From a virus: a stretch of DNA of 31,316 bases. Made by a program: the position numbers and the translations under genes. This document shows positions 1-31,316 of the stretch, piece by piece. A model generated the notes under the pieces. The model ran no database searches, was not told the DNA's origin, and saw nothing but the letters and a program-made list of their open reading frames with translations. Within the stretch, counting starts at the first letter, position 1. Each line of letters begins with the position of its first letter. Where the stretch lies: positions 1-31,316 of the IMG/VR virus record IMGVR_UViG_3300042560_001656; one strand, 5' to 3'.

Positions 1-11
1 TGGCGTCCCCG

Positions 12-191
12 TCAAGAGTCGCGTCCGCCCGAGGTTGTCTGTCTGCCGGCAGCGCGGTAGGGTACGCCCGGGCGCAATGATCCTTCGGAATGGAGGGTTC
101 GCCCATAACAAGGCAATGCAGCGGACTCGCGATAAAATCGATCGGTGTGGATCGCCCAAGGCTGCGAGCCGCTGATCGCCCGCGTTCTCAC
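12..191 (-). CDS. Possible small ORF, 59 aa, doubtful
   Basis: A GTG at 191 overlaps the TGA of the upstream gene (GTGA) and opens a 59-codon frame ending at 12. The first residues (MRTRAISG) resemble those encoded just after the stop of the next paralogue upstream (MRTPAISG from 508), because both lie in the same direct repeat. The rest shows no domain. It may be a decayed copy of the repeated gene unit and not an expressed protein. Confidence 0.2.
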   Translation of the reverse strand: MRTRAISGSQPWAIHTDRFYRESAALPCYGRTLHSEGSLRPGVPYRAAGRQTTSGGRDS

Positions 192-211
192 TTTGTCCGC
201 TCCAGCAGGCC
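168..211. repeat. Direct repeat, copy 1 (44 nt)
   Basis: Matches 485-528 at 40 of 44 positions. It spans the 3' end of the 188-436 gene, including the codons for the shared C-terminus GLLERTK, and the bases after its stop codon. It points to tandem duplication of a gene cassette. Confidence 0.8.
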
Positions 212-436
212 GCGCGCCACAGCAACCGCCGCCTCGTCCTCTTGCCAGTGGCTTCCACCGACCGTCCTGTCATCGGAGATTATGTCATTGGCGGCCTCAC
301 ACAGCCGCTCAATCGCCTCCCGCTCCTCGTCGGTGAGCCGCAGCCGGGCGATCTCGTCTTGCAGTTTGTTAACTTCTCGCAGGGCCGTGCCGAACTCGCC
401 GCACGGGTCGCCGTTGTAGTCGTAGTTTCTTGCCAT
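188..436 (-). CDS. Small coiled-coil protein, paralogue of the 505-831 gene
   Basis: An 82-residue acidic protein of unknown function. It contains the segment EIARLRLTDEEREA (about residues 27-40), a charged heptad-like helix, and ends in GLLERTK; both elements recur in the upstream neighbour. This shows the two genes are paralogues. I chose the ATG at 436. A GTG at 508, overlapping the upstream stop as GTGA, would add 24 residues and is possible, but the added residues look unlike protein. The ribosome binding site is weak, which fits translational coupling. I do not recognise a function. Confidence 0.65.
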   Translation of the reverse strand: MARNYDYNGDPCGEFGTALREVNKLQDEIARLRLTDEEREAIERLCEAANDIISDDRTVGGSHWQEDEAAVAVARGLLERTK

Positions 437-484
437 GAGATATTTCCGTTCTTGTTGTGAGAACCACGCGATGCAGCGGACTGC

Positions 485-528
485 GCCGCTGATCGCTGGT
501 GTTCTCACTTCGTCCGCTCCAGCAGGCC
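485..528. repeat. Direct repeat, copy 2 (44 nt)
   Basis: Second copy of the 168-211 repeat, with four mismatches. It covers the 3' end of the 505-831 gene and the start of the spacer behind it. Confidence 0.8.
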
Positions 529-831
529 ATCAATCACCGCCGCGATCCTGCTGCAAGAATCGTCATCGTCATGCGATGCGTAGATGTCCCTGACGGTTGC
601 CAAAACATCCCGCTCCGCGTCGGTGAGCCGCAGGCGCTCGATCTCTGACTCCAGTTGCGCGACCTGGATCGCGCCGCTGGCGACAGCGTGCCGCAGCCAG
701 TCGGCGGCGTCAGCCATTGGTGCCTCCCGCTCCGCGTCGGTGAGTCGCAGCCGCTCCACCTCCGCGTGCGCCGCCTGGAGTCGCAGCCGCGCGATCTCGG
801 CGTCACCACGCATGGAAACGATGTCTTTCAT
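505..831 (-). CDS. Coiled-coil protein with repeated RLRLTDAER motif
   Basis: A 108-residue protein of unknown function with two internal copies of the motif [A/E]ERLRLTDAERE and a degenerate earlier one (IARLRLQAA), so the unit is repeated inside the protein as well as between genes. The pattern predicts helices with regular leucine spacing, so oligomerisation is likely. It ends in GLLERTK like its downstream paralogue. The start at 831 is a guess: ATG at 813 is also open, and neither has a clear Shine-Dalgarno sequence. A strong hairpin (848-880) lies just upstream. Confidence 0.65.
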   Translation of the reverse strand: MKDIVSMRGDAEIARLRLQAAHAEVERLRLTDAEREAPMADAADWLRHAVASGAIQVAQLESEIERLRLTDAERDVLATVRDIYASHDDDDSCSRIAAVIDGLLERTK

Positions 832-847
832 TTGAGGCAGGGCGGCA

Positions 848-880
848 GGCCGGCCGCGGCATGGGCGTCCGCGGCCGGCC
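848..880 (-). terminator. Perfect 12-bp inverted repeat between genes
   Basis: Arms GGCCGGCCGCGG (848-859) and CCGCGGCCGGCC (869-880) pair perfectly around a 9-nt loop, in the gap between the secreted-protein gene (ends 892) and the coiled-coil gene (starts near 831). There is no U-tract on the minus strand, so it could be a weak terminator, an RNA stability element or a processing site. Confidence 0.5.
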
Positions 881-891
881 ACCGCCAGCGG

Positions 892-1188
892 TCACCGATA
901 CCGGATCACAGCGAACCACTGCCGGCGAGCCGGCGAGTAGGCCACGCCTTCCTCGACGATCGGCCGACGGCCGAAGTAGCAGCAGTTCCGTCGAGCGGCA
1001 TCGGGCGTCGAGCCGGAGCCGATGCCCTCGTACTGGCCGCACGACGAATGCACGAGCGTGCCACGTCGAGCGATCACGGTGGCGTGGTCCTGGGCGGAGA
1101 TGACGACCGACCGCCGCGGGGCCACGATCACGTCCTGTGCGATCGCGGTGGTGCAGAGCAGGGCGGCCACGAGCGTAAGAAACTTCAT
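892..1188 (-). CDS. Small secreted protein with paired cysteines
   Basis: A 98-residue protein that starts with a typical Sec signal peptide: K2, a hydrophobic stretch to about residue 16, and a likely cut after AIA before QD. The mature part has three cysteines, one near the middle (SSCGQ) and an adjacent pair (RNCCYFG), with an aromatic, arginine-rich end. AAAGGA lies upstream of the ATG at a good distance. It follows the terminase gene after a 74-base gap. The function is unknown; an envelope or extracellular role follows only from the signal peptide. Confidence 0.75.
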   Translation of the reverse strand: MKFLTLVAALLCTTAIAQDVIVAPRRSVVISAQDHATVIARRGTLVHSSCGQYEGIGSGSTPDAARRNCCYFGRRPIVEEGVAYSPARRQWFAVIRYR

Positions 1189-1262
1189 GCTGGAGTCCTT
1201 TCAGCAAGGGTGAAACCGAACCACCCGCAGGCTCGCACGGATCCCGCAGCCGTCAACCGAGG

Positions 1263-3422
1263 CTATCGGCCGAGTTTGGCCAGCAATTCCGCCCGCCTGG
1301 CGGCCATCTGCTCCGCGGTGATGACGCGGGCCGGGGCCGCCGGCGAACCATCCGCACCGATCGCCGACACGCCGGAGTAGCTCGCCGCCACCGCCGCCCC
1401 GATCAGGCAGTCCCACAGGTGGTTATCCCTGCCGGGGATCAGCCGCCACTCATCCACCACCCGCTGCCGGCTTTCCACGCGGACCGGCACCTCGCTCGAC
1501 AGCTGCTCCGCCAGCATGTCGTGCTCGCCGGCGTGGACGGTCAGTCCTTGCGGGTCGCCGACCGGCAGTTTGACGCGGGCGGCCACGAACGTCTTCCAGG
1601 CGTTCGTGTCGTAGAGGATGTGCCGCTGCCGCTGGATGGTGCTCGTCCGCCAGTTGGCCCCGATCCGCTCGCCGCGGTCGGGGGCCTTGTCGCTGATCGT
1701 CTGCCCGCTGGCCCCCACGAAGCGGCCGTGGGTCGGCAGCACCCGCGGCCCCCACCGGGAGCGGCGGGCGAAGTCTCTGACCACGCCCTGCGACTGTGCC
1801 CAATTCGCGTCGATGCACAGCTGGCCCACGCGGAGGACGGCATCGTCCGTCTCGCGGGTGAACTCCCGCTCGAGCAGATCGCCGGCCAGGGCCTCGAGGC
1901 CGGCCAGGATCGCCGCTTCGACGTTCGCCCCGTGGGCGCGGGACAGCGTCTTCTTTGCATCGCGGAGGGTGAAGTAGGCCCGGCCCTGGTCCGGGTACGT
2001 GCCAAAGGCCACGACGTGCCCGCGGAACTGGTGGCCCCAGGCCACGACGGCCCAGTAGAGCAGCTCCTTCTGGACGTCCACGAACGCCGTGAGCGTGTCG
2101 AGGCCGCGCGGCACGGTCCAGCGCGGGACGTTGATGATGCGGCTGGTCACGTCGGCCGGCTGGAGCCCGTCCGCCCTGGAGGCGTCTTCCAGGGGGTCAT
2201 TCTGGAACTCGGCAGCAAACGCCGCCTCGCCGCGGTCGATGCGGAGGTTCCAGGCGTGTTGGATCGCCGACAACTCGTCGGCTTGTTTGCGGGCTGGCCA
2301 GCCGACCTTGGCTCCGGCGTCCATGGCCTCGCGGTGCTTGGCGTAGAACTCGTCGGCCGCGGCCGTGCCATGGCCGTCTCGTTGACCACGCCGCCGTAGT
2401 TCCGCGTACTCGTCCCACAGGGCGGTCGCGGTCGGCCACTGGTAGACCAGCCGGAAGCGGCGGCCCTGCCAGGCCGGATGCCGCTCGCGGTCCAGGAGCC
2501 GGTCCGCCAGGTCGTCCGGGCAGATGACAGTCACGGTCGCCAGGCCGGCGATCTTCACGCCCGGCCCGGCCAAGCCAAGGATCGCCCCCTTGAGCACTGC
2601 TTCGCGGTTGGCCACCTGGGACGGGCTGCGGGCGGATTCGTCCGTCTGCGGATCGTCGATGAGCACGAGCGAGGGCCGGACCTTGCGTCCGTCCGCCGCC
2701 CGCTTCGCGGTCATGCCTCGGATCCGCCCGGTGATGCCGGCCACGCGGATGATGCCGCTGGAGGCCGGCGAACCGGGTATCGTCGGGAATTGCACCTCGT
2801 TGGCCGTCCACTGGATGTGGGTCGGCTTGCCGCGGTACAGCTGCCCCTTCGCCCGCTGGTGAATCCGCTCCAGGGCCACGATCGGAAACACCGCCTCGGG
2901 GAAGTCCTCGAGGAGCAGCTCGTTGGTTTCGCACTCGACCTTGATGCTGTCCAGCATGGTCGAGGCGTGCCCTTCATCGCTGCCGATGATCGTGACGAAC
3001 TCGCGGTAGCCGTAGAGCAAGGCCCACAGCGCCGCCGCCTCCACGAGCGACGTTTTGCCGGAGCCGCGGGCCATGGCGAACGCCAGCAGCTCGCCGCGGA
3101 TCACCGCGGCCTCCACCGCCGCGATCGTCTCCAGGTGGTCGTCGGACCACTCCAGGCAAAACGTCGCCGGCATGTAGGATTCGCAGAACGATCGGAACGA
3201 TGCCCGCGCCGCATCCTTGCGGGCCTGGTTCACGACTTTCGGCATCTCGCCGATGTCACGGCCGGATTCGGACAGTTCGGCGGCACGAGCCGCGGCCCGC
3301 TCGCGGTGCGATTCGTAGGCAGAACGGCTGCCACCGCCGGCCCGCTTCTCTGCTTCGCGAAGAACGCGGAGTTGGGCCAGCACCTTTTTTTTTGCAGCGG
3401 CGACCGCTTTGCTGTCGGCCAT
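1263..3422 (-). CDS. terL: Terminase large subunit
   Basis: The ATPase and nuclease motor that cuts concatemeric phage DNA and pumps it into the prohead. It has 719 residues, within the usual range for large terminases. A Walker A motif (MARGSGKT) is at about residues 117-124, a Walker B (LVLIDDP) at about 252-258. The C-terminal RNase H-like nuclease begins with FVDVQ (D449) and has a late acidic residue in NHLWDCL near the C-terminus. The N-terminal 80 residues are basic and charged. The gene starts 3 bases after the methyltransferase stop. No small terminase subunit is recognisable next to it. A run of nine A residues in codons 10-13 is read through in frame. Confidence 0.93.
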   Translation of the reverse strand: MADSKAVAAAKKKVLAQLRVLREAEKRAGGGSRSAYESHRERAAARAAELSESGRDIGEMPKVVNQARKDAARASFRSFCESYMPATFCLEWSDDHLETIAAVEAAVIRGELLAFAMARGSGKTSLVEAAALWALLYGYREFVTIIGSDEGHASTMLDSIKVECETNELLLEDFPEAVFPIVALERIHQRAKGQLYRGKPTHIQWTANEVQFPTIPGSPASSGIIRVAGITGRIRGMTAKRAADGRKVRPSLVLIDDPQTDESARSPSQVANREAVLKGAILGLAGPGVKIAGLATVTVICPDDLADRLLDRERHPAWQGRRFRLVYQWPTATALWDEYAELRRRGQRDGHGTAAADEFYAKHREAMDAGAKVGWPARKQADELSAIQHAWNLRIDRGEAAFAAEFQNDPLEDASRADGLQPADVTSRIINVPRWTVPRGLDTLTAFVDVQKELLYWAVVAWGHQFRGHVVAFGTYPDQGRAYFTLRDAKKTLSRAHGANVEAAILAGLEALAGDLLEREFTRETDDAVLRVGQLCIDANWAQSQGVVRDFARRSRWGPRVLPTHGRFVGASGQTISDKAPDRGERIGANWRTSTIQRQRHILYDTNAWKTFVAARVKLPVGDPQGLTVHAGEHDMLAEQLSSEVPVRVESRQRVVDEWRLIPGRDNHLWDCLIGAAVAASYSGVSAIGADGSPAAPARVITAEQMAARRAELLAKLGR

Positions 3423-3425
3423 TGG

Positions 3426-4484
3426 TTACGCTTTGCAAAGCCACTGCGAAATTACGGCTTGTGCAACGGCTTGAGTCATGCGAGGCGGGACGCTCATGCC
3501 GATCATGTACTTGCCGATCTTGTCGGTTTTGGCGTGGTAGTCGTCGGGGAAAGAGCCAAGTCGCTTCCATTCGCGGAAAGTCGGGCGACGCATTTCGCTC
3601 CAGTGCTGGATTTGGTCACACACCGAAGGAAGCGTGCAAGCAGGCTGCTTTGCGTGCAATCGGATCGTGTTGAAACACGACGTGCGGTTTTCGTGTTGCA
3701 TGATTGCGGTCGCGTAGCTGTCGCCAGGCTTTGTTTTGTTCCACCATTTGCGGTCGCGATCGCTCGGCGCCGTTTCTTTCATTTCGGCTTCCGTCAGTTT
3801 TTGCAAATCCGCGCACGCTTCACCCGCAGGAATCCACCGATGCTTCGGCTCTAACTTTAACGGCGGCGCGTCCATGTCATTGCGAACCGCACAAAAAAAC
3901 ACCCGCTCACGCCGCTGCGGCACTCCGCAGTCGGCAGCGTTGACGAGGAAAAGTTGCGGCCGATAGCCGATCTCACGAAAACGAGCCATCACAAGTTTCG
4001 TGTAGCCCTTGGCGTTGCCGAGGATCATGCCCTTGACGTTCTCGGCAATCGCGACGCGCGGCCGCAGCCGGGCAACCAAGTCAAGGTAGTCGAAGAACAG
4101 GTCAGATAGCACTTGCTTCGCCTGCCCTTCACGGAAGTGCTTCTCTTTGCCCCATGCGTCTTCACGGCTGCCAGCCATGCTAAACGTCGAGCACGGCGGC
4201 GAGCCGTCAAGGATGTCGAGCGAATGCAGTTCGCTCGGCAATTCCATCGTGAGCAAGTCACGAATCGGACAAAGGAAGTAGTGCTTTGGGTTGAGGTTCC
4301 GCTTGTAGTGCCATGCCATTTCGGGGTCGATGTCATTAGCCGCGATTACGTCGCAGCCTGCGAGCCTGTAGCCCATCGACGATCCGCCGCCGCAGGCGAA
4401 CGTAGACATGACGGCAATGCCGTTCTTCGGCACAGCTGCAAGGTCGGCAAGCGACCATGCACAATCAGGGTTTTGGGGGGTCAA
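3426..4484 (-). CDS. DNA (cytosine-5-)-methyltransferase
   Basis: Transfers a methyl group from S-adenosylmethionine to C5 of cytosine in DNA, probably to protect the phage genome from host restriction. The canonical motifs are visible: motif I FACGGGSSMG (about 29-38), motif IV PPCSTFS with catalytic C98, motif VI ENV (about 148) and motif VIII QRRERVF (about 190-196). It has 352 residues from a TTG at 4484, chosen because the stretch WSLADL...VPKNG before motif I looks like family sequence; a later ATG (codon 26) would cut into this. It overlaps the ParB-like gene by 20 bases. No cognate restriction endonuclease is visible. Confidence 0.9.
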   Translation of the reverse strand: MTPQNPDCAWSLADLAAVPKNGIAVMSTFACGGGSSMGYRLAGCDVIAANDIDPEMAWHYKRNLNPKHYFLCPIRDLLTMELPSELHSLDILDGSPPCSTFSMAGSREDAWGKEKHFREGQAKQVLSDLFFDYLDLVARLRPRVAIAENVKGMILGNAKGYTKLVMARFREIGYRPQLFLVNAADCGVPQRRERVFFCAVRNDMDAPPLKLEPKHRWIPAGEACADLQKLTEAEMKETAPSDRDRKWWNKTKPGDSYATAIMQHENRTSCFNTIRLHAKQPACTLPSVCDQIQHWSEMRRPTFREWKRLGSFPDDYHAKTDKIGKYMIGMSVPPRMTQAVAQAVISQWLCKA

Positions 4485-4995
4485 ACTCAAAGCCGCACCT
4501 CGGGCATTTGCACTGCATTGAGAACTCATCCGGGTCGATCTCCTCCGTTGATGATTCTGGTGCTGGCTGCTCATCAGCATCACGGTACAAGCCCTCTTCT
4601 TTTGCCAAGTCCGCAAGCAGCTGCTGAACGTCCGGCGAACCGGTATCGACTTCGCGGAGGATCGCGTCCAGCTTGGCCGCATCGGCTTCCGCCATCGCGG
4701 CCAGCGGGTCGAGGGTCGCGAGGATCTTGTCGGCCTCTGCTTCGTTGACGTCGAGGACCAGGACCGGAACTTCCTCTTCGCCGATCGTCTCTGCCCGCAG
4801 GTGCCCGTCGATGAGCATGAGCGAACCGTCCTCCAGTTCACGGGCGAGAACGGCGTCAGCCATCCCAACTTCCGACAACAGGCCGCGGAGGGCGTTCGCC
4901 TGGGCTTTGGGGTGGGTTCGCCAGTTCTTGGGGTTCGGCCGCAAGTCGGAGGCGGGCACGCGGCGTAGTTCGCGGATTCGGTCGCGGATTTTCAT
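4465..4995 (-). CDS. ParB-like nuclease domain protein with C-terminal zinc motif
   Basis: A 176-residue protein whose first ~100 residues fit the ParB/sulfiredoxin fold found in phage genomes: LRPNPKNWRTHP, then LLIDGH-type motif (LMLIDGHLR). The C-terminus carries CKCPRCGFEF, a likely zinc-binding knuckle. Such genes commonly sit next to phage DNA methyltransferases and terminases, as here. Partition activity is not implied: these domains can act as nucleases or CTP-binding DNA proteins. The start at 4995 overlaps the stop of the small upstream frame as ATGA. Confidence 0.8.
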   Translation of the reverse strand: MKIRDRIRELRRVPASDLRPNPKNWRTHPKAQANALRGLLSEVGMADAVLARELEDGSLMLIDGHLRAETIGEEEVPVLVLDVNEAEADKILATLDPLAAMAEADAAKLDAILREVDTGSPDVQQLLADLAKEEGLYRDADEQPAPESSTEEIDPDEFSMQCKCPRCGFEFDPPKP

Positions 4996-5129
4996 GGGTT
5001 TTGGCCTTTGGAAAGAAAGTCAGTCGGCAAAAGTGGATTTCGCAGCCGGGGCACGCGGCGTGCCGCGGCCGGGAGGACCCGTCGGCCGCGACTAAAAACC
5101 GCGTTTCGCCCGTGTTTTTCGTATGCCAT
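4992..5129 (-). CDS. Possible small basic ORF, 45 aa
   Basis: An ATG at 5129 with AAGGA upstream opens 45 codons rich in arginine that end in an ATGA overlap with the ParB-like gene. The junction supports coding, but the middle of the frame lies over a strong inverted repeat (5064-5090), and the composition could be a by-product of that. A TTG at 5174 overlapping the upstream stop is an alternative start. No domain is recognised. Confidence 0.3.
   Translation of the reverse strand: MAYEKHGRNAVFSRGRRVLPAAARRVPRLRNPLLPTDFLSKGQNP
5064..5090 (-). other. Perfect 8-bp inverted repeat
   Basis: CGCGGCCG (5064-5071) and CGGCCGCG (5083-5090) flank an 11-nt loop, in the sparse region between the RuvC-like and ParB-like genes. 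A second short hairpin (GGCACG/CGTGCC) sits beside it. Possible attenuator or mRNA stability element; no U-tract follows. Confidence 0.4.
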
Positions 5130-5170
5130 GTGCGTTTCGTCCTTGTTTTCTAGGGGTTTTCGCACGCCCG

Positions 5171-5674
5171 TCAACCGACCTCACCCTCGACCCCATGAGC
5201 AACCGCCGTGCCATTCCCATGCCGAATCCACCAATGGCACAGCAGCGCGGCATCCGCTCGCCCGTCGTCCTTCACCCGTGCGAACAGTGACGCCTGCCGT
5301 GGCCACAGGTTGGCCGCTGCCTGCCTGTGGGCTCCCTTGTCACGAGACACCCCGAGGGCCTTCGTCCATGCCTGCGGTCGCACGAGCACGAGCGGCAGGG
5401 CCAGCCCTGCCACCACGCCCTCGACCAAACCGAAGGAGCGGCCGAAGCTGAACGCAGACGTCGCCCCCGTGCCCTGCACGCCCTGCACGTGCTCGAGCAC
5501 GACGGCGTCGATGTCGCCTGGCTGGCCAGCGAGGATCTCCCGCAGCCCATGTGGGCAGACGTGCCGCTTGCCACGCACCTCGACGGTGGGCATGTCGAAC
5601 GCTTCGATTGCGTCTCCCCAGATTGCGGCCACCGCACCGCTCACGCCCGGGTCGATCCCGATCACGATTCCCAT
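5171..5674 (-). CDS. RuvC-like Holliday junction resolvase
   Basis: A 167-residue RNase H-fold nuclease expected to cut four-way DNA junctions before packaging. The N-terminal IGIDPGVSG carries the first catalytic Asp (D8), LEHVQG holds the Glu of the second motif (about residue 61), and KDDGRADAALL near residue 140 supplies the C-terminal acidic pair. The length is that of cellular RuvC. It starts 4 bases after the LexA-like gene, within the DNA metabolism cluster. Phages use such enzymes to debranch recombination intermediates. Confidence 0.85.
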   Translation of the reverse strand: MGIVIGIDPGVSGAVAAIWGDAIEAFDMPTVEVRGKRHVCPHGLREILAGQPGDIDAVVLEHVQGVQGTGATSAFSFGRSFGLVEGVVAGLALPLVLVRPQAWTKALGVSRDKGAHRQAAANLWPRQASLFARVKDDGRADAALLCHWWIRHGNGTAVAHGVEGEVG

Positions 5675-5678
5675 GCCG

Positions 5679-5939
5679 TCATTCTCCCACGAGCCGTAGT
5701 GTGCGAGCCTTGCCCTCGTTCCACGTCACCCAGCCCTTCCGGGCCATGAACAGCAGGTGTTGCTTCACGCCATTCGGTCCTGCGATGGCGAGGTCTTCCG
5801 CCAGCTCGCGAATCGTCGGCGGGTAGCCGTGGTCGCGGGTCAGCCGGCGGATGGCCGATACCACCTGCCGCTGCCGCGGCGTGAGCGCCACCCGGCCGCG
5901 CCGGTCGCGCGGCTGGTTCTCGATCTGGTTCCAGGTCAC
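5679..5939 (-). CDS. LexA-type winged-helix DNA-binding protein lacking the protease domain
   Basis: An 86-residue protein. Residues 19-84 match the LexA N-terminal domain: LTPRQRQVVSAI, then GYPPTIRELAEDL, a recognition-helix region GPNGVKQHL and a wing GWVTWNEGKARTLRL. The S24 autoprotease domain of full LexA (about 200 residues) is absent, and the frame ends right after the wing. It probably binds DNA as a small regulator. GTG at 5939 overlaps the upstream stop as GTGA. Without the protease it cannot be inactivated by the normal RecA-stimulated route. Confidence 0.8.
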   Translation of the reverse strand: MTWNQIENQPRDRRGRVALTPRQRQVVSAIRRLTRDHGYPPTIRELAEDLAIAGPNGVKQHLLFMARKGWVTWNEGKARTLRLVGE

Positions 5940-6790
5940 GATGCCGACTCCCGGATCCTGGAAGCCATCGCCCGCTTCGTGGCCTCGAACCTGGCCGCGT
6001 CGTCGCCGGTGAACGCCTGCGGTGGCGGCCGTTCGTCCAGCCGGCCGGCTGACGCCGGCCTGGCCTTCGGCGTGTCGTACTGCCCACCGAGCACCTTGGC
6101 GACGAACCCCGGCTTCACGAACTGCCCGAGGGCCACTGGTGTATCGAAGTACCGGCAGGCCCGTAGACGGCCGATCGCCTCCAGGGCATCCGTGAGCCAC
6201 CCAGGCTCCAAAAGCCTGTCTGCGGCCCCGTCAGGGGCCTGTACGGGCTTCCACTTCCTCCCCGGCCCATTGTTCCAGGCATCCCGGAGGGTTTCCCAGC
6301 TTGCCGGACCGTCCTGCGAAGCCTCGCGCGGAGGAGGAGGAACTTCTCCTGTCCTCTCCTCTCCTCTACTGCGCGGCGGCGCAGGCGGTGACTGCGCTTG
6401 AGCGCAGGCAGTCCCGGGCCGCTTCCGACGGTCCGGATCCCGCTCGTTTTGGGCCTTGGCACGGTCCTGGTGCTGGAGTCTCGCCTTGGCCGCCTGGCTG
6501 AACCGGCGGTCCCATTTCGGGATCGTCACGGTAGCGGCCGTCTCGTCGATCTCCAGCCACCCGACGGCCGCCACGGCCTGCCAGAAGGCATCATCCCCTC
6601 CGCATGTCCTGACCAGCCTCGGGATCGTCATGCGGGCCGTCCCGTCGGCACAGTGCATCGAGGCCCATCCCCAGAGCCGGTAGAGCCGGAAGCAGACGTA
6701 CTCGACCGGATGGCCGGTGACGTCGATCAGCTCCTGGACCTCCGGCTCGTCTGGGAGCCCGATGTCGATTGCGAGCCATTCACCGGCCAT
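5936..6790 (-). CDS. Phage replication-type protein with N-terminal winged helix
   Basis: A 284-residue protein. The N-terminal ~100 residues (WLAIDIGLPDEPEV, then FRLYRLWGWAS) resemble the helical DNA-binding start of phage replisome organiser proteins. The middle (about 105-160) is charged and proline-rich, likely a flexible linker, and the C-terminal part has WLTDALEAIGRLRAC and a proline-rich tail. By position between a ParB-DUF4326 protein and a resolvase, a role in starting phage replication is plausible, but I see no catalytic motif. The start is 13 bases after the upstream stop. Confidence 0.6.
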   Translation of the reverse strand: MAGEWLAIDIGLPDEPEVQELIDVTGHPVEYVCFRLYRLWGWASMHCADGTARMTIPRLVRTCGGDDAFWQAVAAVGWLEIDETAATVTIPKWDRRFSQAAKARLQHQDRAKAQNERDPDRRKRPGTACAQAQSPPAPPRSRGEERTGEVPPPPREASQDGPASWETLRDAWNNGPGRKWKPVQAPDGAADRLLEPGWLTDALEAIGRLRACRYFDTPVALGQFVKPGFVAKVLGGQYDTPKARPASAGRLDERPPPQAFTGDDAARFEATKRAMASRIRESAS

Positions 6791-6803
6791 CCGTGACCTC
6801 CTT

Positions 6804-7691
6804 TTACTTCACGGACACAGAGTTCGCCTCGGCGGCCAAGCAATCGCCGTGGCATCGCTGCGGATAGCAATGGCACACAAGCACCTTGCCGGTCAGATCA
6901 CCAGACTCGATACGCTCCGTGATCGACGGCTTGTGTGGCAGATAGTGCCGCTCATAGGCATCGCACACCTCGTCACGGTCGCCGTCTTCGTTAAGCACAA
7001 ACGGATTTCCGTACTTCGTACTGCGGTCGATGCGGACCGCCAGCTGCTCGCCTTCAGCCCAAGCGATGAGGTTTTTGTCGGCTGAAGCATTGGCCACAAC
7101 CGTCAGGCCAGACTGCACTTCAGCCTGGCGGTCCCGTTCGTCCTTCCGCCAATCGTCTGTCGGCTTTTTGGCTACCTCGCGCTTTGCGTCCTGAAGCGTG
7201 ATCTTCCCGGCTTTGAGCCGCTCGAACACCTCTGGGGCTTCCTGTTTGACCTTCTTGGCGTCGGACACATAGCGGTCGTTCACGCCGACCGACGCGGCAG
7301 CCTCTTCGCGTGCCTTTCTCGGCGCTTGTTGTGGAACTTTTTCCACAACAGATTCACACTTCGGCTTCCGAATCTGCCTCCTCTTCGCGTCGGCCGCGAA
7401 GTGTGGCTCGAGCTCGGCCGCAACCGCAGCCAGCGCCCCTTTGTTCATGTGCCGCCGGCGGTCGTTCATCGCCACGGCAAAGGCAGTCGGCTCGTCGCCG
7501 GTGTATTCCTTTGTCTTCGGATCTACGCCGGCGATCTTGCACGCCGCGTATCGGTTCCGGCCGTCGAGGATCTTGCCATCGTACAGCCAGACCGGAACGA
7601 GCTGGCCGTTCTTGCGGATGTCGTCGGCAAGCTCGCGGAGCTTGTCCTCTTCCATCATCGGCCACACGTCGGCTATCGGGTGGTGTTTCAT
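6804..7691 (-). CDS. ParB-like domain fused to DUF4326
   Basis: A 295-residue two-domain protein. The N-terminal ~90 residues are ParB-like: HPIADVWP, ELADDIRKNGQLVPVWLYDG and LDGRNRYAAC. A lysine- and arginine-rich middle follows. The last ~80 residues fit DUF4326: VRIDRSTKYGNPF, a HYLPH segment and a cysteine/histidine end VCHCYPQRCHGDCLA. DUF4326 has no established biochemical role. ATG at 7691 overlaps the HNH stop as ATGA, so the start is secure. The fusion suggests that DUF4326 acts on DNA or a nucleotide-linked substrate; that is inference. Confidence 0.85.
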   Translation of the reverse strand: MKHHPIADVWPMMEEDKLRELADDIRKNGQLVPVWLYDGKILDGRNRYAACKIAGVDPKTKEYTGDEPTAFAVAMNDRRRHMNKGALAAVAAELEPHFAADAKRRQIRKPKCESVVEKVPQQAPRKAREEAAASVGVNDRYVSDAKKVKQEAPEVFERLKAGKITLQDAKREVAKKPTDDWRKDERDRQAEVQSGLTVVANASADKNLIAWAEGEQLAVRIDRSTKYGNPFVLNEDGDRDEVCDAYERHYLPHKPSITERIESGDLTGKVLVCHCYPQRCHGDCLAAEANSVSVK

Positions 7692-7948
7692 CGTCCATGA
7701 ATCCTTTCGTGACAGGTTCGGCAAACGAGCAGGTAGTCAGAGTCTTGGTACTCCCAAGGCTCCAGGTCGGCGTCATATCTCAAGTGGTGAACAACAGTTG
7801 CTGCCCCGTCGATGCAACACGCCTCGCACGCAGATCCGCGAGCGGCAAATAGGGCCACCCGCTTGGCCTTCCAGCGTCTATCGAGCAGTTTGCGAGCGTA
7901 GGTTGCTGAGTCGTTTTTTTTAGACGGTGAACGTGGACAACGACCCAC
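7688..7948 (-). CDS. HNH endonuclease domain, reached by -1 frame at an A8 tract
   Basis: The last 75 codons encode an HNH nuclease: YARKLLDRRW, a zinc/metal pair CEACC, VVHHLRYD, and CRTCHERIH. The reading frame is -1 relative to the upstream gene (7780-8589), and the switch coincides with eight A residues on the minus strand (7914-7921). A GTG at 7948 could start it alone (86 aa) but has no ribosome binding site. More likely the upstream protein continues into it as a 300-residue fusion by -1 slippage at A AAA AAA, or an indel separates the parts. Confidence 0.75.
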   Translation of the reverse strand: MGRCPRSPSKKNDSATYARKLLDRRWKAKRVALFAARGSACEACCIDGAATVVHHLRYDADLEPWEYQDSDYLLVCRTCHERIHGR

Positions 7949-8589
7949 ACGTTTCGTTTGTCTTTCGTGTTGCCGATAACAAACCACTTCGTGTAGTCGA
8001 TGTCCTCGATCCTGAGGTTTGACCAGAGCTGTGAAGTGTTGGATGGGTTCTTTCGCAGCCACTCGTACGCCTCATGTGCACACAACTGATGGTCATGCCT
8101 TTTTCCAGCCGAACTCTTCCACCAGATGTAAGGCCGCTGTGGAGTCTCGCGTTGCGTCATCACCCAGTCTGGTGATTCGTCGAACTCGCGGACTTCCATT
8201 CCGTACCCGATCCCTGTCAGCGACTGGCGAACAATGCCGACGCTCCTTCGCTCCCTGTTCATGTAGTCAACAGGGTCATCGTCTCCGCAATCCAAAACGC
8301 AGGCATCGAGGATCGCCCTCTTTTCATGTGACGACTCGACGTTTCCGATAATGTCCGCCTCAATGAGTTTCCAACTCTCAACTCGGTTGTCGCCGGCGTG
8401 CACGTGAACACTGCACTGCACGCGATCCCAAACGCTGATTCGTTCCATCACTCCGCCAAAATCGGCGTAAACGCGGCACAGCCCATGGTCGTCACCGAGA
8501 ACGATTCCGCACTGAACTGCGCGGCCGTCGTGAGTCCTGTTTGGTGCTCCGATTCCGAGGACCACTCCAGTGATTGTGTCTCCGTTCAT
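7780..8589 (-). CDS. Phage protein of unknown function; N-terminal part of an HNH fusion
   Basis: The zero-frame product is 269 residues, but only about the first 225 look like protein; beyond the A8 tract the frame is a shadow of the HNH gene. The visible part has a beta-rich N-terminus (TGVVLGIGAP...VQCGIVLG) and a later WFVIGNTKDKRNVWVV strand pair. The codons across the tract read CTA AAA AAA ACG, so A AAA AAA is a correct -1 slippery heptamer. The start at 8589 overlaps the previous stop as ATGA. Base composition is clearly more AT-rich than the neighbours, suggesting separate acquisition. Confidence 0.7.
   Translation of the reverse strand: MNGDTITGVVLGIGAPNRTHDGRAVQCGIVLGDDHGLCRVYADFGGVMERISVWDRVQCSVHVHAGDNRVESWKLIEADIIGNVESSHEKRAILDACVLDCGDDDPVDYMNRERRSVGIVRQSLTGIGYGMEVREFDESPDWVMTQRETPQRPYIWWKSSAGKRHDHQLCAHEAYEWLRKNPSNTSQLWSNLRIEDIDYTKWFVIGNTKDKRNVWVVVHVHRLKKTTQQPTLANCSIDAGRPSGWPYLPLADLRARRVASTGQQLLFTT
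7915..7921 (-). promoter_or_regulatory. Candidate -1 frameshift heptamer A AAA AAA
   Basis: In the zero frame the mRNA reads CTA AAA AAA ACG, so both tRNAs can re-pair one base back. The -1 frame then runs into an intact HNH domain. I see no strong hairpin immediately downstream. A homopolymer sequencing or replication indel would look the same. Confidence 0.5.
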
Positions 8590-8906
8590 CGCTCGATCCT
8601 CCGATACATCGCCTCACGCCCGCCGGTCCCCGACCGGCACTCCCCGCATCGCTCGATCCGCCCCGCGTCCCGCAGCTCCTTGAGCCGCTTGCTGACCGCG
8701 GCGACCGTCAGGCCGGTCCGCTTGGCGATCTCGCTCTGCCCGGCCGGCCCGCCGACCAGGGCCTCGACGATCGCCTCGCGGTGCCCGCCGGCGGTGCTCG
8801 CCGCCCGCTTCGCAGCCGCGTGCGAGGTCGCGGGGTCGGTGGCCCGTGCTCGCGGCTGCGAGAATAGCGGGCCGTAGTCGATCGTCTGCGGGTAGTAGTC
8901 GCTCAT
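8586..8906 (-). CDS. Winged-helix DNA-binding protein
   Basis: A 106-residue phage regulator-like protein. Residues ~45-80 form a winged helix: REAIVEALVGGP, QSEIAKRTGLTVAAVSKRLKEL, DAGRIER. The start region (DPATSHAAAKRA) is typical of small phage proteins with this domain. A CxxC pair (CGEC) lies near the end. AAGGAG stands 8 bases before the ATG. It opens a gene block after a 164-base gap, so it may have its own transcription start. The target is unknown. Confidence 0.75.
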   Translation of the reverse strand: MSDYYPQTIDYGPLFSQPRARATDPATSHAAAKRAASTAGGHREAIVEALVGGPAGQSEIAKRTGLTVAAVSKRLKELRDAGRIERCGECRSGTGGREAMYRRIER

Positions 8907-9070
8907 ACCTCACGCTCCTTCGTGTATTTGCCCGGATACGCCGGGCGCGGCAGGATCACCGGCCGGAGTGACCACCGGCTCCTGCTGCGGGTGTTGTCAG
9001 ACGACCGCCCGCGGCGTCCTCCCTGTGGCCTTGATGCCAGCAGCCACTTCGGCCGGGAGCGGCCGGTGTT
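8907..9070. other. 164-base intergenic gap with one small hairpin
   Basis: The largest gap in the early region. It holds a GCCCGG/CCGGGC stem with a 5-base loop near 8934-8950 and the ribosome binding site of the 8906 gene. I see no convincing -35/-10 pair. It could separate two transcription units. Confidence 0.4.
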
Positions 9071-9301
9071 TCAGTCTCCCCAGTTGCCAGACACGGGCGA
9101 TTCTCCTCGCGGCACCTGTCGGGCCGCGTCGACGAGCTCGTGCCCCCATCGCTCGAAGAACGCCGCCCTCGCGGCGTTCGCGTCGGCCTCGGGCCGCTTC
9201 CGCTGCATGGCCTCCATCGCGACGTCGTTCCGGATCATGGACGCGAAGTGCCAGTCCGTCGCCGTGCGGATCGCCTCGACGGCCTCTTCGACGGTCAGCA
9301 T
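9071..9301 (-). CDS. Small hypothetical protein, 76 aa
   Basis: A helical, acidic-to-neutral protein beginning MLTVEEAVEAIRTATDWHF with no domain that I recognise. Its ATG overlaps the upstream stop by 7 bases, which indicates coupling to the preceding gene in the early operon. Codon use follows the GC-rich pattern of its neighbours, and it is followed by a 164-base gap, so it is the last gene of this block. Confidence 0.65.
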   Translation of the reverse strand: MLTVEEAVEAIRTATDWHFASMIRNDVAMEAMQRKRPEADANAARAAFFERWGHELVDAARQVPRGESPVSGNWGD

Positions 9302-9540
9302 GCGTCCGCCTCCTTCCGCAGCTCCGCGGCCTGGTCCGCCAGCTCCTGGCGCATCACCTCGATCCGATCTGCCGCTGCCCGCTTGGCCTCGGCCAGCGTG
9401 GCGTGGTAGTCGGCCGCGTCCACGATCGTGCCGTGGTCGAGCCGCACCATCGGCCGGCCCTGGAACTCCACCGCCTCGCCCTTCGACGTCCAGGCCGTCA
9501 GTCCTGGACCATGCACATAGACCCGGAATCGCATCGCCAT
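9295..9540 (-). CDS. Small hypothetical protein, 81 aa
   Basis: The N-terminal half looks like a short beta domain (MRFRVYVHGPG, AVEFQGRPMVRL), and the second half is a long charged helix (about residues 45-80) suited to a coiled coil. GAGGT precedes the ATG at 9540. It lies directly behind the SSB-like gene and may assist DNA replication or recombination, but nothing in the sequence shows this. Confidence 0.65.
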   Translation of the reverse strand: MAMRFRVYVHGPGLTAWTSKGEAVEFQGRPMVRLDHGTIVDAADYHATLAEAKRAAADRIEVMRQELADQAAELRKEADAC

Positions 9541-9548
9541 GTCGCACC

Positions 9549-10031
9549 TCAAAACGGGATGTCGTCGCTGTTGGTCGTGCCGGAGGCCGCGTCGGCCTTC
9601 TGGGTCGGCGTTCTCTTGGCCACGGCCTTCGCCGGCTCCGGCTCGCGGTACTGCTCGAAGGCCGGGGCCGACGAGGCCGCGAAGGCGTTGCAATACACCA
9701 CCGGCTCGCCGGTCTTTTTGCTGACGCCGCGAGCCGTCGTGACCCGCACGCGCCGGCCGATGATCGAGTCGTCGAACGCCGCATCCCTCGGCAGCCCGAT
9801 CGCGTCGGCCAGTTGCATGGCCGCCTTGTGGTCCCGCTTCTCCTCCGGGTTGAACCACTTCTCCACCGGCTGATACGTGCCTTCGACCGCCTGGAAGGTG
9901 ACGATCAGGGCCTCGCGGCTGCCGTCCTTGGCCTGCCACTCCTTCCGCTTGACGATCTCGCACTCATGCGTGTCGTCCGGGAGCAAGTCGTCTCCCGCCT
10001 CGTATCCCGCGTCGTACCTGTCGAACCTCAT
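9549..10031 (-). CDS. SSB-like protein of DUF669 type
   Basis: A 160-residue protein. It ends in SDDIPF, the acidic tip that in bacterial SSB recruits DNA repair and replication partners. The body has a beta-rich core: YEAGDDLLPDDTHECEIV, ALIVTFQAVEGTY, IGRRVRVTT and a YCNAF segment, followed by a low-complexity linker. This order matches phage DUF669 proteins, which are taken to be single-strand DNA-binding proteins. It follows the RecA-like ATPase within two genes, a usual pairing in phage recombination modules. ATG at 10031 overlaps the upstream stop as ATGA. Confidence 0.8.
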   Translation of the reverse strand: MRFDRYDAGYEAGDDLLPDDTHECEIVKRKEWQAKDGSREALIVTFQAVEGTYQPVEKWFNPEEKRDHKAAMQLADAIGLPRDAAFDDSIIGRRVRVTTARGVSKKTGEPVVYCNAFAASSAPAFEQYREPEPAKAVAKRTPTQKADAASGTTNSDDIPF

Positions 10032-10246
10032 GTCTGCACCTCTGGGCTATGGGTCTCACCGATCCGCGTCACGACCGGGTTCGCCCGGCCCGCCTCGATC
10101 CCGATTGCATGAGCCGCGATCAGGGCCTCGTGCAGCCCCAGGTCGCCGGCCCGACACTTCCGCTCCACGTCCGCCAGCCGCTCGGCCGCGGTCGTGATCT
10201 CGGCCTTCCGCTTGGCCCGCCACGGGGCCGCGTCATGCCACGACAT
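10028..10246 (-). CDS. Small hypothetical protein, 72 aa
   Basis: A charged, helical protein (MSWHDAAPWRAKRKAEITTA...) located between the ATPase and the SSB-like gene. It overlaps the ATPase gene by 14 bases and the SSB-like gene by 4, so it is part of the same translationally coupled group. No known domain; a partner role in recombination is possible from position only. Confidence 0.65.
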   Translation of the reverse strand: MSWHDAAPWRAKRKAEITTAAERLADVERKCRAGDLGLHEALIAAHAIGIEAGRANPVVTRIGETHSPEVQT

Positions 10247-11174
10247 TGGCGGCCTCCTTCGGCTCGAGCACGTCGTGCCGGGCCGCGATCGCCGCCCGCA
10301 GGGCGTCCGCCTGGTCGGCGGTCAGCTGGCCGTCGGATTCGTAGGCGTCGATCTTGTCGCCCACCTTGCCCAGCGTGGCCACCGTCTTCGCCTCGGCGAT
10401 GAACGTGGCCATCCGCTCGTGTAGCGGCGGCTCGTCGCTTGGTGCCGCCGCCGGGGCCGTACCCGTAAACAGCGGCCGGAGCGTGTCGATGCTCATGGGC
10501 ATCGACTCCGGCAGGCCGAACCGGTTCTTGGCATCCCATGCCGCCGACCTCTGACAGTGCATGATCCGCTCCTTCCCGCCGCGGCCCTTCATGCGGCCGT
10601 CGTCCCCCTCGGTGACGATCGTGCGGTAGTTGAGGAACAGCAGCAGGTCGGCCCATTCCTTGAACAGCGGGGCCACCTGCTTGTGGAGCTTCAACTCCCA
10701 GCGGTCGAACCCGTCGGTCTGGTCCGGCGGGCTCACCCGCACGACCTTGGCATGAGCCACCCACACCACGTTCAGCCCGCGGGCGAGCAGCTGGTCGGCG
10801 AGGGCCAGGATCCGCGACAGCCTTTCGGCCAGCATCACGTAGCCCTTCCCGAACCCGAACTGCTCGATCGAGTCCTTCTTCTCGTCCCGCAGGAGTTGCT
10901 CCTGGGCCATCCGTTCGGCCCAGTCGGCCGAGTCGATCACGACCGTCTGGTAGCCCTCGGGATCCCGCACGAGCGAGTGCATGGCACCCTGAAGGTCGGC
11001 CATCGTGCGGCACGGCACGCGGTCGACATCCAGGTGCGCCGATCCATCCTCCGTGTCGAGGATGATGGGCTTGGGGAACTGCGACGCGAGCGTCGTCTTC
11101 CCGATTCCCTCGACACCGTACATCACAACCCGCAGCGGTGGCCGCTGCTTCCCGCGAACAATCTTCAGTCCCAT
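10233..11174 (-). CDS. RecA-like AAA ATPase (AAA_24 / Sak4 type recombinase)
   Basis: A 313-residue P-loop ATPase. Walker A is GVEGIGKT (residues 20-27), Walker B is TVVIDSAD (about 77-84), with WVAHAK as a likely sensor strand. This fits the phage AAA_24 family, which includes single-strand annealing or RecA-like recombinases that work with an SSB. The SSB-like protein two genes on supports this. The C-terminal ~60 residues hold a helical tail. The start at 11174 has GGGAGG upstream and leaves a 10-base overlap with the previous gene. Confidence 0.83.
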   Translation of the reverse strand: MGLKIVRGKQRPPLRVVMYGVEGIGKTTLASQFPKPIILDTEDGSAHLDVDRVPCRTMADLQGAMHSLVRDPEGYQTVVIDSADWAERMAQEQLLRDEKKDSIEQFGFGKGYVMLAERLSRILALADQLLARGLNVVWVAHAKVVRVSPPDQTDGFDRWELKLHKQVAPLFKEWADLLLFLNYRTIVTEGDDGRMKGRGGKERIMHCQRSAAWDAKNRFGLPESMPMSIDTLRPLFTGTAPAAAPSDEPPLHERMATFIAEAKTVATLGKVGDKIDAYESDGQLTADQADALRAAIAARHDVLEPKEAANVVA

Positions 11175-11389
11175 TCTTCGCCTCCCTTCTCGGCGTGCTC
11201 GTCGATTGCAACGCACAACCGCAGCACGACCTCCGGTGGAATCACGTAATGACCCTTCATCCCTGTGTGCCGCATCCGCTGCACGAGCAGCCGCGCGACC
11301 TTCACCACCTCGACCGCTTTGGCGTAGCGGTAGGACAGTCGCCCTACGCTTTGCCTCTGCTCACCCGTCCGAATCGCCCGTGGCAACAT
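11165..11389 (-). CDS. Small hypothetical protein, 74 aa
   Basis: A basic, helical protein (YRYAKAVEVVKVARLLVQRM, then VIPPEVVLRLCVAID). I chose ATG at 11389 because GGAGG lies 8-9 bases upstream; ATG at 11413 would add 8 residues. Either start overlaps the end of csrA (11361), so translation is coupled. It precedes the ATPase gene. Function unknown. Confidence 0.6.
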   Translation of the reverse strand: MLPRAIRTGEQRQSVGRLSYRYAKAVEVVKVARLLVQRMRHTGMKGHYVIPPEVVLRLCVAIDEHAEKGGEEWD

Positions 11390-11591
11390 CCGTGGTGCCC
11401 TCCGTGTAGACATGCAGTTCCGGCAGTTCGTCCCGCCGCACGAGCACCGCGGCCGGTGCCGTGATGCCGAGCTTGGCCACAGGCCGGCCGCTGGCCAGCT
11501 TGCGGATGTCGGTCACCATGACGTCGATCCGGGTGCCGTCGGGGCAGGTGAGCACCAGCCCCTCGTCGATCTTCCTGCTCAAGATCAGCAC
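11361..11591 (-). CDS. csrA: CsrA/RsmA-family RNA-binding regulator
   Basis: A 76-residue homologue of the carbon storage regulator, which binds GGA motifs in mRNA leaders and alters translation and stability. The first strand LILSRKIDEGL keeps the RNA-contacting L4 and R6; the middle has RIDVMVTDIR; and KLGITAPAAVLVRRDEL covers the second RNA-binding patch (R52/R53). A 20-residue acidic tail follows. Start is GTG at 11591 with GGAGG 8 bases before; it overlaps the upstream gene by 7 bases. A phage copy could redirect host gene expression or control phage operons. Confidence 0.85.
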   Translation of the reverse strand: MLILSRKIDEGLVLTCPDGTRIDVMVTDIRKLASGRPVAKLGITAPAAVLVRRDELPELHVYTEGTTDVATGDSDG

Positions 11592-11989
11592 GCCTTGTTC
11601 CTCCCTCCCCGCTGGCCAACCGTGGCTCGCGGGCACGCTCCTTTGCATGTGCCGGTCCTACGGCACTCCTTCCCGCTGGCTTCCGAGCCCGCGGTCTCCT
11701 GATTGACTTGCTCGCCGGCCTGCCTGCCGCCGGCGATGATCGGGGCCGAGCCGTAGGCCGGCTTGAGCCGCTCCAATTCGCGGAGCCGATCCAGGGCCAC
11801 GGCGTCGTCGATGAGGGCCACGCCCAACTGCGGCAGCACGGCCGTCAGCCGGTCGCGGGCCTCGACGATCACGTCGTAGGCTGCGAGGTTGTCGCCGAGC
11901 GTCAGCCGCTTCTCGATCGGCATCCGCATGGCATCCGCCAGCGGCAGCGCGCTCCGGCAGTCCTTGCACCGGTGCAGCCGGCCGACCAT
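11585..11989 (-). CDS. Hypothetical protein with CxxC motif, about 134 aa
   Basis: The protein starts MVGRLHRCKDCRSALPLAD, with one CxxC, continues with helices (NLAAYDVIVEARDRLTAVL) and ends in a cysteine-rich tail with three more cysteines. I chose ATG at 11989. It has no Shine-Dalgarno sequence, and the frame stays open upstream; a CTG overlapping the previous stop would give a longer, coupled product. The two cysteine clusters could bind a metal. Function unknown. Confidence 0.55.
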   Translation of the reverse strand: MVGRLHRCKDCRSALPLADAMRMPIEKRLTLGDNLAAYDVIVEARDRLTAVLPQLGVALIDDAVALDRLRELERLKPAYGSAPIIAGGRQAGEQVNQETAGSEASGKECRRTGTCKGACPRATVGQRGGRNKAC

Positions 11990-12018
11990 GTCGTAGCCGG
12001 CCGCGATGGCGTCCTCGA

Positions 12019-12237
12019 TCAGCCGGAGCCGTTGAGCATCTCGCGCAGATCCGCAGGGCAGTGCGGTGCCTGCCACCGGTACTCGCTGAACTGGGCACGG
12101 CTGATCCGCTCGGCTTCGCTCCAGCCCATGCGAATCACCGCACAGGCGGCCCGAATCTGGAGCGGATTGGGATCCGGCTGCCGGCTGAACTCCCCGCCGC
12201 GTTGCCCTAGTCGCAAATCGCGTTCGTCCTTGAACAT
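12019..12237 (-). CDS. Small early phage protein, 72 aa
   Basis: The first gene behind the early promoter. It has an excellent GGGAGGT ribosome binding site before ATG 12237. The protein has a charged start and a helical domain with PLQIRAACAVIRMGWSEAER, followed by WQAPHCPADL. I do not recognise a family with a known role. Its place at the head of the operon fits an early regulator or host-takeover protein. A second ATG-led frame from 12283 overlaps it and looks like a shadow. Confidence 0.7.
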   Translation of the reverse strand: MFKDERDLRLGQRGGEFSRQPDPNPLQIRAACAVIRMGWSEAERISRAQFSEYRWQAPHCPADLREMLNGSG

Positions 12238-12307
12238 CTCGACCTCCCTTCCGGGCGGCCGACTGCTTCTTGCTCGTTGCCATCGGCGCGTCCCTCGCCT
12301 TGGTTCC

Positions 12308-12328
12308 CGTCGATCGCGGTGATCGACG
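12308..12328. promoter_or_regulatory. Palindromic operator candidate
   Basis: CGTCGATC (12308-12315) and GATCGACG (12321-12328) form a perfect 8-bp inverted repeat around 5 bases, just downstream of the -10 box at 12338-12343 on the minus strand. A protein bound here would block the early promoter. The XRE repressor encoded next door is the obvious candidate. It could also act as a hairpin in the leader RNA. Confidence 0.6.
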
Positions 12329-12337
12329 TTGGGCGGG

Positions 12338-12366
12338 AGATTACGGCCATGCAATAACTATGTCAA
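12338..12366 (-). promoter_or_regulatory. Sigma70-like early promoter
   Basis: On the minus strand a perfect -35 TTGACA (12366-12361) is followed after exactly 17 bases by TAATCT (12343-12338). Transcription would start near 12331 and run left into the early operon. An 8-bp palindrome GCACGTGC (12378-12385) lies just upstream of the -35. Confidence 0.7.
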
Positions 12367-12404
12367 CAGCAGTTCTTGCACGTGCGAAATGACCGAGAAA
12401 AAGC

Positions 12405-12653
12405 CTATTCGGCCAGCTTGTCGAGCTTGACGTCGAGGGCCGTGGCGATGGCCTTGACGGTCTCCAGCTTCGGAGACTTGATGCGCCCGGTGCAGATCCG
12501 GTGCAGGGTGGGGAATGTGATCCCAGCGGCGTCCGCGACTTCGTCCAGGTGCAGGCCCTTCAACGCGGCCAATCGTTCGATGCGGATTCCCAGGGCGCAC
12601 CGCTTCAGGCTGCGGGGTGATCCGCCGGGGTGTCGCTCGCTTGCCGTGGCCAT
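12405..12653 (-). CDS. XRE/Cro-CI type helix-turn-helix repressor
   Basis: An 82-residue DNA-binding protein. Residues ~26-80 form the five-helix XRE fold: IRIERLAALKGLHLDEVADAAG, recognition helix TFPTLHRICTG, then KLETVKAIATALDVKLDKL. There is no oligomerisation or protease domain, so it is Cro-sized. The start at 12653 is set by GGAGG 7 bases upstream. It lies between the attachment site and the early promoter and reads in the same direction as the early operon, not divergently. It probably controls the lysogeny decision through the palindrome at 12308-12328. Confidence 0.82.
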   Translation of the reverse strand: MATASERHPGGSPRSLKRCALGIRIERLAALKGLHLDEVADAAGITFPTLHRICTGRIKSPKLETVKAIATALDVKLDKLAE

Positions 12654-12722
12654 TTTCCGCCCTCCGGTGCCGATTCTTTGCACCGACTCCAGACTGATCC
12701 TATGGTCAATCGAGGAGCCGAA

Positions 12723-12769
12723 TACACCCGGAAGGGCTCGAACCTTCAACCTTCGGTTCCGTAGACCGA
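12723..12769 (-). other. attP: 3' half of a tRNA-Arg(ACG) gene
   Basis: On the minus strand the sequence folds as the 3' half of a tRNA. An anticodon stem TCGGT/ACCGA (12769-12765 with 12757-12753) closes the 7-base loop CTACGGA with U33 and anticodon ACG (12762-12760). A 5-base variable loop follows, then a T-stem GAAGG/CCTTC around TTCGAGC, an acceptor strand CGGGTGT and discriminator A at 12723. No D-arm or 5' acceptor strand is present upstream. Phages that integrate in tRNA genes carry such 3' fragments as their crossover core, and the integrase gene lies directly beside it. Confidence 0.85.
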
Positions 12770-12851
12770 TGCCGTACCGAGGGGGTCATTCCCCTGTAGG
12801 GATTGTTTTGATTGTGCGGAAAGATTCTGGAGTTTCGGCCACCACTGCCGC

Positions 12852-13811
12852 ATGAAGCGGCTTGTCTCGCGATGGATGCGAACTACATCAGATGGTGCAT
12901 CCATGATTCGCCACGTTGCCCCGCAGACCCTCGCCGACTACGTCGGCCAATACGCGCTCACGCATCCGCTCGATCGTGAGTCGCTGCGGCAGTATGAGAT
13001 CGTCGTCCGGCTCCTCGACCGCTGGGCCGGGCACCCTGTCCGTCTGGATGAACTCGACACGCAACTCGTGTCGTCGTGGCTCGCCGAATACGGGCAGACC
13101 GTCAAGCCGAGCACGGCCCGTTCCAAGCGGCAGATGGTGTTGAGCCTGTGGCGATCCGCCGTGGACGACGGCCTCGTCGATCCGGTGTCGCTGATGCGGC
13201 GGGTCCGCCGCGTCCGCGTGCCGCATCAGGCCCCGGTCGCCTGGACCCGCGACGAGATCGAGCGACTCCTGGTTGCCTGCCGGTCGCTCCCGCGGTGGCA
13301 CCGCTGCGGCCTGCGGCGGGCGGAGTGGTGGGCACTCGCGATCCGGGTCGCCTATGACTCGGGCCTCCGCTGGGAGGACCAGGTCCGCCGGCTCCGCGTC
13401 GATCAGGTGACCGAGGACGGCGTCGTCGCGTGGGACCAGCACAAGACCGGCCGGTTCACGGTGTTCCAGTTATCGGAGGCGACGATGACCGCCCTGCGGG
13501 CCTCGCTCGTGCGGCGCCCCCGCGAGTTGGTCACGCCGTGGCTCGGCTCGCACGAGACGTTCAGCGATCAGGTCCGGACGTTGGTCCGGCGGGCCGGCGT
13601 CCGCCCTGGCACCTGGAAGTGGGTCCGGCGAACGTCCGCGACCGATGTGGAGATCCAGGAGCCGGGGGCCGCTCCGCGGCACCTCGGCCACGCCCCGGGG
13701 TCGAAGGTCGCCTATGCGTCCTACGTCGATCCGGCCCAGGTCGCGGCCGCCCGCCGCGGCGTGTCGCCGCGGCCGTTGTCGGTGCCGCCTGGCGACCGAA
13801 AAGCAGTGTGA
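12852..13811 (+). CDS. int: Tyrosine recombinase (phage integrase)
   Basis: Catalyses site-specific recombination between attP and attB. The N-terminal core-binding domain (about residues 20-105, LADYVGQYAL...LSLWRSAVDDGL) is followed by the catalytic domain: Arg I in SGLRWEDQ (R173), the beta-hairpin Lys in HKTGR (K198), Arg II in KWVRRTSAT (R259), LGH (H280), and tyrosine Y288 or Y291 in VAYASYVDP. The usual HxxR His is a lysine (K256). It is the only plus-strand gene. The true start may be ATG 12903 (302 aa); neither start has a good ribosome binding site. Confidence 0.9.
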   Translation: MKRLVSRWMRTTSDGASMIRHVAPQTLADYVGQYALTHPLDRESLRQYEIVVRLLDRWAGHPVRLDELDTQLVSSWLAEYGQTVKPSTARSKRQMVLSLWRSAVDDGLVDPVSLMRRVRRVRVPHQAPVAWTRDEIERLLVACRSLPRWHRCGLRRAEWWALAIRVAYDSGLRWEDQVRRLRVDQVTEDGVVAWDQHKTGRFTVFQLSEATMTALRASLVRRPRELVTPWLGSHETFSDQVRTLVRRAGVRPGTWKWVRRTSATDVEIQEPGAAPRHLGHAPGSKVAYASYVDPAQVAAARRGVSPRPLSVPPGDRKAV

Positions 13812-14039
13812 GCGGTGCCGCTGCCGGGAGCACCCCCACCCGGCAGCGGCCGCAGCGGCGCGGATGGGGGCTCCCGCCGGCGACCCGGCCGCGTGTTGCA
13901 GCGGCTCGGGGTTTCAGCCACAGGGCCGCCCCACCCGTCGCCAAGCCGTTGTCGGGCTGCGGTACGTGTCGGCCCATCCCGCCGGACGGCACCATAGACG
14001 ACGGTGGAATCGTCGCCGGCCGGCAGGAAGTCGTCTCCG
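13812..14039. other. Convergent intergenic region, 228 bases
   Basis: Lies between the ends of the integrase and the late operon. Apart from the hairpin at 13817-13850 I see only GC-rich sequence with no supported gene, promoter or second att copy. Confidence 0.5.
13817..13850. terminator. Hairpin after integrase, likely bidirectional terminator
   Basis: GCCGCTGCCGGG (13817-13828) pairs perfectly with CCCGGCAGCGGC (13839-13850) around a 10-base loop, 6 bases after the integrase stop and in front of the converging late operon. No T-run follows on either side. Confidence 0.6.
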
Positions 14040-14405
14040 TCAGTCTACCTTGCTCGCCATCTGCTCCAGCTGCACCCGCCAGGACGGCGTGCTCCACCAC
14101 AGGCCGAGGAGCACCTGACAGATAGCCGACGTCGTGCCGGCAAGGAGCATCGGCCACAGCGGCCCGACGCCGTGGGCCGCCTCCCACCGCTCGCGGACCT
14201 GTGCCCGCACGAGCGTGAGCACGTGGTCGATCGCCTTGTGGTTCTCGCCGCCGAGCCGCTCGATGTCCTCGAGGTGGCGGCTTGGCCAATGGCGGACCAC
14301 CAGCCGCGTCAGTTCGTCCACCCGCCAGGATTGCGCGTAGTGGACCCGGGAGCCGAGCGTGGCCCGGACGTGGGCCTGGAGCGAGGCGAGGCCGTCGTCG
14401 GTCAC
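14040..14405 (-). CDS. Small membrane-associated protein, 121 aa
   Basis: The last gene of the late operon. A charged helical N-terminal part (residues 1-75, with HLEDIERLGGENHKAIDHVL) is followed by one hydrophobic segment of about 20 residues (GPLWPMLLAGTTSAICQVLL, about 80-100) and a short polar tail. One membrane pass is likely. GTG start overlaps the upstream stop as GTGA. A role in lysis or in the envelope is inferred from its neighbours only. Confidence 0.65.
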   Translation of the reverse strand: MTDDGLASLQAHVRATLGSRVHYAQSWRVDELTRLVVRHWPSRHLEDIERLGGENHKAIDHVLTLVRAQVRERWEAAHGVGPLWPMLLAGTTSAICQVLLGLWWSTPSWRVQLEQMASKVD

Positions 14406-14692
14406 CGCTGCCCTCCCGTCACGGCTTCGCGGATTTCACGCTGGGCTTCGGCCAACTCGCGGAGCGTCTCGGATTGCCGCTCCTGGGCACGACCGAGGCC
14501 CTGGAGAGTTTCGCTTGTCTGCTTGAGGAACGTCGCGTGCGATTCGACGACAGGCACGACGACGGTGTGATGGAGCGCGGTCGCCGCCTCGCGGGCGCAA
14601 AACAGCACCACGCTCGCGACGACCACAGGGAAGCCGAACTCTCGGGCGATACGGATGCCGACGTCGATCGCGTCGCTCGTCTTTTGTGTCAC
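14402..14692 (-). CDS. One-helix membrane protein with coiled coil, 96 aa
   Basis: After a short polar start comes a hydrophobic stretch (FGFPVVVASVVLFCA, about residues 19-33), then a long amphipathic charged helix (about 55-92, LKQTSETLQGLGRAQERQSE) that should form a coiled coil. The shape resembles small phage membrane proteins such as spanin-like or holin-associated proteins, but no family match is claimed. The GTG start overlaps the previous stop as GTGA. Confidence 0.65.
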   Translation of the reverse strand: MTQKTSDAIDVGIRIAREFGFPVVVASVVLFCAREAATALHHTVVVPVVESHATFLKQTSETLQGLGRAQERQSETLRELAEAQREIREAVTGGQR

Positions 14693-14991
14693 TGGTCGTC
14701 CTCCCACCACTTCTTCACAAGTGCCTGCACGATCGCCCCGATGGCCCACCACAGGAGCATGGTCATGAACGCGAACCCCGCCCGCTGGGCGTATTCGTCG
14801 CGGACCTGACGCTCCACTTCCGACCGGATGTATCGCGTGGTGTTGCTGCCGCGGGCTGCCACCATCACGCGGTCGGGCGGCATCTTGCTGCGGGCCGTCG
14901 AGACGATCTCGTCGCACCGCTCGCGGCCGAGCATGGATCGCCGGATCGGGTGGCGGGCCAGCTCGGCCCACACGTAATCGGCGTCGGTCAT
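14689..14991 (-). CDS. C-terminally anchored small protein, 100 aa
   Basis: A cytosolic-type charged domain (MTDADYVWAELARHPIRRSM ...) ends in one hydrophobic segment (FAFMTMLLWWAIGAIVQALV, about residues 73-92) and a short charged tail KKWWEDDQ. This is a tail-anchored layout, seen in some holins, but one helix does not prove the function. ATG overlaps the upstream stop as ATGA. It sits between the trypsin-like protease and two more membrane proteins. Confidence 0.65.
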   Translation of the reverse strand: MTDADYVWAELARHPIRRSMLGRERCDEIVSTARSKMPPDRVMVAARGSNTTRYIRSEVERQVRDEYAQRAGFAFMTMLLWWAIGAIVQALVKKWWEDDQ

Positions 14992-15761
14992 CGCTCGCAC
15001 CTCCCGTCCCGGCAGACGGCGGCGGCCACCGGCTGGCCCATCATCCGCCGGATCTCGGCGACATGGCTCCCGGCAGTCAGTCCGCCGGTCGATCCCCACA
15101 GCACCGCGACCACCTCGCCGCGGGCGTTGAAGATCGGACCGCCGGAGTCGCCCTGCCGGGCCGCGGCACGAACCTCGACCATGTGCATGGGGTGCCGGCT
15201 TGGCCCGACGAACTGGGTCACCTCTCCGCTCGCCTCGCGGTAGACGAACGGCACCGGCCCGTAGCCGGCGAGCGTCAGCCGGTCGCCGACGGCCGGGGGC
15301 CGGGCCGCGATCGGCACCGGGGCGGCGGCGGGGGCCGCGGTCGAGAGGACCGCCAGATCCCAGGCGGAATCCCACGCGGTCACGCGGGCCGTGCCGCTCG
15401 TGCCATCCGGCCAGCGGATCGTGATCGCGTTCCGGCCGTCGCGGACCACGTGCCAGGCGGTGAGCACCTTCGCCCGGCCGTCACGGGCCTCGACGAGCAC
15501 GCCGCTGCCGCAGTCGCGGGACGGGCCTGCCCCGCACTCGATCCGGCAGACGGCGGGCCGTGGGCCGGGGGCGGCGGCCGCGGCCAGGGGCGCCGGCGGG
15601 TCGGGCAGCTCGCCGGCACCGTCGCACACCGGGCACGCAAACCGCACCGGGCCGGGGCCGACGACGCGGTCGCCGTGGCAGTTGCCGCACGGGGCGGCCG
15701 CGGCGGTCGCGCAGAACAAGGCGAAAAACAGCGCGAGGAAAGGGGATTTCATGGGTTTCAC
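14988..15761 (-). CDS. Secreted trypsin-like serine protease with zinc-finger-like N-terminus
   Basis: A 257-residue protein with a signal peptide (KSPFLALFFALFCATAAAA, cut near residue 23). Next comes CGNCHGDRV...CPVCDGAG (about 25-50), two CxxC pairs in the style of DnaJ zinc fingers. Residues ~70-230 form a chymotrypsin-fold domain with the complete triad: H104 (TAWHVV), D135 (WDLAVL) and S206 (QGDSGGP). It should act outside the cytoplasm. GTG at 15761 overlaps the upstream stop; ATG at 15752 is an alternative. A secreted serine protease is rare in a phage late operon. It may help release, or process envelope proteins. Confidence 0.85.
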   Translation of the reverse strand: MKPMKSPFLALFFALFCATAAAAPCGNCHGDRVVGPGPVRFACPVCDGAGELPDPPAPLAAAAAPGPRPAVCRIECGAGPSRDCGSGVLVEARDGRAKVLTAWHVVRDGRNAITIRWPDGTSGTARVTAWDSAWDLAVLSTAAPAAAPVPIAARPPAVGDRLTLAGYGPVPFVYREASGEVTQFVGPSRHPMHMVEVRAAARQGDSGGPIFNARGEVVAVLWGSTGGLTAGSHVAEIRRMMGQPVAAAVCRDGRCER

Positions 15762-16630
15762 CCGGCGGGCCGGCTCCAGTCATCGGGGAGAGTCACGGAC
15801 GCCACGGCGAACGATCCCTGCCACGCGGACTTGGCGGTCCGCTCGGAGTCGTAGCGCACGATGTCATACGAATCCGGATAGGCCATGAGCCGCTGGTCGG
15901 GCATCCACCGCGCCCACGGCACCGCGTGCCCATTGCGGCCCACGCTCACGACGTAGCCGTGGAGCACGAGGCACACGGCCTGCTCATAGGACTCCGGGAA
16001 GATCACCTCCAGCGGGCGGAAGTTCTTCGCCGTCTCCTCCCACCCGTCAGGGAACCGCGAGACCGGCGTCCACGGGCCGCGCGACTGGTTGAATCCGCCC
16101 TTGCCGGCCGTCCCCGGCATCGCGTGCTTGAACTGGTAGTCGTAGGGCTGCACCGTCTCCGGCAGCATCCCCCGGCGGACAGCGATTTCCAGGACGCGCC
16201 GGACGTTCGCTCCGCCCCACTGCCGCGGGTTGGCCTCGGCCAAGACCGAGAGCGGCGACAGCCAGACGGACCCGAACTCGCGCGACTCGGGGTAACGGTA
16301 GTCCACCCGTGGCCCGCCGTAGTTCACGCCCCGCGCCCGGTTGCGGGCGGCCTCGACGTTGGCCCGCAGACTGTGACAGGTGCATTCGTGGGTCGGGTTC
16401 TGGTTGGTGAACCTGTCGATAAAGTTCATCCCCCACGCCCCGGCCGCGTCGTTCTCGCGGGCCTTCGCGACCCAGTCGCGCGGCTCGATCCACAGGGCCT
16501 CCGGGAACTCACGCGAGGCGTCGCCGCAGGCATCGCGCAGGGCGTCGGGCGTGTCCTCGATCGCGAGGCTCGCCGGGTAGCCGTCGTGCTCGGCCGGGAA
16601 GACGTCGATCAGGCGCGGGTCGATGGTCAC
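15758..16630 (-). CDS. Papain-like (C1) cysteine peptidase-like protein
   Basis: A 290-residue protein. NQNPTHEC places Q77 exactly six residues before C83, the spacing between the oxyanion Gln and the catalytic Cys in papain-type peptidases. GHAVPWARW supplies a His (H235) in the usual GHAV-like context. The third residue (the Asn of an NSWG-type motif) is not obvious, so activity is uncertain. No signal peptide is seen. GTG at 16630 overlaps the upstream stop as GTGA. It lies directly before the secreted serine protease, so both may belong to one envelope-directed function; a virion-structural role is an alternative. Confidence 0.68.
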   Translation of the reverse strand: MTIDPRLIDVFPAEHDGYPASLAIEDTPDALRDACGDASREFPEALWIEPRDWVAKARENDAAGAWGMNFIDRFTNQNPTHECTCHSLRANVEAARNRARGVNYGGPRVDYRYPESREFGSVWLSPLSVLAEANPRQWGGANVRRVLEIAVRRGMLPETVQPYDYQFKHAMPGTAGKGGFNQSRGPWTPVSRFPDGWEETAKNFRPLEVIFPESYEQAVCLVLHGYVVSVGRNGHAVPWARWMPDQRLMAYPDSYDIVRYDSERTAKSAWQGSFAVASVTLPDDWSRPAG

Positions 16631-16995
16631 GGCACGGCCTCCATCACCGCCGCCTCGCTCCCCGGCCGCGGCGTCACCCGGAGCACCGTCCGGCCGGCCA
16701 GGGCGACGACGGCCGGGAGCCCCGCTTTGCGGGCCGCATCCAGGGCGGCCCGGTACTGGTCCGGAACGTCGCCGTCGCCGTCGGTCGTGTCGTCCTCGAA
16801 GAGCGTGGCGACCACCTTCCGCTCACGGTTGAGCCGGTTGATCGCGACGGCCACGAACGGCGGCACGCCGCCGTCGTCCTTCTCGTAGACGTAGACCGCC
16901 GCCGTCGCGGACCCGCTCGTGTCCACGCGGCCCCACTCGACGCGCGGCAGCGTCAGCAGCAGAAGCCCGGCGGCGATGCAGGCGAGCGGTCTCAC
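16627..16995 (-). CDS. Small secreted or periplasmic protein, 122 aa
   Basis: Starts with a signal peptide-like sequence (RPLACIAAGLLLLTLPRVEW). The mature part alternates short strands with acidic loops (FEDDTTDGDGDVPDQY) and ends with VVALAGRTVLRVTP. The acidic loop could bind calcium, but it does not match an EF-hand fully. The GTG start overlaps the upstream stop as GTGA. It precedes the papain-like gene; no known domain. Confidence 0.65.
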   Translation of the reverse strand: MRPLACIAAGLLLLTLPRVEWGRVDTSGSATAAVYVYEKDDGGVPPFVAVAINRLNRERKVVATLFEDDTTDGDGDVPDQYRAALDAARKAGLPAVVALAGRTVLRVTPRPGSEAAVMEAVP

Positions 16996-17231
16996 GACTG
17001 CGGGGCCTCCGGCTTCAGCAGCTCATGCGTGAGCTGCTCGCACACGGCCACGGCATCGGTGTGCCCCTTGTCGCGGAGCCGGGCCGCGAGGTCGATCACC
17101 AGGCGGAGGTCGTCCACCGGCGTTCGGGTCCGCCGGCCAAGCCGGCCGCGGAGCTGCTGCACACCCACCACCACGCCGTAGCCGACGAGGCCGGTGGCGA
17201 TCACGATCTGGGCCAGGGTCAAGTAGTTCAT
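16992..17231 (-). CDS. Single-pass membrane protein, 79 aa
   Basis: An N-terminal membrane segment (TLAQIVIATGLVGYGVVVGV, residues 4-23) is followed by a basic stretch (LRGRLGRRTR) and a helical cytoplasmic tail. The positive charges after the helix suggest an N-out orientation. ATG overlaps the upstream stop as ATGA. Size and form would suit a holin-like or anchoring protein; unproven. Confidence 0.65.
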   Translation of the reverse strand: MNYLTLAQIVIATGLVGYGVVVGVQQLRGRLGRRTRTPVDDLRLVIDLAARLRDKGHTDAVAVCEQLTHELLKPEAPQS

Positions 17232-17479
17232 GTCTGCTCCATGTCGGCGGCTTTGTCGGCGATCCATCCCGCGAGGGCCGCACCCTGCGGAGTCTTTAGG
17301 ACGGCCGCGACGTGAGCCGTCAGTTCGTCATCCAGCCGGCTGCCGGTCTTGCTCGCGAGCCACTCCAGGGCGTCGGCGATCACCTCGGCCCGCTGGCTGT
17401 CGTCGGCGGCGGCCGACAGCCGCCGGCCGTAGCCGAGCAGGGGAGCCCATTCCACGAGGAGCCGGACGTTGTCGAGCAT
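17228..17479 (-). CDS. Small helical protein, 83 aa
   Basis: A soluble helical protein with LSAAADDSQRAEVIADALEW and a later AHVAAVLKTPQGAALAGWI segment. Start and upstream stop share one base (TGATG). No domain is recognised. Its central motif of paired helices recalls the second half of the upstream neighbour, but I cannot show a relationship. Confidence 0.6.
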   Translation of the reverse strand: MLDNVRLLVEWAPLLGYGRRLSAAADDSQRAEVIADALEWLASKTGSRLDDELTAHVAAVLKTPQGAALAGWIADKAADMEQT

Positions 17480-17856
17480 CAGGCCCTCACGAGTGAGAGG
17501 ACCTGTTCCACCGCACCGGCAGCGAGGGCCACGACGAGCGATCGAACCGCTGGCCGGGCGAGCATCCACACCGGCCAGAGGACCGTGGGAACGGCCTTGT
17601 CGGCGACGGCGTCGAAAAGGTCGGCCACAGCGACCAGCACGGCGGCCTTCTTCGCCTCGCCACTCATTTCCTTGACGTCTTCGTAGCTCTCGACCAGCAA
17701 CCGCACGAGGGCCAGTGACAACTCGCCGAACTCCCGCCACGTCAGGCCGTCGGCAGCCGCGGACTGGGCGGCATAGATGAAGGCAGCCGCCCGGGCGATC
17801 GGCCCGGAGGCGGGGAGGTGCGAGGCGACGGCGACGGGGGCATCGGAAACGCTCAT
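17479..17856 (-). CDS. Helical protein with hydrophobic C-terminus, 125 aa
   Basis: Residues 20-80 are amphipathic helices (WREFGELSLALVRLLVESYE). The C-terminal 45 residues are strongly hydrophobic (VPTVLWPVWMLARPAVRSLV and VVALAAGAVEQVL), enough for one or two membrane passes. The ATG overlaps the previous stop as ATGA. Possible holin by position in the late cassette, but a soluble helical bundle is also possible. Confidence 0.62.
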   Translation of the reverse strand: MSVSDAPVAVASHLPASGPIARAAAFIYAAQSAAADGLTWREFGELSLALVRLLVESYEDVKEMSGEAKKAAVLVAVADLFDAVADKAVPTVLWPVWMLARPAVRSLVVALAAGAVEQVLSLVRA

Positions 17857-18128
17857 TTGATCAGTCCCTTTTCGTGCAGTTCCTTGGCCTGGGCGGGCGT
17901 GCAAAACGGCACGAGCGCCTTCGATGGATCACCGCCTGCCCCGGCCAGCGTGAGGGAGAGGTAGTAGTAGAAGTCGCGGTCCACGCCCTTCTTGCTCGTG
18001 ATCGTCCCGATGCCGGCCCGTCGGAGCGGCTGGTAGTGGACGTGCTGGCTCGTCTCGCCGGCCGGGGCCATCGCCTCCCGGCCGGTGGCCGTGCGGCGGA
18101 ACATCGACTCCTCGACTCGTCCGCTCAC
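17853..18128 (-). CDS. Small hypothetical protein, first gene of the envelope module
   Basis: A protein of about 91 residues with a basic N-terminus and a middle FYYYLSLTLAGAG, ending in FCTPAQAKELHEKGLIK. I chose GTG at 18128, 7 bases after GAGGAG; GTG 18134 and ATG 18104 are alternatives. It begins a new block after a hairpin (18176-18198) and a TACAAT box, so its promoter may be its own. Function unknown. Confidence 0.6.
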   Translation of the reverse strand: MSGRVEESMFRRTATGREAMAPAGETSQHVHYQPLRRAGIGTITSKKGVDRDFYYYLSLTLAGAGGDPSKALVPFCTPAQAKELHEKGLIK

Positions 18129-18152
18129 AGCCACGCTCCTCGGTTCCGTTTC

Positions 18153-18158
18153 ATTGTA
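18153..18158 (-). promoter_or_regulatory. Possible -10 box TACAAT
   Basis: TACAAT on the minus strand lies between the hairpin at 18176-18198 and the gene starting near 18128. No good -35 sits at 16-18 bases, so it is at best a weak or activator-dependent late promoter. Confidence 0.3.
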
Positions 18159-18175
18159 CGCCTGTCCAGATATGG

Positions 18176-18198
18176 CCCCGGGTGCGGAACACCCGGGG
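18176..18198 (-). terminator. Perfect 9-bp hairpin between gene blocks
   Basis: CCCCGGGTG (18176-18184) pairs with CACCCGGGG (18190-18198) around CGGAA, 18 bases after the dNMP kinase stop. There is no U-tract. It marks the end of the nucleotide-metabolism block. Confidence 0.5.
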
Positions 18199-18215
18199 AA
18201 TCAGGGGGTGGTGGA

Positions 18216-19373
18216 TCACTCGCTCGCGAGAATCGCGGCGACGTTCGCGCGGGTCTGGTCCGGCGTGCCGGTGTTGTCGATCACGCGATCGACCATGCCG
18301 GGCGACAAGCCGGATTCGCTGACATGCGGCGATACGCCTGCGGTCGGCCCACGATCGACGCCCCAGACCTCGCCGCCCATCTCCTGCACCATCCGCGCCT
18401 CGTTGTCGAAGCGGACGTCGGCGATCACCACCGTCGAGACACCGCTGGCGGCCAGTTCCTCGATCCGACGCCTCGCGATTCGCAGCCAAATGTCCTCGGC
18501 CACCAGCGTCCGGCCCCAGTCGGTGCCGAGGGTCTGGAGCAGCTGCCGCGGCGACTTGCCCAGCCAGTCGATCGGCCGTTCCTTGGTCGCCCGCTGCCGC
18601 AGCACGGTGTCCTGTATCCCGAGAATCGCCGACAGGGCCGCGTAGATCGGGTCGGCGAGTTGGATCACCGCGGCGTCCGGCACCAGGCTGGCAACGAAAG
18701 TTTTGCCGCAGCCGGCCGGGCCGGCGAGGCCGATGATCCGCGGCCGCTGCGGCGGCGTGATGACCTCCGTCTGGATCGGCTCGCCCTCGCCGCGGATCCT
18801 CGCCATCATTTCCTCGCGACGGTTCTTGATCGCCGCCCATGCCGCATCCAGCTGCTCCTGGCTCATCGTGGCACCGATCCGCTCCACCTTGAACTCCGCG
18901 GGTGCGGTCGGCGTGGCCGGCTTGATGTCGAGATGCTTGATCCTGTCGAGAAACTCCGGCGGCATGTCGAGGGCTTCGCGAGCCACGGGCTCGGCCGAGG
19001 CGGTGGCACGCGAGGAAGCCTCCATCGTGCGGGCCTTCGCCACGAACGGACTGCCCTCGCACGCCTCGCATCCGGAGGACCACACGTCGGACAGCACCGC
19101 GGCGGCCGCGGCCTCGGCCGGCTTGCAGCCCGCCAGCGGGTGCGGCTTGTAGCCCTCGAGCTTCTGGTCGTCGGCGGGTGTGCCAGCCATGCGGGCCGCC
19201 ACGGCTTCGCGGATGCCCGCATTGATTTCGTCCATGCTCGCCATGATTTCCTTTCGCTCCTTCAATAGCCTCATCACGTCCGCCGCCAGTGAACCGCTCG
19301 TGCCCGTCCACTGCCCCATGAATCGCCTCGCCCGCTTTTCACACGCCACGAGGTAGTCGTCGGGCAGCCTCAT
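18216..19373 (-). CDS. Deoxynucleoside monophosphate kinase with long N-terminal extension
   Basis: Phosphorylates dNMPs to dNDPs with ATP, feeding phage DNA synthesis. The kinase domain occupies about residues 212-385: P-loop AGPAGCGKT (217-225), LQTLGTDWGR (about 279-288) and IADVRFDNEA (about 318-327), the marks of the phage T4 gp1-like family. The family usually has 200-250 residues; this protein has 385, with about 210 extra N-terminal residues containing a CEACEG cysteine pair (residues 102-105) and helical segments. The ATG at 19373 overlaps the upstream stop as ATGA, so the extension seems genuine. Its function is unknown. Confidence 0.82.
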   Translation of the reverse strand: MRLPDDYLVACEKRARRFMGQWTGTSGSLAADVMRLLKERKEIMASMDEINAGIREAVAARMAGTPADDQKLEGYKPHPLAGCKPAEAAAAAVLSDVWSSGCEACEGSPFVAKARTMEASSRATASAEPVAREALDMPPEFLDRIKHLDIKPATPTAPAEFKVERIGATMSQEQLDAAWAAIKNRREEMMARIRGEGEPIQTEVITPPQRPRIIGLAGPAGCGKTFVASLVPDAAVIQLADPIYAALSAILGIQDTVLRQRATKERPIDWLGKSPRQLLQTLGTDWGRTLVAEDIWLRIARRRIEELAASGVSTVVIADVRFDNEARMVQEMGGEVWGVDRGPTAGVSPHVSESGLSPGMVDRVIDNTGTPDQTRANVAAILASE

Positions 19374-20545
19374 GCCTCCATCCTCGGGCCGGCCACGTGC
19401 ATCGCGTTGAGCCCGCCACCCGCGTCGTAGACGAACAGCTCCATCGCTTGCCGGTTGCCGATGAAGCCCTCGACGGCGTGGTAGTCGTCGGGAGGGCACA
19501 GGGCAGGGGCGACGCGGACCAGCACGCCGTCATAGGTCTCGATCGGCCGCGACCACTCCGCCGCCTGGTGGTGGAGGTGCCCGGTGTGAATCTCGCGGTA
19601 CGGGCACTTCGACCACCAGCGAGCCGCCTCGATCGCCATGAGCTGCGGCAGCTTGCGCTTGGCCTTGTGGCCATGGGCGAACCCGAGGAGGTTCTTGCCG
19701 TGGTCGAGATATTTCCTGGGCGTGTACTCCTGCTCCACTCGCACGCGGCGGTCGTTGCGGAACCGCTCCACGAGGATCCGCTGGAATCCATAGGTGAGCG
19801 TCTCGTCGTGGTTGCCATTCACGACCAGCGTGTCCACCGGGGCCACCGTCGCCGCGGCGTCGATCATCGCAAGGAGCGAATCGGTGCCGACGTTGAGCAT
19901 CTTCTGGAGCCGGCCGTCCCGCTCCAGCGGCGTGCCCTTCGTCGTCGTGCCGGCCGGCGAGTCGTAGTGGTAGACGTCGCCGAGCGTGGCGACCGTCAGC
20001 CGCACAGGACGGTAGCGGTTCGCGGTGTCGAGCAGCTCCGCCGACGCCTCCCGCACAAGCCGGGCCGCGATGTCGAGGTCGTAGTCGGCCCCGGCAGTCC
20101 GCCTCCAGCTGTACTTGCCGAAGTGTGGGTCGGCGAGCACGAGCACGGCCCACTGGTCGGTCTGTTTCGTGTACCGTGGCCGCGGCTTGATCGGCTTTTG
20201 GATGTCGGCCTTCGCCGCCTCGATCATCGCCTCGACGCACTCCCGCGTGGTCGGCCCGCCGCGCGGCTTGAGCCTCACATGGACGCGGTGCAGCTCGGTC
20301 ACGACCGGCTGCCCGGTCTCGCGGTCTGCTGTCAGCCCCTCCCACTTCGTGGCCTCGCTTTGGGCGACCTCGAAGCGTTCCATGTCCGCCTCGATGTGCC
20401 GCAGAAGGTCTTCGACCGTGCGGATGCGGGCCGAGACGCTGCGGGCCTCCAGCCCGTCGGCGGTCTCGCGCTTCGTGACCTCCTCGATCGTGAGGCCCTT
20501 GTCACCGGCGGCCTTGGCAGCCACCTCGGCCACGATCTGCTTCAC
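19370..20545 (-). CDS. Calcineurin-like metallophosphoesterase
   Basis: A 391-residue protein with a metal-dependent phosphoesterase domain from about residue 130. All five metal-binding blocks are present: DPH (D139, H141), GD (D190), GNHDE (about 244-248), GHGH-like FAHGH (about 289-293) and GHLHH (about 322-326). The N-terminal 120 residues are helical with no known domain. Start is GTG 20545, overlapping the upstream stop as GTGA. Phage enzymes of this type can act on DNA ends or nucleotides; the true substrate cannot be read from the sequence. It is grouped with the dNMP kinase. Confidence 0.85.
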   Translation of the reverse strand: MKQIVAEVAAKAAGDKGLTIEEVTKRETADGLEARSVSARIRTVEDLLRHIEADMERFEVAQSEATKWEGLTADRETGQPVVTELHRVHVRLKPRGGPTTRECVEAMIEAAKADIQKPIKPRPRYTKQTDQWAVLVLADPHFGKYSWRRTAGADYDLDIAARLVREASAELLDTANRYRPVRLTVATLGDVYHYDSPAGTTTKGTPLERDGRLQKMLNVGTDSLLAMIDAAATVAPVDTLVVNGNHDETLTYGFQRILVERFRNDRRVRVEQEYTPRKYLDHGKNLLGFAHGHKAKRKLPQLMAIEAARWWSKCPYREIHTGHLHHQAAEWSRPIETYDGVLVRVAPALCPPDDYHAVEGFIGNRQAMELFVYDAGGGLNAMHVAGPRMEA

Positions 20546-20790
20546 AGGCTTTTGAGCCAAATCGTCACCCCGTTGAATCCGATGTCGGCGATCCCCCGCG
20601 ACTTGAGCACCGCGCTGATCGCATCCGCCGCCGGCTTGGTTGCCGTACCGAACTGGCCAGCCTTGTAGGCCGCCGCGATGGCGGCCAGGGTCTCGCGGTG
20701 CTCCGCCGCCGCCCGCTCGTACCATCGCGACGACTGCCGCCGCCGCACTGTCTGGGCGATCTCCGCGACGATGTCAGGGGTCTTTGCCAT
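20542..20790 (-). CDS. Small basic helical protein, 82 aa
   Basis: A basic N-terminal helix (IVAEIAQTVRRRQSSRWYER) is followed by two helices and a short end GVTIWLKSL. The spacing AAYKAGQFG...ADAISAVLKSRG suggests a small DNA-binding or adaptor fold, but I cannot name it. The ATG at 20790 has GGAG 7 bases upstream. It couples to the metallophosphoesterase gene by a GTGA overlap and could be its partner. Confidence 0.65.
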   Translation of the reverse strand: MAKTPDIVAEIAQTVRRRQSSRWYERAAAEHRETLAAIAAAYKAGQFGTATKPAADAISAVLKSRGIADIGFNGVTIWLKSL

Positions 20791-20837
20791 GGCAGTTCTC
20801 CGTGGTTTCCGGGATCGTGCCATGGATCTGGTAGGCG

Positions 20838-21239
20838 TCAACCGACCTCCTCCGGCCCCCACTTGCCAACCGGGCACTTCTCGTTGGCCCATGACAATTT
20901 GCTCACGAACCGCGACTCCCGCACGACCGGGCACCCGCACTTCGAGCACGCCGATCCGTCGTAGAACTCGCAGCCTTGGCAGATGGCGAACCGCCGCTCG
21001 CGCTCGGCGTCGCTGCACTGGGGCATCCCGGCGGCGATGTGCTTCGCGGCCGAGGTGGCGAAGTTCGCGGCCTTAGAGAGCATGGATGGAGCGGCAACAG
21101 CCGCCGCCGATGGCTCGCCGTCTTTGCTGTCGTCGCTGCTAGAAATAATCCTCGCGCGTCCATCTGACAGTGCGGCGTATAGTTCTTGAGATGTTAGCGG
21201 CCTGTCGCCTCGCTCCACTGCGATCACAAAGTTTTTCAT
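20838..21239 (-). CDS. Phage zinc-ribbon protein of the tail region, 133 aa
   Basis: A soluble N-terminal part (about 1-85) is followed by a cysteine-rich module: CQGCEFYDG, CSKCGCP, then SKLSWANEKCPVGKWGP. The pattern CxxC-x7-CxxCxC plus CPxGKW is common in small phage proteins encoded behind tail fibres and should bind zinc. The ATG at 21239 overlaps the fibre-like gene stop as ATGA. A structural or assembly role is likely by position; no activity can be read from it. Confidence 0.7.
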   Translation of the reverse strand: MKNFVIAVERGDRPLTSQELYAALSDGRARIISSSDDSKDGEPSAAAVAAPSMLSKAANFATSAAKHIAAGMPQCSDAERERRFAICQGCEFYDGSACSKCGCPVVRESRFVSKLSWANEKCPVGKWGPEEVG

Positions 21240-23347
21240 GGGCACGCGATGCTCCATGTTTCCCCTGGGAACCCAGGGTTGTCGCCAATACAGTCCTCCT
21301 CGTCGCACGGCGGGGGTGTGTTCCCAAGCCACTGGAGGTTCCACAGGCACAACACGCCGCCATACGGAGCGGAAAGCGCTTCAGATGTTATGTCTCGCAC
21401 CTCCTGCGTCCTACAGTCCAACAGCAGCACTCTGTGGAGAACCCAAGTACGAAAGGCGTAGGATTTGTTGCCGTTAATGGGGTTTGTGTAGCAGAGGTTT
21501 GCCGTTTCCTCTGTCTGATTCACTCTGATTTCCTCCCACCACAGCGTGCATCCAGGTGGGGCTGTCCAGTCCTGCCTGTAAGGCGCCGCTCCCCACATTG
21601 AGTTTGGTACGACGTTCAGAGTGGACTGCCTGTAGTATCCACCCGCCGTTTGGCCGCTCCATGACGGCGGAACAAAAGAACACTCCGGCAGACATGACTC
21701 GCAGCACGGGGATTCCGGGTCGACTTCGTCGCAGTCCACTCGCTGCCATGTGCCGCACGGGCCTTCGGCGGACGCCTGGTCACACTGACTGTATTCAGGC
21801 AAGTCGCGCGGCGGGCAGTCTTCGCAGGACGATACTGATCGAGTGCGCTCGCACAACGCGAGGTAACCCGATCCTCCGTCGGTGACATCCAGAGATGTGA
21901 TTTGTCCGAATGTCGGGCTCGAGGTGTCCGTGTCGATTGTGGGTACGATGACGGCCCCGGAACCGTATCCCCCAGTGATGGTGACAGTGGGCGTCGCGAC
22001 ATATGGGTCGACTGTCGGGACTTCGCGGTAGTACGCGCCTCCGTCGGTTACGGCAACGCTGAGTATTGCGCCGTTTTCGTCAACCTCCGCGACCTGGGCT
22101 GATGCCTCCTGCAATGTGATGGGGTTTGGTTCTGGGTCTGCACCGTAATACTGACCTGCGTTACTGACAACGACAGACTCAATGACGCCCGTGTTCTTGT
22201 AATACACGCCCATGGAAGACAACTCAACTTCCAGAACGGCGCCGTTCTCGTCAACGGACAAGACGTAGCAGTCCGCCTCCGCCGACATAGTTCCGTCGGT
22301 TACGGTGACGAAAAACAAATCCCACTCGACGTAGCCAGAGCCGCCATTCACGACCTGGAATGCAGTGGCTCGCCACACAGATCGGCCAGAGCCTTGCCAG
22401 TTGGCTGTTTCTGCCATCGTGACCGTAACGACGGCTCCCGTGCCGTTGCAGAACGGTGCGCCCAGTTGGTTAACGGCAACCGTCGGGGCGACTCGTGATG
22501 TGCGCACGCTGGCCGTCGCGCCCGCCTGCGTGGTGTCGCCGGCGGCGGCGGTGACCGTGACGGATGCTCCGTCAGCGTATCCGCTCCCTCCTGCCGCTAC
22601 CGCAATGCCCGAGACTCGCCATGTTTTTGGGCTGACAGCGTTTTCTGCGATTGAGACTGTCAGGCTGCCCCCGGAACCCCCAGTAGCACTCGCCGTCAGT
22701 GTTGGCGGCTCGCGGCTGAGGCCCGCGGTGAAGGCGATAGTCGGGCACCCACTGTATTGGTCGGCCACATAGCCGCTGCCTCCGCTGATGACCTGGACAG
22801 ATGCGACGCGCCAAACTCGAAGCCCGCAGCCGAGAGGGTCGTCCACTTCTTCAAGCGTCACGCCCAGGACGGCGCCCGAACCTCCCTGGACGCAATACGA
22901 CGAATCCAGCGGGGCGGCAGTGACCGTTGGTGCAACGTGCCCGAGTTTGGCGAGTTTGCCGGACTGCGATGCAATCGTGGCGGACAAGATTTGGCCGCAT
23001 CCGATTACGACTTCATCTACGACGGCGAAGTAAACGAACGACGTGTTTGTGGAGTAGTCGAAATAGGATTGAGGCCAGCAGTTATTTGCGAACGTGATTC
23101 GGATGGCCGTGCGAGAGTCGGTGTACGGCTCATACCCCTCCGGGCAGTCGCCGTCGCATTCAGTGTTCACGCGCTCGTGGCATTGGTATGTGCGAGTGCA
23201 TTCCTCGCACGACTCTTTCGTCGTGTATTGGCACTTCACTTGGCCGTCTATCACGCACCCGAAGCATCCACAGCAGCACGCCTGCTCCGTCCCAACCGCA
23301 CCGTCGCGCAGGACGGGCTTGCCGTCTTGGAAGGTGATGAGCGTCAT
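21236..23347 (-). CDS. Cysteine-rich tail fibre-like protein with GGSGY repeats
   Basis: A 703-residue protein at the end of the tail module, where receptor-binding proteins usually lie. It has about 35 cysteines: eleven in the first 75 residues (including ACCCGCFGC) and another cluster from about residue 500 (SCEDCP, CCESC). Between them are about six repeats of the form [V]xxGGSGY or GGxYY, 45-75 residues apart, each preceded by beta-strand sequence, plus two copies of VDENGA. This predicts a beta-rich shaft between disulfide- or metal-bound ends. ATG 23347 overlaps the upstream stop as ATGA. The DNA is more AT-rich than its neighbours. Receptor binding is inferred. Confidence 0.7.
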   Translation of the reverse strand: MTLITFQDGKPVLRDGAVGTEQACCCGCFGCVIDGQVKCQYTTKESCEECTRTYQCHERVNTECDGDCPEGYEPYTDSRTAIRITFANNCWPQSYFDYSTNTSFVYFAVVDEVVIGCGQILSATIASQSGKLAKLGHVAPTVTAAPLDSSYCVQGGSGAVLGVTLEEVDDPLGCGLRVWRVASVQVISGGSGYVADQYSGCPTIAFTAGLSREPPTLTASATGGSGGSLTVSIAENAVSPKTWRVSGIAVAAGGSGYADGASVTVTAAAGDTTQAGATASVRTSRVAPTVAVNQLGAPFCNGTGAVVTVTMAETANWQGSGRSVWRATAFQVVNGGSGYVEWDLFFVTVTDGTMSAEADCYVLSVDENGAVLEVELSSMGVYYKNTGVIESVVVSNAGQYYGADPEPNPITLQEASAQVAEVDENGAILSVAVTDGGAYYREVPTVDPYVATPTVTITGGYGSGAVIVPTIDTDTSSPTFGQITSLDVTDGGSGYLALCERTRSVSSCEDCPPRDLPEYSQCDQASAEGPCGTWQRVDCDEVDPESPCCESCLPECSFVPPSWSGQTAGGYYRQSTLNVVPNSMWGAAPYRQDWTAPPGCTLWWEEIRVNQTEETANLCYTNPINGNKSYAFRTWVLHRVLLLDCRTQEVRDITSEALSAPYGGVLCLWNLQWLGNTPPPCDEEDCIGDNPGFPGETWSIACP

Positions 23348-24282
23348 GCGCCACCCCCGCCGGTGGATCCTTCTTCGCATTCAGCGATATCAAACCACTT
23401 CAAGCATCCGTTTTCGTCGTGGCCGAGAATCTGTTGCTTTGTCCCATCCCATCCCGGCCATTTCGTGATGTCTTCGCCGCCGATGGTATTGCGGCAAGAT
23501 CCTTCATCATCTGGCGAGCCCGCCTCGACGAGATACCACTTGCCATCTGCGGCCCGCGCGATCTCTACCCACGACTGGGCCTTCACGTCGCGCGACAGAT
23601 TGCGGACGTCCGCGATCGTCGCGGCCGGGCTTGTCTGCGTCGGCTTGCAGGACTCCCCGGAACTGGCCTCGCCCTCCCAAATCGTGACCGTGGCACAGGT
23701 GCCGAACGCCCAGTCGGCCGTTACCTTCCCGACCCGGACTTCGCCGCCACCGTCGTCGATGCGCACCAGCCCCCACACCGTCCCTGTACCGCTCTGCCGC
23801 CATAGCACGCGAGCCGGGCCGTCGGCGCCGAGCTGCAACGTCTCGCGTGATGCGTGCGGCTTTGCCCTGTCGCCGGACCCGCCGCCGCCCACCGTGAGCC
23901 TGGCCTGCACCACACCCGCCACCACCACGCGGCCGATCTTGCCGGCCTTGATCGGCTCGACGGCGATGCAAAAGGCGGCCCCGGTGGTGGCCGACGGCAT
24001 GGTGCCGACAACGCACGGCATTTCCTCGAAGCTCCGCCGCTTTGTTTCGCCTTCCGAGGGGTTGATTTCGATGCCCGTGATCGCGAGCACGCCCCAGCGG
24101 TTGAGGTCGCCGCCGCTGCTGTTGCGGGCCATGATGACGTTTCGACCAGGCTCGTAGCCCGGCAGCGCCGGCCCCTTGAACCCGGTGTCCGGCCGCATCA
24201 ACCCGTTGAGGAAGTTGATCTGCTCCGCGGCGATCCGCAGCTTGTCGCCCGGCTTGACGTGTTGCCGTGGATCGGTGCCCAT
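23344..24282 (-). CDS. Tail-tip protein, 312 aa
   Basis: The N-terminal ~60 residues (KPGDKLRIAAEQINFLNGLM) are typical of proteins placed between phage tail-tip and fibre genes. Then follow beta-rich segments (GRVVVAGVVQARLTVGGGG, VWGLVRIDDGGGEV) and a cysteine-containing C-terminus ending in a glycine run. Start and upstream stop share one base (TAATG), which fixes the start at 24282. It probably links tail tip and fibre; no enzyme motif is seen. Confidence 0.65.
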   Translation of the reverse strand: MGTDPRQHVKPGDKLRIAAEQINFLNGLMRPDTGFKGPALPGYEPGRNVIMARNSSGGDLNRWGVLAITGIEINPSEGETKRRSFEEMPCVVGTMPSATTGAAFCIAVEPIKAGKIGRVVVAGVVQARLTVGGGGSGDRAKPHASRETLQLGADGPARVLWRQSGTGTVWGLVRIDDGGGEVRVGKVTADWAFGTCATVTIWEGEASSGESCKPTQTSPAATIADVRNLSRDVKAQSWVEIARAADGKWYLVEAGSPDDEGSCRNTIGGEDITKWPGWDGTKQQILGHDENGCLKWFDIAECEEGSTGGGGA

Positions 24283-25205
24283 TACGCCAACCCGTTCCCG
24301 CCGGCGGCACCGGCCTGACCGTTCGCACCGGCCCGCGGCCCGCCGATAGTACCGGCGATCATGCCGAGGGCAGCCCAGCTCTTTTGGTGGTAGACGCGGT
24401 TCTTGTACGCGGCGATCGGCTTGCGGATCAGGGAGCCGCCGCTGCTCTCTGGCTGGTACCAGATCCACACGTGCTCCCAGCCATCCTTCGGGAACTGCCC
24501 GATGCCCTTCACGTAGAAGTCTGTGACGTTGGGGCGTGCCTCCCAGTCGAAGGTCACGGTCACGTAGGGCTGGTCGCCGTTCCACTGCCCGCGGGCGCCC
24601 ATGAACAGGGCCTCGCCGGGGGCGAAGCAGCGGAACGCTGATTGATTGACGGAGCCCGTGAGGCGGTAAACGCTGCCCACAAACTCGCAACTGATCGCGA
24701 CCTGGGCCGGGATGATCCACGTCTCCGAATACCGCAGGTTCGGCCGCACCACGTCCAGCCCTTGCACGCTGTCGCCTGACACGTTGAGGGCGGATTGGAA
24801 ATCCGGCGACTGGTCCGGGAAACGTTCCTCGTCGTCGAGGCCCTGGGTGATGTGCTCGGTGTTGCCGGTCGTGTCCCACGCCAGAGCGCCAGGCACGAAG
24901 TCGTCGCCACCCTCCGGAGCGTCGGACACCTTCGGCTGAAGCGTCTGGTAGACGGCGGTGACGTCGAAGTAGGCGTTACCGATGCCGTTGACGTCGAGCC
25001 GCCTGCGAACCCAATACAGCCCCGCCCCGTCGCCGTTCACGTAGTTCGGAGCGTACTTCTCCATCTCGGCGACGACCTGGTTGAAGCCGCTGTCGCAGCG
25101 TCCGATCACGTACCGCCGCTTCACCTCGCGGACCTCGCCGCCCTCCGACTCGTTGCTCACGGAGCCGGACATGCTGTCCACCAGTTCGTAGACTTTGATG
25201 CTCAT
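24282..25205 (-). CDS. Minor tail protein, 307 aa
   Basis: A beta-rich protein directly behind the tape measure gene, the place of distal tail or tail-tip proteins in siphoviruses. Visible features are a charged first 40 residues with a YVIGRCDSGF segment, a central aromatic-rich part (WIIPAQVAISCEFVG, ALFMGARGQWNGD), WEHVWIWYQP, and a glycine/alanine-rich C-terminus. ATG overlaps the previous stop as ATGA. The assignment rests on order and composition, as I recognise no named domain. Confidence 0.65.
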   Translation of the reverse strand: MSIKVYELVDSMSGSVSNESEGGEVREVKRRYVIGRCDSGFNQVVAEMEKYAPNYVNGDGAGLYWVRRRLDVNGIGNAYFDVTAVYQTLQPKVSDAPEGGDDFVPGALAWDTTGNTEHITQGLDDEERFPDQSPDFQSALNVSGDSVQGLDVVRPNLRYSETWIIPAQVAISCEFVGSVYRLTGSVNQSAFRCFAPGEALFMGARGQWNGDQPYVTVTFDWEARPNVTDFYVKGIGQFPKDGWEHVWIWYQPESSGGSLIRKPIAAYKNRVYHQKSWAALGMIAGTIGGPRAGANGQAGAAGGNGLA

Positions 25206-27592
25206 GAGAAAATCGTTTGGTAGCCTTTCTCGAGAGCACGGACCATCGTGCCGAAATACGTCCTCGACTCTTTTGCGACGGCGAGGTGCTCCGTTGAAAC
25301 CTTGACAAGCGCGTCAAGTCGGGAATCAAGCGAATTGAAAAGCGCCTGCGCGTCGGCGACCTGTGCCACGCCAGCTTGCGCTCTCGCCGCTACTGGAGCG
25401 GCGAGCGGCGCAACAACCCCAGCAGCCACGCCGCCGCCGGCGGCCGCCGGCTCAATCCGATTGGCCGCCAGCATTTGCTCCAGCGCACCGGCGGCCCGGG
25501 CCGTGTTCGCCGCCGTCTGGATGGCTGGCTGCTCGAGCTTGTTCAGTTCCGGACCGATGCCGAGCCCCTCGCCGGTCGAGGAGAAGGTGCCAACGGTCTG
25601 GCCGATGCCGGCGGCTGCCCCGGCCTCCGCGGCAGCTCCCATGCCTGGAGGCATGACGCCGCGATCCTCTCGGGCCTGTGCGACCCATGCCGGAGCGTCA
25701 GCCTTGGCCGCGGGCTTCTCCTCCAGCCGCCCCTTGGCCCGGGCGAGATCCTTCCGCAGCTCCTCGATCACCCCGTCCCACCCAGCGGCGTCCTTGTCCA
25801 TGGCCTCCTGCCGGCCATTCGCCGCCCGCTGGCGGGCGGCGGCCCGATCGGCTGCCCGGGCATCGGCGGTCGGTGCCCTTGCTCTCGCCTTCTCTGCGGC
25901 AGCGTCGGCGGCCTTGATGGCCGCACCCATCCCGGTCAGCGCGAACTTCCAATCGAACGCCGCACGGAAGTAGATGCCCAGCCGCTCGAACCCATTCTGG
26001 AGCGTGATGATGTCAGCCCCGAACAAGCCCATGAACCGGTCAAGGCCCTGGGTGAGCATGTCGCCGACAAACGCCCCGGCGGACGTGAACGTCCCCTGGA
26101 TCGTCCCCAGGAATCCGCTCGCCGCCTTGCTCATCTGCATGAGGGCGATCGAGAAGTTGAGGTTCATGATCTGCCACGCCGTCCCGAAGTCGAGTTGCGT
26201 GATGGCCTTCCAGATCGCATCGGTCTCGGCCTTGAAGGCCGGCGACAGCGTGCGGGCGACGACCACGCCGGCGGCGACGGCGGCGAAGGCGGCTGTGGCC
26301 GCCAAGCCGACCGGCGTGAACAGGGCCGGGATGACCTGGAGCACCGACTTCAGCACGCCCATTCCGCTGGCGATCACCCGCAAGCCGATCGAGGCAGTGG
26401 TCGCCGCGATGCCCAGCGCCAGCATCCCGCCGGCGACCGCCGCCACCGTGGCGACCAGCTGCGGGTTGCGTTGGATGAACTGAGTGACGATCTCCAAGGC
26501 TCGGCCGAGGCCCTGTACCACAGCGGTCGCCGTGGTGCCCATCGACGTGATGACGGCGATCTTCAGGTCGGCAAACTTCGCCGCGAGCACCTGGACCTGG
26601 CCGCCGAAACTCTGGAGCACCTGCCCGGCCTTCCCGGCCGCGGCCCCTGCCGACCCCTGGATCGTGCCGAGGATGCGGTCGAACTCGCCGCCGAGTTGCG
26701 AGAGGGTCGCCGCCGCACGCGCACCGCGGATGTCGAAGATGTCCATGAACGCCTGCATCCGGTCGGCGTTGTTCATGCCGGCCGTGGCCGTCCCAAGGTC
26801 GCGGACCACGTCCATGAACGGCCGCAGGTTGCCCTGGGCATCGCGGACGCTCACGCCAAGCTTGTTGAACTTCGCCTCTTCGCTGCCCATGGCCTCGAGC
26901 ACGCGGGCCAGCTGCGTGCCCGCCATGCTCCCGCGGATTCCGCCTTGGGCGAGCGTGCCGAGGGCCGCCGCCACGTCGTCAAAAGACTGCCCCGCCATCT
27001 GGGCCTGCGGCCCGACGTAGGACAGCGATTCGCCGATCAGGTCCACGCTCGTCGTCGAGGCATTGGCCGCCGCCTGGAGCCGGTCGGCGATGCTACCGAA
27101 GTCGCTCGTGGCCATGCCGAACTGGGACATCGTGCCGACCACCACCTCGACGGCTCGGGCCAACCCCATGTTGTCGGCGGCTGCCAGGGCCAGCACGGGG
27201 CCGACCGCCCTGATCGTGCCCTCCGCGTCCAGGCCCGCCTTCGCCAGTTCGTTCATCGCGTTGGCCGTCTCGGTCGGCGACTTGCCCATGGCCACGCCCA
27301 TCTCGCGGGCGGCGGCGTTGAGCCGCCTGAACTGCTCCTCCGTCGCGCTCGTGTTCGCTCGCACCTGGGCCATGGCGAGCGTGAAGTTGGCCGCCTCACC
27401 GGCGGCGATCACGAACGGTGCCCCAAGGGCCGCACCGCCGATCGACAGGTTGGTGCCGATCTGCCGCATCGACGCGGACACCGCCTTGAGGCGGTTCTGC
27501 ACCCTGGTCATGGTCTGCTGAAACGCGCCATCCTTGGCGAAGATTTCGATGAAGGCACCGCCCGCACGGACTGCTCCGGCACTAGCCGCCAT
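25202..27592 (-). CDS. Tail tape measure protein (TP901 family)
   Basis: A 796-residue protein that sets tail length and is likely to take part in DNA delivery. The TP901/PhageMin_Tail domain covers about residues 70-300: AREMGVAMGKSPTETANAMN, AKAGLDAEGTI, AAALGTLAQGGIRGSMAGTQ and the ending GARAAATLSQLGG. A long hydrophobic region (about 375-475) could insert into the host membrane. The C-terminal third is alanine-rich and helical. Using the known rule of about 0.15 nm per residue, the tail would be near 120 nm. It overlaps the chaperone frameshift frame by 11 bases. No contractile sheath gene is seen. Confidence 0.92.
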   Translation of the reverse strand: MAASAGAVRAGGAFIEIFAKDGAFQQTMTRVQNRLKAVSASMRQIGTNLSIGGAALGAPFVIAAGEAANFTLAMAQVRANTSATEEQFRRLNAAAREMGVAMGKSPTETANAMNELAKAGLDAEGTIRAVGPVLALAAADNMGLARAVEVVVGTMSQFGMATSDFGSIADRLQAAANASTTSVDLIGESLSYVGPQAQMAGQSFDDVAAALGTLAQGGIRGSMAGTQLARVLEAMGSEEAKFNKLGVSVRDAQGNLRPFMDVVRDLGTATAGMNNADRMQAFMDIFDIRGARAAATLSQLGGEFDRILGTIQGSAGAAAGKAGQVLQSFGGQVQVLAAKFADLKIAVITSMGTTATAVVQGLGRALEIVTQFIQRNPQLVATVAAVAGGMLALGIAATTASIGLRVIASGMGVLKSVLQVIPALFTPVGLAATAAFAAVAAGVVVARTLSPAFKAETDAIWKAITQLDFGTAWQIMNLNFSIALMQMSKAASGFLGTIQGTFTSAGAFVGDMLTQGLDRFMGLFGADIITLQNGFERLGIYFRAAFDWKFALTGMGAAIKAADAAAEKARARAPTADARAADRAAARQRAANGRQEAMDKDAAGWDGVIEELRKDLARAKGRLEEKPAAKADAPAWVAQAREDRGVMPPGMGAAAEAGAAAGIGQTVGTFSSTGEGLGIGPELNKLEQPAIQTAANTARAAGALEQMLAANRIEPAAAGGGVAAGVVAPLAAPVAARAQAGVAQVADAQALFNSLDSRLDALVKVSTEHLAVAKESRTYFGTMVRALEKGYQTIFS

Positions 27593-28022
27593 GCGTCACC
27601 TCCGCAGGCTTGTGCCGCCGCATGGCGATGCCGAGGGCCGCGAGCACCTCCGGAGTCGCCTCCGGGATCTCGGGCTCTGGGAGGTACGGGTGGTAGGTCG
27701 CCAGCGTCGGCGGCGATCCCTTGCTCGGGTCACTGTGGATGCTGGCGAGGAGCGTCATGAGCGAGGCCGTGTGATTCCAGTGTTCGTTCGACCGTCCCCA
27801 GGCCATCCAATCCAGTTCACGGAGCGTGTAGCCCCACGGGTCTACGCCGCACTGGCCGGCGAGCTCGAAGCAGAGTTCGTAAGGGTCTGGCGGAGGAGCG
27901 TCTCGAAGTCCGTCTCCTCGATCTTCTGTTCCGCGTCGCGGACGCCTTCGGTCATGACCTTTTGGTGTGCCGCCTGATACCGGGCCAGCATCTTCTTCAG
28001 CAGCCCCTTGCGGGGCTCCTGG
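27582..28022 (-). CDS. Tail assembly chaperone, frameshift extension (T part)
   Basis: This frame has no usable start. It is reached by -1 slippage in the upstream chaperone gene and ends 11 bases inside the tape measure gene. The convincing protein part begins at PPPDPYELCFELAGQ, followed by GVDPWGYTLRELDWMAWGR, the conserved core of T-type tail chaperones that bind the tape measure and tail tube. If slippage occurs at 28022-28028, the fusion would have 98 + 146 = 244 residues, with a basic, low-complexity linker of about 45 residues between the two parts. Confidence 0.85.
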   Translation of the reverse strand, partial: PGAPQGAAEEDAGPVSGGTPKGHDRRRPRRGTEDRGDGLRDAPPPDPYELCFELAGQCGVDPWGYTLRELDWMAWGRSNEHWNHTASLMTLLASIHSDPSKGSPPTLATYHPYLPEPEIPEATPEVLAALGIAMRRHKPAEVTHGG

Positions 28023-28315
28023 AAAAAATCGGCGACCTCCGCGAGCAGCGCCTCCACCGCTCCCTCGATCACCGTGCCGTCGATGCCGGCCAGGAAATCG
28101 TCGAGCGTCTTGCCGGCCGCCTCCGCCTGCGGCCGGATGGTCGAGAACAGCACCTCGCAAAACTTCACGTCGTCCGCGAAGAACGCCCCGATCTTCTCGG
28201 CGCTGGCGAACAGGTCGGTGAGCCGCAGCCCGGTGTCGTCCTGGCACCGCTTGATGGTGCCGACGTTCACCGTCACCTGCCATTCCGTGCCGTCGGTGGT
28301 TTTGAAGGTTTTCAT
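27842..28315 (-). CDS. Tail assembly chaperone (G part)
   Basis: A 157-residue protein in the classic position between tail-tube genes and the tape measure gene. Such proteins coat the tape measure while the tube assembles and are made in excess over their frameshifted form. Seen here: a beta N-terminus (TFKTTDGTEWQVTVNVGTI) and helices through LLRQTL. The ATG at 28315 overlaps the upstream stop as ATGA. GC-rich third positions persist to the zero-frame end, so the unshifted product is real. The -1 frame is open from before codon 97 into the T part. Confidence 0.85.
   Translation of the reverse strand: MKTFKTTDGTEWQVTVNVGTIKRCQDDTGLRLTDLFASAEKIGAFFADDVKFCEVLFSTIRPQAEAAGKTLDDFLAGIDGTVIEGAVEALLAEVADFFQEPRKGLLKKMLARYQAAHQKVMTEGVRDAEQKIEETDFETLLRQTLTNSASSSPASAA
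27998..28028 (-). promoter_or_regulatory. -1 programmed frameshift signal: T TTT TTC plus hairpin
   Basis: The mRNA reads GAT TTT TTC, giving a perfect slippery heptamer U UUU UUC (28028-28022). Four bases later a 6-bp stem AGCCCC/GGGGCU (28017-28012 with 28007-28002) is closed by a GCAA (GNRA) tetraloop and extended, after a G-G mismatch, by CAG/CUG (28021-28019 with 28000-27998). Both slipped codons re-pair exactly. A second, poorer candidate (C CAA AAG) lies nearer the T part. Confidence 0.75.
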
Positions 28316-28677
28316 GGGGGTCCGTAGGTCCAGAGCTTCAGAGTCACTTCCCAGGCCAGCACGCCGGCGATGGGCTGCTTGACGGCGATGTTCACCGGCA
28401 CAAAGTCGGCTTGTCCGACGTTGCTGATCCCGAGCGTCAACGGATCAGGCGGGTGCCGGTTGAACTTCGCCGCGAAATCGTCGTAGTTCTCTTTCCAGTA
28501 GATGAGCACCTTGACGGTCGCGTCGGCCGCGAGCGGCAGGGTTGACTTCCAGCCGTGCCACCACGACGTGACGTCGTGCGTGGACATGGCCATGTCGATG
28601 TCGAGTTCCCGGACGCCTTCCAGGACCGTGCCGTCAAGCGTGAGCACCTGGTCGCGGCCGAGCTGTACCTTAGCCAC
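28312..28677 (-). CDS. Tail tube-like protein, paralogue 3
   Basis: A 121-residue beta-rich protein starting VQLGRDQVLTLDGT, with VRELDIDMAMSTHDVTSWW, AADATVKVLIY and a final VLAWEVTLKLWTYG. The N-terminal xLGRD pattern and the size match the two genes upstream, so the three look like a tandem family of tail-tube or tube-associated proteins. It is followed by the chaperone gene through an ATGA overlap. Which of the three forms the main tube cannot be told from sequence. Confidence 0.65.
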   Translation of the reverse strand: MAKVQLGRDQVLTLDGTVLEGVRELDIDMAMSTHDVTSWWHGWKSTLPLAADATVKVLIYWKENYDDFAAKFNRHPPDPLTLGISNVGQADFVPVNIAVKQPIAGVLAWEVTLKLWTYGPP

Positions 28678-28689
28678 GCGGACCAGCGA

Positions 28690-29049
28690 TCACGCCGCCT
28701 CCGGCTCGGTCACTCCGTACTTCACCGTGTACTCGACCTTGCCCTTCATGTTGGGCTTTTCTTGGATGTCGAGGATCACGGCGTTGAGCGTGCTCGGCAG
28801 GCCGGCAATGTCCATCGCCCCCTCGTCACCGACGGCGCCAGTCACGTGCGTGCAGTTCACGTCGATCGAGATGTCGATGATGCCGGCCATGTGGACCAGC
28901 TCGGTGATCGCCGTCGACTTGAACACCGTGACGTCCAGGTCGGCAGCCGACACGCTGACCGTGGAGTCGATGATGTCGTCGTTTTCCACGCCCGGGAGGA
29001 CGTTGATGCAGTCGCGGCCGAGCTTGTAGGTGGTCGTTGCGGCGGGCAT
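28690..29049 (-). CDS. Tail tube-like protein, paralogue 2
   Basis: A 119-residue acidic beta-rich protein starting TTYKLGRDCINVLPG, with segments TVSVSAADLDVTVFKST, IIDISIDVNCTHVTGA and KGKVEYTVKYG. AAGGAG stands 7-8 bases before the ATG, the best ribosome binding site of the tail block, which suggests high expression and favours it as a major tail protein. It shares the xLGRD start with its neighbours on both sides. Confidence 0.68.
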   Translation of the reverse strand: MPAATTTYKLGRDCINVLPGVENDDIIDSTVSVSAADLDVTVFKSTAITELVHMAGIIDISIDVNCTHVTGAVGDEGAMDIAGLPSTLNAVILDIQEKPNMKGKVEYTVKYGVTEPEAA

Positions 29050-29061
29050 GAAAACTCCTTG

Positions 29062-29442
29062 TTACGAGCGGTAGTCGCTGGGGCCGACCGTGACCTGATT
29101 GGCGGTCTCGCTCGCCACGCCGGGCTTCATCGTGACCTTGTACGTGACCACGCCCTCCTGCGGCTCCTCACGGTTGGCGGTCATGCAGATGACGTCCTTG
29201 GCCGTGCCACCGTTGACGGTGAGCGAATAGCTCTGCCCGATCACCATCGAGGTCGTCGCGGTGGCGAGCACCGTGCCCTCGAACGTGTAGTCGGGGATGC
29301 CGCCCTTGACCTTCTTGATCGGCTTCGCGCCGGATCGCGTGGTGGTGTCGATGCCCTCGGCGGACCGTGTGACCGTGAGGTCGGACACGCCTACCAGGCC
29401 GGAAAGAGTCCAGTCTTTGCCGAGGTTGATCGTGGCTGCCAT
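29062..29442 (-). CDS. Tail tube-like protein, paralogue 1
   Basis: A 126-residue beta-rich protein starting AATINLGKDWTLSGL, with SDLTVTRSAEGIDTTTRSG, YTFEGTVLATATTSMV and VVTYKVTMKPG. The segment IDTTTRSG is like the strand that follows the N-terminal motif in small phage tube proteins. GAGAGG lies in front of the ATG at 29442, which I prefer to an ATG 39 bases upstream that adds a basic stretch. A major tail tube or tube-related function is likely. Confidence 0.68.
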   Translation of the reverse strand: MAATINLGKDWTLSGLVGVSDLTVTRSAEGIDTTTRSGAKPIKKVKGGIPDYTFEGTVLATATTSMVIGQSYSLTVNGGTAKDVICMTANREEPQEGVVTYKVTMKPGVASETANQVTVGPSDYRS

Positions 29443-29512
29443 CTGGCCCTCTCGCCGGTGTCCGGGCGGCCTTTGCCGCACCTGAACATCAGTCTACCGG
29501 TGGCCTGTGGTG

Positions 29513-30259
29513 TCAGAGCCCGCCGACCTTGAAGCGGTTGGCGAACTCCTTGGCAATCCGCCCGGAGGCGATGGCGTTCTTCATCGCGGGCCGCATGTAC
29601 GGCCGCTCGGGGTAGGGGAACGTCTCCTGGAACCGCGTCCGCTCCCAGCGGTCCTTGCGCTTCGGCTCGCGGCCGATCCTCCAGTATCCGATGATGCCGC
29701 TGCGGTAGGACCGCGGCCACCGCGGGATCCACGCCCAGCCTTGCATCTGCTCGCGGCCGCCGAACTCGTGGAGGCTCGCGAGCCAGGCCGCGGACGGCGC
29801 CCCCTGCCCGACCACCACCGATTCGCTGATCGGATCGAAGGCGAACACGATGCCCGGCTTGTCGCGGAGGTTGCCGCGGTGGGTGTGCGGCGGCGTTCCG
29901 GGTGCCGACGGGGCCTTGGCCTGGATCTCCAGGAGCCGCCGCCGCAGCTGGTTGGCCTGCCGCCGGTTGCCGCTGGCCTCGCTCATCCCGATCAGGTCGC
30001 GGATCGACTGGTCGGGGTTTTCCGTCATCACCTTGAGCTTCGGCCGGGCCATGCCCATCCGCTTGATCGACCGCCGGGCGAGCTGCATGACCACCGAGCC
30101 CGACCGGTAGAGGGCCTTGTGGGTCATCTTCGACAGGGTGTTTTTCACCACCGCCCGGTCGAAGAAGTAGTTGTAGTTGATGCCGGCAGGGATGCCGGGA
30201 AACGCGGACGAAATGCCCGCCGTGGAATTGCTGAACGGGATCAGGGCGGGGGACCGCAT
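29513..30259 (-). CDS. Head-tail connector / tail completion protein (HK97 gp10-like)
   Basis: A 248-residue basic protein. A helical start (TLSKMTHKALYRSGSVVMQL, ARRSIKR) and the later PGTPPHTHRGNLRDK, VVVGQGAPSAAWLASLHEFGG and FPYPERPYMRPAM form the pattern of neck proteins that join head and tail. It is longer than typical gp10-like proteins (about 110-150), with an insertion between the helix and the HEFGG motif. It starts 8 bases behind the previous gene. Confidence 0.8.
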   Translation of the reverse strand: MRSPALIPFSNSTAGISSAFPGIPAGINYNYFFDRAVVKNTLSKMTHKALYRSGSVVMQLARRSIKRMGMARPKLKVMTENPDQSIRDLIGMSEASGNRRQANQLRRRLLEIQAKAPSAPGTPPHTHRGNLRDKPGIVFAFDPISESVVVGQGAPSAAWLASLHEFGGREQMQGWAWIPRWPRSYRSGIIGYWRIGREPKRKDRWERTRFQETFPYPERPYMRPAMKNAIASGRIAKEFANRFKVGGL

Positions 30260-30267
30260 GGCCTACC

Positions 30268-30753
30268 TCACGGTGCGGGCGGCGGCGCGAGCTTGTTCAT
30301 CCCGACCATGTAGGTCACTTCGATCTGCGACAGGAACACGTTTCGTTCCTGAAGTGCCTCCACGTCGTAGGGCACCGGCTGGCCGATGTCGAGCCAGTCG
30401 GCTGCCTCCAGGTCGTCGAGCGGCAGCAGCTCGCTGCGGATCGCGTCCATGATCGCCTGGTTCAGATCCTCGAGGTCTTGGATCTCCTGCTCGCTGCCGA
30501 CATGCTTGGCGATCACGATCCCGACCGTGAGTTCGAAGAAGTCGGCCCCCCGCGGTGCCTGTTGCCGCTGGTTGATCTGCACCGGCCCGGGCACGACCGA
30601 CACCTTCAGCGTGCCCAGGTCGGTGAGGTCGTAGTCCGGCTTCCGCCGCCAGGCGGCTTCGATGGTCGAGAGCGTGCCCGGCCATTCGTAGCCCGACAGG
30701 GCCTCCGCGAGCTTCTGCCCAACGAGCCGCTGGATGTGTGGATCGGCTGGCAT
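30268..30753 (-). CDS. Tail terminator-like protein, 161 aa
   Basis: A mixed alpha/beta protein at the position between connector genes and tail tube genes where tail terminators lie. It has an N-terminal helix (IQRLVGQKLAEALS), strands with TLKVSVVPGPVQIN and FFELTVGIVIAKHV, a helical LEDLNQAIMDAIRSELL and a final NVFLSQIEVTYMVG strand. This order suits a terminator that caps the tail tube, but the match is by shape and context, not by a signature. Confidence 0.65.
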   Translation of the reverse strand: MPADPHIQRLVGQKLAEALSGYEWPGTLSTIEAAWRRKPDYDLTDLGTLKVSVVPGPVQINQRQQAPRGADFFELTVGIVIAKHVGSEQEIQDLEDLNQAIMDAIRSELLPLDDLEAADWLDIGQPVPYDVEALQERNVFLSQIEVTYMVGMNKLAPPPAP

Positions 30754-30756
30754 GAT

Positions 30757-30873
30757 CTACCTCGTGTTCGTCGCCCCCGCCACCCACCTCGGCGTATACG
30801 GGCAGTTGACGCATCGCCGGCCGCAGCAGCGGCCGTAGGCCAGGAGCACGGCGGCAGGGGTGGGAGTGGTCAT
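30757..30873 (-). CDS. Tiny cysteine-rich protein (DUF5522-like), 38 aa
   Basis: ATG at 30873 overlaps the upstream stop as ATGA, and the next gene begins 3 bases after its stop. The 38 residues contain GRCCGRRCVNCPY, close to the GxCCGxGCxxCPY core of DUF5522, a small, probably metal-binding domain. It is probably a real gene that length cutoffs would miss. Function unknown. Confidence 0.65.
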   Translation of the reverse strand: MTTPTPAAVLLAYGRCCGRRCVNCPYTPRWVAGATNTR

Positions 30874-31187
30874 TGGATGGATGGATCCGGCGGCAGGAGC
30901 GCCACGGCCTCGTCCCACGGGATCACCTCGACGCTCGACAAGAGCGTCGCCTGGTCGGCCGCTGCCCACATGGCGTGGAGCAGTCCGCCGGGCATGACCT
31001 CGGTGAGCACGTCGGCGCAGAGCATGAGGCGCCCGTCCGTCAGCATGCGCGGCATCGGCACGCAATTCGTGTTCCCATGCTCCGCGTGGAGCTCCGCGAG
31101 GCGCGAGGCGAGTTGCGGAGTGAACACCAGAGCGTATTGCTTGGAATCCTCGTATGAGATCGGCAGCGTAAGTTCTGCGAGTGTCAT
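30870..31187 (-). CDS. Hypothetical connector-region protein, 105 aa
   Basis: A mixed protein starting MTLAELTLPISYEDSKQYAL with a central PMPRMLTDGRLMLCADVLTE and an acidic end. It is coupled by ATGA overlaps to genes on both sides and lies in the head-tail connector block. No domain is recognised; a structural or assembly role is inferred from order only. Confidence 0.6.
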   Translation of the reverse strand: MTLAELTLPISYEDSKQYALVFTPQLASRLAELHAEHGNTNCVPMPRMLTDGRLMLCADVLTEVMPGGLLHAMWAAADQATLLSSVEVIPWDEAVALLPPDPSIQ

Positions 31188-31316
31188 GAGATGGCGGCCG
31201 TGATGGCAGTGAACAACGTCGAAAGCCTGCTATCTAGCGTGGCAAGCGTCATCGACGAGCCGATGGAATACCAGCGGAGACGGCAGTCAGCGTGATTAGT
31301 GACAGACGCCAGCGTG
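31184..31316 (-). CDS. 3' end of a gene cut by the window edge
   Basis: An open frame of 43 codons runs in from the right edge and ends in a TGA that overlaps the next ATG (ATGA). An internal ATG would give only 22 residues. The ATGA coupling and the operon direction make a truncated head-tail gene the best reading. Confidence 0.4.
   Translation of the reverse strand, partial: TLASVTNHADCRLRWYSIGSSMTLATLDSRLSTLFTAITAAIS

Follow-up and report, generated by a model that had tools for sequence, protein, structure and literature searches.

A mobile phage gene block with two predicted proteases as a candidate proteolytic lysis cassette in a planctomycete lineage

We propose that a block of eight genes at positions 14402-17856, on the minus strand of a viral DNA fragment, is an exchangeable late cassette by which the phage lyses its host through proteolysis instead of with a murein hydrolase, the host belonging to a planctomycete lineage that probably lacks peptidoglycan. 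Judged from the predicted products and their genomic setting, we hold this reading to be somewhat more probable than not. That the block further represents a distinct class of lysis, a proteolytic one in free-living peptidoglycan-less bacteria, with two unrelated papain-like "endolysins" (one cytosolic, one signal-anchored) that swap with each other and with a secreted trypsin as accessory, seems to us an evenly balanced possibility. Lysis by double-stranded DNA phages is understood as the combined work of a holin, a murein hydrolase and a spanin, and if the lysis reading is true, the system is of a new kind, showing lysis adapting to wall loss, with enzymes that point to protein as what holds the envelope together. 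If it is false, an obligate and swappable dual-protease block in phages of a bacterial family without transpeptidases would still be undescribed. Within the scope of our literature search, which left out preprints and most subscription papers, neither a comparable system nor any account of how planctomycete phages lyse their hosts or of a lysis cassette built on proteases was found.

The gene block and its predicted products

The window, by which is meant the whole stretch of DNA analysed (IMG/VR virus record IMGVR_UViG_3300042560_001656, 31,316 bases), has nearly all of its genes on the minus strand, and its recognisable genes encode tape-measure protein, terminase, exonuclease, dNMP kinase, Sak4, integrase and repressor. 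It is a fragment in which the portal and major capsid genes are missing, and the absence of a hydrolase was therefore also checked in more complete relatives. It is noted that CsrA-like regulators (Pfam CsrA) are encoded both by the window (11361-11591) and by a related prophage described below (L083:13014-13205, that is, G001:C154:33014-33205), and that the product of 6804-7691 in the window seems to consist of a ParB-like N-terminal part and a DUF4326 C-terminal part.

The two protease genes that the preliminary description had placed at 14988-15761 and 15758-16630 are borne out at these coordinates, both on the minus strand, as are the other genes of the block and its two flanking genes. 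Since the block genes are open frames joined by stop/start overlaps of 1-4 bases, and since dN is smaller than dS for all of them, the block is far beyond chance; the late strand and the overlaps are consistent with late expression. The proteases had been said to lie in the lysis position. Two proteases and no lysozyme are indeed found there, but the module comes after the exonuclease and dNMP-kinase genes and does not immediately follow the tail genes. To call signal peptides and membrane segments, hydropathy and sequence were used, with no dedicated predictor.

The 15758-16630 product, here called type A, is a papain-like protein of 290 aa with a predicted C1A-type fold and no signal peptide. 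It was found at 65 viral-contig loci, mostly with 71-99% identity and with 49% at the lowest. The papain-like residues noticed beforehand, Q77, C83 and H235, prove to be invariant in 22 of 22 aligned relatives down to 51% identity, and so is D253. The protein has no match in Pfam (22 members), PHROG or the PDB sequences, PDB sequence searches with the papain profiles gave nothing useful, and neither window protease has a match among GenBank phages by tblastn. With an AlphaFold2 model and Foldseek, the closest structures are peptidases of family C1A, with xylellain and cathepsin B on top (best E 5e-4) and all of the top ten matches in C1A; the TM values of about 0.44-0.47 are modest and come from a model with mean pLDDT of 69, which is weak near the active-site loops (pLDDT below 50 at residues 76-82, 120-141 and 154-190). 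Type A agrees with C1A (papain, cathepsin B, xylellain) in the predicted fold and in the Gln/Cys/His order, with a Gln-to-Cys spacing of six like that of papain, and the residue order Q-C-H-D is not permuted. Unlike C1A, it has no sequence-profile match, it has Asp253 (DSYD) at the fourth catalytic position in place of Asn (NSWG), and it has a conserved N-terminal part of its own of about 65 residues. Because the C1A fold and catalytic order are present while the sequence profile and the Asn are absent, the modelled protein would be at most a divergent relative of C1A.

The 14988-15761 gene encodes a predicted secreted trypsin-like protease of 257 aa, with a signal peptide, a CxxC...CxxC ribbon, a Trypsin_2 domain and a C-terminal CxDGRC tail. 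It matches PF13365 Trypsin_2 in Pfam over the whole domain (E 2.8e-21, 77.2 bits against a cut-off of 27.6), and the triad H104/D135/S206 given in the preliminary description is present in each of the 40 distinct full-length homologs. Six cysteines are likewise invariant in 40/40, four of them forming the ribbon after the signal peptide and two belonging to the CxDGRC-type tail. The trypsin was considered as an essential part of the block and rejected as such, being absent from five papain-bearing loci with at least 1.5 kb available downstream and from the alternative, type B cassettes described below.

Several small membrane proteins are seen by hydropathy among the remaining products, in agreement with the membrane proteins of lysis size that had been claimed for the late module. 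The first block gene (17479-17856) encodes 125 aa with two hydrophobic stretches, is a candidate holin, and is the only block gene that the type B cassette also retains. It is followed by a small conserved protein of 83 aa with no predicted membrane segment and a weak phrog_402 match (17228-17479) and by a 79-aa protein of holin-like size with an N-terminal transmembrane segment (16992-17231). At the other end of the block lie genes for a protein of 100 aa with a C-terminal transmembrane segment (14689-14991) and for one of 96 aa in which an N-terminal transmembrane segment and a coiled-coil-like tail give a spanin-like layout (14402-14692). In the window-type backbone the block is flanked by genes outside it, upstream at 17853-18134 and downstream at 14040-14405. 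No small block product has a convincing holin or spanin profile match; one "Rz-like spanin" match is weak (E 0.0072) and lies within a mixed set of small cassette proteins including that of the 14402 gene. The label "DNA ligase" (phrog_13790) on 14402-14692 is also weak, looks like a coiled-coil match and was set aside.

The 16627-16995 product (122 aa), predicted to be exported or membrane-anchored, folds like thioredoxin in its model, with mean pLDDT of 85.7 and a helix-strand order that fits, and its Foldseek list consists nearly entirely of thioredoxins, with probabilities up to 0.99 and a best E of only 6e-3. At the active-site position of thioredoxin it has YVYEKD.G.VP and no CxxC. It is the most constant companion of the papain gene: its homolog always lies next to that gene, on the upstream side, and does so even in phages of 68-79 kb that lack most of the block. 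The thioredoxin-fold part recurs as the C-terminal domain of a larger protein in another genome (G005).

Mobility of the block and exchange of its papain-like protease

The preliminary description had proposed to look for the same cassette in related phages, and it is found there. All eight genes, in the order of the homologs of 17479, 17228, 16992, 16627, 15758, 14988, 14689 and 14402, are present in 46 of 46 complete loci. The block lies at the window position in 19 loci, between the prohead protease and major capsid protein (MCP) genes in 15, and between tail-completion and neck genes in 4; some of these loci overlap or stem from near-identical contigs, so that the counts are not independent, while the three positions are distinct. 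As the gene order is the same at three different genome positions, the block travels as a unit. In L009, L010, L030 and L066 the thioredoxin-like and papain genes (the 16627 and 15758 homologs) are separated by an inserted gene of some 420-450 codons; it was considered as a possible missing endolysin and rejected, since it encodes a DNA methyltransferase. In L073 an HNH-like homing endonuclease gene lies between the papain and trypsin genes. Both are mobile genes within the block.

A scan with the MCP of the related prophage gave 75 loci, and 35 contigs hold both the prohead protease and the MCP. In all 35 the slot between these two genes contains a papain-like protease, which is that of the window (type A) in 18 and another one (type B) in 17; no slot contains both and none contains neither. 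The type B papain (e.g. L138:7955-9046) starts with a signal anchor, carries the NSW motif of papains, and has Q103, C108, H275 and N298 invariant in 14/14. Like type A, it has no profile match; by tblastn no match was found among GenBank phages, and profile comparison detected no relationship between the two types. In the type B blocks the 17479 homolog is retained and the trypsin is missing, while different small proteins, located in the membrane or exported, are present in addition. In the MCP tree the cassette type has changed at least five times, and in two cases (L153 versus L151/L190, and L147 versus L171) near-identical MCPs are accompanied by different cassette types. Moreover, L199, whose dNMP kinase is 98% identical to that of the window, has a type B cassette between the same flanking genes as the window's block. 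From this exchange of A and B and the filling of 35/35 slots, it follows that the slot obligatorily contains a papain-like protease, be it of the one kind or the other. In classical lysis cassettes, too, unrelated endolysins replace one another.

The host lineage and the search for a murein hydrolase

The single relative yielded by a genome scan lies in the MAG contig JAIXPT010000413.1, whose title is Planctomycetaceae bacterium. This relative is an integrated prophage (G001), with an integrase gene at 406-1296 and a repressor gene at 34115-34381, after which host genes follow. The adjoining host protein, of 919 aa, is matched in 70 of the 72 genomes that represent the host's GTDB family, with identities reaching 86% in genomes other than that of the G001 host, which shows the contig to be chromosomal. 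The phage of the window would infect the same family, as is suggested by the shared block and by the related integrase, exonuclease and repressor.

The penicillin-binding transpeptidase is found in none of the 72 genomes of this GTDB family, as against 117 of 119 genomes across the phylum, the two that lack it being the G001 host and G214 (9.5 Mb). On account of this absence, the gene content suggests that the G001 host lineage probably makes no peptidoglycan. The G001 host has three Mur-ligase-domain proteins, namely cyanophycin synthetase, FolC and a MurE-like protein below the NCBIfam cut-off; in the family, the genes with this domain number 1-5 per genome, mostly 2-3. No Amidase_3, SLT or NLPC_P60 was found in the host MAG. 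Its sole M23 match was discarded, being sub-threshold and within a gene that we take, from its sequence, to be that of the RNA polymerase beta subunit.

It was argued in the preliminary description that the host might rely on a protein-rich envelope as planctomycetes do. The host of the relative is indeed a planctomycete, of a family without transpeptidases, but the generalisation does not stand: peptidoglycan is present in planctomycetes generally (PMC4432640), and the idea that they lack it as a whole was rejected on this ground and on that of the 117/119 genomes with transpeptidases. The envelope argument is thus confined to this lineage. That planctomycetes have a wall of protein is an older view, which the same paper discusses (PMC4432640); the present family looks like a real exception among them, to which a protein wall may apply.

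No muramidase, amidase or peptidoglycan endopeptidase had been visible in the window, and this holds in Pfam searches. Nor does the part of the genome missing from the window appear to supply one, as judged from relatives: Pfam reveals no peptidoglycan hydrolase in G002, a near-complete relative of 36.9 kb with terminase, portal, capsid, tail, recombination and integrase genes, in the G001 prophage, where none is among the matches listed (25 of 30 families), or in the larger phage relatives G003 and G006. Targeted searches of 36 phage records, run with positive controls, gave no Amidase_3, SLT, NLPC_P60 or M23, and NLPC_P60 (PF00877) is found in 0/37 records, with controls positive in 9/14. 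It should be noted that in divergent phages such an absence is weak evidence because most of their proteins match nothing, and a divergent hydrolase may have escaped notice. The near-complete relative G002 encodes a protein with a metallopeptidase-like HEYMH motif at 31028-31696 (L085:11028-11696).

Proposed mechanism, rival explanations and known systems

The suggestion that the phage leaves or enters its host by proteolysis is strengthened by the host link, the absence of transpeptidases, the transfer of the whole block in one piece and the existence of a second papain-centred cassette, with the correction that the trypsin is not a constant part. The block has the layout of a lysis cassette, since it is exchangeable and obligate and combines small membrane proteins and exported factors with one central enzyme, cytosolic or signal-anchored. 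If the host has no peptidoglycan, the enzyme must attack some other material, and for enzymes of the papain and trypsin types this would naturally be protein. In the mechanism that we envisage, the trypsin-like protease and the thioredoxin-fold protein would be exported earlier via their N-terminal signals; the small membrane proteins, with the 17479-17856 product as prime holin candidate, would then damage the inner membrane and thereby release the cytosolic papain-like protease; together the proteases would cut the protein layer that gives the envelope its strength, and the membrane and coiled-coil proteins would complete the disruption. In the type B cassette the signal-anchored papain-like protease would stand in its place. 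Lysis itself, the substrate, the holin and spanin roles and the order of events are what we infer.

The first of two main alternatives is that the block encodes virion or morphogenesis proteins, the papain processing structural proteins or being packaged in the particle and acting on these or on the envelope at entry. Such a role would be in line with the lack of a signal peptide in type A and with the location of the block, which in two of the three backbones (15 and 4 loci) is surrounded by head or tail genes and shares the strand of the structural genes. However, a part matched to the particle would hardly be swapped between types A and B beside near-identical capsid proteins, nor would one block be expected to serve three unrelated positions and backbones; moreover, there is already a prohead protease besides these enzymes, export signals are borne by the trypsin, the thioredoxin-fold protein and the type B papain, and several block products are predicted membrane proteins, so that we consider a virion role fairly unlikely. 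The mobility and swapping of the block, its membrane and exported products, and its closeness to integrase and repressor genes, these phages being temperate, could also be accounted for by the second alternative, a moron that acts in lysogenic conversion, superinfection exclusion or surface counter-defence through proteolysis of host or rival proteins. Morons are often swapped, but they are typically patchy, whereas here 35/35 slots hold one of the two types; in addition, the genes form part of late-strand operons with tight overlaps and these phages have no other candidate lysis enzyme, which makes a moron unlikely.

Lysis might instead be ordinary, with the papain-like protein being a peptidoglycan hydrolase of the NlpC/P60 or CHAP type, or with a hydrolase hidden among the small genes. 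The NlpC/P60 and CHAP enzymes do have the papain fold, and divergence is a feature of phage genes. In phage tail modules, as in those of Tyroviruses, papain-like amidases of permuted order are known, which act on peptidoglycan at entry (PMC9703825). They have in common with the block papain the papain-like fold and the link of a phage gene to the host envelope, but the block papain shows no permutation, and the mobile block that encodes it is located away from the tail module. Against a hidden hydrolase, the NLPC_P60 profile finds nothing in the 36 phage records, Foldseek ranks C1A papains and not NlpC/P60 or CHAP, and the Q-C-H-D order is unpermuted. Furthermore, with transpeptidases absent from the host family, and Amidase_3, SLT and NLPC_P60 from the sampled host, murein is an unlikely target. 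Ordinary lysis of this kind therefore appears to us quite improbable.

Coming back to lysis by proteolysis, the block resembles the holin-endolysin-spanin cassette of the lambda S/R/Rz/Rz1 type in being a compact late block with small membrane proteins around one enzyme. As in the classical cassettes, the enzyme is swapped for an unrelated one at the same place, and the cytosolic and signal-anchored versions parallel the holin-dependent and SAR endolysins. Unlike the lambda-type cassette, it has predicted proteases of protein and no murein hydrolase that we could find, a host family without transpeptidases, an extra secreted trypsin and thioredoxin-fold protein, and a holin and spanin without homology support. 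We do not file it as a member of the holin-endolysin cassettes because the defining murein hydrolase was searched for and not found. The PeiW and PeiP enzymes of methanogen viruses are pseudomurein endoisopeptidases of family C71 that cut pseudomurein cross-links; as is proposed for the block papain, they are cysteine peptidases that serve in the lysis of a host without true murein, but they belong to that different family. The phage enzymes may serve as probes for the envelope of a family apparently without transpeptidases, by which the wall question becomes testable.

With the secreted serine peptidases of Trypsin_2 (PF13365), the block's trypsin has the full triad and the whole-domain match in common, and it differs from the others in the four-cysteine ribbon at the front, the CxDGRC tail and the mobile phage block as its home. 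The C-terminus of the type A trypsin, C-x-D-G-R-C-x-R/K, resembles the CPDGRCPPKR end of a small exported cysteine-rich protein of the type B cassette (L199:4116-4541), and the two proteins possibly share an export or anchoring tail in these hosts.
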